From Ensifer aridi (GTDB lineage: Bacteria > Pseudomonadota > Alphaproteobacteria > Rhizobiales > Rhizobiaceae): DNA of 64,000 bases. The stretch spans positions 62,001 through 126,000 of the forward strand of contig NZ_LUAV01000004.1 of the NCBI RefSeq assembly GCF_002078505.1, written 5' to 3'. Each line of letters begins with the position of its first letter. The stretch's first letter is position 1. A program made the translations under genes and the position numbers. Below the pieces are notes generated by a model, which searched no databases, was not told where the DNA came from, and was given only the letters and a program-made list of their open reading frames with translations. Below are positions 1 to 64,000 of the stretch, one piece after another.

Positions 1-621
1 ATGGATATGACGCGAGAGATGCGAGTGTTTGCCGGCATTGCCGTTGTCGTGGCGGGCAGCCTGATGCTTTCCGGCTGCGTCGGCGGCCCCACCTACGGCA
101 CCGATAAGACGGCGGGCGAACAGTTGCTCGATGACCTCGGCAGCGCCGTCAGCCTCGCTCCGCCGAAGACGGCTCCTACCAAGTACCAGCCGCGTGCACC
201 TCTCGTGCTGCCGCCGAAAGAGCAGCAGGCCGCGCTGATTGAGCCCCAGAAGTCGCTCGCGAGCCGCGAAGCCAATCCGGCTTGGGTCGAGTCGCCCGAA
301 GAAGTCCGCCAGCGCCTGCGCGAAGAGGCCGACGCCAACAAGAACAACCCCAATTACGTCTCGCCGCTCGCCAAGGCGAACGCCAACGGCCGCCGGCTTT
401 CCGCCAAGGAACAGCAGGAGGCCTATCGCGAGGCCCGCAAGATCGAACAGGGCGCCTATTCCGACAAGCGCCGCTTCCTGAGCGACCCGCCGCTCGAGTA
501 TCGCCGCCTGCCCGAAGGCGCTGAAACGGATCTCGGCGAGCCGGAAAAGGACAAGGAGCGCCGCCGCAAGAAGGAAGCGCAGGTCGCAAACAGCGGCAGC
601 AAGTGGTACTGGCCGTTCTAG
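1..621 (+). CDS. Putative outer/periplasmic lipoprotein, hypothetical
   Basis: A 206-residue protein with a lipoprotein signal: short charged N-terminus, hydrophobic stretch at about residues 8-22, then a lipobox LSGC with the lipidation cysteine at residue 26. The mature part is rich in Pro, Ala, Glu, Lys and Arg, has no recognisable domain and ends in a Trp/Phe-containing tail. Asp is not at position +2 after the cysteine, so outer-membrane sorting is possible. The window begins on an ATG; in-frame ATGs at 1, 7 and 19 all keep the signal, and a start upstream of the window cannot be excluded. It is followed 23 bp later by a GNAT gene. Function unknown; I do not recognise the family. Confidence 0.7.
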   Translation: MDMTREMRVFAGIAVVVAGSLMLSGCVGGPTYGTDKTAGEQLLDDLGSAVSLAPPKTAPTKYQPRAPLVLPPKEQQAALIEPQKSLASREANPAWVESPEEVRQRLREEADANKNNPNYVSPLAKANANGRRLSAKEQQEAYREARKIEQGAYSDKRRFLSDPPLEYRRLPEGAETDLGEPEKDKERRRKKEAQVANSGSKWYWPF

Positions 622-644
622 ACGAGCTAGGTCGGAACTCAAGC

Positions 645-1124
645 ATGGCAATCAGCATTCGCGATGCGGTTCCGGGTGACGCCGAGACGATCCTGCGTTT
701 CATCACGGAACTCGCCACCTATGAAAAGGCCGCCCACGAGGTGGAGGCGACGGTCGAGCGTTTGCGCGGATCACTCTTCGGAACCGATGCGGTCGCACAT
801 GCCGTCATCTGCGAGGCCGACGGCAAGCCTGCCGGCTTTGCCATCTGGTTCTACAGCTATTCCACCTGGCAGGCGCGCAAGGGTCTTTATCTGGAGGACC
901 TTTATGTCTCGCCGGAGTATCGCGGCTCGGGCGCCGGCAAGGCGCTCCTGAAGCATCTGGCGCGGATCGCCATCGCCGAAGACTGCGGCCGCTTCGAGTG
1001 GAGCGTGCTCGACTGGAACGAACCTGCCATTCGCGTCTACGAGGCGGTCGGCGCGGAGCCGATGTCCGAATGGAAGCGCTACCGGCTCGCCGGTGAGGCG
1101 CTCGCGGCGCTTGCGGCGGACTGA
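645..1124 (+). CDS. GNAT family N-acetyltransferase
   Basis: A 159-residue single-domain GNAT enzyme expected to move an acetyl group from acetyl-CoA to an amine; the substrate cannot be read from sequence. The fold signature is visible: N-terminal IRDAVPGDAE, the strand LYLEDLYV, and the acetyl-CoA pyrophosphate loop RGSGAGKALL at about residues 94-103, then the WNEPAIRVYE segment typical of diamine/amino-acid acetyltransferase-like members. The start at 645 (MAISIRDA) is preferred because homologous GNATs begin just before this strand; an in-frame start at 603 would overlap the lipoprotein gene. It converges with tadA, leaving only 3 bp between the stops. Confidence 0.85.
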   Translation: MAISIRDAVPGDAETILRFITELATYEKAAHEVEATVERLRGSLFGTDAVAHAVICEADGKPAGFAIWFYSYSTWQARKGLYLEDLYVSPEYRGSGAGKALLKHLARIAIAEDCGRFEWSVLDWNEPAIRVYEAVGAEPMSEWKRYRLAGEALAALAAD

Positions 1125-1127
1125 GCT

Positions 1128-1577
1128 TCACCGCCGCGCAGCAAAGAATTCCCGAAGAATATCCGCTGCTTCCTGCTCCGCGAGGCCGGAATAGACATCC
1201 GGCACATGATGGCAGGTGGGCGAGGCGTAGAACCTGACCCCATTATCGACGGCGCCGCCCTTCGGATCCTCCGCGCCATAATAGAGGCGGCGGATGCGGG
1301 CGAATGAGATCGCGGCCGCGCACATGGTGCAGGGTTCGAGCGTGACATAGAGATCGGCCCCCGAAAGCCGCTCGTCGCCGACAGCGGCCGCGGCCCGACG
1401 GATCACCTCGATCTCGGCGTGGGCGGTGACGTCGTTCAGTTCGCGCGTGCGGTTTCCGGCGGCAGCGATGATCTGGCCGTCGAGCACGAGGACCGCGCCG
1501 ATCGGCACCTCGCCACGTGCCGCCGCCTTCCGGGCCTCTTGAAGGGCCGCATCCATGAAGCGCGCCGTTTCCGCCAT
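1128..1577 (-). CDS. tadA: tRNA-specific adenosine-34 deaminase
   Basis: A 149-residue cytidine-deaminase-fold enzyme that deaminates A34 to inosine in the anticodon wobble position of tRNA-Arg(ACG). The zinc and catalytic motifs are complete: HAEIEV (His ligand and proton-shuttle Glu, residues about 53-55) and PCTMC (two Cys ligands, about 82-86). Length is normal for bacterial TadA. The start at 1577 (MAETARFMDAAL) matches the family; the same frame stays open much further upstream but that is only the antisense of rluB. Its 72-bp gap to the divergent rluB must hold both promoters. Confidence 0.95.
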   Translation of the reverse strand: MAETARFMDAALQEARKAAARGEVPIGAVLVLDGQIIAAAGNRTRELNDVTAHAEIEVIRRAAAAVGDERLSGADLYVTLEPCTMCAAAISFARIRRLYYGAEDPKGGAVDNGVRFYASPTCHHVPDVYSGLAEQEAADILREFFAARR

Positions 1578-1649
1578 AACTCGTTCAATATTTCTCTTAA
1601 CCCACGGCCTTCGACCTGATAGGACAGCCGCAAAAGGCAGGCAACACAA

Positions 1650-3353
1650 ATGACATCGAAAGACAAGCCCACGAAGCCCGGCGGCAAGCCGAGAAGCCGG
1701 GACAAGAAACCTCATGCGGGAGGCGAGAGCCGCTCCGCTGCGCCTGCCGTTGGGCCGGACGAGCCGCAGCGCATCTCGAAGATCTTGTCGCGCGCGGGCG
1801 TTGCATCGCGCCGCGATGTCGAGCGCATGATCATGGAAGGCCGGGTCAAGCTCAATGGAGTCGTGCTCGATACGCCGGTCGTAAATGCGACGCTGGCCGA
1901 TCACATCGAGGTTGACGGACATCCGATCCGCGGCATCGAGCGCACGCGCCTCTGGCTCTATCACAAGCCGGCGGGCCTCGTCACGACCAATGCCGATCCG
2001 GAAGGCCGTCCGACGGTTTTCGAGAACCTGCCCGACGATCTGCCGCGCGTGCTTTCGGTCGGTCGGCTCGACATCAACACCGAGGGCCTGCTTCTGCTCA
2101 CGAACGACGGTGGGCTTGCCCGCGTGCTCGAACTGCCGTCGACCGGTTGGTTGCGCCGCTATCGCGTTCGGGCGCATGGCGATATTGACCAGGCCGCGCT
2201 CGACCGGTTGAAGGAAGGCATCGCCGTCGACGGCGTTCTCTATGGCGCGATCGAGGCGACCCTCGATCGGGTCCAGGGCTCGAATGTGTGGATCACCATG
2301 GGTCTGCGCGAAGGCAAGAACCGCGAGATCAAGAACGTGCTTGGCGCCCTCGGGCTCGACGTGAACCGGCTGATCCGCATCTCCTACGGGCCCTTCCAAC
2401 TCGGCGAACTACCGATTGGCCACGTTCAGGAAATCCGCGGCCGTACGCTGAGAGAACAGCTTGGCCCCCGATTGATCGCCGACGCCAAGGCGAATTTCGA
2501 CGCGCCGATCTATAACGATCAGCCGGCTGCGGCCGAAGCCGAGCCGCCTGCTGCCGCCACGCCCGATCACGGCAAGGCGGAACGCGGCGGGTGGCGCGAA
2601 AAGCCGGAGGACAAGCGCGCGCGTGCCCTTGCCCGCCTCGACACGCGCCGCGACGATGGCCGCGACCACGAGCGTGGCAGCCGTAGCCGTGGGAAAGCGG
2701 AAGACCGGCCGGCGCGGCCGCCGGTGCGGCGAAGCCGCGCCTCGAACGTCTGGATGGCGCCGGGCGCGCGGCCCGTCGTCGAGAAGAAGGCGAAAGCGGC
2801 GGACGATGCCACGTCGAAGCCTGTTCGCGGCAAGGGCGCTGAGACGAAGCGGGCTCCCCGCGCCGCATCCGATGTCTCTCGGAAGGCCGCAGCCGCGCCT
2901 GGTGCGGAGGCGAAAGGCCGGACGAAGAAGCCTGGACGTCGCAAGGACGAGTCCGCCGGCGGTTTCGATCGGCGCCGGCCGCTCGATGCCGCAGAACGGA
3001 AATCACGCGATCACGGCGATCGCCCACCGCGCCGCGAGGTCGGCGAGCGCCCGCGCGGTGAGCGCGCTGCGCGTCCAAAAGGCGAAGGTCGCGCATTCTC
3101 CGCCAAGGCAGGGGAAAGCCGCAAGGATGCGGCACGCCCTCAGCGCCGTGGCGACGAGGCTCGGCCCTCTCACGACCGGCCGCGTGCGAAGCCCGCCGGC
3201 GCCAAACCGTCTGGGGCGAAATCGTCCGCCCCGCGCTCGTCCGGTCCCCGTGACGGCAAACCCAAGGGCGGCAAACCCGGGGATGGCAAACCTCGTGGCG
3301 GCAAACCTGGCGGTCGCAGCGGTGGCGGCAGGCCGCGAGGGAAGGGGAAGTAA
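1650..3353 (+). CDS. rluB: rRNA pseudouridine synthase, RsuA/RluB type, with long basic C-terminal tail
   Basis: A 567-residue protein. An N-terminal S4 RNA-binding domain lies at about 40-90 (RISKILSRAGVASRR) and a pseudouridine synthase domain at about 100-265, with the catalytic Asp in SVGRLDINTEGLLLL (Asp141) and the LREGKNREIKNVLGALG block typical of RsuA/RluB/RluE/RluF. RluB modifies U2605 (E. coli numbering) of 23S rRNA. From about residue 285 to the end, roughly 280 residues are low-complexity Lys/Arg/Gly/Pro/Ala sequence, presumably disordered and RNA-binding; E. coli RluB has a much shorter tail. rsmD follows 6 bp downstream, so the two rRNA modification genes are probably co-transcribed. 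RluB rather than RsuA is inferred from the tail. Confidence 0.9.
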   Translation: MTSKDKPTKPGGKPRSRDKKPHAGGESRSAAPAVGPDEPQRISKILSRAGVASRRDVERMIMEGRVKLNGVVLDTPVVNATLADHIEVDGHPIRGIERTRLWLYHKPAGLVTTNADPEGRPTVFENLPDDLPRVLSVGRLDINTEGLLLLTNDGGLARVLELPSTGWLRRYRVRAHGDIDQAALDRLKEGIAVDGVLYGAIEATLDRVQGSNVWITMGLREGKNREIKNVLGALGLDVNRLIRISYGPFQLGELPIGHVQEIRGRTLREQLGPRLIADAKANFDAPIYNDQPAAAEAEPPAAATPDHGKAERGGWREKPEDKRARALARLDTRRDDGRDHERGSRSRGKAEDRPARPPVRRSRASNVWMAPGARPVVEKKAKAADDATSKPVRGKGAETKRAPRAASDVSRKAAAAPGAEAKGRTKKPGRRKDESAGGFDRRRPLDAAERKSRDHGDRPPRREVGERPRGERAARPKGEGRAFSAKAGESRKDAARPQRRGDEARPSHDRPRAKPAGAKPSGAKSSAPRSSGPRDGKPKGGKPGDGKPRGGKPGGRSGGGRPRGKGK

Positions 3354-3359
3354 TCGGCC

Positions 3360-3920
3360 GTGCGTATCGTCGGCGGAGAGTTTCGTGGTCGCGCGCTCGC
3401 CACACCCAAATCCAACGACATCCGGCCGACCACTGACCGGACGCGCGAGAGCCTTTTCAACATCCTGAGCCATAGCTATCCCGAGGCGCTTGACGGCACT
3501 CGGGTACTCGATCTTTTTGCCGGCACGGGTGCCGTCGGGCTCGAGGCCTTGTCGCGCGGCTGCCGACAGGTGCTCTTCGTCGAACAGGGCGTCGAGGCCC
3601 GCGGTCTGCTCCGCGTCAATATCGAAACGCTCGGCCTCCAGGGGCGGGCCAAGATCTTTCGCCGCGACGCGACCGATCTCGGCCCGATCGGCACGATGGA
3701 GCCGTTTCATCTGGTCTTCGCAGACCCGCCCTACGCCCAGGGCCTTGGCGAACGGGCGTTGGAGGCGGCGGCCACCGGCGGATGGCTCGTGCCCGGCGCC
3801 CTGGCGATCCTGGAGGAGCGCGCCGACATACGGCCGCAACTCTCCGCTGCGTTCGAGCCGCTCGACGTGCGCGCATTCGGCGACACGAAAATGCACTTCT
3901 ACCGATTTCGTGGCGCCTGA
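3360..3920 (+). CDS. rsmD: 16S rRNA (guanine(966)-N2)-methyltransferase
   Basis: A 186-residue Rossmann-fold S-adenosylmethionine methyltransferase that methylates G966 of 16S rRNA in the small-subunit P-site region. Visible motifs: N-terminal MRIVGGEFRGRAL, RPTTDRTRESLFN, the SAM loop VLDLFAGTGAVGLEALSRG, and the catalytic DPPY (FADPPY). Length is normal. The start is GTG at 3360, which gives the family-typical N-terminus and lies 6 bp after the rluB stop, implying a two-gene unit. A palindromic intergenic repeat begins 8 bp after its stop codon. Confidence 0.95.
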   Translation: MRIVGGEFRGRALATPKSNDIRPTTDRTRESLFNILSHSYPEALDGTRVLDLFAGTGAVGLEALSRGCRQVLFVEQGVEARGLLRVNIETLGLQGRAKIFRRDATDLGPIGTMEPFHLVFADPPYAQGLGERALEAAATGGWLVPGALAILEERADIRPQLSAAFEPLDVRAFGDTKMHFYRFRGA

Positions 3921-3927
3921 ACTACCT

Positions 3928-4009
3928 TACAGCGCCGTGCGCCTTCAGACGCACAAGGCAAGCTGTGGCACTCCTTAAATCGGCTAGGATTTAAGGAAAC
4001 ATGCAGTAG
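3928..4009 (-). repeat. Rhizobial palindromic intergenic repeat (copy A)
   Basis: Two adjacent hairpin modules. One spans 3928-3966 (TACAGCG...CGCTGT-type arms, inner GTGCG/CGCAC). The other is a perfect 10-bp inverted repeat, TCCTTAAATC at 3972-3981 and GATTTAAGGA at 3988-3997 with a 6-nt loop, followed by ATGCAGTAG. The same modules recur, in this or the opposite orientation, near 21337, 30669, 40809 and 42843. It resembles the RIME/Sma class of dispersed palindromic repeats of rhizobia; the exact family name is inference. Minus strand is given because copies B and C read the other way. Confidence 0.75.
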
Positions 4010-4076
4010 GGTAAAGGTCTGCGACCTCTGCGCGCATTTGTTCTTCCGCCAAGGCGCAAACGGAACGGAGCAGATA

Positions 4077-4961
4077 ATGGAGCAGAACGTATCCCCGCGG
4101 CGCGATCTGCCGGAGACGAAAGGCGGGCCGACGATCGCGCTCGCGCTCGGCGGCGGCGGCGCGCGGGGTCTTGCCCACATCCATGTCATCGATGCGCTGG
4201 ACGAGATGGGTGTCCGGCCCGCGGCGATCGCCGGCTCGTCGATCGGGGCGCTGATGGGCGCTGGCATGGCCGCCGGCATGAGCGGCAAGGAAATCCGCGA
4301 CCACGTGTTGGCAACCGTCGGCCACCGCGGCGAAGTGCTAAACCGCCTCTGGCAGTTACGGCCGGCCAGCCTGTCGGAGGCCGTCGCAAGCGGCCTCCGC
4401 TTCGGCCAGTTCAACATCGAGCGGGTACTGACAGCATTTCTGCCCGAAGCTGTTCCAGCCCGTTTTTCCGAGCTTCCTATTCCGCTCAAGGTCGTCGTCA
4501 CCGACTATTACGGGCAGACGGAACGCGTCTGCGAGAGCGGCGATCTCCACAAGGCGCTCGCGGCCTCCTGCGCCTTGCCGGCGCTTTTCACGCCGGTGAA
4601 GATCGATGGCCGTGTGATGATAGACGGCGGGATCTACAACCCGATCCCCTTCGACCATCTGCGGGATGCGGCGGATATCGTCATTGCCGTTGACGTCGTC
4701 GGCGGTCCGGACGGCGACGGCAGGACGATCCCGAGCCGCATCGACAGCCTGTTCGGGGCAAGCCAGCTCATGATGCAGTCGATCATTGCCATGAAGATGA
4801 AGGCCGGCGCACCGGATATCCTGCTGCGGCCCGATGTCGGCCGCTACCGCGTGCTCGACTTCCTGCGGGCCAAGGAGTTGCTTGCCGCCACGCATGAGAC
4901 AAAGGAGCAGGTGAAGCGCGCGCTGTCGGAGCGTATTGGAGCGTGGGAGGAGAAGCCGTAG
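4077..4961 (+). CDS. Patatin-like phospholipase, RssA/NTE family
   Basis: A 294-residue patatin-fold hydrolase. The oxyanion loop GGGGARGLAH (about 25-34), the nucleophile elbow GSSIG (Ser55) and the DGG of the Ser-Asp dyad in MIDGGIYNP are all present, so a lipid acyl-hydrolase activity is expected; the physiological lipid is unknown. The start at 4077 is chosen because GGAG lies about 8 nt upstream and the protein then begins shortly before the conserved core; a start at 4038 lacks a binding site. No signal peptide or membrane span is apparent. It converges with the antiporter gene with one base between stop codons. Confidence 0.88.
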   Translation: MEQNVSPRRDLPETKGGPTIALALGGGGARGLAHIHVIDALDEMGVRPAAIAGSSIGALMGAGMAAGMSGKEIRDHVLATVGHRGEVLNRLWQLRPASLSEAVASGLRFGQFNIERVLTAFLPEAVPARFSELPIPLKVVVTDYYGQTERVCESGDLHKALAASCALPALFTPVKIDGRVMIDGGIYNPIPFDHLRDAADIVIAVDVVGGPDGDGRTIPSRIDSLFGASQLMMQSIIAMKMKAGAPDILLRPDVGRYRVLDFLRAKELLAATHETKEQVKRALSERIGAWEEKP

Positions 4962-4962
4962 C

Positions 4963-6822
4963 TCACTCCGCCTTCGCCAGCGTTTCGTCTCCTTGCGGTT
5001 GGTCGTCGGCGGGAAGGGTCGGCAGGATTCGCTCCTCCGTTTCGGCCGCGTGGTTCACGTCGCGCTTCGGCTTGACCAGCGGCTCCGGTCGGACCGGTCT
5101 CGAATGCAGCATGTGGCGGCCGGCCGTGATGCCTTCAGCTTCCTGCAGCACCAGCCGCGCCTCGTCGCGACGGCGAATGTCGTCCATGATCGCGATCGCT
5201 TCGTCGCCGTTCACGCCCAGCGTCTCGAGCGTCTTGCGGCCGAAGAGCAGGCCGGATTCGAACGTCTCGCGCAGCTCGTAGTCAACGCCGAGCGCACGCA
5301 GCTCGAGCGTGTGCAGGCGGTCGTAGGAGCGCGCGAAGATGCGGGCGTTCGGATATTCCGCCTTGACGAGACTGATGATCCTGTCCGTGATTTCCTTCTT
5401 CTGCGTGCAGACGGCGACGATCTTTGCCCGTTCGATGCCGGCCGCCCTCAAAACGTCGAGCCGGGTGCCGTCGCCGAAATAGATGCGGAAGCCGAAGGTT
5501 GCCGCCTGGCGCACACGCGCGGCGGAGTGGTCGATGATCGTCACGTCGCGGCCGCCGGCAAGCAGGATCTGCGCCGCGATCTGGGCGAAACGGGAAAAAC
5601 CGATCATCAGCACGTCGGCACCGGCCCCCTCGAAGTCCTCGTCCAGTTCCTCGGCCATTTCGTCCTGCTCGTGCATGAGCCGTTTCGAAAGCATCGCCGC
5701 GACGGGCGTCAGCGCCATCGAGAGCGTGACGATGGCAACGAGCAGTGAGGAAGTGCCTTGCGAGAAGACCCCGGCCGCGGCCGCAGCGGTGAAGAGCACG
5801 AAGCCGAATTCACCACCTTGGGGCAGAAGCAGGCCGATCCGCAGCGCATCATTGTGGGGCGAACCTGTCACCCGGCAGAGCCCGTAGAGAACAAGGCTCT
5901 TGACCGCCATCAGCACTGGCACCGCGATGATGATCTGGAGAAGGTTCTCCGCAACGACGTCGAGCTCCAGCGACAGGCCGACCGCCATGAAGAACAGCGC
6001 CTGAAGGATACCGCGGAAAGGCTCGATATCCGCCTCGAGCTCGTGGCGGTAGGAGGATTCCGCGAGCAATACGCCGGCAAGAAAGGCGCCCATCGCCATG
6101 GAAAGGCCCGCAAGCTGCATCATCGTCGCCGCGCCCATGACGACGAGCAGCGCGGCCGCGATCATGACGTCGCGTGCCCCCGTGCGCGCGATCACCTGGA
6201 AGAGAGGATTGAGCAGATAGCGACCCGCAGCGAACAGCGCCGCGACGGCGGTAACCGCGATCGCGAAATCCTCGAGAGGCGTCGTCGTGTCTTCCGGCGC
6301 CTGCGCCGCCATCAGCGGAATAAGGGCGAGCAGGGGAACGATCGCCAGATCCTGCAGCAGGAGGATGGAGAAGGCGCGCTGGCCGTAGCGCGTGTTGGTA
6401 TCGTTGTTCTCATCGAGAATCTGCATGGCGAAGGCAGTGGAGGAGAGCGCCAGGCCGAAGCCGGCGATGATGCTTCCGGCCCCTCCGAGAAGACCGCTGG
6501 ATGTAATCAGGAACGACAGAACGAGGCCGGTGAAGACCACCTGCGCAGTGCCGAGCCCGAAGATATCCCGCCGCATCTGCCACAGCCGCGACGGCTTCAA
6601 CTCCAGACCGATGATGAACAGCAGGAAGACGACGCCAAGTTCCGACACATGCAGAATCTCCTCGCCCTCGGTGATCCGTTGGGCGACCGGGCCGATCAAT
6701 ATGCCGGCTGCGAGATAGCCGAGAATGGTGCCGAGCCCCAGGCGCTTGAACAGCGGTGCTGCGACCACGGCGCCGCCAAGCAGCATAAGCGCCTGGGTAT
6801 AGAGGATCGGTGTCGTTTCCAT
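4963..6822 (-). CDS. Monovalent cation:proton antiporter-2 (CPA2) family, KefB/KefC-like, with TrkA-N domain
   Basis: A 619-residue membrane transporter. The first about 380 residues contain roughly 12 hydrophobic segments of a Na+/H+ exchanger fold (start METTPILYTQALMLLGGAVV), and the C-terminal half carries a Rossmann TrkA-N/RCK domain (ADVLMIGFSRFAQIAAQILL...) that binds NAD(H)-type ligands and gates transport. This arrangement is that of the KefB/KefC potassium efflux systems and related CPA2 exchangers; whether K+ or Na+ is moved cannot be decided. A charged tail follows the RCK domain. The start at 6822 gives the usual N-terminus; upstream in-frame starts would reach past the divergent pmbA start. 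Confidence 0.9.
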   Translation of the reverse strand: METTPILYTQALMLLGGAVVAAPLFKRLGLGTILGYLAAGILIGPVAQRITEGEEILHVSELGVVFLLFIIGLELKPSRLWQMRRDIFGLGTAQVVFTGLVLSFLITSSGLLGGAGSIIAGFGLALSSTAFAMQILDENNDTNTRYGQRAFSILLLQDLAIVPLLALIPLMAAQAPEDTTTPLEDFAIAVTAVAALFAAGRYLLNPLFQVIARTGARDVMIAAALLVVMGAATMMQLAGLSMAMGAFLAGVLLAESSYRHELEADIEPFRGILQALFFMAVGLSLELDVVAENLLQIIIAVPVLMAVKSLVLYGLCRVTGSPHNDALRIGLLLPQGGEFGFVLFTAAAAAGVFSQGTSSLLVAIVTLSMALTPVAAMLSKRLMHEQDEMAEELDEDFEGAGADVLMIGFSRFAQIAAQILLAGGRDVTIIDHSAARVRQAATFGFRIYFGDGTRLDVLRAAGIERAKIVAVCTQKKEITDRIISLVKAEYPNARIFARSYDRLHTLELRALGVDYELRETFESGLLFGRKTLETLGVNGDEAIAIMDDIRRRDEARLVLQEAEGITAGRHMLHSRPVRPEPLVKPKRDVNHAAETEERILPTLPADDQPQGDETLAKAE

Positions 6823-6967
6823 GCTCGCGCTTTCATTCAACGGCCGGCGGCGCCACACGATGGCCGCTCGGCTGACTATCATTTTGCTGCTGAGACGGGA
6901 ATCATGTCGATGCCCTTGATGCATGCTTCAGTGCACAATAAATGGGGCAGGAATGAAAGGCCAAATC

Positions 6968-8314
6968 ATGTCTGAGATGATCGATTCCGCCGTCCTGGAA
7001 ACACGTGCCGCCGAGCTCGTCGACCACGCACGCCGCGCCGGTGCGGATGCTGCCGATGCGGTCGTCGTGCGCGGCCGCTCCCGTTCCGTCTCGGTTCGGC
7101 TTGGCAAGGTCGAGGCGACGGAGGCTTCCGAAAGCGACGACTTCTCGCTCCGGGTCTTCGTCGGGCGGCGCGTCGCCAGCGTCTCCGCCAATCCCGGCTT
7201 CGGCCTGAAGGTCCTGGCGGAACGGGCGGTGGCGATGGCGAAGGCCTCGCCCGAGGACCCCTACGCCTCGCTCGCCGATCCCGACCGGCTGGCGAGATCC
7301 TATCCGGACCTCGATCTCTTCGATAGCAGCGAGGTCTCGACGGAGGCGTTGACGGAGGCGGCGCTCGCCGCCGAAGAGGCCGCGCGCTCGGTCGCAGGCG
7401 TCACCAATTCCAGCGGCGCCAGCGCTTCGGCCGGCATGGGCGGACTGGTCCTCGTCACCTCCCACGGCTTTTCCGGCTCCTATCTGGCGACGCGGTTCGG
7501 GCGCTCGGTGAGCGCGATCGCAGGCGAAGGCACGAAGATGGAGCGCGACTACGATTACGACAGCCGGCTCTATTTCGACGAGCTGCGCACTGCCGACGAC
7601 ATCGGCCGCGTTGCCGGCGAGCGGGCGGTGGCGCGCCTCGATCCGCGTCGCGTGCCGACGGCGAAGAATGTGACCGTCGTCTTCGATCCGCGCATGGCGC
7701 GCGGCTTCGTCGGCCATCTGGCAGGCGCCATCAATGGCGCCTCGGTGGCGCGCAAGACAAGCTTCCTGCGCGACATGATGGGCAAGCAGATCATGAAGGC
7801 GGGCATTTCCGTCACCGACGATCCGCTGATCGTTCGCGGCTCCTCTTCGCGCCCCTTCGACGGCGAAGGGGTCAGCGGTTCGAAACTGTCGATGGTCGAA
7901 GATGGCGTTCTCAGGCACTGGTTCCTGTCCACATCTGCGGCCAAGGAACTGGGGCTCGAAACCAACGGCCGCGGTGTTCGAGGCGGACCGACAGTCAATC
8001 CGGCCTCGACCAATCTCGCGCTCGAGCCGGGCTCGATTTCGCGCGAGGACCTGATCCGCGGTGTAGGCACCGGCTTCTATGTGACCGAGCTCATCGGCCA
8101 GGGAGTCAATATGGTGACAGGCGAGTACAGCCGCGGCGCCTCGGGCTTCTGGATCGAGAACGGGGAAATCACTTATCCCGTGTCGGAGGTGACCATCGCC
8201 TCCAATCTCAAGCAGATGTTCATGGCCTTGACGCCGGCCGATGATATCGACAGGAAATTCGGCATCGCCGCGCCGACCTTTGCGATCGAAGGCATGACGC
8301 TCGCCGGAACATGA
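6968..8314 (+). CDS. pmbA: TldD/PmbA family protein (PmbA/TldE-like metalloprotease subunit)
   Basis: A 448-residue protein of the PmbA/TldE branch, the partner of the TldD protease, which in E. coli processes microcin B17 and degrades CcdA. The family core is recognisable: SRSVSVRLGKVEATEASE near the N-terminus, the ARLDPRRVPTAKNVTVVFDP block, and C-terminal GQGVNMVTGEYSRGASGFWIENG, but the HExxxH zinc motif of TldD is absent, as expected for TldE. The start at 6968 has AAAGG about 8 nt upstream; an in-frame ATG at 6953 has a purine run too close to serve. No tldD is in the window. Its end overlaps an EcfG-like promoter serving the next gene. Confidence 0.88.
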   Translation: MSEMIDSAVLETRAAELVDHARRAGADAADAVVVRGRSRSVSVRLGKVEATEASESDDFSLRVFVGRRVASVSANPGFGLKVLAERAVAMAKASPEDPYASLADPDRLARSYPDLDLFDSSEVSTEALTEAALAAEEAARSVAGVTNSSGASASAGMGGLVLVTSHGFSGSYLATRFGRSVSAIAGEGTKMERDYDYDSRLYFDELRTADDIGRVAGERAVARLDPRRVPTAKNVTVVFDPRMARGFVGHLAGAINGASVARKTSFLRDMMGKQIMKAGISVTDDPLIVRGSSSRPFDGEGVSGSKLSMVEDGVLRHWFLSTSAAKELGLETNGRGVRGGPTVNPASTNLALEPGSISREDLIRGVGTGFYVTELIGQGVNMVTGEYSRGASGFWIENGEITYPVSEVTIASNLKQMFMALTPADDIDRKFGIAAPTFAIEGMTLAGT

Positions 8315-8330
8315 ATGCGGACGATGCGTT
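8306..8330 (+). promoter_or_regulatory. EcfG/RpoE2-like general stress promoter upstream of cysQ
   Basis: GGAAC at 8306-8310 and CGTT at 8327-8330 with a 16-bp spacer, an exact match to the -35/-10 pattern of alphaproteobacterial EcfG (RpoE2 in S. meliloti). It starts within the last codons of pmbA and sits about 50 bp before the cysQ start. One match of this stringency is expected by chance in a region this long, so position is the main support. Confidence 0.4.
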
Positions 8331-8381
8331 CCGCCAGGAGTTGAAGGTGCGTGGGGCTGGTCTCCGCGTGTAAGGATTTGA

Positions 8382-9194
8382 ATGTCAGAAACAGCCCTTT
8401 CGATCGTGCCGGCTTGGGACGAAGATCTCGAGCTCATCCTCGCCGCGGCGGTCGCGGCTGGCGACACGGCGCTCGGATATTTTCGCAAGTCGTTCGGCGT
8501 CCATTGGAAGAACGAAGGCCGGTCCCCCGTAAGCGAAGCGGACCTTGCCGCCAACGACATCCTCAAGGGGCGGCTGCTCGCCGCGCGACCCGATTACGGC
8601 TGGCTCTCGGAGGAGACCGACGATGACGAAACCCGTCTCACCCGCGAAACCGTCTTCGTCGTCGATCCGATCGACGGTACCCGTGCCTTCATTTCCGGAA
8701 AGGACCTCTGGTGCGTGAGCATCGCCGTCGTCCATCGGGGACAGCCGGTGGCGGGCGTTCTCTATGCGCCTGCCCTCGGCGAGGTCTTCCAGGCGACGCT
8801 TGACGGCGAGGCACGAAAGAACGGCGACGCGATTGCGGTGCGAGATGCCGGCGACATTCTGAAGATCGCGATCGCCGAGGACCTGATCGGCAAGCTCGCG
8901 CTGCCCTACCGCAAGACGATGTTGCGCGTGTCGCATGTGCCGTCGCTTGCCTACCGCTTGGCGATGATCGCGGACGGCCGCATCGATGGGACGGTCGTCA
9001 AGAGGAACTCTCATGATTGGGACCTTGCCGCCGCCGATCTCATCCTTTCGCGCGCCGGCGGGGCGCTTCGTAGCGTCGATGGCGAGCCTCTCTCCTACAA
9101 TCGCCCGATCGTTACGCATGGCGTTCTGGGAGCGGCTTCGGGGTCGGCGCTCTCGGCTTTGCTCGCCGCCTCCAGGCCTCTTGAGCCCCATTGA
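8382..9194 (+). CDS. cysQ: 3'(2'),5'-bisphosphate nucleotidase / inositol monophosphatase family
   Basis: A 270-residue phosphatase of the IMPase superfamily, expected to hydrolyse 3'-phosphoadenosine 5'-phosphate, a by-product of sulfation and sulfate assimilation. The metal-binding motifs are present: the acidic WLSEETDDD region, DPIDGTRAF (about 94-102) and the C-terminal WDLAAADLIL. Length is normal for CysQ. The start at 8382 has AAGGA about 8 nt upstream. It sits 67 bp after pmbA, with an EcfG-like promoter in between, and 57 bp before the DUF4170 gene. Myo-inositol-1-phosphatase is the alternative within the family. Confidence 0.85.
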   Translation: MSETALSIVPAWDEDLELILAAAVAAGDTALGYFRKSFGVHWKNEGRSPVSEADLAANDILKGRLLAARPDYGWLSEETDDDETRLTRETVFVVDPIDGTRAFISGKDLWCVSIAVVHRGQPVAGVLYAPALGEVFQATLDGEARKNGDAIAVRDAGDILKIAIAEDLIGKLALPYRKTMLRVSHVPSLAYRLAMIADGRIDGTVVKRNSHDWDLAAADLILSRAGGALRSVDGEPLSYNRPIVTHGVLGAASGSALSALLAASRPLEPH

Positions 9195-9251
9195 CCTTTA
9201 CGGGCGAATGCCGCAAACCAACGCCCACACCAAAAAACAGATGGAATTCCG

Positions 9252-9488
9252 ATGGCTCACGACTCCGAGAAAAAACAACGGCTGCATCTCGTCTTCGGCG
9301 GAGAGTTGACGACGCTCACCGACGTGCAATTTCGGGACCTCGAAAATCTGGATATCGTTGGCATCTTCCCCGATTACGAGAGTGCCCACGTCGCCTGGAA
9401 GGCCAAGGCGCAGATGACCGTGGACAATGCCCACATGCGCTATTTCATCGTTCATATGCATCGCCTGCTTGACCCGGAAAACAAATGA
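9252..9488 (+). CDS. DUF4170 family small protein
   Basis: A 78-residue soluble protein, MAHDSEKKQRLHLVFGGELT..., matching the small alphaproteobacterial family DUF4170 that is commonly found just before waaA. It has no signal peptide or membrane segment and contains a WKAKAQMTVDNAHMRYFIVH core. Function unknown. Position between cysQ and waaA (37 bp upstream of the latter) suggests co-expression with the Kdo transferase and possibly a supporting role in lipid A-Kdo assembly; that is inference from context. Confidence 0.8.
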   Translation: MAHDSEKKQRLHLVFGGELTTLTDVQFRDLENLDIVGIFPDYESAHVAWKAKAQMTVDNAHMRYFIVHMHRLLDPENK

Positions 9489-9525
9489 TGCCGACGGTGT
9501 CGGACGGAGCTGAGGGCAAGCATTC

Positions 9526-10839
9526 ATGAGTAGCCTGCGTGCACGGCTCGCGCTCTCCGGCTATCGCTGGGTCGGTACGGCGATTTACCCCTTCTTCTGG
9601 TCTTATCTTGCGCTCCGGGCGGCGAAGGGCAAGGAGGATCCGGCGCGTCGGCGCGAGCGCTACGGCTATGCCAGTGCGCCCCGCCCGCCGGGACCTCTCG
9701 TCTGGTTCCATGCCGCCAGCGTCGGCGAGACGGTGGCCGTCACGCCGCTGATCAAAGAAATTCGCCGTCGCGGCATCGCCGTGGTGCTGACCACGGGAAC
9801 GACGACCTCGGCCAAGGTCGCGGCAGAGCGACTCGGGTCGACCGTCGTGCACCAATATGTGCCGCTCGACTTCAAACCGGCGGTAAGCCGGTTCCTCGAA
9901 TACTGGCAGCCGGATCTGGCGATCATCGCCGAATCCGAAATCTGGCCGATGACGATCATCGAACTCGGTCGGCGCCACATTCCGCAGGTCCTCGTCAACG
10001 GCCGCCTTTCCGACCGGACCTTCGCCCGCTGGAAGAAGCGGCCGTCGCTCGCGGACGCGCTTTTCGAGAATCTTGCGCTGGTCATCGCCCAGTCCGATGT
10101 CGATGCGGATCGTTTCCGCACGCTCGGCGCGCTGCCGGTCATGGTTTCGGGCAATCTCAAAGTCGACACGGATGCTCCGCCGCACGACCCGCGGGCGCTA
10201 CGCGAATACCGCCAGCAGATCGGTACGCGCAAGACCTGGGCGGCGATCTCCACCTTCGAGGGCGAGGAAACTGCCGCCGGCACCGTTCATCAAGCGCTGA
10301 AGGATCGCGCGGGCCTTTTGACGATCATCGTGCCGCGCCACCCGGAGCGTTGCGACGCCATCGAGGCCGCGCTTGTCGCGAAGGGCCTGAAGGTTGCACG
10401 TCGGACGCGCGGCGATCCGCTGACGCCCGACGTCGACATATTCCTCGGAGATACGATCGGCGAGATGGGGCTCTATCTGAGGTTGACCGAAGTCGCCTTC
10501 GTAGGCCGTTCGCTCTTTGCCGAGGGTGGTCAGAATCCGCTGGAGCCCGCCATGCTCGGCTGTGCGGTGCTTTCGGGCGGCAACGTCCAGAATTTCCGCG
10601 AGACCTATCAGATGCTCGCCAAGAACGGCAGCGCCAAGATTGTGCGCGATACCGAGATGCTCGCAAAGGGAGTGAACTACCTGCTCGCCAACGACGACAT
10701 GCGTCGCTCGATGATCGACGCGGGGCTTGAAACCGTGCAACAGATGCGAGGCGCGCTGACGGCGACGATGAAGGGGCTCGAGCCCTACATCAATCCGCTG
10801 GTGGTGAAAGCGCGGCTGGAGCCGCGCGCGGAAGGCTAG
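9526..10839 (+). CDS. waaA: 3-deoxy-D-manno-octulosonic acid (Kdo) transferase
   Basis: A 437-residue GT30 glycosyltransferase that adds Kdo from CMP-Kdo to lipid IVA on the cytoplasmic face of the inner membrane. Visible family features: an N-terminal hydrophobic anchor (YRWVGTAIYPFFWSYLALRA), the FHAASVGE motif with the catalytic Glu, WPMTIIEL, and the C-terminal nucleotide-sugar site with FVGRSLFAEGGQNPLEPA. Length is normal. The HAD phosphatase follows 9 bp downstream and lpxK after it, so the run codes for consecutive inner-core lipopolysaccharide steps. Confidence 0.95.
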   Translation: MSSLRARLALSGYRWVGTAIYPFFWSYLALRAAKGKEDPARRRERYGYASAPRPPGPLVWFHAASVGETVAVTPLIKEIRRRGIAVVLTTGTTTSAKVAAERLGSTVVHQYVPLDFKPAVSRFLEYWQPDLAIIAESEIWPMTIIELGRRHIPQVLVNGRLSDRTFARWKKRPSLADALFENLALVIAQSDVDADRFRTLGALPVMVSGNLKVDTDAPPHDPRALREYRQQIGTRKTWAAISTFEGEETAAGTVHQALKDRAGLLTIIVPRHPERCDAIEAALVAKGLKVARRTRGDPLTPDVDIFLGDTIGEMGLYLRLTEVAFVGRSLFAEGGQNPLEPAMLGCAVLSGGNVQNFRETYQMLAKNGSAKIVRDTEMLAKGVNYLLANDDMRRSMIDAGLETVQQMRGALTATMKGLEPYINPLVVKARLEPRAEG

Positions 10840-10848
10840 GTCGGGATC

Positions 10849-11556
10849 ATGGCCGCAACAGGCATTGCCGGCATATTGTTCGACAAGGACGGCACCCTGC
10901 TCGACTACGTGAAGAGCTGGGTTCCGGTCAACTACGAGCTGGCGCGCATCGCCGCCAAGGGCGACAATGATCTCGCAAGGACGCTCCTTTACGCGGGCGG
11001 TATGGACCCGGATACGGGGCACGTCGCCCCCGACAGCCTGCTTGCCGCCGGAAACACGGTGGAGATCGCTTCCGGCATGGTGGCAGCCGGCGCGCCGTTC
11101 ACGGTCGAGGAACTGACCACCCTTTTCGATGGGCTCTTCGCCTGTTCCGCCGATTATGCCGTCCCGGTGACCGACCTCGCCGCCTTTTTTGCCGGATTGC
11201 ACGCGAAAGGCTATCGCCTCGGTGTCGCATCGAGCGACAACGAGCGTTCGATCCGCGAGACGGCGAAACGCTTCGGTTTCGACAATTACCTGCATTACGT
11301 TGCCGGCTATGATAGCGGCTATGGGGTCAAGCCGGAGCCCGGCATGGTGCTCGGATTCTGCGCCGCGACGGGGCTCATGCCGGAGCAGGTGGCGGTCGTG
11401 GGCGATAACAATCACGACATGCATATGGGCCGCAGGGCGGGCGTCGGCATGACAGTCGCCGTGCTCACGGGCACCGGTTCGCGCCAGTCGCTTGCCGACG
11501 CCTCGGATCATTGCCTCGCCGATATCACTGAGCTGGAAGCGGTGCTCACCGCCTGA
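10849..11556 (+). CDS. HAD superfamily phosphatase (Gph-like)
   Basis: A 235-residue haloacid-dehalogenase-type hydrolase. Motif I is FDKDGTLLD (nucleophile Asp12, general acid Asp14), motif II lies near LGVASSDNE and motif IV is [12 protein letters not shown]; a helical C1 cap occupies about residues 20-85. This is the phosphoglycolate phosphatase-like branch, but the natural substrate is not evident. It is tightly placed (9 bp) after waaA and before lpxK, so it may act on a phosphorylated sugar intermediate, which is inference only. Confidence 0.88.
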
Positions 11557-11689
11557 CCGGCTTGCCTTTTTTTCCGTTCTGACGTTCTTTGTCGGCGATC
11601 ATGCCGTCGCCGGCCGTGCGACGGAGAGTTTTGGGTACAGCCCTTCCTGGCCGTGCGGGCAGGGGCCGGGGCAGGCATTGCGGGTAGAG

Positions 11690-12730
11690 ATGGTTTCTGA
11701 AGCGCCTCCGTTCTGGTGGACCAAGGCCGACTGGCGCGCCTATGCTCTTTGGCCGTTCTCCTGGCTCTACGGCCGCATCGCCGGCATGCGCATGGACCGG
11801 GCGCGCCGCGCCACGGCGCCGGTGCCGCTCATCTGCGTCGGCAATTTCACCGTCGGCGGCGCGGGAAAGACGCCGACGGCAATCGCGCTCGCGCGGGCCG
11901 CCAAGGCGAAAGGTTTGAAGCCGGGTTTCCTGAGCCGCGGCTATGGCGGTTCGCTGGATGTCACGACAATCGTCGACCCGGAACACCATCGCGCTCGCGA
12001 GGTCGGCGACGAGCCGCTACTGCTCGCGCGCGAGGCGCTGACGGTCGTCTGTCGGCGCCGGGTCGAGGGCGCCCGCAAGCTTGCCGCCGAAGGCGCAGAC
12101 ATCATCATCATGGATGACGGCTTCCAGAGTGCGAGACTCGTCTTCGATTTCGCGCTGCTGGTGATCGATTCGGGCCGCGGCATCGGCAACGGCCATCTGG
12201 TGCCGTCCGGTCCCGTTCGCGCCCCGATCGGCGATCAGATCCGCCACGCCACGGCGCTTCTGAAGATCGGTCACGAATCCGCCGCCGATCCGCTGGTCCG
12301 CCGCGCCGCGCGGGCGGGCAAGCCCGTCTACGCGGCCGAGACCATCCGCACCGACGATAGGTCGCTGGCCGGCGTCAAAGTGCTTGCCTGGGCCGGCATT
12401 GCCGACCCGGAGAAGTTTTTCCGCACGGTGCGGGAGACCGGCGCAATCATCGAAGAGACCCGAAGCTTTCCCGATCATCATCACTTCTCCGAGGACGAAG
12501 TCGCGGACCTTGTCGATCGCGCCGCGAGCCAGGGCCTGACGCTCGTCACGACGGCGAAGGACATGGTTCGCCTGGAGCCCGGTCACGGCCGGGCAGGGGA
12601 ACTGGCGGCAAAAAGCAGAGTGATCGAGATCGACGTGCGGTTCGACGATCCCGCGGCGCCGGGAAAGATCATCGATACGGCGCTTGCCGCCGCTCGCGCC
12701 CGCCGGCTGCGTGCGCCCGGATCCGGCTGA
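11690..12730 (+). CDS. lpxK: Tetraacyldisaccharide 4'-kinase
   Basis: A 346-residue inner-membrane-associated P-loop kinase that phosphorylates the 4' position of the lipid A disaccharide to give lipid IVA. The N-terminus carries the hydrophobic [14 protein letters not shown] anchor; Walker A is GGAGKTPT ending near Lys60-Thr61, and the acidic MDDGFQ motif (about 140) matches LpxK. The start at 11690 ([10 protein letters not shown]) gives the normal family length; the upstream in-frame extension overlaps the HAD gene. A 133-bp gap separates it from the HAD gene. It converges with the DUF2093 gene with 2 bp between stops. Confidence 0.95.
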
Positions 12731-12732
12731 AA

Positions 12733-12966
12733 TTAGCGAGACTGACTTGGTAAAGCTCCGGCGCGCCGCTCCGCTTCAAGGGAGGCGGCTGCGTCCACAT
12801 AGGGCTCCTGGCGCGCGACGCTCCAGTACCGCAGCTCGTCGACCGGAACGGCCTTGCCGGTCACGGCACAGACGACATGCGACCCGGCAAGCACGACCTG
12901 AAAGTCGCCGTCGAGATAACGGATCTTCGCCTCGCGGGAGGAGCTTCCTTCGAAACGGTTCATCAT
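12733..12966 (-). CDS. DUF2093 family small protein
   Basis: A 77-residue soluble protein whose core (IRYLDGDFQVVLAGSHVVCAVTG, then VDELRYWSVARQEPYVDAAAS) matches DUF2093, a small family found in Rhizobiales. One Cys is in the conserved core. Function unknown. It lies 93 bp downstream of mutL on the same strand and may be its transcriptional partner. Start could be 12966 or the adjacent codon at 12963. Confidence 0.8.
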   Translation of the reverse strand: MMNRFEGSSSREAKIRYLDGDFQVVLAGSHVVCAVTGKAVPVDELRYWSVARQEPYVDAAASLEAERRAGALPSQSR

Positions 12967-13059
12967 GCCTGCGTCAGCCTCGTCTTCTCGTGAACGTCCT
13001 GATCTATCGCGGCGCTCTGCAAAAAACCAGCGGATTTCCGACGATCGTTCCGCAAGGCT

Positions 13060-14874
13060 TCAGCTCCGGCCGAAAAGCCGCTCTATGTCGGCGAGCTTGA
13101 GCTCGATATAGGTCGGCCGGCCGTGATTGCACTGACCGGAGCCCGGCGTCGCCTCCATCTGGCGAAGCAGCGCGTTCATCTCTTCGGTGCGCAGGCGGCG
13201 GCCGGAGCGCACCGAACCATGGCAGGCCATGGTGGCGGCCAGATATTCGAGCCGCCCTTGAAGACCATTTGCCGTGTCCCACTCGGCAAGCTCGTCGGCA
13301 AGCTGCCTTACCAGTCCGGCCGCATCCACCTCGCCGAGCATTGCCGGGGTCTCTCGCACGGCAACCGCTCCGGGTCCGAAGCGTTCGATCGCCAGGCCGA
13401 GCCGCATGAATTCCTCCGCATGTGCCACCAGTCGGTCGCAGTCGTCTTCCGGGAGGTCGACGATCTCCGGGATGAGAAGCGCCTGGGCCGGCACTGGCCG
13501 CGAATGCAGCGCCGCCCGCATCGTTTCGAAGACGAGCCTTTCATGTGCGGCGTGCTGGTCGACGATGACGAGCCCGTCATCGGTCTGCGCGACGATGTAG
13601 TTTTCGTGAAGCTGCGCACGGGCGGCGCCGAGCGGGAAGGAAGGTGCCGGCCCTTCGGCCTGTCTCAACTCGGCCGGCTGTGCGGCTGCCCGCGCCGATG
13701 GCTGCGCGAATTCCGTGAACCTTGCCTGCGGGGCCTCGGCGAAACCGCTGGCGGCCTCGTCGAAGCGCATCGGCCGGTAGGGTGAGGCGGCGGCCGTCCA
13801 GAGCTCCCGCGGCCCTTGGTGCTCGGGTCTGTAGGCCTCGGGTCGGAAGGCACGCATCATGGCGCTGGCGCCGGTCGTTGCGGCGCGATCGCCGCCGCGC
13901 GCCAGGGCCTCGCGGATCGCGCCGATGATCAGCCCTCGGATCAGTCCCGGATCGCGGAAGCGCACGTCCGACTTCGCCGGATGGACGTTGACGTCTACGA
14001 GGGCGGGGTCGAGCGTGATCGACAGCACCGCGACCGCGTAACGTCCCTGCGGGATGGTCTCGGCATAGGCGGCGCGGATCGCGGAGAGAATGAGCTTGTC
14101 CTGAACCGGTCGGCCATTGACGAAGGCATATTGCTGCAGCGAATTGCCGCGATTGAAGGTCGGCACGCCGGCAAAGCCCGTGAGGCGTGCGCCCTCGCGC
14201 TCGGCATCGATCTCGATGGCGTTGTCGCGGAAGTCCTTGCCGAGCACCTGCGCCATTCGCGCCAGCCGATCGTCACCCGTCGCGGGAAATTCGAGCGTCG
14301 AGCGATCGGAGCCGGAAAGCACGAAACGCACCTTTGGAAAGGCGACCGCCATGCGGCGCACGACTTCGGAAATCGCCGCAGCCTCGGCCTTTTCGGATTT
14401 CATGAATTTGAGCCGAGCCGGCGTCGCAAAGAAAAGATCGCGCACTTCCACCACGGTACCGACATTGGCGGCCGATGGGCGCACGGGCTCGCTCCGGCCG
14501 CCGGTGACCGTGATCGCCGCACCCTCTCGCGCCTCTGCCGTCCGCGTGGTGATCGAAAGGCGCGCCACCGATCCGATCGAGGGAAGCGCCTCGCCGCGAA
14601 AACCGAGCGTGCGGATGTCGATGAGGCTGTCGCTGATCTTGGAGGTGCAGTGGCGGCGGATCGCCAGTTCGAGGTCCGCGGGCGACATGCCGCTGCCATT
14701 GTCGGTGACCCGGAGCAGCGTCTTGCCGCCGCCCGCCGTCGCGATCTCGATCCTGGTCGCACCCGCATCGAGTGCATTCTCGATCAGTTCCTTGGCGGCG
14801 CTGGCGGGTCGTTCGATGACCTCGCCCGCCGCGATCTGGTTGATGAGCGTTTCGGAGAGTTGCTTAATGGCCAT
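13060..14874 (-). CDS. mutL: DNA mismatch repair protein MutL
   Basis: A 604-residue MutL that couples mismatch recognition by MutS to strand removal. The GHKL ATPase N-domain shows ENALDAGA and [10 protein letters not shown] (about 91-100); a variable Pro/Ala linker occupies about 335-420. The C-terminal domain carries [12 protein letters not shown], an exact DQHA(x)2E(x)4E motif, plus [11 protein letters not shown] and CNHGRP, so this is a MutL with a latent metal-dependent nicking endonuclease, unlike E. coli MutL. This fits an organism without MutH. The start at 14874 ([19 protein letters not shown]) is the family start. Confidence 0.96.
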
Positions 14875-15268
14875 GGCCCATTTTCCAAGATTCGGCGAAA
14901 GAGGGAAAGGGCCGCGCGTCCTCTTCTTCGACAAGGCCGGCTCGAAGACCTCATCCCGGCCCCGGGGCCCCGGAAAAACGGGGACAACGACTTAATCCGG
15001 CTTTAACGTTCTGCTGCGATTTTCCACAACAACCTGAATGACCACGGGTTTGTCTTTGGAGCCGCGCGGCGTTGCTGGACGCCGCCCGTATCCGCCCGAA
15101 GAGATGCCGTCCACGGCCAGCCAGCATGTTCCGAAAAGAAACCGCTACCGCATGACCTCGATCGGAACGGTCCAGAGGCAAAACCGTGCGGTATGCCGAA
15201 GCGTTGCAGCGGCTTTAGTGCATTCGATTTGAGATGCACGGAGCTGCGGCGGGAACGAGGACAGCGCG
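14875..15268. other. Divergent intergenic region between mutL and a PAS/receiver gene
   Basis: 394 bp without a convincing gene. It contains a perfect CtrA-box-like site at 14992-15007 and, 22 bp before the PAS gene, a stem-loop at 15206-15247 (GCAGC/GCTGC outer arms, GTGCAT/ATGCAC inner arms) that looks like a degenerate relative of the palindromic repeats. A GC-rich tract of alternating C and G runs lies at 14957-14973. A weak EcfG-like pattern (GGAAC-N16-CGTG) is at 15164-15188. Confidence 0.6.
14992..15007 (+). promoter_or_regulatory. CtrA-box-like site TTAA-N7-TTAAC
   Basis: TTAA at 14992-14995, 7 bp, then TTAAC at 15003-15007: an exact match to the full CtrA binding consensus. It is 118 bp upstream of mutL and 262 bp upstream of the PAS/receiver gene, so either could be under cell-cycle control. 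CtrA binding itself is inference. Confidence 0.5.
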
Positions 15269-16990
15269 ATGAACGATGCGGCGTCGGGCGGCGCGGACAT
15301 CATGAGGACGGTTCTGGAGGCGAGCAGCGATGCGCTCGGCCTGGCGCTTCTCGTTTGCGGCCGGGACGACACGATCCTTTTTGCGAGCGCCTCTATGCTG
15401 CAGTTCTTCCCTGTTGCCGCGCATATGCTGGTCCCGGGCACGCGGCTGCGCGATTTTCTGGGAGCGGTCTATGATACCGGCGTGCGCCCGGGAACCTTAC
15501 CGGAGGCGAGCCGGCGCCGACCGAACCGCGAAGGCTGGATCGCCGAGCACATGGCGCTTCATTGGCGCGAACGCTACGAAAGTGTGGAGCGGGCCGGACG
15601 GTCGCGGTGGATCTGCCTGCGCAAGCGCCGCCTGTCGAGCGGCATCGGCATTCTTGCCGTCAGCGACATCTCCGAGCAGAAGAAGCGCGACGAACAGCTC
15701 CAGACCGATCTCGAACGCGTCGCGCTGACCGAAGACATTCTCGACGCCCAACCCAATCCGGTCTGCGTCAAGGATCGCAATCTCAACTACATCGCCGTCA
15801 ACAAGGCCTTCTGCGCCATTCATGATCTCACGCAGGACGCGATCCTCGGGCGCTCCGCCTGGGATCTTGTGGAGGCAGAACTCGCAGAGCGGTTCGAACA
15901 CTCGGACCGCTACGTCCTTTGGACCGGCAGAACCCACTCGGAGGCCGAGCATATTGTCCGTTCGGACGGCAGCGATCTCTGGGCCGTCACGCGCAAATAT
16001 CGCATCGGCTCGCCCGGTCGCTATTTTGTCGTGACATGCATGAACGACGTGACCGACATCGCCGTGTGGTACCATGGCACGGAAGGCGGCGGCGATGCCG
16101 GGCTGCAGGTCCGCGATTACAGCATCTTTACGCCGGCCCAGAATTTCTACGATCCCTTCCGGGCCTTGAACGTGCAACAGCTCGTCGAAACCGGATCGAT
16201 GATCGAGACGATGCCGGCGCGCGGCCTTCGTGTGCTCCTGGCGACGGCGGATCGGGATTTGGAGGAACGCTTTGTACCCCGCCTGCGCGGCTCCGGCCTT
16301 GATGCCTGTGCGGTCCGGAGCGTCAGGGAGCTCGAAGCCTTCGTAGAAGCCGCCGAAAGCCGTGGCTTGAAGCTCGACATTCTTCTGATCGACACTTCGC
16401 TTGCGGAGGGGGACCGTGCCATCGCCTCATGGTGCGCCAGTCCGTGCCTTCAGATTTCCGGCGATATGGACGTAACGGCGCTGCTCGCCGAGATCTTCCG
16501 CATCTGCGCCGAGTCCCGGCCAGCGCGATCGCCGCTGCCGCAGCCGGACTGGGGCATTGCCCTCGAAAGCGATGTCGAGCCCGCGCAGCATGCTCCGGCG
16601 GTGGAGGTGCTGGTCGCCGAGGACAACCAGATCAACCAGTTCGTTTTCGCGCAGATTCTCGAGGGGCTCGACGTCTCCCATCGGATCGCCGCCGATGGCA
16701 AGGAAGCTGTGCAGCTTTGGCGAGAGCTTCGGCCTGCCCTGGTCCTGATGGATGTATCGATGCCGGTCATGAACGGCTTCGAGGCGGCCGCAGCCATCCG
16801 CGAGGCCGAAAAGCGCGTCGGAGGCCGTACGCCGATCGTGGCGGTGACCGCACAAGCGCTCGACATCGATCTAGAGCAATGCAGGGCGTCCGGCATGGAC
16901 GACTACATTATGAAGCCGATCAGCCCGGATATGATCGAGGCGGTGCTCCGCAAATACATGCGGCCTGCAGACATGCGTGCGGCGGGCTGA
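15269..16990 (+). CDS. PAS-PAS protein with degenerate and intact receiver domains, no kinase
   Basis: A 573-residue cytoplasmic signalling protein. Residues about 13-135 form a degenerate PAS-like sensor ending in VSDISEQKKRDEQL; a second PAS domain spans about 152-262. Residues about 318-415 look like a decayed receiver (LLATADRD, then ILLIDTS). The C-terminal receiver (about 446-566) is intact: EDN at 451-453, phospho-acceptor Asp495 in LVLMDVSMPVMNG, Thr527, and Lys549 in YIMKPIS. There is no histidine kinase or output domain, although the C-terminal receiver closely resembles those at the end of hybrid kinases. It may be a phosphorelay intermediate or a hybrid kinase that lost its core. 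An EAL-domain gene follows 359 bp downstream. Confidence 0.8.
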   Translation: MNDAASGGADIMRTVLEASSDALGLALLVCGRDDTILFASASMLQFFPVAAHMLVPGTRLRDFLGAVYDTGVRPGTLPEASRRRPNREGWIAEHMALHWRERYESVERAGRSRWICLRKRRLSSGIGILAVSDISEQKKRDEQLQTDLERVALTEDILDAQPNPVCVKDRNLNYIAVNKAFCAIHDLTQDAILGRSAWDLVEAELAERFEHSDRYVLWTGRTHSEAEHIVRSDGSDLWAVTRKYRIGSPGRYFVVTCMNDVTDIAVWYHGTEGGGDAGLQVRDYSIFTPAQNFYDPFRALNVQQLVETGSMIETMPARGLRVLLATADRDLEERFVPRLRGSGLDACAVRSVRELEAFVEAAESRGLKLDILLIDTSLAEGDRAIASWCASPCLQISGDMDVTALLAEIFRICAESRPARSPLPQPDWGIALESDVEPAQHAPAVEVLVAEDNQINQFVFAQILEGLDVSHRIAADGKEAVQLWRELRPALVLMDVSMPVMNGFEAAAAIREAEKRVGGRTPIVAVTAQALDIDLEQCRASGMDDYIMKPISPDMIEAVLRKYMRPADMRAAG

Positions 16991-17349
16991 CCTCGAGTTT
17001 TGCCCGTTCGCGTCCATCGGGCACTGTCGACGGTAGATTTCGCAGTGAGGTGATATGGGATTGTTAACCATCGGTCGTCATCGTCCACCGTATGGTTGTC
17101 TCGACCGACGCTGTCGCAAGTACAGGACCCGTAGAGGTTCAGTGTTGTGGCGCCCTTGAAAGTCCCTTGACGGCGCACCGCCCGTGAGCCCGATTGCCGC
17201 AAAGTGTAGAACATCGAAGGAATGAGCCCGTCCCACCCCGCCGTCGAGCACCTTTTATCCCGCCGACCGGGCACCGGTTCCGGCCGGATCGTGCGGCGGT
17301 GTGAGCGGCTCGCTGCAGAGCTGGCCGGTACTGTCGGGAATTCGCCGCG
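16991..17349. other. Intergenic region before the GGDEF-EAL gene
   Basis: 359 bp with no convincing open frame, no strong terminator and no recognisable promoter. A TTAACC half-site occurs near 17064. I see nothing else definable here. Confidence 0.5.
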
Positions 17350-18699
17350 ATGACGTGCAACTTGCCAACGGGTCGCCGCCTGAGCTCGGACGAGCCGCAT
17401 GCGGTAGCGCTCGTCGATCCGCTGACGGGTCTCGGCAATGCGCGTTACCTGCGCCAAAGCGTCTGCACCCTCGCGGACGAACGGGCAAGTGATCCGGCGC
17501 CTTTCACCATCGCCCTTGCCAACCTCGATGGCTTCAAGCCGATCAACGACCTTTTCGGGCCGGAAGCGGGTGATCGCATCCTGCGCCAGGTGGCGCATCG
17601 GCTGAAGGCCTGTGTTCCGGAAAGCGCAACGGTGACACGCACGACGGACGACGAATTCGCAATCGTTCTGCCGTTGACGTTTGAACGAAAGGGCGCTGAG
17701 AAGCTCGGCCAGATGCTGAAGGAGGCGCTTTCCGCCCCCTTCGCGCTCGGTGATCGCAACGTCCGACTCTCCGCGTCCTTTGGTTTCGCGGTCTATCCCT
17801 TCGCCGGGGGCACCTTCGAGGATCTGCTGAAGAGCGCTGATACGGCGCTCTATCGCTCGAAACGCCGCGGCCGCGGCCAGATCACCGTCTATTCCCAGGA
17901 AATCGCCCAGGAGATGAAGCGCGCGACCGCGCTTGAGCAGGCGTTGCGCAACGCGATCATCGCCGATGAGGTCGACATGCATTTCCAGCCGATCGTCGAC
18001 CTGCGCACGGACACCGTGGTCGGCTTCGAGGCGCTGGCGAGATGGTGCGACGCGGATCTCGGCTATGTCTCGCCCTCAGTATTCGTTCCGCTCGCCGAGG
18101 AGCGCGGCTTCATCGACGCGCTGGCCGACGCGCTTCTGCGCAAGGCGGCCCAGGCAGCCCTGTCGTGGCCGAAGGAACTTTTCCTTTCCTTCAATCTGTC
18201 ATCCGCCCAGTTGACGGATCCGGCAACAAGCGCTCGGCTGCTGGCGATCATCGGCCAGGTCGGGCTCGATCCTCGCCGCCTCGAACTCGAAATCACCGAA
18301 ACCGCCGTGATGGCCGACGCGAACGTCGCTCAGAGGATCGTCTCCGAATTGAGGGCGGCGGGCGTGCGCGTGTCGCTCGACGATTTCGGAACGGGGCAAT
18401 CCAGCCTTGGGCGATTAAGGGACTTCACCTTCGACAAGGTGAAGATCGACCGCGCCTTCGTATCCCGGATTTCGGCCGACCGTGCCTCCGAGCACATCGT
18501 CAGGGCCATCGTCTCGATGTGCGAGGGGCTGGAACTGGAGGTCGTTGCCGAGGGCATCGAGCACTCTTCCGAGGCCGCGAAACTGAAGGCGCTCGGCTGC
18601 GGCATGGGGCAGGGCTATTTCTACGGCAAGCCTGCGGATGCTCTCGCCACGATGCGTTATCTGTCGCACCGCTATCGAGATGTCGCGGCAGTACGCTGA
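17350..18699 (+). CDS. GGDEF-EAL protein with degenerate GGDEF; probable c-di-GMP phosphodiesterase
   Basis: A 449-residue soluble protein. The GGDEF domain (about 20-180) keeps DPLTGLGNARYL but its active loop reads TDDEF instead of GGDEF, so diguanylate cyclase activity is unlikely. The EAL domain (about 195-440) is complete: FEALARW, FNLSSAQL, EITET, DDFGTGQSSL, KIDRAFV, AEGIE and GMGQGYFYGKP, so cyclic-di-GMP hydrolysis is expected, possibly tuned by GTP binding at the dead GGDEF. No membrane segment or sensor is encoded, suggesting control in trans, perhaps by the PAS/receiver protein upstream. The ribosome-binding site before 17350 is weak, so the start is only moderately sure. Confidence 0.88.
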   Translation: MTCNLPTGRRLSSDEPHAVALVDPLTGLGNARYLRQSVCTLADERASDPAPFTIALANLDGFKPINDLFGPEAGDRILRQVAHRLKACVPESATVTRTTDDEFAIVLPLTFERKGAEKLGQMLKEALSAPFALGDRNVRLSASFGFAVYPFAGGTFEDLLKSADTALYRSKRRGRGQITVYSQEIAQEMKRATALEQALRNAIIADEVDMHFQPIVDLRTDTVVGFEALARWCDADLGYVSPSVFVPLAEERGFIDALADALLRKAAQAALSWPKELFLSFNLSSAQLTDPATSARLLAIIGQVGLDPRRLELEITETAVMADANVAQRIVSELRAAGVRVSLDDFGTGQSSLGRLRDFTFDKVKIDRAFVSRISADRASEHIVRAIVSMCEGLELEVVAEGIEHSSEAAKLKALGCGMGQGYFYGKPADALATMRYLSHRYRDVAAVR

Positions 18700-18757
18700 A
18701 GCGGCATGGGAAAGCGTGCGCGGTTTTTCCGCTCGCATCTGAACTTGCTGCGGATTA

Positions 18758-19687
18758 TCAGCCGTCGATCTGTGAACGGTCGCGCACGCCCTCCTCGAGG
18801 AGCCAGTCGCGAACCCGCCGCGCCTGCGAGTTGAGCCCGCGCGACCGCGGCCAGACGACATAGAATGCCTGGCCGGTCTTCAGCACATGTCCCCCGACCG
18901 GCACCAGGGCGCCGGAGCGCATCTGGCGTTCGATCAGATGTTCCCAGCCGAGTGCGATCCCTTCGCCGGCAAGCACGGCCTGGATCACCAGGACATAGTC
19001 GTTGATGGCGAGCCGCTTGCCTTGCGCGGGATAGGCGATGCCAGCGCTTGCGAACCATTCCGTCCAGTCGCAGGCGCGCCGCACCGGCTCCTCCAGATGG
19101 ATGAGACTGTGCTTGAGCAGCTCCGCTGGTGTCCTGGGCAGGCCATGCGCCTCAATATAGGCCGGCGTCGCCACCGCGTTGACCACTTCTTCGGCTAGCA
19201 GTGCCGCGTGATAGCGCGGCCATTGGCCAGGGTCGCCACCACGAACGCCCAAGGGGATCGGTTCCTCGTCGAGATCGAGGTCGCGTACGCTCGTCTGGAT
19301 GCGAAGATCGATTTCCGGCAGGTCCTCGCGCAGCCGGTTGAGGCGCGGCAGCATCCACATGGAGGCAAACGCCGTCGACGCCGCGAGCGTCACGTTCGTC
19401 TCGCGGCCCTTGGCGCGGATGTCCTCCGCCGATTTCTGGATGCGTGCGAGGCCGACGGAGACATCGGCGTGGAACTTCTCCCCGGCTTCCGTCAATTCGA
19501 CCGCCCGGTGCACGCGGTGAAAGAGCGGAACGCCGAGCTGGTCTTCAAGCCCGCGTATGGCGTAGGAGACCGCTGCCTGAGTCATGCCGAGCTCATTGGC
19601 GGCGCGCGTGAAATTCTGATGGCGGCCAGCCGCCTCGAAAACGATGAGGCTTGCGGCCGAGGGAAGAAGGCGGCGCAGGTTTTCCAT
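18758..19687 (-). CDS. LysR family transcriptional regulator (GcvA-like)
   Basis: A 309-residue LysR regulator. The winged helix-turn-helix is at the N-terminus (SLIVFEAAGRHQNFTRAANE and AAVSYAIRGLEDQLGVPLF) and a periplasmic-binding-like effector domain fills the rest; the overall sequence is nearest the GcvA type. It is divergently placed to the MttB-family methyltransferase gene with an 8-bp palindrome in the 89-bp gap, so it very probably controls that gene and itself. The effector could be a quaternary amine such as a betaine, which is inference from the target. Start at 19687 (MENLRRLLPS); an alternative codon lies 9 bp upstream. Confidence 0.88.
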   Translation of the reverse strand: MENLRRLLPSAASLIVFEAAGRHQNFTRAANELGMTQAAVSYAIRGLEDQLGVPLFHRVHRAVELTEAGEKFHADVSVGLARIQKSAEDIRAKGRETNVTLAASTAFASMWMLPRLNRLREDLPEIDLRIQTSVRDLDLDEEPIPLGVRGGDPGQWPRYHAALLAEEVVNAVATPAYIEAHGLPRTPAELLKHSLIHLEEPVRRACDWTEWFASAGIAYPAQGKRLAINDYVLVIQAVLAGEGIALGWEHLIERQMRSGALVPVGGHVLKTGQAFYVVWPRSRGLNSQARRVRDWLLEEGVRDRSQIDG

Positions 19688-19748
19688 AAGGTCCACTTAT
19701 ATCATGCGTCGAATTTTTCCTGCGTCACAACGGCCTCTCTCGTCAATA

Positions 19749-19767
19749 CCATCATTGCAAATGATGG
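19749..19767. promoter_or_regulatory. LysR operator candidate between the LysR gene and mttB-like gene
   Basis: Perfect 8-bp inverted repeat, CCATCATT (19749-19756), 3-bp spacer, AATGATGG (19760-19767); it contains a T-N11-A core typical of LysR sites. It abuts and partly overlaps the ribosome-binding site (GGGAGG, 19765-19770) of the methyltransferase gene, so binding here would more naturally repress than activate that gene unless a second site exists. Confidence 0.5.
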
Positions 19768-19776
19768 GAGGTGACG

Positions 19777-21321
19777 ATGGAAACGGTGTCAGAAGCCGGA
19801 GAAGTGCCAAGACGGAACCGCGGCGCGCGAGCGCAGCGGCGCGAGGGCGGCAGGGTTCCCGGCGTTCCCTATATCGTTCGCAACATACCGACCTACGACA
19901 TTCTCGGCGAGGAGAGCCTGGAGCGCATCGAACGGACGGCGGATCGTATTCTTGCGGAAGTCGGCATCGAGTTCCGCGACGACCCGGCGGCGCTCGACCA
20001 TTGGGAACGGGCCGGCGCGAAGATTGATGGCGTCCGCGTCACTTTCGAGCCGGGCATGTTGAAGGAGATCGTCCGCTCCGCACCGTCGCAATTCACGCAG
20101 CACGCCCGAAACCCCGGCCGCAGCATCGAGATCGGTGGCCGCAACGTCGTCTTCTCGCCGGCCTATGGCTCTCCCTTCGTCACGGATCTCGACAAGGGGC
20201 GGCGCTATGGAACGATCGAGGACTTCCGCAATCTTGTGAAGCTCGCCCAATCGAGCCCATGGCTGCACCATTCCGGCGGGACGATCTGCGAACCGGTCGA
20301 CGTGCCGGTCAACAAGCGTCACCTCGATATGGTCTATAGCCACATCAAATACTCCGACCGCGCCTTCATGGGCTCGATCACGGCGGAGGAGCGCGCCGAG
20401 GATTCGATCGAAATGGCGCGCATTCTCTTCGGCGCCGACTTCGTCGACCGGAACTGCGTCATACTCGGCAATGTCAACGTCAATTCGCCGCTCGTCTGGG
20501 ACGGGACGATGACGAAGTCGCTGCGCGCCTATGCGCGTGCCAACCAGGCGGCGGTCATCGTGCCTTTCATTCTCGGCGGCGCTATGGGACCGGTCACCAA
20601 TGCCGGCGCCATTGCGCAATCCTATGCGGAAACGCTAGCCGGTTGTGCGCTGACGCAGCTCGAACGCAAGGGCGCGCCGGTGATCTTCGGCAATTTCCTG
20701 TCGTCCATGTCGCTCCGCTCCGGCTCGCCGACATTCGGCACGCCCGAACCGGCAATCGGCAGCATGGTCATAGGCCAGCTCGCTCGCCGGCTCGGCCTTC
20801 CCTTACGCTGCGCCGGCAATTTCTCCAATTCGAAACGACCGGACGCCCAGGCCATGCAGGAGGGCGTCATGTCAATGCTTTCGGCCGTGCACTGCGGTGC
20901 CAATTTCATCCTGCATTCGGCGGGCTTCGTCGACGGGCTGCTCGCCATGTCCTACGAGAAATTCGTGATGGATACCGATTTCTGCGGCGCGCTTCACTCC
21001 TATCTCGCCGGCGTCGTGGTCGACGACAACACGCTCGCCATGGACGCCTTTCTGGAGGTCGGGCCTGGCAACCATTTTCTCGGCTGCGAGCACACGATGC
21101 GCAACTATCAGACCGCCTTTTGGGACAGTGCGCTTTCCGACAACGAGCCTTTCGAGAAATGGGTCGAGCAGGGGGAGACGGACATGGCGCTGCGTGCCAA
21201 CCGATATTGGAAGAAGGCGCTCGCCGAATACGAAGCGCCTACCTTGGACGTGGCGATCGATGAGGCGCTGCGGGACTATGTCGCAAGGCGCAAGAGCAGT
21301 ATGCCCGACGCTTGGTATTGA
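19777..21321 (+). CDS. MttB/trimethylamine methyltransferase family protein, non-pyrrolysine
   Basis: A 514-residue member of the MttB superfamily, TIM-barrel corrinoid-dependent methyltransferases. The reading frame is continuous with no in-frame amber codon, so it belongs to the non-pyrrolysine branch whose characterised members demethylate quaternary amines such as glycine betaine rather than trimethylamine. Family landmarks include EVGIEFRDDPAALDHWERAGA near the N-terminus and the barrel segments with NFLSSMSLRSGSPTFGTPEPA. The start at 19777 has GGGAGG 6 nt upstream; a GTG at 19771 is too close to it. No corrinoid protein or reactivase gene is adjacent. Substrate is inference. Confidence 0.88.
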   Translation: METVSEAGEVPRRNRGARAQRREGGRVPGVPYIVRNIPTYDILGEESLERIERTADRILAEVGIEFRDDPAALDHWERAGAKIDGVRVTFEPGMLKEIVRSAPSQFTQHARNPGRSIEIGGRNVVFSPAYGSPFVTDLDKGRRYGTIEDFRNLVKLAQSSPWLHHSGGTICEPVDVPVNKRHLDMVYSHIKYSDRAFMGSITAEERAEDSIEMARILFGADFVDRNCVILGNVNVNSPLVWDGTMTKSLRAYARANQAAVIVPFILGGAMGPVTNAGAIAQSYAETLAGCALTQLERKGAPVIFGNFLSSMSLRSGSPTFGTPEPAIGSMVIGQLARRLGLPLRCAGNFSNSKRPDAQAMQEGVMSMLSAVHCGANFILHSAGFVDGLLAMSYEKFVMDTDFCGALHSYLAGVVVDDNTLAMDAFLEVGPGNHFLGCEHTMRNYQTAFWDSALSDNEPFEKWVEQGETDMALRANRYWKKALAEYEAPTLDVAIDEALRDYVARRKSSMPDAWY

Positions 21322-21336
21322 GAGTCTCCGAACAAG

Positions 21337-21389
21337 CGCTGCGACGCGCGGAAATTGAATCGGCTACGATCTCAGGAAAGATGCAGTAG
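21337..21389 (-). repeat. Rhizobial palindromic intergenic repeat, partial (copy D)
   Basis: Degenerate version of the module at 3970-4009: AATCGGCTACGATCTCAGG followed by AAAGATGCAGTAG, preceded by a GCGCTGCGACGCGC remnant of the other module. It lies directly after the methyltransferase gene and abuts the terminator of the convergent PRC-barrel gene. Confidence 0.55.
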
Positions 21390-21394
21390 AGAAG

Positions 21395-21420
21395 AAAAAA
21401 GCGGCGCCTTCGACGCCGCT
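21395..21420 (-). terminator. Rho-independent terminator of the PRC-barrel gene
   Basis: On the minus strand AGCGGCG, a 7-nt loop, CGCCGCT, then six T. It lies 25 bp after the stop codon of the PRC-barrel gene. Confidence 0.85.
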
Positions 21421-21444
21421 CTCGCTAGCCAGTCGTTCGCAGGC

Positions 21445-22092
21445 TTACTGCTGCGGTGCCGGCTGTGTCGGCTGAGTCGGAGCCGGGGTCGTGCCGGTCG
21501 CAGAAGTTGTCGACGTGTCGACCGGCTGAGCGGCATTCCGCTCGGCCATCAGTTGCGACTTCGTCTTGAACTCCGGTGCGGCCTTCAGCGACTCGGCCGT
21601 TTCCGTGGTCGTCAGCTTCATCGTGTTCGCCTCAGCGTCCTCGGTGACCTCGATCTTGTCGAACGGCACTGCGACGTTCTTTTCACCGATGCCGAGGAAA
21701 CCGCCAACTCCAACCACCGCAGCGGCCACGCCGCCTTCCTTCTTGATGATCAGGTCGTTGATCTCACCGATGCTTTCATCGTTGGGGTTGTAGACCGATT
21801 GTCCAATATAGGTGTTGGCGGAAATCTGGTCTTCAGCCTGTTCAGTCAAGTAGGTGGCTTCGCCAGCGGCCATTTCGGTCGACTTATCGGCGGGAGCCGG
21901 CGTCTGCGCCTGCTCGCCAGGTGCCGGGGCCGGTGTGGTCGCATCCGGTGTTGCCGGAGCCGGTTCCATGGTCTGGGTCTCGGGTGCCGGAGCCGGCGGC
22001 GTGGTTGTCTGCTGTGCGAAACTTGTCGGGGCAACGGCAACGCCCACGAGAAGCGCGCCAGCGGCAACGGAAGATATAAGTCTCTCTCTCAT
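21445..22092 (-). CDS. Exported PRC-barrel domain protein
   Basis: A 215-residue protein with a Sec signal peptide (MRERLISSVAAGALLVGVAV, cleavage near SFAQQ), a Pro/Ala/Thr/Glu-rich linker to about residue 75, one PRC-barrel domain (about 90-160; YIGQSVYNPNDESIGEINDL, VGGFLGIGEKNVAVPFDKI) and a second Thr/Pro/Gln-rich tail. Low-complexity arms with a PRC barrel are typical of exported rhizobial proteins of unknown function, sometimes stress-induced. The start at 22092 restores the signal peptide. An EcfG-like promoter lies about 80 bp upstream and a clear terminator follows, so it is a monocistronic unit likely induced in general stress. Confidence 0.88.
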   Translation of the reverse strand: MRERLISSVAAGALLVGVAVAPTSFAQQTTTPPAPAPETQTMEPAPATPDATTPAPAPGEQAQTPAPADKSTEMAAGEATYLTEQAEDQISANTYIGQSVYNPNDESIGEINDLIIKKEGGVAAAVVGVGGFLGIGEKNVAVPFDKIEVTEDAEANTMKLTTTETAESLKAAPEFKTKSQLMAERNAAQPVDTSTTSATGTTPAPTQPTQPAPQQ

Positions 22093-22175
22093 TTCAGACT
22101 GCCTTTCGTTGACGTTGTCGAGCAAGGCGCAGGCTCAGGCATCGGCCAGCGACACTGCGCCAGTGACACTCAAGC

Positions 22176-22200
22176 AACGCCCGGCGGCGGAAACTGTTCC
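22176..22200 (-). promoter_or_regulatory. EcfG/RpoE2-like promoter of the PRC-barrel gene
   Basis: Minus strand GGAAC (22200-22196), 16-bp spacer, CGTT (22179-22176), an exact match to the general-stress promoter pattern of alphaproteobacteria. It would start transcription near 22168, about 75 nt before the start codon. Confidence 0.6.
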
Positions 22201-22390
22201 GTAGAATTTGCAGCCGCCAAACGCATGACCTCTGAGTATTGGCTGCCTTTCAGCCAGTGGAAATGCGACGATCGGCAATTGGCCGGAAAGTCCGCGCCTG
22301 GCGACGCACCCATCGTGCTCGCGGATACGCCGCGCAGCCAGGTGACCACGCGGCGTACGAATATCGAGTAACGGTCGTCTTCCCCGACCA

Positions 22391-24115
22391 CTAATGGCTC
22401 TCGCGAAGCACCTCGTCGCCGCTCTTCCCGACGAGGAAGTCCAGGTCGGCGCCCCTGTCTGCCTGCAGCACGGTGTCGTGATAGAGCTTATAGTAGCCGC
22501 GCTGCCATTTCTGCTCCGGCGGCTGCCAGGCAGCCATGCGGGCTGCGAGTTCCTGCTCGCTGATCAGCAGGTTCAACTCGCCTTTCATGGCGTCGAGGCG
22601 GATGCGGTCCCCGGTCTTGACGATCGCCAGCGGTCCGCCCGCATTGGCTTCCGGGCTCACATGCAGAACCACGGTGCCGAAGGCGGTGCCGGACATGCGC
22701 GCATCCGAGATACGGACCATGTCGCGAACGCCCTTTTCCACGAGGCGGCGGGGGATCGGCATGTTGCCGACTTCCGCCATGCCTGGATAACCCTTCGGTC
22801 CGCAGCCCTTGAGGACGAGGATCGTATCCTCGGTCACCGGCAGGTCCGGGTCGTCGATCTTCGCCTTCAAGTCTTCGATGGTTTCGAAAACATAGGCCGG
22901 TCCCTCATGGGCGAGCAGGTGCTCGCTCGCCGCCGACGGCTTGATGACCGCGCCGTTCGGCGCGAGATTGCCCTTGAGCACGCGAATGCCGGCAGCCGCG
23001 CGGATGGGATTGTCGAGCGGGCGGATGACATCGTCGTTATAGACCTCCGCGCCCTCCCAATATTTGCTGATCGGCACGCCGGAAACGGTCGGCGCATCGG
23101 CGTGAAGAAGGTGCTGAATGCGGTTCATGACCGCCGGCAGGCCGCCCGCATAGGCGAGATCCTCGATCAGATACTTGCCCGAGGGCATGCAGTTGACGAT
23201 GCAGGGCACCTGCCCGCCGACGCGGTCGAAATCGTCGAGACAGAGATCGACGCCGGCACGTCCGGCGATCGCCAGCATATGCACGACGGCGTTTGTCGAC
23301 CCACCGACTGCGGCATTGGCGATGATGCCGTTCTCGAAGTTCTCCTTCGTCAGGATCTTCGACAATCTCAGATCTTCGTGCACCATCGCGACGATCCGCT
23401 TGCCGGTCATGTGCGCGAGCGCCATGCGGCGAGCGTCGACGGCAGGCAGCGCTGCATTGGTCGGCAGCGAAAGCCCCATGGCTTCCACCACCGAAGCCAT
23501 CGTGGTCGCGGTACCCATGGTCATGCATACGCCCGGCGAGCGCGACATGCCGCTTTCGGCGGCCATGAACTCCTGCATGCTCATTTCGCCGGCCCGCACG
23601 GCCTCCGAGAATTTCCAGACATCCGTGCCGGAGCCGATATCCTTGCCCTTCCATTTGCCGTTCAGCATCGGTCCGGAGGAAACGACGATCGTCGGCAGAT
23701 CGACGGAGGCGGCGCCCATCAATTGCCCAGGTGTCGTCTTGTCGCAGCCGCCGAGGAGCACGACACCGTCGATGCCATAGGCGCGGATAGCCTCCTCGAC
23801 GTCCATCGCGAGCAGATTGCGGAAGAGCATGGCGGTCGGCCGCATCTGCGTTTCGCCGAGCGACGACACCGGAAACTCGACCGGAAAGCCGCCCGCTTCC
23901 CAGACGCCGCGCTTCACGCCTTCGGCGAGGATGCGCAGATGGCTGTTGCAGGGAGTGAGTTCGGACCAGGTATTGCAGATGCCGATGATCGGCCGCCCAT
24001 CGAAAACGTGGTCGGGAAAGCCCTGGTTCTTCATCCAGGACCGATGAATGAAGCCGTCCTTGTGTGTCCCGCCGTACCAGTGGCGGCTTCTCAGCTCTTT
24101 TTTCTTATCGCTCAT
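22391..24115 (-). CDS. IlvD/Edd family sugar-acid dehydratase (galactonate/arabinonate type)
   Basis: A 574-residue [2Fe-2S] dehydratase. Cluster ligands are Cys56 (TPCNSH), Cys124 (GGCDKTTP) and Cys197 (PGVCMTM), and Lys126 is the carbamylated Mg2+-binding lysine; these align, offset by 3, with the structurally known Rhizobium L-arabinonate dehydratase. It should convert a sugar acid to its 2-keto-3-deoxy form. Because dgoA, dgoK, a lactonase and a sugar dehydrogenase lie upstream on the same strand, D-galactonate is the likely substrate in the De Ley-Doudoroff pathway, although L-arabinonate is possible and enzymes of this group are promiscuous. The ribosome-binding site GGGAG is well placed before 24115. 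An 84-bp AT-rich gap separates it from the lactonase. Confidence 0.88.
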   Translation of the reverse strand: MSDKKKELRSRHWYGGTHKDGFIHRSWMKNQGFPDHVFDGRPIIGICNTWSELTPCNSHLRILAEGVKRGVWEAGGFPVEFPVSSLGETQMRPTAMLFRNLLAMDVEEAIRAYGIDGVVLLGGCDKTTPGQLMGAASVDLPTIVVSSGPMLNGKWKGKDIGSGTDVWKFSEAVRAGEMSMQEFMAAESGMSRSPGVCMTMGTATTMASVVEAMGLSLPTNAALPAVDARRMALAHMTGKRIVAMVHEDLRLSKILTKENFENGIIANAAVGGSTNAVVHMLAIAGRAGVDLCLDDFDRVGGQVPCIVNCMPSGKYLIEDLAYAGGLPAVMNRIQHLLHADAPTVSGVPISKYWEGAEVYNDDVIRPLDNPIRAAAGIRVLKGNLAPNGAVIKPSAASEHLLAHEGPAYVFETIEDLKAKIDDPDLPVTEDTILVLKGCGPKGYPGMAEVGNMPIPRRLVEKGVRDMVRISDARMSGTAFGTVVLHVSPEANAGGPLAIVKTGDRIRLDAMKGELNLLISEQELAARMAAWQPPEQKWQRGYYKLYHDTVLQADRGADLDFLVGKSGDEVLRESH

Positions 24116-24199
24116 TCGAGCACTCCCTTTCCATCGCGATTCAGCGCATGGATCAATTGTATGACTTTTTATCGGCGAGGCGCCAGAACTTAATTGAGA

Positions 24200-25084
24200 T
24201 CAGAGCCGGAAGGCGGGTTCGAAGCGTCCTTTGACCTCGATGCCGAGCTCGAACGTTTTGCCGGCGTCCGGATCGGCGGCGCGCGCGGCATCGTCCATGT
24301 CCTGCCAGGCGGAGGTCACCAGCAGCCGCTCGGCCTTCGCTCCCACAAAAGCCGGGCAGCTTGGCTGGGTCGCAGGCACAGCATAGCGGGCGACCTTCCG
24401 GCCGTCGGGCTTATAGACCTCGACGGCGCCCGCACCCCAGCGTGCGTTCCAGATCAGCCCATCGGCATCGCAAACGGCGCCGTCGACGCCGCCCGGTGCG
24501 GCACTCTCGTCGGAGAGTACGACGGCATCGCCGGTCGGAAGACCGGTCGCCGGATCGATATCGACCCGCATCAGATGGTTGACGTCCGTGTCGGTGAAAT
24601 AAGCAGTAGCCCCATCCGGCGAGAAGCAGATCGCGTTCGGGATGGTGATGTTGCTGTATAGCTTCGTCACCCGATCCCCGGCCACATGGTATATCGCCCC
24701 GGCATGCTTCTCGGCCTTCCGTCCCATCGTGCCGATCCAGAGCGCGCCCGAGGGATGAACGCGTCCGTCATTGGAGCGGTTGCCCGGCTTGTCTTCGAGG
24801 GTGGCGAAGAGGCTGAGCGCATAGCTTTCCGTATCGCGGATGAACAGGCCCTGATCGGAGGCGATCAGTTGCCGCGTCGGATCGATCACCGCGAGCACGC
24901 TACCGAGGAAGGGCAGGGGATGAACCGTCTTGCGGCCGCTTTCGAGGTGAAGCTCATGCAGCTCCTGGCCCTTGATGTTGAACCACCAGGCCGTCCCGGT
25001 CGCCGGGTCGAAGGTCGGGCCTTCTCCGAGCTCGGAGGCGAAGTCGCAGAGGATGCGGCCGGAAAAGGGTACGAGCTCGGTCAT
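24200..25084 (-). CDS. SMP-30/gluconolactonase family lactonase (probable galactonolactonase)
   Basis: A 294-residue six-bladed beta-propeller lactonase. Metal ligands of the family are present: Glu21 (LGEGP), Asn150 (IPNAICFSPDG) and Asp201 (GGVDGAVCDADG), with Asn105 in the NRSNDGR substrate loop. It should hydrolyse the aldonolactone produced by the sugar dehydrogenase to the free acid. Its start overlaps the end of dgoA by 4 bp (ATGA), showing translational coupling within the galactose operon. Arabinonolactone is an alternative substrate. Confidence 0.88.
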   Translation of the reverse strand: MTELVPFSGRILCDFASELGEGPTFDPATGTAWWFNIKGQELHELHLESGRKTVHPLPFLGSVLAVIDPTRQLIASDQGLFIRDTESYALSLFATLEDKPGNRSNDGRVHPSGALWIGTMGRKAEKHAGAIYHVAGDRVTKLYSNITIPNAICFSPDGATAYFTDTDVNHLMRVDIDPATGLPTGDAVVLSDESAAPGGVDGAVCDADGLIWNARWGAGAVEVYKPDGRKVARYAVPATQPSCPAFVGAKAERLLVTSAWQDMDDAARAADPDAGKTFELGIEVKGRFEPAFRL

Positions 25085-25719
25085 TGCCTTCCTCCATAAA
25101 CGGCGTCATAGGCTGCAAGCGTCGCCGCCGCCCGCTCCCGGACGTCAGCGGCACTCATGCCCGGTTTGTAGAGGCTGGAGCCGAGGCCGAAGGAGCGGAC
25201 CCCAATTTTTGCGTAATCGGCGAAATTCGCCTCCGACACGCCGCCGACGGCGGCGATCTCGAGGTCGCCCGGAAGCACCGCGCGGATCGCCGCGATGCCG
25301 GACGGGCCAAGCACGCTTGCCGGGAAGAATTTAAGACCGCTTGCTCCGGCCGCCGCCGCCGCCAGCGCCTCCGTCGGCGTGAAGACACCCGGCATCGTCA
25401 CCATGCCTTTCGCGGCGGCAAGGCGAATGACCGAAGGCTCGACATTGGGACTTACCATCAGCCGCCCGCCGACGTCGGCGAGGCGGTCCACGTCGGCAGT
25501 CGTGAGCACCGTGCCCGCGCCGATCAGAGAGCCGGGCGGAGCCATTTTCACGGCCGTTTCGATGGAGCGGAACGGTTCGGGGGAGTTCAATGGAATCTCG
25601 ATCGCCGTGAAGCCCGTCTCGATCAGGGCGCCGACCACGCCCTCGGCCTCCTCGGGCTTCAGCCCGCGCAGGATGGCGATCAGTGGGTATTTCAACGGCG
25701 GCAGGGAAATGCGGTTCAT
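25081..25719 (-). CDS. dgoA: 2-dehydro-3-deoxy-6-phosphogalactonate aldolase
   Basis: A 212-residue class I aldolase of the KDPG/KHG family that cleaves 2-dehydro-3-deoxy-6-phosphogalactonate to pyruvate and glyceraldehyde 3-phosphate. The Schiff-base Lys130 is in GLKFFPAS, the catalytic Glu41 in EIPLNSPE, and the phosphate loop near GGVSEANF. The start at 25719 (MNRISLPPLKYPLIAILRG) has GGAAAG about 9 nt upstream; a start at 25746 would lack a binding site. The gene begins 15 bp after dgoK. The KDPG-aldolase Eda is a close relative, but the neighbours support the galactonate role. Confidence 0.9.
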   Translation of the reverse strand: MNRISLPPLKYPLIAILRGLKPEEAEGVVGALIETGFTAIEIPLNSPEPFRSIETAVKMAPPGSLIGAGTVLTTADVDRLADVGGRLMVSPNVEPSVIRLAAAKGMVTMPGVFTPTEALAAAAAGASGLKFFPASVLGPSGIAAIRAVLPGDLEIAAVGGVSEANFADYAKIGVRSFGLGSSLYKPGMSAADVRERAAATLAAYDAVYGGRQ

Positions 25720-25733
25720 GTTCTTTCTTTCCG

Positions 25734-26651
25734 TCAAAGAGGCCATATCGCCCGGGCGGCGGCGGCGAGCCCGGCTCGGACTGCCTCATCCGCATCGACG
25801 ACACGGACGGTGAGGCCTTGGCTCTCCAGGGCCGTGCGATAGAGTGCGCCGAGTCCGCCGGAGGCGACGAGGCAGATGCCGTCCACGCGGCCGGCCGCAG
25901 CGAGTGCTCCGGCAATTTCGAGGCCGATCAGGGTGCCTGAGAGCCGCGCCCTCGCGTCGGCGGCGCCGGTATTGTTCAGAAGTTGTCCCGCTCGGACGGA
26001 GAAAAGCAGGTTCGTTGCAAGCGCCGGATTTTCCCGCGCGCTCCTGACGGCCTCGGCGAAAGCAGGGCTTTCGGCCGCAAAGCCGTCCGCATCCGCCACG
26101 GCGTGGCTCAGAATCGTATGGCGCGAGATTGCCTCGAAGAGCTCGCCCGTCATGAAGGTGGAGAAGCCCTCGACCGTTTCGTCCGCAAGGCGAACCCATT
26201 TGCTGTGGGTCCCTGGCATGCAGACGAGATGCCGTCCGCCGCCGAGCATTCCGGCTGCGCCGAGGAGCTGCGTTTCCTCGCCGCGCATGACGTCCGGGTG
26301 CTGGTCGTTGCGCTGGGCAAGCCCCGGCAGGATGCGGATGTCGCGATCGACGTCCGGCACTGCGATGGCATGGCTGGCGATTGCGGAAAGCGCTGCCGGC
26401 GTTTCGAGGTAGCCGGCTTCCTTCCAACCCTGACGGGCGCCCGCCATCCCACAGATGATGATCGGCAGATGGGCAGGCGCCGAGACGGCGGCGAGGTGGT
26501 TGTCGAGCACGGCGTGGAAACCGGTCTTCGCCGCGGTCGTCATGCCTTCCGCGCTACGGCGCTCGGCAACCACCGCTCCGTCTTCGCCGATGATCCACAG
26601 CCGGAAGCTCGAGGTCCCCCAGTCCACCGCGGCGTAGTAACCTGCCGTCAT
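25734..26651 (-). CDS. dgoK: 2-dehydro-3-deoxygalactonokinase
   Basis: A 305-residue sugar kinase of the DgoK family (ASKHA fold), phosphorylating 2-dehydro-3-deoxygalactonate with ATP. The N-terminal phosphate motif DWGTSSFR (about 10-17) and MPGTHSKWV are diagnostic. The start at 26651 (MTAGYYAAVDWG) shares one base with the stop of the dehydrogenase gene (TGATG), so the two are translationally coupled; longer in-frame extensions lie inside that gene. Confidence 0.92.
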   Translation of the reverse strand: MTAGYYAAVDWGTSSFRLWIIGEDGAVVAERRSAEGMTTAAKTGFHAVLDNHLAAVSAPAHLPIIICGMAGARQGWKEAGYLETPAALSAIASHAIAVPDVDRDIRILPGLAQRNDQHPDVMRGEETQLLGAAGMLGGGRHLVCMPGTHSKWVRLADETVEGFSTFMTGELFEAISRHTILSHAVADADGFAAESPAFAEAVRSARENPALATNLLFSVRAGQLLNNTGAADARARLSGTLIGLEIAGALAAAGRVDGICLVASGGLGALYRTALESQGLTVRVVDADEAVRAGLAAAARAIWPL

Positions 26652-27421
26652 CAAAACACGCCTCCATCGATGATCATGGTCTGTGCAGTCATGGCCGCCG
26701 AGCTGTCCGATGCCAGGAAGAGACAAGGTCCGACGAGATCGTCGGCGATGAGCATGCGTTTCAAGCACTGTCGTTCCTGCATGCGCGCGATCGCCTCGTC
26801 GTCGAGCCAGAGCCGCCTCTGCCGTTCGGTGACGATCATGCCCGGCAGGACGGCGTTGACGCGGATATTATCGGGGCCGAGCTTCCCGGCGAGCGACTTG
26901 GTCAGGCCGATGATTCCCGCCTTGGCAGTGGCATAGGTGGGGATTTCCGGCATGTTGAGCATGAAGGCGATGGAGGAGAAATTGATGATCGATCCGCCGC
27001 CTTGGCGTCTCATATGCGGCGCGATCGCCTGGGACATGAAGAAATAATGCCTGAGATTGACGGCAAGCCCTTCATCCCAGCTTTGCTCGGTTACCGCCTC
27101 AAGCGTCTGGCGGTCGTCTCTTGCGGCGTTGTTGACGAGGACATGCACCGAACCGAGCGCCGCGGCCGCCGCTTCGGCAGCGTTCCGGGCCGCTTCGACA
27201 TCGCGGAGGTCGGCGGGAATGAAGTGAGGTACTCGCCCGGTCTCTGCCGCGAGCCTTTCGCAGAGCGCTCGGCTCGGCTCTTCCGCGATATCGACGAAGG
27301 CTACGCGCGCGCCCTGTCGCGCGAAGGCCTCGACCAGAGCGGCGCCTATGCCGGAACCGCCGCCGGTGACCAGAACGCCGCGGTTGCGCAGGTCAGGAAA
27401 CTGGCTGCTCGGTAAGGTCAT
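26651..27421 (-). CDS. SDR family oxidoreductase, probable galactose 1-dehydrogenase
   Basis: A 256-residue classical short-chain dehydrogenase: cofactor loop TGGGSGIG (about 19-26), Asp44 in VDIAEE favouring NAD+, NNAA at 97-100, and catalytic Ser149/Ser150, Tyr163 and Lys167 (YATAK). As first gene of a unit with dgoK, dgoA, a lactonase and an aldonate dehydratase, it should oxidise D-galactose (or L-arabinose) to the 1,5- or 1,4-lactone, the entry step of the De Ley-Doudoroff pathway known in S. meliloti. The start at 27421 follows the strong promoter and two operator-like sites described separately. Confidence 0.85.
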   Translation of the reverse strand: MTLPSSQFPDLRNRGVLVTGGGSGIGAALVEAFARQGARVAFVDIAEEPSRALCERLAAETGRVPHFIPADLRDVEAARNAAEAAAAALGSVHVLVNNAARDDRQTLEAVTEQSWDEGLAVNLRHYFFMSQAIAPHMRRQGGGSIINFSSIAFMLNMPEIPTYATAKAGIIGLTKSLAGKLGPDNIRVNAVLPGMIVTERQRRLWLDDEAIARMQERQCLKRMLIADDLVGPCLFLASDSSAAMTAQTMIIDGGVF

Positions 27422-27462
27422 GAATGGGCCTCTCCCCGACACCGCGGATGCGGAATGAACGA

Positions 27463-27479
27463 GTTCCATTATATGGAAC
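27463..27479. promoter_or_regulatory. IclR-type operator O1 of the galactose operon
   Basis: GTTCCAT (27463-27469), TAT, ATGGAAC (27473-27479): a perfect 7-bp inverted repeat with a 3-bp spacer, of the TTCCA/TGGAA type used by many IclR-family regulators. It lies just downstream of the predicted start site of the minus-strand operon, where binding would block elongation. Confidence 0.6.
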
Positions 27480-27483
27480 GGTG

Positions 27484-27498
27484 TTTTATTATCTGGAA
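27484..27498. promoter_or_regulatory. IclR-type operator O2, imperfect
   Basis: TTTTATTATCTGGAA matches 12 of 15 positions of the core of O1 and is displaced by exactly 20 bp, about two helical turns, so two dimers could bind cooperatively on one DNA face. It touches the -10 element of the operon promoter. Confidence 0.5.
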
Positions 27499-27527
27499 TT
27501 ATCGCGCCAAGACGTTTATCCTGTCAA
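27498..27527 (-). promoter_or_regulatory. Sigma-70 type promoter of the galactose operon
   Basis: Minus strand TTGACA (27527-27522), 18-bp spacer, GATAAT (27503-27498). Both hexamers are near consensus. The two IclR-like operators lie immediately downstream, between it and the dehydrogenase start codon. Confidence 0.65.
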
Positions 27528-27555
27528 GGTGGCAGGGCCGGTGGAAACGGAAGAG

Positions 27556-28368
27556 ATGAGTCGAAATAGAGCAAGCGATTTGCAAGAGGAGGCTGCCGGC
27601 ACCGGCACGCTTGGCAAGGCCATGGCAGTGCTCGAGGCCGTGGCCATGGCTGACCGCCCGCAACGGTTCACGGACATACTTCAATCCGTTCGACAGCCGC
27701 GCGGCACGTTGCACCGGTTGCTTGGCCACCTTGTCGAGGAGGGGCTCCTGGTACAGCGCCGGGATCTGTCCTACGAACCCGGGCTTCGCCTTCTGAAGTT
27801 CGCCTACCGCTCCTGGTCCGGCAACCGGTTTCGCGACATCGCCGAGCCGCATCTCCTGCGTTTGCACGAATTGACCGGCGAGACGGTGCATTTGGGCATC
27901 CTGCGCGAAACCGAGATCATCTATGTGGACAAGGTGGAAAGCCGGCAGACCGTGCGCATGAGCTCGCAGATCGGCAAGGCATCGCCGGCCTATTGCACGG
28001 GCATCGGCAAGGCGGCGCTTTCGTCGCTCTCTCCGAGCGAGCTGGAGCGGATTGCCGCGAAGCTGGAGTTCCGTCCCTTTACCGCACGCACCCATCGTTC
28101 TGCTCAATCGCTGCTGGCCGAAATCGAGGAGATTCGCCGTGACGGGCACGCCTTCGATCGCGAGGAGCATGAGGCCGAGATCTGCTGTGTGGCTGCGCCG
28201 ATCGCGGTTCAAGAACAAGATCTGGTTGCCGGCGTCTCGGTGACGGGACCGTCCTATCGCGTCAACATGGAGCAGCTTGCTGCCTGGGCCGCGGATGTGC
28301 GCAGGGCGGCGTCGGCGATAGAGGAGGAAGTGCGGATTCGTCTTGGTCCGCGCCGAGATGGGCGCTAG
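27556..28368 (+). CDS. IclR family transcriptional regulator
   Basis: A 270-residue regulator with an N-terminal winged helix (about 20-85; LGKAMAVLEAVAMADRPQRF, PRGTLHRLLGHLVEEGLL) and a C-terminal IclR effector domain (EPHLLRLHELTGETVHLGIL ... YCTGIGKAALSSLS ... IAVQEQDLVAGVSVTGP). It is divergent from the galactose operon with two operator-like palindromes in the 134-bp gap, so it is the likely repressor, with a pathway intermediate as inducer. The start at 27556 (MSRNRASDLQEE) has a GGAAGAG purine run close upstream; a GTG at 27541 is an alternative. The frame continues further upstream but over the operators. Confidence 0.88.
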   Translation: MSRNRASDLQEEAAGTGTLGKAMAVLEAVAMADRPQRFTDILQSVRQPRGTLHRLLGHLVEEGLLVQRRDLSYEPGLRLLKFAYRSWSGNRFRDIAEPHLLRLHELTGETVHLGILRETEIIYVDKVESRQTVRMSSQIGKASPAYCTGIGKAALSSLSPSELERIAAKLEFRPFTARTHRSAQSLLAEIEEIRRDGHAFDREEHEAEICCVAAPIAVQEQDLVAGVSVTGPSYRVNMEQLAAWAADVRRAASAIEEEVRIRLGPRRDGR

Positions 28369-28585
28369 AGCTTTTTCCTCGAAGAGCGAAGGCTCCAGGA
28401 TCACTTTACGGTAAATTAGAAGTTTCGACTGGACGAAAGCACTCAAGATTAGTAGGTTTCAACCTGTTGTAGACCGCCTCCACGATTGGTTGCACGCTCA
28501 TGCGGTTTAGTGGAGGCTTTGACAATCGCACTATGACACCGAAGCGGCCGGTTCTCGGATCGGGCCGGATCCGGGAGCCGGAAAG

Positions 28586-29326
28586 ATGATAGACTTCAGC
28601 GCCGATATATCCACATTGGTTCTGCCCGATGGCCGGTCTATAAGCGAACCGATCGACAACGAGGACGTTATCAGGCGCGTCCTCGACCGCGTGTCGGAGG
28701 CCTATGGTTTTCGCGGTTTCATGGTTCTCGCCGTTCCCGATACCGGCTGTCACAGCCTTGCCGCGCAGGCATTGATGACGACATGGCCGTCCGATTTCCT
28801 GAGGCGCTACGACAGTGCCGGTCTGATCGACGGCAGCCCCGTGATCCAGCGGTTGCGACGCAGCACCATTCCGTTCACCTACGACGCCTACCAACTGGCG
28901 CGACGACGCCTGGACGGCAAGGGCGACGCAGCCGTTTGCGTCTTCGAGTATGCCAACATGCCGCGGGGTGTCTACCTGCCTGTGCATGACGCTGCCGGAC
29001 ATCGCGCAGCCATCGCCTTCGGTGGCGATCGCTCTGCCGTCTCCAGTGACGAATTGCAGGCGCTCAATCTGTGGGCCGGCCTTGTTTACAGCCGATTGAG
29101 CGAGGTGAGGACGCGCGACAGGCGCGGCCCGGGAAGTCTTTCCCGGCGGGAGATAGAATGCCTGCGCTGGGCCGCGGCGGGCAAGACCACGGTGGAGATG
29201 GCACGGATCATGGCGCTGTCGGAATACACCGTGAACCACTATCTGAACCGTGCGACCCGCAAACTGGATTCGGTCAACCGCGTTCAAACTGTCGCCAAGG
29301 CGATCCGTGCCGGGCTGATCAATTAG
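28586..29326 (+). CDS. LuxR family transcriptional regulator, orphan (first of pair)
   Basis: A 246-residue protein with an N-terminal autoinducer-binding-like domain (about 20-160) and a C-terminal LuxR HTH (about 180-240; LSRREIECLRWAAAGKTTVE, LSEYTVNHYLNRATRKLDSV). The HTH keeps the conserved Glu, Leu and Gly. By eye against TraR, the Trp57 equivalent is kept (TTWPSDF), but Tyr61 is Phe, Asp70 is replaced within an insertion (DGSPV) and Trp85 is Tyr, so classical acyl-homoserine lactone binding is doubtful. No luxI-type synthase is present. It corresponds by position and sequence to the paired orphan LuxR genes beside mrp in S. meliloti. An 8-bp inverted repeat, GCCTCCAC/GTGGAGGC (28476-28517), lies upstream. 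Confidence 0.88.
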   Translation: MIDFSADISTLVLPDGRSISEPIDNEDVIRRVLDRVSEAYGFRGFMVLAVPDTGCHSLAAQALMTTWPSDFLRRYDSAGLIDGSPVIQRLRRSTIPFTYDAYQLARRRLDGKGDAAVCVFEYANMPRGVYLPVHDAAGHRAAIAFGGDRSAVSSDELQALNLWAGLVYSRLSEVRTRDRRGPGSLSRREIECLRWAAAGKTTVEMARIMALSEYTVNHYLNRATRKLDSVNRVQTVAKAIRAGLIN

Positions 29327-29518
29327 GACGGACGAGGTGCGCCGCGGCTTCCGCCTGCATGCCGCTCACGAGCCGCCGCCACTTCGCGGGCGTGGCGACT
29401 GAGGCGCTGTGAAATACACAGGCTTTTGCGTATCAAAAGTGACGATCGTCAATCACCTGTTGGCATTGCTCGGCGGCTCAGGCTATTTGATAAACGATGA
29501 ATGCCATGGAACGCGCGA

Positions 29519-30274
29519 ATGCAAGATATGATGACGACGGGGACGACTGAGATCGATCTGCCCCGGGGCGGTGATTTCGCGTCTGAAATCGCAAGGCTGG
29601 AGACCCAGTTCGACATCATCCGCTATATGCGGCGGATTACGCAGATCTTTGGCTTCAAGACCTTCCTCATTTGTACCATTCCGGCCATCGACGTGGAGCG
29701 GCTGTCCGCCACCACGGTGATCTCGAACATGCCGGCCGAACTCCTCAACAAGTACGACAGTCTGTCGATGCTGCGTTTCAGCACTGGTGTGCGCCGTTTG
29801 AGAGAGACTACGACGCCGTTCCAGATCACGCTCGAGGACTGGGAGAAAGAGAGAGGCAAACCTGAATCCGCCGCGGACTATATCGCCATGCTGCGCGACA
29901 ACGGTATCTTCCAGGCAAACTATTTTCCGGTCCATGACGCCGAAGGCGGGCGTGGTGCGGTCATCCTCATGGGCCCACAGGCGGAATTGCCGATGACGGC
30001 GGCGATGGAACTACAGATGATCGCGATCCACGTCTATAACCGCCTGGTCGAGATCGGCTCCGTCTGGAAGAGCACCAACACCGTCTTGTCCGAGCGCGAA
30101 ATTCAGTGCCTGAGTTGGACAGCGGCCGGCAAGACCAGCGCTGAGATTGCCGGCATCCTCGGTTTGTCAGAGCACACCGTCAATCACTACCTGAACCACG
30201 TCACCAAGAAGCTCGACGCGGTCAACCGCACGCAGGCAGTCGTGAAGGCGATGAAGAGGGGCTATATCACCTGA
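29519..30274 (+). CDS. LuxR family transcriptional regulator, orphan (second of pair)
   Basis: A 251-residue paralogue of the preceding regulator with the same two-domain layout and an HTH of high similarity (LSEREIQCLSWTAAGKTSAE, LSEHTVNHYLNHVTKKLDAV). Its ligand pocket is even further from AHL receptors: the positions of Trp57, Tyr61, Asp70-Pro71 and Trp85 are Met, Leu, absent and Ile. VisN/VisR-like heterodimerisation with its neighbour is a reasonable idea but unproven. Start 29519 (MQDMMTTGT) has GGAACG about 8 nt upstream; ATGs at 29501, 29528 and 29531 are alternatives. A small palindrome CTTTTG/CAAAAG lies at 29423-29439 in the 192-bp gap between the two genes. Confidence 0.86.
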   Translation: MQDMMTTGTTEIDLPRGGDFASEIARLETQFDIIRYMRRITQIFGFKTFLICTIPAIDVERLSATTVISNMPAELLNKYDSLSMLRFSTGVRRLRETTTPFQITLEDWEKERGKPESAADYIAMLRDNGIFQANYFPVHDAEGGRGAVILMGPQAELPMTAAMELQMIAIHVYNRLVEIGSVWKSTNTVLSEREIQCLSWTAAGKTSAEIAGILGLSEHTVNHYLNHVTKKLDAVNRTQAVVKAMKRGYIT

Positions 30275-30483
30275 TCCAAAGCACGTCGCTGACCGGGTTT
30301 GAATGCGGCTTGCCGAAATTGCCGGGTGAAGCGAAGCAGCCAATGATTGCCAGTTCGTCGTGCTCTCTGCCTGTGCCTAAATCGTGCGCATGCCCGGAAA
30401 TCGAGCAAGTCTACTCTCGCATTTTTCGCGACGCGATCTCTCAACCATCTGAAAAAATTGGCTTTTATAGGTGTCCCGCAAAC

Positions 30484-30499
30484 TGGCACGCATTCTGCA
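30484..30499 (+). promoter_or_regulatory. Sigma-54 (RpoN)-like promoter
   Basis: TGGCACG, 4 bp, CTGCA: -24 GG and -12 GC at correct spacing, differing from the TGGCACG-N4-TTGC consensus at one base. Transcription would start near 30511. A loosely NtrC-like dyad is about 110 bp upstream (30372-30390) but is weak. Confidence 0.5.
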
Positions 30500-30510
30500 T
30501 ATCCCTTGGC

Positions 30511-30631
30511 ATGTCCAGAGGGGACTAAAATAAGACAGCGCCCAAGAAGGTCGCGAAGAAAGGGCCGCCACCGATCGCCCGTGATCCCGGATGTACGGAC
30601 ACGGCGATCGGCTGGCGGCTCGTCATTTTTT
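30511..30631 (+). ncRNA. Candidate small RNA (about 120 nt)
   Basis: Defined only by a sigma-54-like promoter in front and a strong terminator hairpin behind, with no open reading frame with a ribosome-binding site between them. It would end about 250 bp before mrp, so it is not simply a leader of that gene. Expression and homology to a known family could not be tested. Confidence 0.3.
30564..30631 (+). terminator. Long hairpin with T-run, probable intrinsic terminator
   Basis: Arms GCCGCCA (30564-30570) with TGGCGGC (30613-30619), CGATCGCC (30572-30579) with GGCGATCG (30603-30610), and GTG with CAC, interrupted only by small bulges; six T follow at 30626-30631. The 6-nt gap between stem and T-run is longer than ideal. 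Confidence 0.6.
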
Positions 30632-30668
30632 CTCCGTCGCATTGGCGAAGCGTCCCGGCTCCATTATC

Positions 30669-30801
30669 TACTGCCCACTGCATGTTGCTTGGATCGAATT
30701 CGATTTAAGGACAAAAACATGCAGCAAGTGCTACAGCGGCCGTTGCGCGTCTGAAAAGACGCGCGGCGCTGCAATTCCTTAAATCGGATTCGATTTGGGG
30801 A
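30669..30801 (+). repeat. Rhizobial palindromic intergenic repeat (copy B)
   Basis: Module order TACTGC...CATGCAGCA hairpin, then a module with a perfect stem GCGCGTCT (30745-30752), GAAA loop, AGACGCGC (30757-30764) inside CTACAGCG/CGCTGCA arms, then an additional CCTTAAATCGGATTCGATTTGGGG half. It is the most complete of five copies in the window. Confidence 0.75.
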
Positions 30802-30878
30802 TAGATTACACAGCAGTTCAAAGCGTTACCGCACGCACAGGGCCTCGGCCGCGCGAACGGAACAGATAAGAGGGCGAG

Positions 30879-32024
30879 ATGCCGGACGTGACCAGGGAAA
30901 TGGTTCTTGAGAAGCTGCGGAACGTCCGCGGTCCGGACATGGAGAGCAATATCGTCGATCTCGGCCTTGTCTCCGATGTCTTCATTTCCGACGGCAAGGC
31001 CTATTTCTCGATCACCGTGCCGGCGGATCGGGCCAAGGAACTCGAACCGATGCGTGCGGCGGCCGAACGGGTCGTGCGCGAGATACCCGGCGTGAAGGCG
31101 GCTATGGTGGCATTGACCGCTGACCGCAAGGCAGCGCCCCAGTCCGCACCGGTGCAGCGCCCGGCGCCAGCCTCCGGGCAGCCGCATGGCCAACGGCCGG
31201 CCGGCGCTGCGAAGACGGGCATTCCGGGGGTTGGCGCCATCATCGCCGTCGCCTCGGGCAAGGGTGGCGTCGGCAAGTCCACGACGTCCGTCAATCTGGC
31301 GCTGGCGCTTCAGGCAAACGGCCTCAAGGTCGGGCTCCTCGACGCCGATATCTACGGCCCCTCGATGCCGCGACTGTTGAAGATTTCCGGCCGGCCTCAG
31401 CAGATCGAGGGGCGCCTCATCCGCCCGATGGAAAACTACGGGCTGAAGGTGATGTCTATGGGCTTTCTCGTCGACGAGGAGGTCGCGATGATCTGGCGCG
31501 GCCCGATGATCCAGTCGGCGCTCCTGCAGATGTTGCGCGAGGTGGCCTGGGGCGAGCTCGACGTTCTCGTCGTCGACATGCCGCCGGGTACAGGCGACGC
31601 GCAACTAACCATGGCCCAGCAGGTGCCGCTCGCCGGCGCCGTCATCGTGTCGACGCCGCAGGACCTCGCGCTCGTCGATGCTCGCAAGGGCTTGACGATG
31701 TTCCGCAAGGTGGAGGTCCCGGTCCTCGGGATCGTCGAGAATATGAGCTATTTCGTGGCGCCGGATACGGGCACGCGCTATGACATTTTCGGCCACGGCG
31801 GCGCGAAGAAGGAAGCCGAACGCATCGGCGTGCCGTTCCTTGGCGAAGTGCCTCTGACGATGGCCATTCGCGAAACCTCGGATGCGGGAACGCCTCTGGT
31901 GGTGTCCGAGCCTGAAGGCCAGGTTGCACGCATCTACCGCGAGATCGCCGCACGGGTCTGGGAGCAGGTCGCCGTAGCGCGGCAGGACAAGAGCCGGGTA
32001 ATGCCCAACATCGTTTTCGAGTAG
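30879..32024 (+). CDS. mrp: Mrp/NBP35 (ApbC) family Fe-S carrier P-loop ATPase
   Basis: A 381-residue protein with an N-terminal FSCA/DUF59-like domain (about 4-80), a Pro/Ala/Gln linker (about 85-110) and a deviant Walker A P-loop, SGKGGVGKSTTS (about 125-136), followed by DADIYGPSMPR and PPGTGDAQLT. The family carries and transfers Fe-S clusters. The CxxC pair usually found near residue 290 is missing: the segment reads YFVAPDTGTRYDIFGHGG, so cluster binding by that motif cannot occur here. This form may be common in Rhizobiales. The gene is followed by 375 bp before corA. Confidence 0.9.
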   Translation: MPDVTREMVLEKLRNVRGPDMESNIVDLGLVSDVFISDGKAYFSITVPADRAKELEPMRAAAERVVREIPGVKAAMVALTADRKAAPQSAPVQRPAPASGQPHGQRPAGAAKTGIPGVGAIIAVASGKGGVGKSTTSVNLALALQANGLKVGLLDADIYGPSMPRLLKISGRPQQIEGRLIRPMENYGLKVMSMGFLVDEEVAMIWRGPMIQSALLQMLREVAWGELDVLVVDMPPGTGDAQLTMAQQVPLAGAVIVSTPQDLALVDARKGLTMFRKVEVPVLGIVENMSYFVAPDTGTRYDIFGHGGAKKEAERIGVPFLGEVPLTMAIRETSDAGTPLVVSEPEGQVARIYREIAARVWEQVAVARQDKSRVMPNIVFE

Positions 32025-32399
32025 ATTTCAGTCCATGGAAGCGGAACGGCGCCGCGGTTTTTCGCCCGCATTTCGCTCTAACTCATCGGAAATGATCACA
32101 TAATGTAATCCAGGGTGGATGCGAGTTCAGCACCGGAGCAACATGCCGCAGGGAACCGCATCTGTGGGGGGCATTGATTTTGCGTGACCTTTGCGTCATA
32201 TGCCTTGCCTTCGCGCGCGCCGGGCAATCGTCCCGGCGCCTCTCGCCGGAGATTTCGGCCCCGCGACAACCGGCTACCGATTGTCGATTCGGGCGGAAGC
32301 CTTCATCAGATTGATCTGCATCGTGGAAATCGTGTTGGCGGCTGATCGCTCCAAACCTTCAGGGTTCATCGTCGTCGGCCGCATGAAAAAGGCGACCAC
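32025..32399. other. Intergenic region between mrp and corA
   Basis: 375 bp. A weak GC hairpin followed by TTTTT near 32044-32068 could end mrp transcription. I see no gene, repeat or clear promoter in the remainder. No magnesium-sensing leader could be identified by eye. Confidence 0.4.
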
Positions 32400-33377
32400 A
32401 TGATCACAGGCTACTGCGTCAACGGTGAAGCTGTCGTTCTCTCGACGGCAGAGCCGCCGGCGGCCCTGCGCCCCGACATCGTCTGGATCGACCTCGTCGA
32501 GCCGACCAAGGCGGAAGACCTGATGATGGAGGGTCTGCTCGGGATTTCGATCCCGACGCGGCAGGACCTCAAGGACATAGAGCCGTCGAGCCGGCTCTAC
32601 ACCGACGACGACGCCGTCTTCATGACCGCGTCGCTGGTCTACAGGAGCGACACTGAAATGCCGGGGCTGACGGATGTCGGCTTTATTCTGGCGGGTAAGC
32701 GGCTTGTCACGGTGCGCTACGCCGAACCGCGGGCGTTCGGGCTCTTCAAGGCCGGGATGCATCGCATCTCCGGCGGCTGCCGCAACGGCGCTGTGATCCT
32801 GACACGGCTGCTCGAGACGATCGCCGACCGCACGGCGGAAATTCTCGAGCAGGCGGTCGACAAGATCGACGAGTTGTCGCTTGAGGTCTTCGGCGAAAAG
32901 GCTTCCGGCAAGCGCCGGCCGCCGCACTTCCTCGAGGCGCGCCTGCGCGACGTGGCCGGTCATCACCGGCTCCTCGCCAAGACGCGTGACAGCCTCGCGT
33001 CGCTTTCGCGGCTGCTGACCTTCGTCTACACCGTGCCCGATGTGCAGGAGGACAAGGACAGCCGCGAACTTTGCCGCTCCATCTCCCGAGACATACAATC
33101 GCTTTCCGAGCATGCGGCCTTTATTTCAGGCAACATCACCTTTCTGCTCGATGCTTCGCTCGGTCTCATCAATGTCGAGCAGAATGCGATCATCAAGATC
33201 TTCTCGATTGCTTCGGTCGTTCTCCTGCCGCCGACCCTGGTGGCATCCGTCTACGGCATGAATTTTCGCGTGATGCCGGAGCTCGAATGGCAGTTCGGCT
33301 ATCCGTGGGCGCTTGCGGCCATGGTGCTTTCGGCCGTGATACCCTTCCTCTTTTTCCGCTGGAAAGGCTGGCTTTAA
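32400..33377 (+). CDS. corA: CorA family magnesium/divalent cation transporter
   Basis: A 325-residue CorA-type channel. The long N-terminal cytoplasmic domain is followed by two C-terminal transmembrane helices (about 265-285 and 298-318) with the pore-mouth signature YGMNF followed by the periplasmic MPELEW loop, so Mg2+ (or Co2+/Ni2+) uptake is expected. Length is normal. The ATG at 32400 gives the usual N-terminus. The kup gene begins 17 bp downstream, so Mg2+ and K+ uptake genes may share a transcript. Confidence 0.92.
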
Positions 33378-33394
33378 GGGCCTGTTGGACGCGC

Positions 33395-35296
33395 ATGTCT
33401 CAATTGTCTGCTCCCGCCGTGCATGGGTCCGAAAATACGCGTCGACTGATTGCTCTGGCGCTTGGCTCCATCGGCGTCGTCTACGGCGATATCGGCACCA
33501 GCCCGCTTTATGCCTTTCGCGAGGCACTGCGCCCCGTTTCGCATGACGGTGTGACGGACGTGGAGATCATCGGCTTGATCTCGCTGATGATCTGGTCGCT
33601 GACGATCATCGTCACGATAAAATACGTGCTTTTCCTGCTGCGAGCGGACAACCAGGGCGAGGGTGGGACCCTGTCCCTGCTGGCGCTGCTCATGAAGACC
33701 GCCAACGGACATACGGCGATCCTATTCTTCATGGGGATTGCCGGGGCGGCGCTCTTCATCGGCGACGCGATGATCACGCCGGCGCTGTCGGTGCTCTCGG
33801 CCGTAGAGGGGTTGAAGCTGGTGACGCCGGCGCTGAGTGAATATGTCGTTCCGATCGCGGTGGTGATCCTCCTGCTCCTCTTTACGGTGCAGTCGAAGGG
33901 CACCGGCGCGGTTTCCAATTTCTTCGGGCCGATAACGCTGGTCTGGTTCCTTGTCATGGGCGCGATCGGTCTCGTGCATATCGCGGACGATCTGTCGATC
34001 TTCAAAGCTTTCAACCCGTTCTACGCCGTCACCTTCCTGCTCAACGAAGGCTATGTCGGCATCGTCGTGCTCGGCGCCGTCTTCCTCACCGTTACCGGAG
34101 CCGAGGCCCTTTACGCCGATCTCGGCCACTTCGGCCGGAGGCCTATCCAGTGGGCCTGGTTCACCATCGTCTTCCCCGCGCTGACCCTTAACTATCTTGG
34201 GCAGGGCGCCTTCGTTCTCGAGAATCCCGAGGCGATGTCCGATCCGTTCTTCCTGATGTTCCCGAAATGGGCGCTGCTTCCCGCCGTCATTCTCGCCACG
34301 GCGGCGACGATCATCGCCAGCCAGGCGGTGATCACGGGCGCCTTTTCGCTCACGCGCCAGGCGATCCACCTCGGCTTCCTGCCGCGCATGGCGATCTTCC
34401 ACACCTCCGAGACCCATACGGGGCAGATCTATCTGCCGAACGTCAATACGCTGCTGATGTTCGGCGTCATGGCGCTGGTTTTCGTCTTCGGCTCGTCCGA
34501 GGCGCTGGCGACCGCCTATGGCATCTCCGTCACTGGCGCGATGGTGGTCACGACGGTTCTCTCCTTCGAATTCCTGCGTATGCGCTGGAACTGGTCCGGC
34601 TGGTGGGCCGCCGGCGCGCTCCTGCCGCTGTTCCTATTGGAATTCGTCTTCCTCGGAGCCAATATGCTGAAGGTCCACGATGGCGGCTATGTGCCGATCC
34701 TGATCGCTGCGACCTTCATTATCATCATGTGGACCTGGAAGCGCGGCACCGAGATCCTGCACGCCAAGACGCGCCATATCGACATTCCGCTGGCGAGCTT
34801 CATCAAATCGATCGAACGCAAGAGTGAACATGCGCCCGTGGCGGTGCCGGGCACGGCGATCTTCTTGACGAGCGACCCGGATTCGACGCCCGCCGCCCTG
34901 CTGCACAATATCAAGCACAATCATGTGCTGCATCAGCAGAACTTCGTCCTTACGATCCGTACCGCCAACACGCCGAAGGTGCCGAAGGAAGAGCGCGTCA
35001 GCGTGCGGCCGCTGTCCGACCGCTTCACGCTGCTCGAAATGAAGTTCGGCTTCATGGAGACGCAGAACGTCTCGCAGGCGCTGGGCCTCTTCCGCAAATC
35101 GGGGCTCAAATTCGACATCATGTCGACCTCGTTCTATCTCGGCCGCCGCAAGCTCGTTCCCGACGCCCAATCGGGCATGCCGCATTGGCAGGACCGCCTG
35201 TTCATTGCGCTCGCCAACGCGGCGATCGACCCGTCCGATTATTTCCGCCTGCCGACGAACCGCGTGGTCGAGCTCGGTTCGCACGTGATCATCTAA
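33395..35296 (+). CDS. kup: Potassium uptake protein Kup
   Basis: A 633-residue KUP/HAK/KT family K+:H+ symporter. The signature [20 protein letters not shown] is at about 24-43, roughly 12 transmembrane helices follow to about residue 445, and a cytoplasmic C-terminal domain completes the protein. Length is typical of rhizobial Kup. Start 33395 ([11 protein letters not shown]) is used; the same frame is open upstream only as antisense-free overlap with corA. A perfect 9-bp inverted repeat lies 37 bp after the stop. Confidence 0.95.
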
Positions 35297-35332
35297 GCGG
35301 AACCCCGACAATCTGCCGCTTCGGGCGCGTCC

Positions 35333-35359
35333 GCATTAACCAAACATCAAGGTTAATGC
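35333..35359. promoter_or_regulatory. Inverted repeat GCATTAACC-N9-GGTTAATGC
   Basis: A perfect 9-bp inverted repeat (35333-35341 and 35351-35359), followed on the plus strand by a T-rich TTCATTTTC. It could be an AT-rich terminator-like structure for kup, or a regulatory site for the hydrolase gene 144 bp downstream; it carries opposed TTAACC/GGTTAA CtrA-type half sites but not in the standard N7 spacing. Confidence 0.45.
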
Positions 35360-35502
35360 TTCATTTTCGAGGCTCGAACGAAGCGGTCCCGGGGAGCCGT
35401 CCGATCGCTTCCAAAACCTAGCGTTCTGCACGGAATCTTGCTGCTGGTCGTGTACCGGCCCGCGAGAACGCGTGCCCGAGTAGAGTTGCGTGGAGCTGAC
35501 CG

Positions 35503-36678
35503 GTGCGTAAGAGTGAAAGAGTGCGTCGCAAGTTTCGCCTGCCCCTCACGACGTGGCGCGCCCCGGCCATCATAGGCCTTGCGCTCTTCCTCGGCTTTCC
35601 CTCGGCCGTCGCCTATTCCGACCTCGCGACCTTTCTTTCCGGCATCAATCGCGGCGGAGAGCGCTGGCGCATGTATATGACGCAATCGCCCGCGGGCTCC
35701 GTCCACGAGGTCGAGATGGTGTTCGCCGATCCGATCACCACCGGTGCGCTCGATGGCGGCGCCGGCATGACGATGCCGGACGGCAGCCGTGTGGCGTTGA
35801 CGGCTGAAACCAAACATCAGGGGACGCCGGACGAGGATCGCGTCACCCGCAAGCTCAAGAAGGGGCGCATCGTCGCCGTCAGCCCGGTGACGCCACCGAA
35901 GGATTTTACCGCCGGCTCGATCCTTCAGCGCACGAGCTCGCTCATGGAACCGGTCTTCGACGGCCCCGAGCGAATGATCTTTGCCAAGCCGAAGATCAAA
36001 GGCAAGGAGATCGAGATCGCCACGGCCTTCTACCGGAAGAAGCCGCCGAAGCTCGAACCCGGCCTTTCGCCGATGCTTGCCAAGCTCGTCACCAACGACA
36101 AGCCCGATATTCTCGCGACTGCCTATGTCCGGCCCGAGCCGGACTATGCGCGTGAATCGCCTTTCGATTCGATTCTGCGGAAGGACAAGAACGGCGGGCG
36201 TTTCATTCCGGATATCGCGCCTGATGACCATGCCTGGGCAGCAACGCCGTTGCCCGCCTCAGTCTTCAGCAAGGAAGAGCAGACCTGCCTGGCCGAAGGG
36301 ATCTATTTCGAAGCCCGCAGCGAGCCTGTGAAAGGGCAGGCGGCGGTCGCGCAGGTGATTCTCAATCGCGTTCGCAATCCGACTTATCCGAAGACGATTT
36401 GCGGTGTCGTCTACCAGAACAAGGCCTGGCGCAATCGCTGCCAGTTCTCCTTCGCCTGCGACATGATCCGCGACCTGATCTATTCGCGCTCCCATTGGAA
36501 AACGGCCAAGGAAGTGGCGATGGCCGTCACCGCCGGCAAGATCTGGTTGCCCGAGGTGGGCTCCGCAACGCATTATCACGCCACCTATGTGAAGCCCGCC
36601 TGGGCGAAGACGATGAAGCGGGTCGGCAAGATCGGGCTGCACATCTTTTATCGGACCTACGGCGGCGGCTGGAGTTGA
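35503..36678 (+). CDS. Cell wall hydrolase, SleB-like
   Basis: A 391-residue protein with an N-terminal signal-anchor (hydrophobic about 20-38, after a basic MRKSERVRRKFRL start) and a C-terminal SleB/hydrolase_2 domain (about 270-391; CLAEGIYFEARSEPVKGQAA, AQVILNRVRNPTYP, CQFSF). The domain cleaves peptidoglycan as a lytic-transglycosylase-like enzyme; in spore formers it acts in germination, in Rhizobiales it probably remodels the wall during growth or division. The middle region is unassigned. The start is GTG at 35503; no in-frame ATG precedes the signal. Confidence 0.85.
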   Translation: MRKSERVRRKFRLPLTTWRAPAIIGLALFLGFPSAVAYSDLATFLSGINRGGERWRMYMTQSPAGSVHEVEMVFADPITTGALDGGAGMTMPDGSRVALTAETKHQGTPDEDRVTRKLKKGRIVAVSPVTPPKDFTAGSILQRTSSLMEPVFDGPERMIFAKPKIKGKEIEIATAFYRKKPPKLEPGLSPMLAKLVTNDKPDILATAYVRPEPDYARESPFDSILRKDKNGGRFIPDIAPDDHAWAATPLPASVFSKEEQTCLAEGIYFEARSEPVKGQAAVAQVILNRVRNPTYPKTICGVVYQNKAWRNRCQFSFACDMIRDLIYSRSHWKTAKEVAMAVTAGKIWLPEVGSATHYHATYVKPAWAKTMKRVGKIGLHIFYRTYGGGWS

Positions 36679-36822
36679 CGAGTCCGGCAACTTGGCAGCG
36701 GCAGAAGCAACGGCTGAAGCCGCGTCATTCGGCGAAGATTCCCGCTGCCGCTTTGTCGCAGGCTCGGCGGAAATATCGTTAACTCTCTGAATTCGTGCAG
36801 GAATTTTGTCCACCTTCAACGT

Positions 36823-36847
36823 CCCCGCATGCCTTGACTATGCGGGG
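36823..36847. promoter_or_regulatory. Inverted repeat overlapping the atp promoter
   Basis: CCCCGCAT (36823-36830), 9 bp, ATGCGGGG (36840-36847), perfect over 8 bp. The spacer contains the -35 element of the atp promoter, so a protein bound here would compete with RNA polymerase. Confidence 0.5.
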
Positions 36848-36862
36848 TCGTAAAACTATGTT
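36833..36862 (+). promoter_or_regulatory. Promoter of the atpIBEF2F operon
   Basis: CTTGAC (36833-36838), 17 bp, CTATGT (36856-36861), one mismatch from the S. meliloti housekeeping consensus CTTGAC-N17-CTATAT. The leader to the atpI start would be about 90 nt. Confidence 0.7.
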
Positions 36863-36960
36863 GCGCGCGACTTCAAATGGGGCCGAAGCGTGGCTTGAAC
36901 ACCGGCCGTTTGTATGACCGAGATCGCGTTCGACCGCGTGGGGCTGCAAAGGGGAGCCAT

Positions 36961-37320
36961 GTGACGGAGAAGCCGGAAGAGAGTCTGGAAGCGCGGCTCA
37001 AGCGCCTTGGCGAAGACATCAAGTCCAAGCGGGCGGATGTCTCGGACGAGACGGAAAGGCGCGCCGACGAAAGCCGCAAGGGCTACGCAGCGGCGATGAA
37101 GCTTTCGAGCGAATTCATCGCCGGCATCGTGGTCGGGGCGTTTCTGGGCTATCTTTTGGACCACTTTGCGGGTACAGGGCCGTGGGGCATGATCGTCCTC
37201 CTGCTTCTCGGGTTCTGTGCCGGTGTGTTGAACGTGCTGCGTTCCGCCGGTCTGGTGGCGACACCGGATCAGCCGAAAGGCGGCCCTGGCAGTGACAAAA
37301 AGGACGAGGGCGGCGCCTGA
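36961..37320 (+). CDS. atpI: ATP synthase protein I
   Basis: A 119-residue AtpI: a charged N-terminal helix (EARLKRLGEDIKSKR) and two transmembrane helices (about 50-70 and 76-96) with the conserved GxxxGYLLDHF hinge. AtpI assists assembly of the c-ring and perhaps Mg2+ supply. GTG at 36961 is chosen because GGGGAG lies about 6 nt upstream and homologues begin here; an in-frame ATG at 36877 would overlap the predicted transcription start region. First gene of the F0 operon, 60 bp before atpB. Confidence 0.9.
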   Translation: MTEKPEESLEARLKRLGEDIKSKRADVSDETERRADESRKGYAAAMKLSSEFIAGIVVGAFLGYLLDHFAGTGPWGMIVLLLLGFCAGVLNVLRSAGLVATPDQPKGGPGSDKKDEGGA

Positions 37321-37380
37321 GGTGTCGTCCGGAAGAACACGGTTTCCGCTCATGGGCGGGCAAAACGAAAGAGAAGCGCG

Positions 37381-38133
37381 GTGTCAAACGATCCGACCCA
37401 CCAGTTCCTGGTCAACAAGATTGTCCCGATCGAGATTGGCGGAATTGACTTTTCCTTCACCAATGCGTCGCTGTTCATGGTTGCGACTGTCGGTGCGGCC
37501 GCTGGCTTCCTCTATCTGACGACGTCGCGGCGCGGGCTGATCCCGACGCGCATGCAGTCGGTGTCGGAAATGTCCTATGAGTTCATCGCCTCGATGCTTC
37601 GGGAAGGCGCCGGCAGCCATGGGATGAAATTCTTCCCGATGGTGTTCTCGCTGTTCATGTTCATCCTGACGGCGAACCTGCTCGGCATGTTCCCGTACTT
37701 CTTCACTGTCACCAGCCAGATCATTGTGACCTTCGCGCTCGCCGTCTTCGTGATCGGCACGGTCATTCTCTATGGTTTCTACAAACACGGCCTCGGCTTC
37801 CTCAATCTCTTCGTGCCGCATGGTGTGCCGGGCGCGCTTCTGCCGCTGGTGGTGGCAATCGAAGTCATCTCGTTCCTTTCCCGTCCGATCAGCCTTTCGG
37901 TCCGTCTCTTCGCCAACATGCTGGCGGGCCATATCACGCTGAAGGTCTTCGCAGGCTTCGTCGCTTCGCTCAGCGCTTTCGGCGCGCTCGGCATCGGCGG
38001 CGCGGTCCTGCCGCTCATCATGACCGTCGCTCTCACCGGTCTCGAATTCCTGGTCGCCTTCCTCCAGGCCTATGTCTTTGCGGTGCTGACCTGCATGTAC
38101 CTCAATGACGCCGTCCACCCGGGAAGCCACTAA
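37381..38133 (+). CDS. atpB: F0F1 ATP synthase subunit a
   Basis: A 250-residue membrane subunit with 5-6 transmembrane helices that forms the proton half-channels. The essential Arg is in the segment [17 protein letters not shown] (about 160-176), and the last helix contains the conserved [19 protein letters not shown]. The start is GTG at 37381, giving [15 protein letters not shown]0 genes stand alone here, the F1 genes being elsewhere, which is the normal split arrangement in Alphaproteobacteria. Confidence 0.96.
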
Positions 38134-38216
38134 GGAATAACAGTCGCTCGCTTCCGGTCGGCTTGAGCCGCCGGGGGCGCAAATCCTAGCCGCAACACCA
38201 TTCGAAGGAGTCAATC

Positions 38217-38444
38217 ATGGACGCGGAAGCAGCAAAGTTCTTGGGTGCAGGTCTTGCATGCCTTGGTATGGCCGGCACGGCTCTCGGCCTCGGCAACATC
38301 TTCGGCAACTATCTCGCCGGCGCCCTGCGCAACCCGTCGGCTGCTGACGGCCAGTTCGGCCGCCTCGTATTCGGCTTCGCCGTTACGGAAGCTCTGGGCA
38401 TCTTCTCGCTGCTCGTAGCGCTCCTCCTCCTCTTCGCCGTCTAA
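38217..38444 (+). CDS. atpE: F0F1 ATP synthase subunit c
   Basis: A 75-residue hairpin proteolipid with two transmembrane helices, the glycine-rich first ([17 protein letters not shown]) and the second carrying the proton-binding Glu in [10 protein letters not shown], joined by the polar RNPSA loop that contacts the F1 stalk. Its multimer is the rotor ring. A strong GAAGGAG lies just upstream, as expected for the subunit needed in greatest copy number. Confidence 0.97.
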
Positions 38445-38513
38445 TATCGGCTGGAGTTTTCGGCCGCGGCCCCTGGGTCGCGGCCGCGCATTTTCTTGCA
38501 CCTGGAGGTGAGC

Positions 38514-39131
38514 ATGTTTGTGACCGCGGCCTATGCCCAGCAGTCAACCAACACCGAAGGCAACGAAGCGCACGATGCTCCTGCGGCCGGTGAGGTGCAC
38601 ACCGAAACGGGTGTGGCCCACGAAGGCGAGCATGGATCCGGCGTGTTCCCGCCCTTCGATTCGACCCATTTCGCATCGCAAGTGCTCTGGCTCGCGATCA
38701 CGTTCGGCCTCTTCTACCTGCTGATGTCGAAGGTCATTATTCCGCGCATCGGCGGAATTCTCGAAACGCGCCATGACCGGATCGCACAGGATCTCGACGA
38801 GGCCTCCCGCTTGAAGGGCGAGGCCGACGCTGCCATCGCCGCTTACGAGCAGGAGCTGGCAAGCGCCAAAGCCAAGGGCCATTCGATCGCCGATACCGCC
38901 CGCGAAGCGGCCAAGACCAAGGCGAACGCGGAGCGTGCCGCCATCGAAGCCGATCTCGCCAAGAAGATCGTCGCTGCCGAGACGCGCATTGCCAATATCA
39001 AGTCCAAGGCACTTGCCGATGTCGGCGCGATCGCCGAGGAAACGGCTACCGCCGTCGTCAAGCAACTGATCGGTGGAACCGTCACCAAGACCGAGATCGC
39101 TGCGGCGGTCAAGGCATCGGCCGGCAACTGA
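38514..39131 (+). CDS. atpF2: F0F1 ATP synthase subunit b'
   Basis: A 205-residue b' subunit: an unusual Gln/Glu/His-rich N-terminal extension (about 10-50) with a hydrophobic MFVTAAYA start that may be a cleaved leader, one transmembrane helix (about 60-80; [16 protein letters not shown]), then a long charged helix of the peripheral stalk. Pairing of b' with b is typical of photosynthetic and alphaproteobacterial enzymes. Start 38514 has GGAGGTG about 6 nt upstream. Confidence 0.93.
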
Positions 39132-39144
39132 GGAGCAACGAATT

Positions 39145-39630
39145 ATGGCACTTGATGCGACTTTCTATGCCCTCGTCGGCCTGATCCTCTTCTTCGCTCT
39201 CATCGCCTACCTCAAGGTTCCGGGCATGATCGGTAAGGCGCTTGACGCCCGCGCCGACAAGATCAGCAACGAGCTGGCGGAAGCCAAGCGGCTGCGCGAG
39301 GAAGCGCAGAGCCTGGTCGCCGAATACCAGCGCAAGCGCAAGGACGCCGAGGCCGAGGCTGCGAGCATCGTCGCCGCCGCACAACGCGAGGCGGAAATGC
39401 TGACGGCGGAAGCCAAGCAGAAGACCGAGGAATATGTCGCGCGCCGCACGGCACTTTCCGAGCAGAAGATCAAGCAGGCCGAAAGTGACGCCATCAACGC
39501 GGTTCGCTCGGCGGCCGTGGACCTGGCGATCAGCGCCGCGGAGAAGGTGCTGGCGAGCAAGACTGATGCCGGCGCACAGGAAGCGCTCTTCAAGAAGGCG
39601 CTCGGCGAGGTCAAGTCGCGGCTCAACTGA
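39145..39630 (+). CDS. atpF: F0F1 ATP synthase subunit b
   Basis: A 161-residue b subunit with one N-terminal transmembrane helix (about 3-24; FYALVGLILFFALIAYLKV) and a long Ala/Glu/Lys/Arg coiled stalk that links F0 to F1. The gene begins 13 bp after atpF2 with GAGGAG upstream and is the last of the operon; a strong terminator follows 31 bp after its stop. Confidence 0.95.
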   Translation: MALDATFYALVGLILFFALIAYLKVPGMIGKALDARADKISNELAEAKRLREEAQSLVAEYQRKRKDAEAEAASIVAAAQREAEMLTAEAKQKTEEYVARRTALSEQKIKQAESDAINAVRSAAVDLAISAAEKVLASKTDAGAQEALFKKALGEVKSRLN

Positions 39631-39661
39631 GGCGCTCGTTTCTTGTCTGACATTCCAGAGG

Positions 39662-39688
39662 GCCCCGCTTCGGCGGGGCTTCTCTTTT
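39662..39688 (+). terminator. Rho-independent terminator of the atp operon
   Basis: GCCCCGC (39662-39668), TTCG tetraloop, GCGGGGC (39673-39679), then TTCTCTTTT. Textbook form, 31 bp after atpF. Confidence 0.92.
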
Positions 39689-39689
39689 G

Positions 39690-40039
39690 GAGCAGTCCTG
39701 TCAAGCGCGGCCTATTGCCGGGCCCATAAGGCGAAGCCTGTCGAGATGTGTTGCGGGCACTCCCTCCGACTGGCGCCTCCATTGCGAGCGCCCCGGTGTG
39801 GTCGAACGGCGTCCCATAAAATGACCGCCAAGAGCGGGCGATTGCGACCATGGCTTTGGGCATCGCCGACCGTTTAACGACAACTGCCGCAACTGGAGCA
39901 GCGAGGGGAGACGTTGTGGGGCCACTAATGGCGTCATCGCCGCCGCATCCCGCTGTTGCGGAGATATCAGGCGTGATGATTTCCTGAGCGTCGAGATGAG
40001 ATTCGAAACGGAGCCGCAAGCGCCTTTTATGGCGCGTCG
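39690..40039. other. Intergenic region between the atp terminator and rnhB
   Basis: About 350 bp between the plus-strand terminator and the convergent rnhB stop. I see no gene with a ribosome-binding site, no repeat copy and no second terminator. It is downstream of both flanking genes. Confidence 0.5.
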
Positions 40040-40690
40040 TCAGATCTGCCGAAAGGGGCGGAAGGTCATGCGGTGGAGCGAGCAGGGACCATGGCTGTCG
40101 ATGGCAATGCGGTGTTTCTCAGTCGCATAGCCTGCATGAAGGGCGAAGCCATAGGCTGGGAAGGTCGCGTCGGCGCGGGCCATCATGCGGTCACGGGTGA
40201 CCTTGGCGACGATCGATGCTGCAGCGATGGAGACGGAGCGCGAGTCGCCCTTGACGACTGCCTTCGCATGGCAGGAGAGGCCCGGCGGCACGTCGCGACC
40301 GTCGACGAGGACGAAACGCGCTGCCGTAGCAAGGCCGTGGACCGCGCGCCGCATGGCATCGAGACTGGCTTTCAGGATATCGGTTGAATCGATGCGCGTC
40401 GCCGAGGACGAGGCGATCGAAACCGTCGCCGTCGCCAGAATTTCTTTAAACAGCGCCTCGCGCTGCTCTGCGGTCAGGAGTTTGCTGTCGTTGAGCCCTG
40501 CCGGGACCGCATCGGGATCGAGGATGACCGCAGCGGCGACGACCGGGCCCGCAAGCGGCCCTCGTCCGGCTTCATCGGCGCCGGCCACCGGCCAGAAGCC
40601 GTCAAGGCGCGCTGCGGCCTCGAAGCTGAAATCCGGAACAGGCAGCTCAAGCGGAAAAAGTGGGGAATCGGGCGACTTGCGACGTGACAT
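40040..40690 (-). CDS. rnhB: Ribonuclease HII
   Basis: A 216-residue RNase HII that removes ribonucleotides misincorporated in DNA by cutting RNA in RNA-DNA hybrids. The catalytic motif [13 protein letters not shown] (about 37-49) supplies the first Asp and Glu; VDGRD and the later [21 protein letters not shown] block supply the remaining acidic residues. Length is normal. The upstream 292 bp carry a palindromic repeat (copy C), which separates it from the radical SAM gene on the same strand. Confidence 0.95.
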
Positions 40691-40808
40691 GCGGGGGACC
40701 CTCGCACATTCACCCGATTCCCTTCAAGCCCCTCGGTACAGGTGCGGCGGTGACCGAGGGGCGCCAGCGCATCCCGAGGCAAAGTGGATGTGCTGGAACC
40801 GAATTCTC

Positions 40809-40913
40809 TACTGCATGTTCCTTAAACCGGACCGGATTTCAGGATAAAAACATGCAGCAATTCAAAGTGCAGCAGCATCCCTTGTGCATCTGAAAAGACG
40901 ACCGCGCCGTAAT
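40809..40913 (+). repeat. Rhizobial palindromic intergenic repeat (copy C)
   Basis: Same orientation as copy B: TACTGCATGTT...AACATGCAGCA hairpin (40809-40859) and the second module with GTGCATCTGAAAAGACG and a CGCGCCGTA arm. The second module has lost much of its symmetry. Confidence 0.7.
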
Positions 40914-40982
40914 GCCGCTCCCGGATCCGTCCGTTGCGCGGCAAGGATCGACCTCCGCAACACGGGCGTACCCGCAAGCGCT

Positions 40983-42140
40983 CTAAAGCAGTGACAACTG
41001 AACGCCCATCCCGAGCGGTGGCACGAAGATGTCGTTCCTCAACTGCCGGCGCGTCAGGTTTAGCCCAAGCCGCTTGGCCGCGAGTTCGAAGCGGCGGCCG
41101 ATCTGCCAGGCATAGGGCCCGCTTCCCTTCATCCGCTTTCCGAACTCGGCGTCGTAATCCTTGCCGCCGCGCATGGAGCGTATGAGCGACATGACATGGC
41201 GATAGCGGTGCGGATAGTTGCGGAGCAGCCAATCGCGGAAGAGCGGGCTCACCTCCAGCGGCAGCCGCAGGAGCACATAGCTTGCCTCCGACGCGCCTGC
41301 CGTCTTCGCCGAATCGAGCACGCGTTCAATTTCATGATCATTCAGCGCCGGGATTATGGGCGCTACCAGAACGCCGGTCGGAATGCCGGCCTCGGAAAGC
41401 GCACGTATCGCCTCGAGCCGTTTCGGCGGCGTCGACGCCCGCGGCTCCATGGTGCGTGCCAGCTTGCGGTCGAGCGTCGTCACCGAAATGCCGACCCGTG
41501 CCAGGCCCATTTCCGCCATCGGACCAAGCAGGTCGATATCGCGCGTCACCATGGCCGATTTGGTGACGATCATCACCGGATGGTTGGCCGCCTTCAGCAC
41601 CTCCAATATCTGGCGCATGATCCGCCATTCCTTTTCGATCGGCTGATAGGGGTCGGTATTGGTGCCGATCGCAATTGGACGGACTTTATAGTCCGGCCTT
41701 GCCAGTTCGCGTTCCAAAAGGCGAGGGGCATCCGGCTTGGCGAAGAGCTTGGCTTCGAAATCGAGCCCTGCCGACAGCCCCATATAGGCGTGCGTGGGCC
41801 GCGCGAAACAATAGATGCAGCCGTGTTCGCAGCCGCGATAGGGATTGATGGAGCGATCAAAGGAAATGTCCGGCGAATCGTTGCGCGTAATGACGGCCCT
41901 TGGCTTTTCCACCTGAACCTCGGTTTTGAACGGCGGCAATTCCTCGATTGTCTGCCAGCCGTCGTCGAAAGCCTCGCGTGTGCGCGGCTCAAAGCGTCCG
42001 GACATATTGAGGGCGGCACCGCGGCCACGTCGACGATCGATATCGATCCTGACGCCGGTTCCCGAGACGATGGCTTCGGCCACGTCCGCGCTGTTGCCGG
42101 GCGCAAAGGCGCCCTGCTTGAGTTGAGACAGCTCGTTCAT
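40983..42140 (-). CDS. PA0069 family radical SAM protein
   Basis: A 385-residue radical SAM enzyme. The [4Fe-4S] motif is CEHGCIYC (CX3CX2C, about 105-112) within NPYRGCEHGCIYCFARPTH, which, with the downstream GTNTDPYQPIEK and SVTTLDRKLARTMEP blocks, defines the PA0069/Rv2578c family related to spore photoproduct lyase. Activity and substrate are not known; a DNA- or nucleotide-related role is often guessed. The start at 42140 (MNELSQLKQG) has GGAGAT 8 nt upstream. It is divergent from the short glycosyltransferase gene. Confidence 0.9.
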   Translation of the reverse strand: MNELSQLKQGAFAPGNSADVAEAIVSGTGVRIDIDRRRGRGAALNMSGRFEPRTREAFDDGWQTIEELPPFKTEVQVEKPRAVITRNDSPDISFDRSINPYRGCEHGCIYCFARPTHAYMGLSAGLDFEAKLFAKPDAPRLLERELARPDYKVRPIAIGTNTDPYQPIEKEWRIMRQILEVLKAANHPVMIVTKSAMVTRDIDLLGPMAEMGLARVGISVTTLDRKLARTMEPRASTPPKRLEAIRALSEAGIPTGVLVAPIIPALNDHEIERVLDSAKTAGASEASYVLLRLPLEVSPLFRDWLLRNYPHRYRHVMSLIRSMRGGKDYDAEFGKRMKGSGPYAWQIGRRFELAAKRLGLNLTRRQLRNDIFVPPLGMGVQLSLL

Positions 42141-42306
42141 CGAAATCTCCTCGGAATCGGATATGCGATTCCGTTTCGTGATGATTATTTTCCTAATCCA
42201 TGACAGAGAACAAAGCAAGAACAAAAAAACACGAGGCGGAAGCAGAACGGCGGCAATCCATCAGGCAAGTTGTGGTGTTTGGTTCGGCAATGCGGTAGGA
42301 ACGGTC

Positions 42307-42840
42307 ATGCTGACGATCATCATGGAAACAAGGGACAACGAAGCGGAATTGGCGCAGACGCTCACCGCGCTGGTTGCGGGCGCCGTGGAGGGGCTTGTCA
42401 GCGATGTCATCATCCTTGACCACGGCTCGAGCGACGGCTCCCCGCATGTTGCCGATGCAGCCGGCTGCCGCTTCTGCGTGGAATGGGATCTCGGCGATAT
42501 CGTCCGCTCCGCGCGCGGCGAATGGTTGATGTTTCTCGAGCCGGGGGCGCGGCCGACCGGGCGCTGGGTGGACGAGCTCCTGGAATACATATCGACCAGC
42601 AAAGACCCGGCGCGGTTTTCTCCCTCGCGCATCCACAAGCGCCCGCTTCTCAAGCGGCTATCGCGCCGCGCGCCGCTGGAGGCGGGATTCCTGATGCGCA
42701 AGAGGGATGCGGTTGCTGTCGTGCGCGGCAACATGCGGCTGAGCGACATCGCGAATGGTCGGGCAGTGCGCAAGCTCGCGACCGAGCTCGTACCGGCCTG
42801 GGTGACCATCGGCAATCGGCCGGCGACGGAGCGGGCCTGA
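42307..42840 (+). CDS. Short glycosyltransferase family 2-like protein
   Basis: A 177-residue protein with a GT-A start (MLTIIMETRDNEAELAQTL), a DHGSSDGS nucleotide-sugar-like loop (about 42-49) and GEWLMFLEPGARPTGRWVDEL (in two parts), resembling GT2 enzymes but only about two thirds of their catalytic length and without an obvious DXD (FLEPG is in its place). It may be a reduced or inactive transferase. The start at 42307 has TAGGAAC upstream. Followed by a repeat fragment and an oppositely oriented terminator. Confidence 0.7.
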   Translation: MLTIIMETRDNEAELAQTLTALVAGAVEGLVSDVIILDHGSSDGSPHVADAAGCRFCVEWDLGDIVRSARGEWLMFLEPGARPTGRWVDELLEYISTSKDPARFSPSRIHKRPLLKRLSRRAPLEAGFLMRKRDAVAVVRGNMRLSDIANGRAVRKLATELVPAWVTIGNRPATERA

Positions 42841-42842
42841 TC

Positions 42843-42872
42843 TACAGCGCCGCGCGTCTTGTCAGCGGGCAG
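42843..42872 (-). repeat. Rhizobial palindromic repeat fragment (copy E)
   Basis: TACAGCGCCGCGCGTCTTGTCAG matches the start of the second module of copies A and B; the other arm has been lost or replaced. Confidence 0.45.
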
Positions 42873-42903
42873 CAAGAAAGGGGGTGCGCCTTGCGGCACC
42901 CCC
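42873..42903 (-). terminator. Intrinsic terminator on the minus strand
   Basis: On the minus strand GGGGGTGC, 8-nt loop, GCACCCCC, then TTTCTT. It stands about 240 bp after moaB on the same strand, with a 10-codon frame just before it, so it either ends the moaB transcript or a small transcript of its own. Confidence 0.65.
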
Positions 42904-43139
42904 AAGTGGCTCTCAAATGACCTTGACTTGAAAATGTCTTGCCATGCGTGCCCCCCTTTCCGAATGGACAGCATGTCGTAGCCTTCCCTCCGCCCCAATA
43001 TGCCCCAGGAAAGAGGGTGTCCTTGCATTCGCTCGATTTGGATAAACGGTGCCTGCCTTGCCCGCTTCGAGCGAAGCCGACGGTAGCAATGTAGCGTCTT
43101 CGTCTGTCACGGTCTGTTCCAGACGGAACATGGAAATCG
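42904..43139. other. Spacer downstream of moaB with a possible 10-codon peptide
   Basis: On the minus strand, a 10-codon frame MARHFQVKVI (42913-42945) is preceded by a GGGGGG-containing purine run and followed within 10 bp by the terminator above. A 6-bp inverted repeat TGTTCC/GGAACA is at 43115-43130. A longer 72-codon version of the frame has no ribosome-binding site and is not accepted. Confidence 0.3.
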
Positions 43140-43682
43140 TCAGCCGCGCTGCAGATGCTCGTCCAGCCGCGGCATGATTTCCACGAAATTGCAGGGCATG
43201 TGCCGGTAGTCGAGCTGCTGCTTCAGGATTCCGTCCCAGGCGTCCTTGCAGGCACCGGGTGAGCCGGGCAGAACGAAGATGAATGTGCGGTTGGCGACGC
43301 CGCCCGTCGCCCGAGACTGGATCGTCGAGGTGCCGATCTTGTCGTAGGAGATACGGTGAAACACCTCGGAGAAGCCATCCATCCGCTTTTCGAAGAGCGG
43401 CTCCAGCGCTTCCGGTGTCACGTCGCGGCCGGTGAAGCCGGTGCCGCCGGTGGTGATGACGACGTCGATCGCCTCATTCAGCGTCCAGCTTTTGACCTGA
43501 TCGTAGATCTTCTGCCGGTCGTCTGAAACAATCGCCCGTGCTTCGAGGCGATGGCCGGCCTCGCGTATCCTCGCTTCGAGCGTGTCGCCGGACTTGTCGT
43601 TCGCGCGCGTGCGCGTGTCGGAGACCGTGAGCACGGCGATGCCGACAGCAATGAAGGGGCGTGTTTCGTCGAGGCCGGGCAT
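43140..43682 (-). CDS. moaB: Molybdenum cofactor biosynthesis protein MoaB
   Basis: A 180-residue MogA/MoaB-type protein that adenylylates molybdopterin before metal insertion. Motifs VLTVSDTRTRAND, the glycine-rich TTGGTGFTGRDVTPEAL and FVLPGSPGACKDAWDGIL are complete. The start at 43682 (MPGLDETRPF) has AGAGGA upstream and falls 5 bp after the ispE stop, so the two are co-transcribed despite unrelated roles. Confidence 0.93.
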   Translation of the reverse strand: MPGLDETRPFIAVGIAVLTVSDTRTRANDKSGDTLEARIREAGHRLEARAIVSDDRQKIYDQVKSWTLNEAIDVVITTGGTGFTGRDVTPEALEPLFEKRMDGFSEVFHRISYDKIGTSTIQSRATGGVANRTFIFVLPGSPGACKDAWDGILKQQLDYRHMPCNFVEIMPRLDEHLQRG

Positions 43683-43687
43683 CGGAT

Positions 43688-44599
43688 TTATCCTCTTTTC
43701 CCCGCGGTTCGCGTGGCTTGAACGTACCATTCCGGATGGCTGGCGGAAATCTCTTCGCCGGCGGCTGCGGCGCTTTCTTCGCCGTCGAACAGCCCGAAAC
43801 AGGTGGCGCCGGAGCCGGACATCCGCACGAGTGTGGCGCCTGCAGCATTCAACGCGGCCGACACGTCTGCTATCACCGGTTCAAGGGCGCGCGCCGGAGG
43901 TTCCAGATCGTTACGCATGGCGGCCATCGCTGTCAGCCATTCCGCCTTCGAGCGGGCGCCTTCAGGCAAGCCAAGCGGCGGATTGTTCTTTTTCACAAGC
44001 GTTCGGAAGATGACGGGAGTGGAAACGGCCACGAGCGGATTGACGAGGACGATCGCGAAGGACGGCAGGTCGGGAAGCGGCGTGATTTCCTCTCCGATCC
44101 CCTTCGCGAGGAGCGGCCGGCCGTCAAGGCACATCGGCACGTCGGCACCGAGCGCGAGCGCAAGGCTCTCGAGCGTTGCAGGCGCAACCGACGCACTCCA
44201 GAGCGTCATGAGCCCGCGCAGCGTTGCGGCCGCGTCTGCCGACCCGCCGCCTATGCCGGAGGCGATCGGCAGGTTTTTTTCGAGATGCATATGGACCGGA
44301 CCTGCTGCTGCACCTTCCAGCGCAAGCTCACGGCGCAACAGGTCGCGGGCGCGAAGCACAAGATTGCCGTCCTTGCCTTCAGCGGAAAGCGGCAGGACGG
44401 GTGCGAAACGGCCCGACAGCGTGAAGCGGTCCGTGTCCGCCGGCGTCAGTCCGATCCGGTCGCCGCAGTCGGCGAACGTCACCAAGCTTTCCAGAAGATG
44501 GTGGCCATCGGCGCGCTGGCCGACAACATGCAAAGCAAGATTGATCTTGGCGGGCGCCGCAAAGGTCAATGCGAAGCCCGGAATGCCGTCTGTCCGCAT
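43688..44599 (-). CDS. ispE: 4-diphosphocytidyl-2-C-methyl-D-erythritol kinase
   Basis: A 303-residue GHMP kinase of the non-mevalonate isoprenoid pathway. The ATP loop LPIASGIGGGSADAAAT is at about 105-121, substrate residues in FAAPAKINLALHVVG near the N-terminus, and the C-terminal MSGSGATCFG completes the GHMP signature. It begins 7 bp after the TPR gene on the same strand; ispB lies beyond, so two isoprenoid genes cluster here. Confidence 0.95.
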   Translation of the reverse strand: MRTDGIPGFALTFAAPAKINLALHVVGQRADGHHLLESLVTFADCGDRIGLTPADTDRFTLSGRFAPVLPLSAEGKDGNLVLRARDLLRRELALEGAAAGPVHMHLEKNLPIASGIGGGSADAAATLRGLMTLWSASVAPATLESLALALGADVPMCLDGRPLLAKGIGEEITPLPDLPSFAIVLVNPLVAVSTPVIFRTLVKKNNPPLGLPEGARSKAEWLTAMAAMRNDLEPPARALEPVIADVSAALNAAGATLVRMSGSGATCFGLFDGEESAAAAGEEISASHPEWYVQATRTAGKRG

Positions 44600-44606
44600 G
44601 CCTTGA

Positions 44607-46439
44607 TCAGGACTTCTTGCCCGGCGTCGCCACCTCGGGTCCATTCTTCTTCGGCAGCGTTTCCTTGGCGTCAGCGGCGGCCGGAACCCGCTCCTTGAGC
44701 GGCGGGAGGCCGTTTTCGATCTTCGCCTTGATCTTCGGAATTTCCGCTTCCTCGGGCTTCAGTTCGAGCGCCTGGTTCCATTGGAACACCGCTTCTAGCT
44801 TGCGCCCGACGCGCCAATAGGCATCGCCGAGGTGATCGTTGATCGTCGCGTCGCCGGCCATTAGTTCCGCAGCGCGCTCGAGCTCGGCCACCGCTTCGTC
44901 GAAGCGGCCCATGCGGAAATAGGCCCAGCCGAGCGAGTCGACGATATAGCCGTCGTCGGGCTTCAGCTCGACCGCCTTGCGGATCATGTCGAGACCCTCT
45001 TCGAGCTTTATGTTCATGTCGACCCAGGAATAGCCGAGATAGTTCAGGACCTGGGGTTGATCCGGATTGAGCTCCAGCGCCTTGAGGAAGTTCGGCTCCG
45101 CCTTCTCCCAGATCTTCTGCCGTTCATAGGCGATGCCGCGCTGGAAGAAGACGGTCCAGTCGCTGCGCTTCGGCACGGGGCCGATCGCCTCCACCGCTCG
45201 GTCGTAAAGCTCGCCCATCTCCTTGTAGGCTTTGGCATCGGAAAGCACGCTGCCATAGGCGAGATAGTTGCGGATATTCTTGGGATCGACGTCGATCAGG
45301 GCCTTCAGGTGTCTCTTCGCTTCGTCGACCTTGCCGATACTGGCGAGGCTGAGACCGAGCTGAAGCTCGGAAAGGCGGCGCATCGGCGAATCTTCGGGCA
45401 CGCTCTTGTAGAGCGCTATGGCCTCTTCCGGTTTCTTCAGGTTCTCCGCGATACCACCGAGCATCACCAGAATATCGGGACTCTCCGGATCGAGCCGGCG
45501 CGCCGTCTGCAAGTAGAGCGAAACAATGTCTTCCGCTCCCTCACGATTGAGCGCTCCGCCGATGGAGAAGAGCACCGCCGCAGCACCCTGCACGGCAGTA
45601 CGCACCTGCTGTTCCTGGGGCTTGCCTTCTTCGATGCTCTTTCTCAGCGCCTCGAGCGGCGTGTAGTTGTTGACGAGATTTTCGCCGACGGCAATCGTGT
45701 CCAGCGCCTTCTGCTTGTTGCCTTCCCGCGCTTCAAAGCGTGCCAGCGCCTCGACGGCGCGCATGAACGTGTCCGGTGCGGCGCTGCCGCCTTCACGGTC
45801 GAGAATGGCGTCGTTCAGCCGGGCGCGCGCTGTCGCCTTGTCGCCGGCCGCAAGCGCGAGCGCTCCGGCATGATAATTCTTGAACACCCGGAACCATTCC
45901 GGTCCCTCCAGGCCCTTGATCTGGGCCAGCGCCTCCTTCGGGCGGCCTTGGCCGAACTTGGCCCAGGCGGAGAGCAGATTGCTCATCAGACGGTCGAGGT
46001 CGTTCGGTCCCTGATAGTTCAAGAGCTTTTGTGCATTGCGGTATTCCCGCTTGCGGATCGCCTCGATGGCGCGGACCACCGTCGTGATCCGCTCGACGGC
46101 TGGATCGGACTTCAGTTCCTCGGCGATCTTGACGCCCTGATCGAACTGGCCGCTCATCAGCAGCGTGATCATCAGCCGCTGCTTGACGTCGTTGTTGTTG
46201 GGCTCGAACTGCAAGGCGGTCCGGTAGAGCTCCGTTGCCGTCGCGTAATCGCGATCGACATCGGCCGTCCGCGCGGCAAGGAATGCGCCCGCAAACGTGT
46301 TGACGCTGCGAATGTCGAAAGGCTTGGCGTCCTCGACCGGCGCCTTCTCTTCGGCAAACACTTGCTGGCCGCCGGTCACCGATGCGAGGACCAGCATCGC
46401 TGCGCCGCTGAGAAGGCGAAGGAATGTATTCTGCCGCAT
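44607..46439 (-). CDS. Exported tetratricopeptide-repeat protein
   Basis: A 610-residue protein with a Sec signal peptide (MRQNTFLRLLSGAAMLVLAS, cleavage near QVFAEE) and about ten TPR-like helical repeats; the best are near the C-terminus (LGYSWVDMNIKLEEGLDMIR, LGWAYFRMGRFDEAVAELER, LGDAYWRVGRKLEAVFQWNQ). A Pro/Lys-rich tail follows. It is probably a periplasmic or outer-membrane-associated scaffold; no enzymatic domain is seen. The start at 46439 restores the signal peptide. Function unknown. Confidence 0.88.
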   Translation of the reverse strand: MRQNTFLRLLSGAAMLVLASVTGGQQVFAEEKAPVEDAKPFDIRSVNTFAGAFLAARTADVDRDYATATELYRTALQFEPNNNDVKQRLMITLLMSGQFDQGVKIAEELKSDPAVERITTVVRAIEAIRKREYRNAQKLLNYQGPNDLDRLMSNLLSAWAKFGQGRPKEALAQIKGLEGPEWFRVFKNYHAGALALAAGDKATARARLNDAILDREGGSAAPDTFMRAVEALARFEAREGNKQKALDTIAVGENLVNNYTPLEALRKSIEEGKPQEQQVRTAVQGAAAVLFSIGGALNREGAEDIVSLYLQTARRLDPESPDILVMLGGIAENLKKPEEAIALYKSVPEDSPMRRLSELQLGLSLASIGKVDEAKRHLKALIDVDPKNIRNYLAYGSVLSDAKAYKEMGELYDRAVEAIGPVPKRSDWTVFFQRGIAYERQKIWEKAEPNFLKALELNPDQPQVLNYLGYSWVDMNIKLEEGLDMIRKAVELKPDDGYIVDSLGWAYFRMGRFDEAVAELERAAELMAGDATINDHLGDAYWRVGRKLEAVFQWNQALELKPEEAEIPKIKAKIENGLPPLKERVPAAADAKETLPKKNGPEVATPGKKS

Positions 46440-46603
46440 ATCAAACCTTTCATTGCCGGTGGTCACGCCTGTGGCGCCACCGCTGGTTGTGCAGAAAGCG
46501 ATCGGAAATCGTTTCGCACAAGTCTTGGAGAATAGAATGGCTTTTTTGGCGCAGTGCGGCAAGAAATTCCTCCAAGGGGAAGTAATATCCTGTCAGCCCG
46601 CGC

Positions 46604-47620
46604 TCAGCTCACACGGTCGATGCAAAAATCGATCACCTCGATCATTGCCGATTTCCAGGGAGAGGCCGGCAGCGGCGCAAGCGCATCGCGTGCGATCGTG
46701 CCGTAGTGCTTGGCCCGCGCGATTGTGTCGGTCAGCCCACCGTAACGGCGGATGAGACCAAGCGCCTTTTCGAGATTTGCCTGATCGCTGGCGCCACCCT
46801 CGATCGCCTCCCGCCAGAACGCCCGATCTTCCGGCGTGCCGCGGCGGTAGGAAAGAATGACGGGAAGCGTGATCTTGCCCTCGCGGAAATCGTCACCGAC
46901 ATTCTTGCCGAGCTCGCTCGACGAGCCGCCATAGTCGAGAACGTCATCGACCAGTTGGAAGGCGAGGCCGAGATTCGTGCCGTAGGACTTCAGCGCGTTG
47001 CGGTCGGCCTTCGCAGCGCCCGCGACGATCGGCCCGACCTCGGCGGCTGCGGCGAAGAGCGCTGCCGTCTTGGCGCGGATGACCTGGAGATAGTCGTCCT
47101 CGGTCGTCTCCATGTTCTTGGCGACGGAGAGCTGCAGCACCTCGCCCTCCGCGATCACCGAAGCGGCGGTCGAAAGCACGTCGAGCGCCTCGAGCGAGCC
47201 CACGTCGACCATCATGCGGAACGCCTGGCCGAGCAGGAAATCGCCGACGAGCACGCTCGCCTGGTTGCCCCAGATCGTCCGCGCCGTCGACTTGCCGCGT
47301 CTGAGGTCGCTCTCGTCGACCACATCGTCGTGCAGCAGCGTTGCCGTATGCATGAATTCGACGCTGGTCGCGAGCTTGATATGGCCGTCGCCCTCATAGC
47401 CGAACATGGCGGCCGCCGCGAGAGTCAGCATCGGCCTGAGCCGCTTGCCGCCCGACGAGATAAGGTGGTTGGCGACTTCCGGAATCATTTGAACGTCGGA
47501 GCCCGCCTTGGAGAGAATGAGCTGGTTGACGCGTTCCATATCGGGCAAAGTGAGATCGACAAGCGGCTTCACAGACGCCTGTTTGTTTTTATTGTCTTCC
47601 AGCGGTATCACTACGCCCAA
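46604..47620 (-). CDS. ispB: Polyprenyl diphosphate synthase (octaprenyl/decaprenyl type)
   Basis: A 338-residue trans-prenyltransferase that builds the ubiquinone side chain. The first aspartate-rich motif is DDVVDESDLRRG (about 90-101) and the second VDDVLDYGG (about 215-223); GGKRLRP precedes the first. The start is TTG at 47620 (MGVVIPLEDNKN after initiation), chosen because AGGAG lies 9 nt upstream and the downstream GTG is 18 nt from it. Chain length cannot be read, but Rhizobiaceae make ubiquinone-10. Confidence 0.9.
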   Translation of the reverse strand: MGVVIPLEDNKNKQASVKPLVDLTLPDMERVNQLILSKAGSDVQMIPEVANHLISSGGKRLRPMLTLAAAAMFGYEGDGHIKLATSVEFMHTATLLHDDVVDESDLRRGKSTARTIWGNQASVLVGDFLLGQAFRMMVDVGSLEALDVLSTAASVIAEGEVLQLSVAKNMETTEDDYLQVIRAKTAALFAAAAEVGPIVAGAAKADRNALKSYGTNLGLAFQLVDDVLDYGGSSSELGKNVGDDFREGKITLPVILSYRRGTPEDRAFWREAIEGGASDQANLEKALGLIRRYGGLTDTIARAKHYGTIARDALAPLPASPWKSAMIEVIDFCIDRVS

Positions 47621-47732
47621 CGCCCCGGACTCCTGTTTCGTCGTCGGTTGCGACAATAGAAAGAGGGGCCTCGGGCGGCAAGAGGCGAATTGCCTCGCTC
47701 GCTGCAATTTGAGACAGGAAAAAAGAGCCTCT

Positions 47733-47954
47733 ATGAAGGAACTGATCCGCACCAACGACGCCGTGCTTCTCTCCTTCGCCGAAAGCCTGATGAAGGATGC
47801 GGGCATCGCCTGTCTCATAGCCGATCGGGATATGAGCATTCTCGAAGGCTCGCTCGGCCTCCTGCCGCGGCGCTTTCTGGTCGCCGAAGAGGACGCCGAG
47901 AGAGCCCGGAAGATACTGATCGACGCGGGCTTGGAAAAGGAATTGCGGCAATGA
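47733..47954 (+). CDS. DUF2007 domain protein
   Basis: A 73-residue soluble protein, MKELIRTNDAVLLSFAESLMK..., matching DUF2007, described as a putative signal-transducing domain. It has the ferredoxin-like core with a LPRRFLVAEEDAERARKILI helix. GGAAAAAAGAG upstream serves as binding site. It lies 34 bp before the methyltransferase gene; divergent from ispB. Function unknown. Confidence 0.85.
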   Translation: MKELIRTNDAVLLSFAESLMKDAGIACLIADRDMSILEGSLGLLPRRFLVAEEDAERARKILIDAGLEKELRQ

Positions 47955-47988
47955 TGCCGGCGGACTTTCCCGTAAGGCCCGAACGGAG

Positions 47989-48762
47989 ATGACGAGAACG
48001 TCGGAAACGGTGGACGCGTTCCACCGCGGCAGATTCCACCTGATCCAACCGCTTGGCCAGGGGCATCGCTCCGGCATGGATGCGATGCTGCTTGCCTCCC
48101 TCGTCTCCTGCAGCCGCCCGTGCCGCGTCGCCGATCTCGGCGCCGGCGCCGGGGCGGCCGGCATGGCCGTCGCCTCGCGGATCGAGGAGGCCGAGGTGCT
48201 CCTCGTCGAGCGTTCGCCGATCATGGCGGATTTTGCCCGCCGCAGCCTCGCCTTGCCCGAGAACGCCCGTTTCGCTGCCCGGGTCTCGGTTCTCGAGGCG
48301 GACGTCGCGCTGAACGGCAAGGCGCGCGCGGCCGCGGGCCTTGCCGACGATGTTTTCGACCATGTGATCATGAATCCGCCATTCAACGATGCCGCGGACC
48401 GCAGGACCCCCGACCGCCTCAAGGAGGAAGCTCATGCCATGAGCGACGATCTCTTCGAGACCTGGATCAAGACGGCAGGCGCCATCATGAAGCCGAGCGG
48501 CCAGCTCTCGCTCATTGCACGGCCGGAATCGATCGCCGAGATCGTTGCGGCCTGCGGCCGCCGCTTCGGCGGCATCGAGATCACGCCGCTCCTGCCGCGG
48601 GCCGGTGAGAACGCCGTACGCATTCTCGTGACGGCGATCAAACAGAGCCGCAAGCGGTTGGCGCTGCGCGCGCCACTCGTCATGCACGGGGAGGCAACTC
48701 ATCGCTTCTCGCCGGAGGTCGACGATCTTAACAACGGGCGTGCGGTCTATCATCGCCGATGA
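47989..48762 (+). CDS. TrmN6-type SAM-dependent methyltransferase
   Basis: A 257-residue Rossmann methyltransferase related to the tRNA1(Val) A37 N6-methyltransferase (YfiC/TrmN6). The SAM loop is VADLGAGAGAAGMAVA (about 47-62) and the N6-adenine/guanine-type catalytic motif is NPPF (about 128-131). A C-terminal segment PLLPRAGENAVRILVTAIK is typical. The only in-frame start is 47989, with AAGG about 11 nt upstream. The nucleic-acid target is probable but not certain. Confidence 0.85.
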   Translation: MTRTSETVDAFHRGRFHLIQPLGQGHRSGMDAMLLASLVSCSRPCRVADLGAGAGAAGMAVASRIEEAEVLLVERSPIMADFARRSLALPENARFAARVSVLEADVALNGKARAAAGLADDVFDHVIMNPPFNDAADRRTPDRLKEEAHAMSDDLFETWIKTAGAIMKPSGQLSLIARPESIAEIVAACGRRFGGIEITPLLPRAGENAVRILVTAIKQSRKRLALRAPLVMHGEATHRFSPEVDDLNNGRAVYHRR

Positions 48763-48838
48763 TTAACGGTAAGCACGGCATTGCGTTTGTCGCCGCAATG
48801 CATACATGCAGTGACAAGTTCGTATGGCAGGAGTTGAG

Positions 48839-49705
48839 ATGGCCGGATTCTTGAAAAAGCTGATGCCGAGGCGTTTTCGCAGGGATGGAGTGACCATACC
48901 GGCGATCAGGCTGCATGGCGCGATCATGGCCGGCGGCGGTCAGTTCCGCCCGGTTCTCAATCTTGCCGGTGTGGCGCCGCTTCTTGAGAAGGCCTTCTCG
49001 ATCAAGGAGGCTCCGGCCGTTGCCATTTCCGTTAATTCGCCGGGCGGCTCGCCGGTGCAGTCGCGCCTCATCTATCAGCGCATCCGCGACCTTGCGGAGG
49101 AGAAGAAGAAGCGCGTGCTGATCTTCGTGGAGGACGTGGCAGCCTCCGGCGGCTACATGATCGCGCTCGCCGGCGACGAGATCATCGCCGACCCGACCTC
49201 GATCGTCGGCTCGATCGGCGTCGTTTCAGGCGGCTTCGGTTTTCCGGAGCTTCTGAGAAAGATCGGTGTCGAACGTCGCGTGTATACGGCCGGCGAAAAC
49301 AAGGTGGTGCTCGATCCGTTTCAGCCGGAGAAGCAGCGCGACGTCGAGTTCCTGAAGAGCCTGCAACTCGACATCCATGATATCTTCATTCAGATGGTGA
49401 AGACGCGGCGGGGCTCGCTGCTGGCGGACCACCCGGATATCTTCTCGGGTCTCTTCTGGACCGGCAAACGCAGCCAGGAACTCGGCCTTGTCGACAGCCT
49501 CGGCGATATGCGGGGCGAAGTGAAGAAGCGCTATGGCGAGAAGGCGAGGCTCGAGCTCATTCAACCCGCTCGTAGCCTGTTCGGCCGGCGTCAGCCGGGG
49601 GCCGCCGTTGCCGGGTCGATCGCGGGGCCGCTCGCCGCGTCGGCGGCTGCGGGTCTGGTTGAGGCTGTCGAGGAAAGGGCCCTATGGGCGCGTTTCGGAC
49701 TTTGA
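48839..49705 (+). CDS. S49 family serine peptidase (SppA/SohB-like)
   Basis: A 288-residue single-domain signal-peptide-peptidase-like protease. The nucleophile Ser is in AASGGYMIAL (about 99-108) and the catalytic Lys is expected in the following RRVYTAGENKVVLDPF region (about 146-161), with the conserved DPTSIVGSIGVVSG turn between. There is no obvious N-terminal membrane anchor, unlike SohB; the C-terminus is Ala/Gly-rich. The start at 48839 has AGGAG about 6 nt upstream. It likely degrades small membrane-associated peptides. Confidence 0.88.
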   Translation: MAGFLKKLMPRRFRRDGVTIPAIRLHGAIMAGGGQFRPVLNLAGVAPLLEKAFSIKEAPAVAISVNSPGGSPVQSRLIYQRIRDLAEEKKKRVLIFVEDVAASGGYMIALAGDEIIADPTSIVGSIGVVSGGFGFPELLRKIGVERRVYTAGENKVVLDPFQPEKQRDVEFLKSLQLDIHDIFIQMVKTRRGSLLADHPDIFSGLFWTGKRSQELGLVDSLGDMRGEVKKRYGEKARLELIQPARSLFGRRQPGAAVAGSIAGPLAASAAAGLVEAVEERALWARFGL

Positions 49706-49794
49706 CGCGGGCATCTGGTCAGCCGCGCAAGGTCGCGCTACCACTCTGGTGAAGATCACCCAGCTCATCGACTCCGATCTGAGGAGGAGGAACA

Positions 49795-49986
49795 ATGCCG
49801 CAGATCATCCTGCTTCTGATCGTGGCTATCATCGCCTGGATCGGATATCGCAAGTTCATCGCCGACGCGGAGAGGCTGACTCGCCAGCGTGAGCGCCTGC
49901 GCCGTGAACAGCAGACCGGCGCCAACGGTACACTTGTGAAAGATCCGAAGACCGGAGAATACCGCCTGAAGCGCGACGACGAGTGA
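49795..49986 (+). CDS. Small single-pass membrane protein
   Basis: A 63-residue protein: one N-terminal transmembrane helix (about 2-18; PQIILLLIVAIIAWIGY), then a charged Arg/Glu helix (RLTRQRERLRREQ) and a polar tail. AGGAGGA about 7 nt upstream is a strong ribosome-binding site, supporting expression. Similar unnamed proteins occur before glyQ in Rhizobiales. Function unknown. Confidence 0.8.
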   Translation: MPQIILLLIVAIIAWIGYRKFIADAERLTRQRERLRREQQTGANGTLVKDPKTGEYRLKRDDE

Positions 49987-50093
49987 CATTCGCCGGATTG
50001 CGCCCAGGCGCGGTCGGTCGGCGCAAGGCTTGACCCTTACCTTCTGGCATGGCACCTGTCCGCGCAAATTTCGAAGAATTCGGACGTGATCTC

Positions 50094-51050
50094 ATGACCA
50101 CCGCATCCATCCCGGACCATATGAACCCGAAGCGTTCCTTTCAGGCCCTGATCCTGACGCTGCACAACTATTGGGCCGATAAGGGCTGCGCCGTGCTCCA
50201 GCCCTACGACATGGAGGTCGGCGCGGGTACCTTCCATCCCGCAACGACGCTGCGCGCGCTCGGTCCGAAGCCCTGGCGCGCCGCTTACGTCCAGCCCTCG
50301 CGCCGTCCGACCGATGGCCGCTACGGCGAGAATCCGAACCGGCTGCAGCACTATTACCAGTACCAGGTGCTCCTGAAGCCGAACCCGTCCAATCTGCAGG
50401 AGCTCTATCTCGGCTCCCTCGAGGCAATCGGCCTCGATCCGCTCTTGCACGATATCCGTTTCGTCGAGGACGACTGGGAAAGCCCGACGCTTGGCGCCTG
50501 GGGACTTGGCTGGGAATGCTGGTGCGACGGCATGGAAGTGTCGCAGTTCACCTATTTCCAGCAGGTCTGCGGCATCGAGTGCTCGCCGGTTTCAGGTGAA
50601 CTGACCTATGGTCTCGAGCGCTTGGCGATGTACGTCCAGGGCGTCGACAATGTCTACGACCTCAACTTCAATGGCCGTGACGGTGCCGAGAAGATCACCT
50701 ATGGCGATGTCTTCCTGCAGGCCGAGCAGGAATATTCACGGCACAATTTCGAATATGCCAACACCGCGATGTTGCAACAGCATTTCATCGATGCCGAGAA
50801 GGAGTGCCTGGCATTGCTTGCTGCCGGCGCGCCGGGCGACGCCAGCAACAACCGCCTGCACAAATGCGTCTTCCCCGCCTATGATCAATGCATCAAGGCG
50901 AGCCACGTCTTCAATCTTCTCGATGCGCGCGGCGTGATTTCGGTCACGGAGCGCCAGAGCTACATCCTGCGCGTGCGCACGCTGGCGAAGGCTTGTGGCG
51001 AGGCCTTCCTGCTCACCGATGCCGGCGGCGCGAACAGGGAAGCCGCCTGA
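50094..51050 (+). CDS. glyQ: Glycine-tRNA ligase, alpha subunit
   Basis: A 318-residue alpha subunit of the bacterial (alphabeta)2 glycyl-tRNA synthetase, containing the class II catalytic core: [38 protein letters not shown] (in two parts) and [19 protein letters not shown] are the hallmark blocks. Its beta partner glyS is about 3.3 kb downstream rather than adjacent, interrupted by lemA and a DUF2207 gene. Start 50094 ([17 protein letters not shown]) is preferred to 50121 on spacing, though the ribosome-binding site is weak for both. Confidence 0.95.
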
Positions 51051-51328
51051 TCACCAGACCAGCGCGGCCGCTGTGCGCAAGGTAGGACAAGCCCTTCAGC
51101 CGACAGCCGCATGCCGGCAGGCAGGGGTGGGCAATCCGGTTCGCTCCCCCCGCCATCGATCCGCCAGATCAGTTTCGTCACCGCATATGTGTCGTTCGAC
51201 CACTCGCTGGCATAGGTCTGCAGCGCGCGGCGAACACCGCTCAGCCCGTCGGCCGGCGTTGCGCTCGCATGGGCAACGAAGAGAGCCATAAAGGCGATCA
51301 CGTTGATGGAGGTTGCGAGCGGTTTCAT
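50960..51328 (-). CDS. Hypothetical exported protein, convergent and overlapping glyQ
   Basis: A 122-codon frame starting with a plausible Sec signal peptide ([20 protein letters not shown], cleavage near SATPADG) and a mature part with two Cys. Its last about 30 codons overlap the 3' end of glyQ on the other strand. No family is recognised and the binding site is mediocre, so it may not be real; the signal peptide is the main support. Confidence 0.4.
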
Positions 51329-51610
51329 GATCTTGTCTTCGGTTCTGCGGTTGTTCGATGGTTCAACTATCGGCGATTGGCGGGCTCGGCGCCGTTACCG
51401 GCGGAACAGCCCAATCGGGCGCATGACGTCACCGGCAGAGCTTGAAGTCTGAGCAGAGTCGAAGGACGGCGGGGGAGCCTTGCCGTTCCTCCGGCTGATG
51501 CAGAAAAGCCTTTGAAGTCGGAGCGCGATTGAGGAAAAGTGTGCGCGTTTTCGCCTGCCTCGGCGTCGCGTTAATCGAGTCGGGGCCGGCGGGTCTCAAG
51601 GAGGGGTTTC

Positions 51611-52159
51611 ATGATCGGACTGGCAATCGGCGTCGCCGTCGTTCTTTATCTCGTTTTCGTCTACAACGGCCTCGTCAAGGCGCGGCAGGTCGCCGAGGAG
51701 GCCTGGTCCGGCATCGACGTGCAGTTGAAGCGCCGTGCCGACCTCATCCCAAATCTCATCGAGACCGTGAAGGGCTACGCGGCGCATGAGAAGTCGACGC
51801 TGGAAGAGGTCGTCGCGCTGCGCAACCGGGCGCAGGCCGTGCCGGAGGGCGACGTCGCCGAAAGAGCGGCCGTCGAAGGCGCGCTTTCGCAGGCACTTGG
51901 ACGTCTCTTCGCGCTTGCCGAAGCCTATCCGGATTTGAAAGCCAACGAGAATTTCGCGGAACTGCAGCGCTCGCTGGAGACGATTGAAGGCGAGATCCAG
52001 ATGTCGCGGCGCTACTACAACGGTGCCGCCCGCGATCTCAACGTCAAAGTCGAGAGCTTCCCGTCCAATCTGATCGCCAATGTGTTTCGCTTCGCCAAGG
52101 CCGGCTATTTCGAGATCACCAACGAGGCCGATCGTGCGGTGCCGTCGGTCAAGTTCTAG
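51611..52159 (+). CDS. lemA: LemA family protein
   Basis: A 182-residue LemA: an N-terminal transmembrane helix with the N-terminus outside (about 3-19), then a four-helix bundle with the family signature VYNGLVKARQVAEEAWSGID and VQLKRRADLIPNLIETVKGY, ending NVFRFAKAGYFEI. Length is normal. AAGGAGG about 6 nt upstream marks the start. LemA proteins are widespread; their role is not settled. It is paired with the DUF2207 gene 138 bp downstream, a frequent combination, with two 45-bp repeats between them. Confidence 0.92.
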   Translation: MIGLAIGVAVVLYLVFVYNGLVKARQVAEEAWSGIDVQLKRRADLIPNLIETVKGYAAHEKSTLEEVVALRNRAQAVPEGDVAERAAVEGALSQALGRLFALAEAYPDLKANENFAELQRSLETIEGEIQMSRRYYNGAARDLNVKVESFPSNLIANVFRFAKAGYFEITNEADRAVPSVKF

Positions 52160-52161
52160 TG

Positions 52162-52206
52162 GCATGTCGCCCAAAAGTGGACAGCGTTTTTGGGGTAGCG
52201 ACATGC
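52162..52206. repeat. 45-bp palindromic repeat, unit 1
   Basis: Begins GCATGTCGC, ends GCGACATGC (inverted arms of 9 bp), with CCCAAAAGTGG and TTTTTGGGG inside forming a second stem. Closely matches unit 2, 59 bp further on; this sequence type is scattered in rhizobial genomes. Confidence 0.8.
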
Positions 52207-52220
52207 AAGATGCTTCTAAT

Positions 52221-52265
52221 GCATGTCGCCCAAAAGTGGGCAGCGGTTTTGGGGTAACGACATGC
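52221..52265. repeat. 45-bp palindromic repeat, unit 2
   Basis: Same length and layout as unit 1 with about five base differences; arms GCATGTCG and CGACATGC. The unit ends 33 bp before the start codon of the DUF2207 gene, so it would be in the leader of that gene. Confidence 0.8.
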
Positions 52266-52297
52266 AAAATGCAAATGCGCGCGAAAAGGAAATCGCG

Positions 52298-54232
52298 ATG
52301 AGGCGGCTGTTCGCGGCGCTTGTGTTTACTTTTTTTGCCTTGGCCGTGCCGGCTGTCGCGGCGGCGGAAGAGTTCATCTCTGCCTACCACTCGGTCATCG
52401 ACGTCGCCAAGGATGGCACGCTCACGGTCACCGAGACGATCACGGCAAATGTCGAGGGCAACCAAATCCGCCGCGGCATTTATCGGGACTTTCCCCTGAC
52501 CTTCGTCGACGCGCACGGTCGACGGAGCCGGGTCGATTTCAAGCTTCTCGCCGTCGAGCGGGATGGCGAGGACGAGGAATATCGCACGGAATCGATCAAC
52601 GGCGGCATCCGCATCTATACCGGCAGCGCCGACGTCTTCCTGCCGCGCGGCGAGCACACCTTTCAGATCACCTACGAGACGAGTCGTCAGATACGCTTCT
52701 TCGACGATCACGACGAGCTCTACTGGAACGTGACCGGTACGGAATGGGCCTTTCCGATCGAGGAGGCAACAGCGACCGTGACCCTGCCGGAGGGGGTACA
52801 AGCGGAGGCGCTCGACGTCTTCACCGGCGGCTACGGGGCCACCGGCAAAGATGCGCGGGCGGTGGAAGAGGGTGATGAAATCTTCTTCGCGACGACCCGC
52901 CGCCTGAGCCCACAGGAAGGTCTCACCATCGCGGTCAAGCTGCCCAAGGGCAGTATCGACCGGCCAACGTCCTCGCAGGAAAATATCTGGTGGCTGCGCG
53001 ACCATCTGGCGCTTGTCATCGCCGGCATCGGGCTCATCCTCGTGACGCTCTATTACGGCCGCGCCTGGATCCGGGTGGGGCGCGATCCTGCCCGCGGCGT
53101 CATGGTACCGCGCTGGGACCCGCCGGAGGGTATTTCGCCCGCGCTCGTCAACTACATCGACAATAAAGGTTTTTCCGGCGAAGGTTGGACGGCGCTTTCG
53201 GCAACCCTGCTCAATCTCGCCGTCAAGGGACATGTCGTTCTCGACGACCTGAAGAACGCCATCATCGTCACCGCGACCGGCAAGAGCGGCGACAAACTGC
53301 CGACCGGCGAGGCGACGGTGATGAAAGCGGTCGAGGCTGCCGGCGGCAAGCTCACGATCGACCGGGCGAACGGCAAGGAAGTCGCTGCAGCGGGCTCCAG
53401 CTTCCGTAGCGCCATGGAGCGCGAGCACCGCGGCAAATATTATCGCGCCAATACCGGCTATGTAATCGGCGGCGTCGCACTTTCGATCGCCGCTCTCGCC
53501 GCACTATTCATCTTCGGCGGTCTCAGCGAGGACAGCATTCCATTTGTCATCGTTCCGGTCTTCTTCGCCGTTTTCGCTTCCGTCTTCGCGGTATCCGTCG
53601 GCAAGTCGTTCCGGCGCCAATCCAGCCTCATGCGCCGGATCCTTTCGATCGTCGTGCTGGCCTTCATCGGCTTCGTCCTCTTCACGGTTTTCTCAAGCAT
53701 CCTGGCCGTCCTCGTCTTCTCGGCGGCGGAAGCAGACGATTTGCCGCTGTTCTTCGCGATTGGCGGCGTCGTGCTCGTCAACATGCTCTTCTTCTATCTG
53801 ATGGGTGCACCGACGCCGCTCGGCACGCGCATGATGGATGGCATCGATGGGCTCCGGCAATACATGACGCTCGCGGAGAAGGACCGGCTGAACATGCAGG
53901 GCGCGCCGGAAATGTCGCCGCGGCATTTCGAGACCCTGCTGCCCTATGCCGTCGCGCTCGGTGTCGAGAAGCCCTGGACCGAGATCTTCGAGCGCTGGCT
54001 CGTCGCGGCCTCCGCAGGCGCCGCCGCGGCGGCCTACCAGCCGAGCTGGTATCATGGCGACTCCTTCGGCCCCGGCACCTTCACCGATACGATCGGCGGC
54101 TTTGCCGAGTCCATGGCCGATACGATTACTTCCTCCTTGCCGCCGCCGCCCAAGAGTTCGTCCTCGGGCTTTTCCTCCGGCGGCGGTTTCTCCGGCGGCG
54201 GCGGGGGAGGGGGCGGCGGCGGTGGCTGGTGA
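52298..54232 (+). CDS. DUF2207 domain membrane protein
   Basis: A 644-residue protein: Sec signal peptide ([20 protein letters not shown]), an extracytoplasmic DUF2207 domain (about 25-235; [33 protein letters not shown]), a transmembrane helix near 235-255, a cytoplasmic region, further helices at about 385-405, 410-430, 445-470 and 475-495, and a Ser/Gly tail ending in a run of eleven Gly and Trp. The tail is common in this family. Start 52298 has AAAGGA 7 nt upstream; in-frame codons further upstream only translate repeat unit 2. Paired with lemA; function unknown. Confidence 0.88.
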
Positions 54233-54325
54233 AGGACCAATTTCCTCACCGGCCTTGATGACATTTTCGCCAGAGCTTGCTAAGTCCCGCGGCAACCGTA
54301 CGGAACAGAACAAAGTCTCGAATTC

Positions 54326-56491
54326 ATGCCCGATCTTCTTATCGAACTGCGCTCCGAAGAAATTCCCGCCCGCATGCAGCGTAAGGCGGCCGGCGACCTG
54401 AAGAAGCTCGTGACGGACGCGCTGGTCGAGGCCGGCCTCACCTATGAGGGTGCGCGCGAATACTGGACGCCGCGCCGGCTGACGCTCGACATACGCGGCC
54501 TCGCCGCACGCTCCGCCGATGTCCGCGAGGAGCGCAAGGGACCGCGCACCGACGCCAACGAAAAGGCGATCGAAGGTTTTCTGCGCGCCGCCGGGCTCGC
54601 TTCGATCAGCGAGGCGCATGTCCACAGCGACCCGAAGAAGGGCGATTTCTACGTCGCGCATATCCTGAAAGCCGGCCGGGCGGCCGAAGAGATCGTCGCA
54701 GACGTCATGCCGGCGATCATCCGCGACTTCCCTTGGCCGAAATCCATGCGCTCCGGCGCCGCTTCCGCAAGACCGGGCAGCCTGCGCTGGGTGCGGCCCT
54801 TGCAGTCGATCGTCTGTACCTTCGGCTCGGAGCACGACGAGACCAAGGTGATCCCGTTCGAAGTCGACGGCATCGTTGCCGGAAACGTGACCTATGGCCA
54901 TCGCTTCCATGCGCCGGAGGCGATCACCGTGCGCCGCTTTGCCGATTACGCCGAAAAGCTCGAAAAGGCGAAGGTCGTGCTCGACGCGGAACGCCGCAAG
55001 GAGATCATCTCCGCCGACGCGCACAACATCGCCTTTGCGAGCGGCCTTGAGCTCGTCGAGGATGAAGGCCTTTTGGAAGAGGTGGCGGGTCTCGTCGAAT
55101 GGCCGCGGGTGTTGATGGGAAGCTTCGAGGAGAGCTATCTCGAAATCCCTTCAGAAATCATTCGGCTCACGATCAAGACCAACCAGAAATGCTTCGTCAC
55201 GCGCAAGCCGGGTGCCGAAACGCTGTCGAATAAGTTCATCCTCGTCTCGAATATCGAGGCCAAGGACGGCGGCAAGGAGATCATGCACGGCAACGGCAAG
55301 GTCGTCCGCGCCCGCCTCTCTGATGCGGCGCATTTCTGGAAGCGAGATCAGGGTGACCTGCCGGACCTCGACACGCTCAAAGCATCTGCGGAGAAGTTCG
55401 AGCTCGACCTCAAGAGGCCGCTTGACCAGCGCATGGCGAAGCTCGACGCGCTGAACGTAACCTTCCATGCCAAGCTAGGCACGCAGGGCGATCGTGTTAC
55501 CCGCGTCCGCTCGCTGGCCGCAGCACTATCCGAGGTCACCGGCGCCGACGAGGCGCTCGTCGACCGCGCGGCCGTGCTCGCCAAGGCGGATCTGCGCACA
55601 GAGGCGGTCGGCGAGTTCCCAGAGCTTCAGGGCATTATGGGACATAAATATGCGGCGCTGCAGGGCGAGAATGCTGCGATCGCCAATGCGATCGAGGACC
55701 ACTACAAGCCGCAAGGCCCCTCCGACCGCGTGCCGACGGAACCCGTTTCAGTGACGGTGGCGCTCGCCGACAAGCTCGACACACTCGTCGGCTTCTGGGC
55801 GATCGACGAAAAGCCGACCGGTTCGAAGGACCCCTATGCGCTGCGCCGTGCGGCGCTCGGCGTGATCCGCCTCATTCTGGAGGGCAGGGCGCGGCTGCCG
55901 CTCCTGCCCTTCTTCGATGTCGCGCTTGCCGGCCTCAGGGCACAGCGACTGGATGTGGCGACGGACATTTCCGCCGACCTTCTCGCTTTCTTCCATGACC
56001 GTCTCAAGGTGTATCTGCGCGATCTCGGCGCTCGCTACGATCTGATCGATGCAGTTTTGACGCCCGAAGCCGACGATCTGTTGATGATTGCGCGCCGCGT
56101 CGAAGCTCTCACGGCTTTCATCACGGCGGAGGAGGGCAAGAACCTGCTCGCCGGTACCAAGCGCGCAACGCAAATCCTCGCGGCGGAAGAGAAAAAGGGC
56201 ACCGAGGTCGCCGCCGCCGTGGACGAGAAGCTCTTCCGGCTCGATGCCGAGCGGACCCTCCATGCCTCGATCAAGCTCGCCTCCGGCGACGCGCGGGAAG
56301 CGATCGTCAAGGAGGACTTCCGCTCCGCCATGGAGGCACTTTCCAAATTGCGGGAACCGGTGGACGTGTTCTTCAATGACGTGCTCGTCAACGACGAGGA
56401 CGCGGCGATCCGTGCCAACCGCCTGGCGCTCTTGGGTCTTATCCGGACGGCAACCGGCGAGGTTGCGGATTTCTCGAAGATCGCGGGATAA
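54326..56491 (+). CDS. glyS: Glycine-tRNA ligase, beta subunit
   Basis: A 721-residue beta subunit, which supplies tRNA recognition to the glycyl-tRNA synthetase. The N-terminal [18 protein letters not shown] is diagnostic; an HD-like domain and C-terminal anticodon-binding region (NRLALLGLI near the end) follow. Length is slightly above the E. coli protein (689). Separated from glyQ by lemA and the DUF2207 gene. Start 54326 matches the family; the ribosome-binding site is weak. Confidence 0.96.
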
Positions 56492-56553
56492 ACAGCATCG
56501 TCGTTTCATGCGGCCCAGTCGACAACTGGCGGGGTCCATCCTATCTCTGGACG

Positions 56554-57414
56554 ATGACGAGCGACAATCCAAGCGCGGGCGCGGGTGTTATCGAGCCTCG
56601 GGACTTCAAACGGAATGGCGATTGGATTGCCGTCGCCGACGATGCGATCCCGTTCGAGCGCATAGAGGCTTTTTTCGCCGGGCGCGCCTACGAGCCGCAC
56701 CGGCACGACACCTATGCCATCGGCCAGACGCTCAACGGCGTTCAGAGTTTCCGCTATCGCGGCGCCGAGCGCGCGAGCCTTCCGGGCAGGACGATGGTGC
56801 TGCATCCCGATGAAGTGCATGACGGCCAGTCCGGCAGCGAGGACGGCTTTCGCTATCGCATGATCTATATCGAGCCGGCGGCGATACAGAGCGTGCTCGG
56901 CGGCCGACCGCTGCCCTTCATCAAGGGCGGCATCTCGTCCGACCCGCGCCTTTTTGCGGCGGTCCACGCGCTGCTGCCGGCAACGGACGCCCGGATCGAG
57001 ACCCTGGAGTTCGAGGACGGCCTCTTCGAGCTCGCGCACGCGCTCGAAGCCGCCGGGGGCGGGCCGGCAAGGACCGTCGGGGCGCTCGACTATCGCGCTG
57101 CCGAGCGGGTGCGCGCCCACCTGCACGACTTGCCCGAGGGCACCGTGACGCTGGAAACGCTCGAGGCGATCGGTGGTCGCAATCGCTGGGGCTTGAGCCG
57201 CGATTTCCGCCGCTTGTTCGGCACGAGCCCCTATCGCTATCTGGTACAGCGACGCCTGGCGGCGGTGAAGACCGATCTGCTAAGAGGCGTCTCGCCTGCG
57301 GAGGCTGCACTCGATGCCGGTTTCGCCGATCAGGCACATATGAGTCGCCACTTCAAGAAGGCCTTCGGCGTCTCGCCCGGGCGATGGCTGCGCATGGCGG
57401 AGCAGGCTGTCTGA
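56554..57414 (+). CDS. AraC family transcriptional regulator
   Basis: A 286-residue regulator with an N-terminal cupin-like AraC_binding domain (about 30-160; PHRHDTYAIGQTLNGVQSF, LHPDEVHDG) and a C-terminal double HTH (about 185-283; LSRDFRRLFGTSPYRYLVQR, DAGFADQAHMSRHFKKAFG). It heads a plus-strand run with a cupin protein and a LysE exporter, whose expression it may control; the effector is unknown. Confidence 0.9.
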   Translation: MTSDNPSAGAGVIEPRDFKRNGDWIAVADDAIPFERIEAFFAGRAYEPHRHDTYAIGQTLNGVQSFRYRGAERASLPGRTMVLHPDEVHDGQSGSEDGFRYRMIYIEPAAIQSVLGGRPLPFIKGGISSDPRLFAAVHALLPATDARIETLEFEDGLFELAHALEAAGGGPARTVGALDYRAAERVRAHLHDLPEGTVTLETLEAIGGRNRWGLSRDFRRLFGTSPYRYLVQRRLAAVKTDLLRGVSPAEAALDAGFADQAHMSRHFKKAFGVSPGRWLRMAEQAV

Positions 57415-57503
57415 GCGTTCCAGCCGACCCGTTTCGCACGATCGTTCAAGATCTAGCTTCGATGCCGCGTTAACCTCGTCCAAAACGGCTGAAGGAGACG
57501 GCG

Positions 57504-57884
57504 ATGGATGCGTCCAAGCGGAGCTATGCTCCCATTAATTTTGCTCAGAAACTGGCGCAGTTTTACGATCAGTGGCAGCCGCGCGTGATCGCCGAGCTCA
57601 ACGAGTACCAGTTCAAGATCGTCCGAATCGAAGGCGATTTCATCTGGCACGATCATCCGGAGACCGACGAGGCCTTCATCGTGCTGGAGGGCTCGCTTCG
57701 GATCGACTTTCGCGATGGCTCCGTGACGCTCGGGCCGGGCGAAATGTACGTCGTTCCGAAAGGCGTCGAACACAAGCCCTACGCGGCAGGCGAGGTTAAG
57801 ATGCTGCTCATTGAACCGCGCGGGACCTTGAATACCGGTCATGCGGGCGGCGAGCGCACCGCCCGGAACGACATCTGGATCTGA
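57504..57884 (+). CDS. Cupin domain protein
   Basis: A 126-residue single cupin. Metal ligands are likely in [11 protein letters not shown] (two His and Glu) and [10 protein letters not shown] (His), the classical motif 1 and 2 pair separated by about 25 residues. Small stand-alone cupins of this type include mannose-6-phosphate isomerase-like and unknown enzymes; no substrate is evident. AAGGAGA lies 7 nt upstream. Its stop is 11 bp before the LysE gene, suggesting co-transcription. Confidence 0.88.
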
Positions 57885-57895
57885 CGAGATCAGCC

Positions 57896-58492
57896 ATGGC
57901 CGGCGACCTCGCGCTTCTTGTTCTCGCTGCTTTGCCGCTGATGGGTAGCCCCGGACCTGCAACGCTCAGCCTTGCCGGCATCGGTGCCGCCCACGGAGTG
58001 ACGCGCAGCCTGCGCTACGCGGCGGGAGTCAACATCGGTACAATCGCCGTGGTTCTGTTAATTGCCACTGGCGTCACCGCCGTGCTTCTCGGCGTGCCAG
58101 GCATCCAGACGGCGGCGACGGTGCTCGGCGGCGCCTATATGCTCTATCTGGCGTGGCACATCGCCACCGCGCCGCCGCTCGTTGGCGATGATCCGGCATC
58201 GCACGCTCCCTCCTTTGCCGGCGGCTTTGTGCTGGCGATCGCCAATCCGAAGGCCTATGCGGCGATCGGCGCCGTCTATGCCGGCAGCATGGTCGAGACC
58301 GAGGACGACGCTCGCATCGCGCTTGCAAAGGTTCTCGTGCTCTCACTCCTGGCGGTCGCCGTGAATACGACTTGGCTTGCCTTCGGGGCCTCGATCGCCG
58401 CCGTCCTGCGCAATCCGGCGAAAGCGCGCGTCGCCAATCTCCTTTTCGCCGGCCTTCTGCTCGCGTCTGTCGCTTTCGGGGCTCTGGGCTGA
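57896..58492 (+). CDS. LysE family amino-acid exporter
   Basis: A 198-residue inner-membrane protein of the LysE/RhtB family with about six hydrophobic helices and the N-terminal signature PLMGSPGPATLSLAGIGAAHG, where the Pro-Gly-Pro turn is characteristic. It probably exports an amino acid or analogue, the identity of which is unknown. The upstream cupin and AraC genes suggest inducible export. Confidence 0.88.
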   Translation: MAGDLALLVLAALPLMGSPGPATLSLAGIGAAHGVTRSLRYAAGVNIGTIAVVLLIATGVTAVLLGVPGIQTAATVLGGAYMLYLAWHIATAPPLVGDDPASHAPSFAGGFVLAIANPKAYAAIGAVYAGSMVETEDDARIALAKVLVLSLLAVAVNTTWLAFGASIAAVLRNPAKARVANLLFAGLLLASVAFGALG

Positions 58493-58535
58493 GCTCGCCC
58501 ATTGAAGAGGATCGGCACCGCAGCTATGGGATATT

Positions 58536-59016
58536 ATGGCTTCCAGAATCCTTGTCAGCGCCTGTCTGATGGGCCATGCGGTGCGCTATGACGGCGCAGC
58601 GAAACCGCTGCTTCACCCGGCAATCGCTCGCTGGCGGCAAGAGGGCAGGCTCGTCACCATCTGTCCGGAGATGTCGGCAGGCATGCCGGTTCCGCGCCCG
58701 CCGGCGGAGATTGCGGCCGGCAGAACGGGCGCCGACGTGCTTGCCGGGAAGGCGCGTGTCCTGGAGAAAACGGGTGGCGACGTGACGATCGAATTTCGCC
58801 GTGCCGCCGAGAATGCCCTCGCGCTCGCACGCGCTGCTGATCGATGGCAGCCCATCCTGCGGTTCCGGTTTCATCTATGATGATAGCTTTAGCGGCGAGC
58901 GCTTCGCAGGCGAGGGCGTGACGGCCGCACTGCTCAGCGCGAACGGCATCGAAGTCTATTCCGATCGGCAAATAGAGGCTTTGATCGCGCGGCTCGAGGA
59001 TAGCGGTTCCCGATAA
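58536..59016 (+). pseudogene. DUF523 family gene broken by a frameshift
   Basis: The first part, from the ATG at 58536, encodes the DUF523 N-terminus (MASRILVSACLMGHAVRYDG, ICPEMSAGMPVPRPP, VLEKTGG) but stops at 58880. The conserved C-terminal half (ALLIDGSPSCGSGFIYDDSF, GEGVTAALLSANGIEVYSD) continues in the +1 frame to 59016. The break is at about 58826-58836; by family comparison roughly 17 to 20 nt are missing around the ENG-CRF segment. Joined, it would have the usual length of about 157 residues. Either a real deletion or an assembly error. Confidence 0.8.
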
Positions 59017-59023
59017 AAGATTA

Positions 59024-59046
59024 CGCCCCTGCTTCTCTCAGGGGCG
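59024..59046. terminator. Hairpin between convergent genes, probable bidirectional terminator
   Basis: CGCCCCTG (59024-59031), 7-nt loop, CAGGGGCG (59039-59046). Minus-strand continuation is TAATCTTTTATC, moderately T-rich; plus-strand continuation is poor. It lies between the DUF523 pseudogene and the exported protein gene. Confidence 0.55.
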
Positions 59047-59126
59047 CAACCTTTCGCCATTGCAGCGAATTGCCCGTCAGCCTTGAACGTCGACTGACCG
59101 GGGCAGGGAACCTTATTAATATGGGC

Positions 59127-59624
59127 TCAATCTAGGCGAAGATTGAAACCCGACGGATCAAATTTGCGTGAACCGCCCGCCAGAGACGCTGCGACGGGTT
59201 CGGCATGAGAGAGCGTCGTGACGGCGGCGGTCTTTGCCGCATGGTCGACGCCCACTGGCGTGCCCGGGCCGTCTGCCGCCGCATCGGCCATCATGAGTCC
59301 TGCGGCCTTCATCGCCGCAGCCCGGATCGCCTCCTCCGATGCCTTGTTGACGAAGACGACCGGCGAGCCGCCGAGCCAGGCCTCGGTGCGTACGGACTTC
59401 ACTTCGCCGTCGATTTCCTTGAGCTCGACCCGATCGGTCCCCGGCACCAGATCCGGGACGACATAGGAGGGCTTTTTCTTCGGCTGCAGGGGCGGGCAGG
59501 TGCCACAGGAGATCGTCGCAACGCTGGAATTGACAGCCTCGCCGGAGACCATCTCCTCGATCGAAGAGGCGGCCGCCGGGCCGGCGGCATGTAAGAGAGC
59601 GGCGGTGATCAGCAGAGAACGCAT
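59127..59624 (-). CDS. Exported protein, HPE1-like (Rhizobiales)
   Basis: A 165-residue protein with a Sec signal peptide (MRSLLITAALLHAAGPAAAS) and one Cys pair, CGTC, at about 53-56 in TISCGTCPPLQPKKKPSY, then a VELKEIDGEVKSVRTEAWLG beta region. I believe such proteins are annotated in Rhizobiales as containing a plant virulence effector HPE1-like domain, from memory and unconfirmed. The CxxC could be redox-active or metal-binding. The start at 59624 has GAGGGG 6 nt upstream. It follows purD by 111 bp on the same strand. Confidence 0.75.
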   Translation of the reverse strand: MRSLLITAALLHAAGPAAASSIEEMVSGEAVNSSVATISCGTCPPLQPKKKPSYVVPDLVPGTDRVELKEIDGEVKSVRTEAWLGGSPVVFVNKASEEAIRAAAMKAAGLMMADAAADGPGTPVGVDHAAKTAAVTTLSHAEPVAASLAGGSRKFDPSGFNLRLD

Positions 59625-59735
59625 CTGTTTCCCCTCGAATTTGTCGAGGGTGAGAATAGGCACTTTCCCTTACCGCCCGGTCAGGAGAATTGGTAAAAAT
59701 TGAATGATGCGGGTGTTTATCGGCGACTTGAGCGC

Positions 59736-61010
59736 TCAGGCCCTTTCGCGCGCGACCGCGCGCCAGCCGATGTCGTTGCGGTAGAAGCCGTTCTGCCAGA
59801 CGACGCCACGCAGTGCGGCGTATGCCGCGTCCTTTGCGTCGCTGACGGTCTTTCCCATGGCGGTGACGTTCAGCACACGGCCGCCGGAGGCGACCAGCTT
59901 GCCGTCCTTGATTGCCGTGCCGGCATGGAACACTTTGGTGGTGGCGGCGCATGCGGCAGGCAGCGTCTCGATCGGCGTGTTCTTCTCATAGGTGCCCGGA
60001 TAGCCGCGCGAGGCCATCACCACCGTCAGCGCCACTTCGTCGTGCCATTCGGCTGTCATGCCTGCGAGTGTGCCCGTGGCCGCCGCATAGAGCAGCGGCA
60101 AGAAGTCGCTCTTCATCCGCATCATCAGGACCTGGCATTCCGGGTCGCCGAAACGGACATTGTACTCGATGAGTTCCGGTCCTTTTTCCGTGATCATCAG
60201 GCCGGCGAAGAACACGCCGGTGAAGGGGTGGCCACTGTCGGCCATGCCGCGTACTGTCGGCTCGATGATCTCCTTCATCGTGCGCTCGACCATTTCCGCC
60301 GTCATCACCGGCGCCGGTGAATAGGCGCCCATGCCGCCGGTATTCGGCCCCGTGTCGCCATTGCCGACACGTTTATGATCCTGCGCCGAGGCGAGCGGCA
60401 GCACGGTCTTGCCGTCGCAGAGGCAGAAGAAGCTTGCCTCCTCGCCATCCAGATAGGCTTCGACGACAACTTCCGCGCCGGCTGCGCCGAAAGCGCCGGC
60501 GAAGCACTCGTCGACTGCGGCAAGCGCCTCGTCGAGCGTCATCGCGACGGTCACGCCCTTACCGGCGGCAAGCCCGTCCGCCTTGATGACGATCGGCGCG
60601 CCCTGCTCGCGGACATAGGCCTTGGCGGCTTCAGCATCGGTGAAGCGCCTGTAGGCGCCGGTCGGAATGTCGTATTTGGCGCAGAGATCCTTGGTGAAGC
60701 CTTTCGAGCCTTCGAGTCGGGCTGCCGCTGCCGAAGGTCCAAAGACCGGAATGCCCGCGGCGCGCAGCTCGTCCGCGAGACCCGCGACCAGCGGCCCCTC
60801 CGGACCGACGACGACGAAGTCGATCGCTTGCTCGCGGCAGAAACCAACGACGGCTTCGTGATTTTCAGTATCGAGCGCGACGATCGTCGCCTCTTCGGCT
60901 ATGCCCGGATTGCCGGGTGCGGCATAGAGCGCGGTCAGCTTCGGCGACTGCGCGATCTTCCATGCAAGTGCATGCTCGCGTCCGCCCGATCCGATCAGAA
61001 GAACCTTCAT
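59736..61010 (-). CDS. purD: Phosphoribosylamine-glycine ligase
   Basis: A 424-residue ATP-grasp enzyme of purine synthesis that joins glycine to phosphoribosylamine. Landmarks: N-terminal [64 protein letters not shown] and the metal-binding [13 protein letters not shown]. Length is normal. The start at 61010 (MKVLLIG) is the family start; a codon 15 bp upstream is less likely. Confidence 0.97.
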
Positions 61011-61121
61011 CGCCACCCCCGCCATCAGGAATTGTTGCGCTGCGGTTAGGCGGCAGGGGGGAGAAGGTCAAGGAAAAAGCGGGCGAGGGCGGCAAATTTC
61101 CTGCGCGCCGGCCGCAGGTGG

Positions 61122-63497
61122 TCAGACCTGACGTGCAATCGCTGGCCGGGCGATGACGTCCTCGTTCGAGCTCTCGAAGGGGCGCATGGTTCGGCCGAGC
61201 GCCCAGATCGCGAGGTCCTCGAGCGAAAGCGGCTTGCTGATCAGGTATCCCTGGAAGCGGTCGCAGCCAGCCGCCGTCAGCATCGCGAGCTTCTCCGGGG
61301 TATCGACGCCTTCACCGACGACCGCCATATCCTTCGCATGGCAGAGTGCGACGACCGCCCTGAGAACCGGAAGGGATTGCGAGGCGGTCAGGTTCGATAC
61401 GAGCACCCGGTCGAGCTTGATCGTGTCAGCGGGGTAGTCGATGATCTGTTCGACGGAAGTATAGCCCGCTCCGAAGTCGTCGATCGACAGGCGGAAGCCC
61501 TTCCGCCGCAACTCCTCGATATTCCGGCGCAATTGGTCGCCGACCTTCACCGCGAAGGTTTCCGTGAGTTCGATGTCGATCGATCGCGGATCGAGCCCGT
61601 GTCGTGCCAGGCAATCGGAAAAATAGTCGCTGATCGACCGCGAATGCAGCTCGGCCGAAGAGATGTTGATTGCAAGCACCGTGTCCCGTCCGAAGAGGGC
61701 TTTCAAGTGGTGGCAATCGGACATCGCCTTATCGATGACCCACCAGTCGATCTTGGTGAAGAGCCCGGAGCTCTCCGCGATCGGAACGAATTCGTCCGGC
61801 GTCACATGGCCGAGAACGGGCGAGTGCCAACGCAACAGCGCTTCGCAGCCTGTGACCTCGCCGCGCGCGTTGACGATTGGCATATAAACCAGGCGAAACT
61901 GCTCGTCGGGATCGAGCGAGCGCAGTTCCTCCTGAATCTGCCTCTGCCGGGTGCGCTTGTCGTTGAGCGCGCGCGAGAAGCGAGCGGAGCGGTTCTTACC
62001 GGCGCTTTTCGCCTGATACATGGCCGCGTCGGCATTCGAGATCAGTTCCGCGACTGTGCTCGCATCCTCCGGGCAAACGGCGACGCCGATGCTTGCCGTC
62101 ACCGGATAGCGCTTGCCGGAGAGCTCGAAGCCGCCGGAAAAGAGGGCGAGGATCGCGGCACATAACTCCTGCACGGTGCCGTCGCCCGCTTTCGACCGCA
62201 CGAGCACCGCAAACTCGTCGCCCGAAAGGCGCGCCAAAATGGCCGGCTGATGCCCTTGCTTTCGGGTGATCGCTTCGACGTCATGCGCGATCCGGGCTGC
62301 GAGCGCTTTCAAGAGCTCGTCGCCCACATCGTGACCATGCTTGTCGTTGACGAATTTGAAGTTATCGATGTCGATGAACAACAGGCTGCACTTTTCGCCG
62401 GATGCAATAGCCTCTTGGACTGCGCCCGCCGCAAGCATGTTGAAGTGCGCGCGGTTGCTGATGCCCGTCAACGCATCGGTCCAGGAACTCCGCTGCAGAA
62501 GCTGGAGGGACTGAACGGACTGACGATGCAGTTCGCCGATATTTCGGGTCAGACGGCCGATTTCTCCCGCCTCGTGCACCTCGGCGATTTCCTCGCGCGC
62601 GCCTGCCATGACCGCCATGACATTGGCGTCGAGTGTCGCAATCGGCCCGGTAATGAAGCGGCGGATGAGTACGATGAGGAGCCAGATGGAGAAGAGACTC
62701 ATGGCGACGGCGCCGAGCGCCAGCAGCACTTTCTGACGCAGCATCAATGCATCGAAATGCGCGTCCGAAGCAGTCAGCGTCGCATGAAACGAGGGGCCGA
62801 GCGGCACGCTCGCCGAAAGATCGTCGGTAGCGGCAAGCGGCCAAGGTTGAAGGATGACGTCGGCGCCATATTCCCTCTCGAGAGCGGCCCGCAATCTGAG
62901 GAAACGGTCGGGCTGCAGCGCCACCTGCATCAGAAGAGCGTTCGCCTTGTTGCTGGGTGCCGGCCGGCCAAAGGTGATCGGATCGACGAATTGGGAATAG
63001 ACTATCCTCGGCCGGTCGCTGGCGTCGCCGATATAGGTCCAGTCGCCGAGTCTTGAGCCGCTGATCAGTTGCCGCGCGAGATCGAGCTGCGCTCGATCGA
63101 TTTCGGCAAAAGGATCCCAGCTGTTTTCGAAGTAGTACTCGGCTTCCAGTTTCGCGTCGAGAATGGCGAAGGAGACGAAGCCGGCAGGATCGTCCGACAG
63201 CGACTTCACGCTTTCCTGCAGTCGCACGCCGAGCGCGTTGGCGCGGTATTTCTTGTCCGTTTCGGAGACGTATTGGCGCAGCGCATTACCGTTCAACAGC
63301 GCATTGAGGAAGCTTTTGCTGCGCCGGACCTCGTTCTGAAAGACGGCGGCAGCATGCTCGACCCGTTGTGAAAGCTTGGCGTGCTCCAGTGCGCGGATCG
63401 ACCGACTCTGTGCGACGTGGACCGAGAGGGCTGCAAGAAGATAGCCCGCCAACACGACCGGAAAGATAAGGATGAGCGCACGCTTGCCGAGGGTCAC
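61122..63497 (-). CDS. Membrane GGDEF-EAL protein with periplasmic sensor, MbaA-like
   Basis: A 791-residue c-di-GMP enzyme. Transmembrane helix 1 (about 7-25), a periplasmic domain of about 230 residues, helix 2 (about 257-278), a HAMP-like linker (about 280-332), GGDEF (about 338-500) with intact SGDEF, and EAL (about 515-765) with CEALLRW, INISSAEL, ELTET, DDFGAG, KLDRVLV, GEGVD and FQGYLISKP. Both activities are possible. Its ATG overlaps by 4 bp the stop of an upstream PotD-like binding-protein gene. Binding protein plus two-helix GGDEF-EAL is the architecture of the Vibrio NspS-MbaA polyamine sensor; the analogy is inference. Confidence 0.9.
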   Translation of the reverse strand: MTLGKRALILIFPVVLAGYLLAALSVHVAQSRSIRALEHAKLSQRVEHAAAVFQNEVRRSKSFLNALLNGNALRQYVSETDKKYRANALGVRLQESVKSLSDDPAGFVSFAILDAKLEAEYYFENSWDPFAEIDRAQLDLARQLISGSRLGDWTYIGDASDRPRIVYSQFVDPITFGRPAPSNKANALLMQVALQPDRFLRLRAALEREYGADVILQPWPLAATDDLSASVPLGPSFHATLTASDAHFDALMLRQKVLLALGAVAMSLFSIWLLIVLIRRFITGPIATLDANVMAVMAGAREEIAEVHEAGEIGRLTRNIGELHRQSVQSLQLLQRSSWTDALTGISNRAHFNMLAAGAVQEAIASGEKCSLLFIDIDNFKFVNDKHGHDVGDELLKALAARIAHDVEAITRKQGHQPAILARLSGDEFAVLVRSKAGDGTVQELCAAILALFSGGFELSGKRYPVTASIGVAVCPEDASTVAELISNADAAMYQAKSAGKNRSARFSRALNDKRTRQRQIQEELRSLDPDEQFRLVYMPIVNARGEVTGCEALLRWHSPVLGHVTPDEFVPIAESSGLFTKIDWWVIDKAMSDCHHLKALFGRDTVLAINISSAELHSRSISDYFSDCLARHGLDPRSIDIELTETFAVKVGDQLRRNIEELRRKGFRLSIDDFGAGYTSVEQIIDYPADTIKLDRVLVSNLTASQSLPVLRAVVALCHAKDMAVVGEGVDTPEKLAMLTAAGCDRFQGYLISKPLSLEDLAIWALGRTMRPFESSNEDVIARPAIARQV

Positions 63498-64000
63498 TGG
63501 AAATTCGCCAACGTGTTGATGATGCGACGGCGGGCCTGTATCGACTGGATGGACAGTTCTCGCTGATGCTGGTTTTTCGCCATGATTTCGGGGGGCGGAT
63601 AGATTTCCGGATCGGAGCGCATCTCCTCGGGAAGGAGCTTGAGCGCCGCGCTGCTTGGGGTCGGCATGTTCAGGGCGAGCGCATTGGCGGCGGCCGCCTC
63701 CGGCGAGCCGATGAAATTCAGGAACTCAAGTGCCCGCTGCTTGTGGGGCGAATGCGCAACGACGGAAAAGCAGTCGAGCCACGACAAAGTGCCTTCCTTC
63801 GGGACCGAATAGCGCCACAGCCCTGCCTTGCCGACCTTGCTGTTGAGTACGTGCTGGTCGCCGCTGTAGCCTAGCGCCAAATGGATGTCCTTGCCCTTCG
63901 CCGGATCCTGGATCGAGGTGACGACATAGTCATAGGTCAGCACGGACGGTGCCTGCGCCCTCAAGAGCTCAAAGGCAGCCTTCAGGGTTGCCGTGTCGTC
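63494..64000 (-). CDS. Periplasmic solute-binding protein, PotD-like (incomplete, 5' end outside the window)
   Basis: The C-terminal 168 codons of a gene that continues past the window edge; the N-terminus, including any signal peptide, is not visible. The segments LKAAFELLRAQAPSVLTYDY, VPKEGTLSWLDCFSVVAHSP and KQRALEFLNFIGSPEAAAAN are typical of spermidine/putrescine-binding (PotD/SBP_bac_8-like) proteins, where the Trp-Leu-Asp segment contributes to polyamine binding. No permease or ATPase gene follows; instead its stop overlaps the start of the GGDEF-EAL gene, which argues for a sensory rather than a transport role. Confidence 0.82.
   Translation of the reverse strand, partial: DDTATLKAAFELLRAQAPSVLTYDYVVTSIQDPAKGKDIHLALGYSGDQHVLNSKVGKAGLWRYSVPKEGTLSWLDCFSVVAHSPHKQRALEFLNFIGSPEAAAANALALNMPTPSSAALKLLPEEMRSDPEIYPPPEIMAKNQHQRELSIQSIQARRRIINTLANFQ

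Follow-up and report, generated by a model that had tools for sequence, protein, structure and literature searches.

In the ScrB-ScrC system of Vibrio parahaemolyticus, a periplasmic solute-binding protein acts on a GGDEF-EAL receptor, with a signal that differs from that of the NspS-MbaA system. The binding protein gene nspS of Vibrio cholerae is located directly upstream of, and overlaps, the gene of MbaA, which is described as a transmembrane-periplasmic-transmembrane-GGDEF-EAL protein with an SGDEF cyclase motif (PMC8079147, PMC8967002), and this MbaA contains EVL in place of EAL. According to PMC9993111, the V. cholerae genes overlap by 16 bp, the proteins share about 31-32% identity with those of Sinorhizobium meliloti, and the reciprocal polyamine response of Vibrio, in which norspermidine and spermidine have opposite effects, is absent in S. 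meliloti.

The pair of S. meliloti 1021 was named nspS-mbaA in PMC9993111 (2023), where the gene overlap, the SGDEF and EAL motifs and the missing RxxD site were reported, together with a gene order that is largely conserved in Sinorhizobium and Ensifer. Several polyamines were described there to act on biofilm formation, EPS and motility, both in wild-type strains and in mutants of nspS. Strain 1021 was reported to respond to putrescine and spermine in an nspS-dependent manner, and the biofilm of strain Rm8530 to be raised by norspermidine in the wild type and the nspS mutant alike; since the latter mutant still answers norspermidine, the dependence of the polyamine response on nspS is partial. 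According to that paper, its nspS mutant amounts to a double mutant of nspS and mbaA, and of the seven residues that mutagenesis had shown to be needed in Vibrio NspS, only three were kept or similar in S. meliloti. The available part of the same report contains no binding, contact or c-di-GMP measurement for the S. meliloti pair. The gene fsr (smc00990) was placed immediately upstream of nspS in PMC12095868 (2025).

The window analysed here, a stretch of 64,000 nucleotides (contig C4, positions 62001-126000, in a host genome of 6.6 Mb), was found to contain the following features at its edge.

63494..64000, minus strand: predicted nspS orthologue, of which the last 168 of 346 codons are inside the window and the remainder lies beyond its end
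63494..63497, minus strand: GTGA overlap of 4 shared bases, with the nspS stop TGA within the mbaA GTG start
61122..63497, minus strand: predicted mbaA orthologue, a membrane GGDEF-EAL protein of 791 amino acids with a GTG start (open reading frame and Pfam)
62598..63497, minus strand: residues 1-300 of MbaA, its N-terminal sensor region (helix, periplasmic domain, helix)
59736..61025, minus strand: purD, the downstream neighbour of mbaA, outside the function

The initial annotation had described a PotD-like gene whose stop overlaps the start of a GGDEF-EAL gene by 4 bp, and the shared GTGA agrees with it. The missing 5′ part of nspS was obtained from the same contig, up to base 126534, and the complete gene (L013:2995-4035, minus strand) was found to encode 346 amino acids. 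The SBP_bac_8 family of Pfam was matched at 2.7e-13 by the 168 residues within the window and at 3.5e-29 by the full protein, the N terminus of which resembles a signal peptide as judged by eye. NspS contained the PotD/PotF-type solute-binding fold, its nearest solved folds being PotD, PotF, SpuD and SpuE and its closest solved sequences those of putrescine- and spermidine-binding proteins.

As had been proposed, some 230 residues of MbaA form a periplasmic domain enclosed by two membrane helices; GGDEF (4.9e-37) and EAL (1.5e-60) domains, identified with Pfam, follow. In the structure model, the helices 2-68 and 245-297 enclosed a periplasmic part with strands, and the matches listed in fold searches with the 791-residue model were GGDEF- and EAL-type structures. 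The key catalytic residues were kept, with one refinement of the earlier description: the cyclase motif, at residues 425-429, is SGDEF rather than GGDEF, and no RxxD inhibition site was present at the usual distance from it. The phosphodiesterase motif was the ordinary EAL (EALLRW, EAL domain 531-756). No HAMP match was found in Pfam at 0.001 in the window MbaA, and the putative HAMP domain given in PMC9993111 came from Prosite. A profile of the MbaA N terminus had a single matching place in the own genome at E values up to 0.01.

S. meliloti 4H41 (L015) was found to contain the same gene order, with identities of 85% for MbaA and 84% for NspS. Because of this gene order and identity, the window pair is, judged by sequence, orthologous to S. 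meliloti nspS (smc00991) and mbaA (smc00992), which bears out the rhizobial counterpart of NspS-MbaA suggested at the outset. The window pair and the published S. meliloti pair have in common the two genes with their overlap, fsr upstream, and SGDEF and EAL motifs without RxxD, the difference being that the window pair belongs to another Sinorhizobium-like genome. Two Sinorhizobium database proteins were already named polyamine sensor NspS. The Vibrio analogy, from which the polyamine-to-c-di-GMP reading had been drawn, holds and was already published for S. meliloti in PMC9993111; the window pair is one more rhizobial carrier of a described switch.

The gene pair was compared in 80 loci, comprising the own locus and 79 among the matches listed, gathered by MbaA similarity; since all groups were collected for their resemblance to the window proteins, these sets over-represent close relatives. 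Among the matches listed, nspS and mbaA were found to overlap by exactly 4 bases in 40 of the 80 loci and by 14 bases in 27, with other spacings in three (L065, L066, L079), and in 10 of the 79 further MbaA loci no NspS was found adjoining mbaA. The mbaA frame of L065 and L066 appeared interrupted; the deviating spacing of the Vibrio relative L079 came from taking the first of its two binding proteins, and 17 bases are shared in this locus. The shared-base counts of 4, 14 and 17 (L079) stand beside overlaps of 3, 13 and 16 bp as counted in PMC9993111. Since the overlap recurs across loci, it is not a matter of chance, and two unrelated genes were ruled out by the conserved overlap and gene order. 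The cyclase motif was SGDEF in 67 of the 80 MbaA rows among the matches listed and AGDEF in 6, with 7 rows lacking an xGDEF match, and RxxD was present in none of the 73 listed rows that had xGDEF. The EAL motif was EALLRW in 61 of the same 80 listed rows, EVLLRW in 18 and EVLIRW in one. An NspS match at 1e-60 was found in 20 of 199 sampled genomes of the window's family, the own genome included, so the system is patchy.

The neighbours scanned in the own locus were an MFS gene, an AraC-type regulator, UbiA, DUF6101 and purD, and no ABC permease or ATPase match adjoined nspS. The earlier statement that no transporter gene lies on this side therefore stood for ABC genes but not in full, as the MFS exporter-type gene fsr was located directly upstream of nspS, at about 100 bases and on the same strand. 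Because no ABC genes were found beside nspS, an ordinary ABC operon, which the initial annotation had named as an outcome that would count against its reading, was dropped as an explanation. ATPase-type ABC matches were present in 12 of the 80 loci among the matches listed (11 Vibrio-type and one Shinella, L064), and L085 contained an apparent sugar-type ABC set on the opposite strand. None of the listed loci with the 4-base overlap had ATPase-type or sugar-type ABC matches.

A profile of 38 mbaA-linked NspS proteins was searched in 398 genomes of the phylum and had matches in 185 of them at 1e-25, with a score gap between 227.9 and 202.3 bits among the matches listed. Of 20 regions picked from below this gap, 18 had genes like PotG, PotH or PotI as neighbours of the binding protein; the other two, L149 and L160, showed no ABC gene and were kept in the transporter set. 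A tree of 67 rows, including 25 of the 38 NspS rows of alignment A2, was found to contain three groups, namely 31 mbaA-linked rows (branch support 100/97), 13 Magnetococcales-type rows (100/97) and 23 transporter-type rows (100/99.9). L171 was excluded from alignment A4 and from the tree because its reading frame starts too far upstream. The window NspS grouped with the mbaA-linked proteins, apart from the transporter-type ones. The tree is unrooted, and a sister relation of the mbaA-linked and Magnetococcales-type groups would require a root on the transporter side.

All 71 NspS rows of MbaA loci (among the matches listed) have both of the cysteines C113 and C255, as do all 120 close homologues (the best 120 of 219, taken irrespective of gene context); beyond the predicted signal peptide, the 38 aligned NspS proteins contain no cysteines but these two. 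Among the 48 binding proteins of L096-L143, the 28 of L096-L123 contained the pair and all 28 adjoined a GGDEF-EAL-profile match, and the 20 of L124-L143 were without the pair. The PotD/PotF transporter proteins share the fold and most pocket residues with NspS, but lie on the opposite side of the tree and lack the cysteine pair in 22 of 22 rows; it was likewise absent from the three other binding proteins of the own genome and from all 14 proteins of L164-L177, six of which had C255 alone. As the only cysteines of a periplasmic protein, and invariant ones, C113 and C255 likely form a disulfide. Cysteine and disulfide terms were absent from the main texts of PMC9993111, PMC8079147 and PMC8967002, and no publication on the pair was found, judged by title, in literature searches that did not cover PMC8155791 and PMC3992718, the likeliest sources on NspS residues. 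A sequence rule made of tree branch, cysteine pair and receptor-gene overlap separates the sensors from the transporter proteins, and would matter in databases, where the two kinds are often given like names.

Orthologous to the S. meliloti pair, NspS-MbaA is very probably a two-protein receptor with a polyamine-type binding protein, which would adjust c-di-GMP. The sequences show the gene order, the overlap, the domains, the kept pocket and motif residues, the lack of adjoining ABC genes and the place in the tree. The predicted docking site of the periplasmic NspS is the periplasmic domain of MbaA, which would thereby be shifted between c-di-GMP breakdown and synthesis, and the 4-base overlap would keep the production of the two proteins together. 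We infer a polyamine ligand, the contact of NspS with MbaA and a dominance of the phosphodiesterase, the last because published S. meliloti mbaA mutants reportedly make more EPS.

The aromatic and acidic pocket residues of polyamine proteins were found to be kept in the window NspS. Y203 was conserved in 71 of 71 NspS rows (among the matches listed) and in 14 of 14 Magnetococcales-type rows, whereas serine occupied this position in 21 of 22 transporter-type rows. Against a receptor of this kind, the family varies at the positions that correspond, by an offset in residue numbering only, to D90 and F131 of the Vibrio contact site, and four rows of a second receptor type (L122, L123, L179 and L180) contain S for D56 and E for D254. 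These pocket residues, the four nearest folds and the published nspS-dependent response of strain 1021 to putrescine and spermine make it rather unlikely that the pair is a binding-protein-driven c-di-GMP receptor for a non-polyamine ligand such as GABA, 5-aminovalerate or a plant-derived amine, although PotD-like SBP_bac_8 proteins of Pseudomonas aeruginosa that were predicted to bind spermidine or putrescine are described to prefer GABA or 5-aminovalerate (PMC11113362), and the lack of a Vibrio-like reciprocal response in S. meliloti would fit such a ligand.

A single stress or efflux unit of fsr, nspS and mbaA, in which NspS-MbaA would report a substrate of the Fsr exporter, is very unlikely. 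It would account for the closeness and common strand of fsr, for an fsr-like gene in 32 of 54 rhizobial loci (among the matches listed) and for the opposite biofilm and motility phenotypes of fsr and nspS mutants described in PMC12095868; however, polyamine levels were reported there to be unchanged in the fsr mutant, and 22 of the 54 listed loci, including all those of Shinella and Mycoplana, contained nspS-mbaA although fsr had no match within the stretch examined. With fsr-like genes in only these 32 loci, the unit was dropped. The gene purD was found in 39 of the 54 loci among the matches listed.

That NspS works for an ABC polyamine transporter from another part of the genome, its overlap with mbaA being incidental, is hardly credible. 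The own genome does contain a candidate set (L093), in which an ATPase gene and two permease genes follow a PotF-type gene, but this set has its own PotF, from which NspS stands apart in the tree, NspS stays far under the NCBIfam transporter cut-offs (110 vs 582 bits for PotD, 106 vs 636 bits for PotF), and a GGDEF-EAL match adjoins every cysteine-pair protein of L096-L123.

Beyond the two-protein c-di-GMP receptor itself, the relatives in L164-L177 were found beside other outputs, and 9 of these 14 regions were tied to database proteins named from Magnetococcales, including Candidatus Magnetaquicoccus inordinatus. The binding proteins adjoined dCache or HAMP kinases or SpoIIE phosphatases in 12 of the 14 regions. 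Exactly 4 bases were common with a HAMP-HisKA-HATPase kinase gene in six (L165, L167, L169, L172, L176, L177), a dCache-SpoIIE gene followed in L164, L168 and L173 with gaps of about 300, 27 and 13 bases in the listed open reading frames, and a hybrid kinase adjoined the binding protein in L174 and L171 and, divergently, in L170. The partner in L166, outside the set scanned with Pfam, starts within 4 shared bases and runs off the contig, and no receptor was seen beside the binding protein of L175. The dCache_1 family was matched at 0.001 in 11 of the 12 receptors scanned (the exception being L167) and above the Pfam cut-off in three (L164, L169, L171). A FIST gene followed in L165. With a root on the transporter side, NspS rather than the transporter proteins would be the closer relative of these binding proteins, and they resemble the NspS-MbaA set in the 4-base overlap and in a receptor N terminus related to that of MbaA; they differ in the missing cysteine pair and in having histidine kinases, hybrid kinases or SpoIIE phosphatases as output. 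Binding-protein-driven kinases as such are known (PMC11113362), and no report of the Magnetococcales set of binding protein with kinase or SpoIIE was found among the papers listed in literature searches, judged by their titles and the opening of their abstracts.

The MbaA N terminus (23 rows) was aligned by hhalign with the N termini of the Magnetococcales receptors (10 rows) at 97.1% and 5e-11 over 291 columns. The periplasmic part alone gave 68.4%, and none of the reversed, shuffled or unrelated controls exceeded 1.6%; L005 was too short and was left out of the control. The periplasmic part of the window MbaA had no Pfam family at E values up to 1, and dCache_1 was weakly matched in 3 of the 23 MbaA N termini, with a best value of 0.0048. 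With a periplasmic-only MbaA profile (Z set to 1000), the six kinases were matched weakly, at 0.0013 or better except for L176 (0.024), but the three SpoIIE partners (0.51 to 4.3) were not reached, nor were L171, L166 and L170. The second GGDEF-EAL type, L179 and L180, was not reached by the N-terminal MbaA profile (0.3 to 0.6), and these misses weaken a simple one-family picture. The MbaA sensor is probably, though not certainly, a divergent dCache domain, and a binding-protein-plus-receptor module has probably been joined to several outputs. The sensor half of NspS-MbaA is probably such a more general module, because the Magnetococcales relatives of the binding protein adjoin other signalling genes.

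It is about as likely as not that NspS-MbaA is one branch of an output-swapping co-receptor family, in which a dedicated polyamine-type binding protein split from the transporters would be coupled with a divergent dCache receptor and C113/C255 would mark the c-di-GMP branch. In alpha- and gammaproteobacteria the receptor would lead to GGDEF-EAL, in Magnetococcales to SpoIIE phosphatases as well as histidine kinases and hybrid phosphorelay kinases; the cysteine pair of the c-di-GMP branch, probably a disulfide, perhaps sets the shape that docks on MbaA. Given the kinases and phosphatases beside the relatives in magnetotactic bacteria, polyamine-type sensing may feed into outputs of several kinds. 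This wider family picture and the NspS cysteine pair are the parts worth following, as both go beyond what is described in the available parts of PMC9993111 and PMC12095868.

The rhizobial loci found by MbaA similarity (L014-L066 and L068) were found to contain two classes of overlap between nspS, the PotD/PotF-like periplasmic binding-protein gene, and mbaA, the GGDEF-EAL receptor gene, with 4 shared bases in one class vs 14 in the other. The 4-shared-base class was mostly found to adjoin purD, whereas the 14-shared-base class was mostly composed of Shinella and Mycoplana, where purD was not detected. Two loci (L051 and L053) contained 4 shared bases, yet purD was not detected in them. A second, more distant rhizobial NspS-MbaA lineage, with an ATG start and 14 shared bases, was represented by Ectorhizobium quercum (L063) and Shinella pollutisoli (L064); the latter species was found to contain two NspS-MbaA pairs (L041 and L064).

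Upstream of nspS, the stretch of the same contig beyond the window (L013) was found to contain the following genes:
L013:4137-5282, fsr-like MFS gene, immediately upstream of nspS
L013:5436-6263, AraC-type regulator gene, divergent to the fsr-like MFS gene
L013:8572-10881, gene of a 769-residue protein with five DUF1217 matches

In ten Vibrio-type loci (L076, L077, L078, L081, L084, L085, L088, L089, L091 and L092), NspS was not found adjoining mbaA, and in three of them (L076, L078 and L092) mbaA was preceded by a gene judged pheA-like by eye. Nine of these genomes were searched, L085 being outside the set; by score, an NspS-type protein was found elsewhere in the genome in five and none was found in four. 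Vibrio sp. D404a was found to contain two tandem NspS-type genes 5′ of mbaA:
L079:2313-4422, tandem NspS-type genes
The cysteine pair (C113 and C255 of the window NspS) was present in both proteins.

A divergent second GGDEF-EAL receptor type (L179 and L180, also L122 and L123) was found in one family (f53) and was accompanied by its own cysteine-pair binding protein. In the Magnetococcales-type regions (L164-L177), histidine kinase, hybrid kinase or SpoIIE phosphatase genes adjoined the NspS-related binding proteins (12 of 14), with a 4-base overlap in six; these binding proteins are named ABC transporter proteins in databases.
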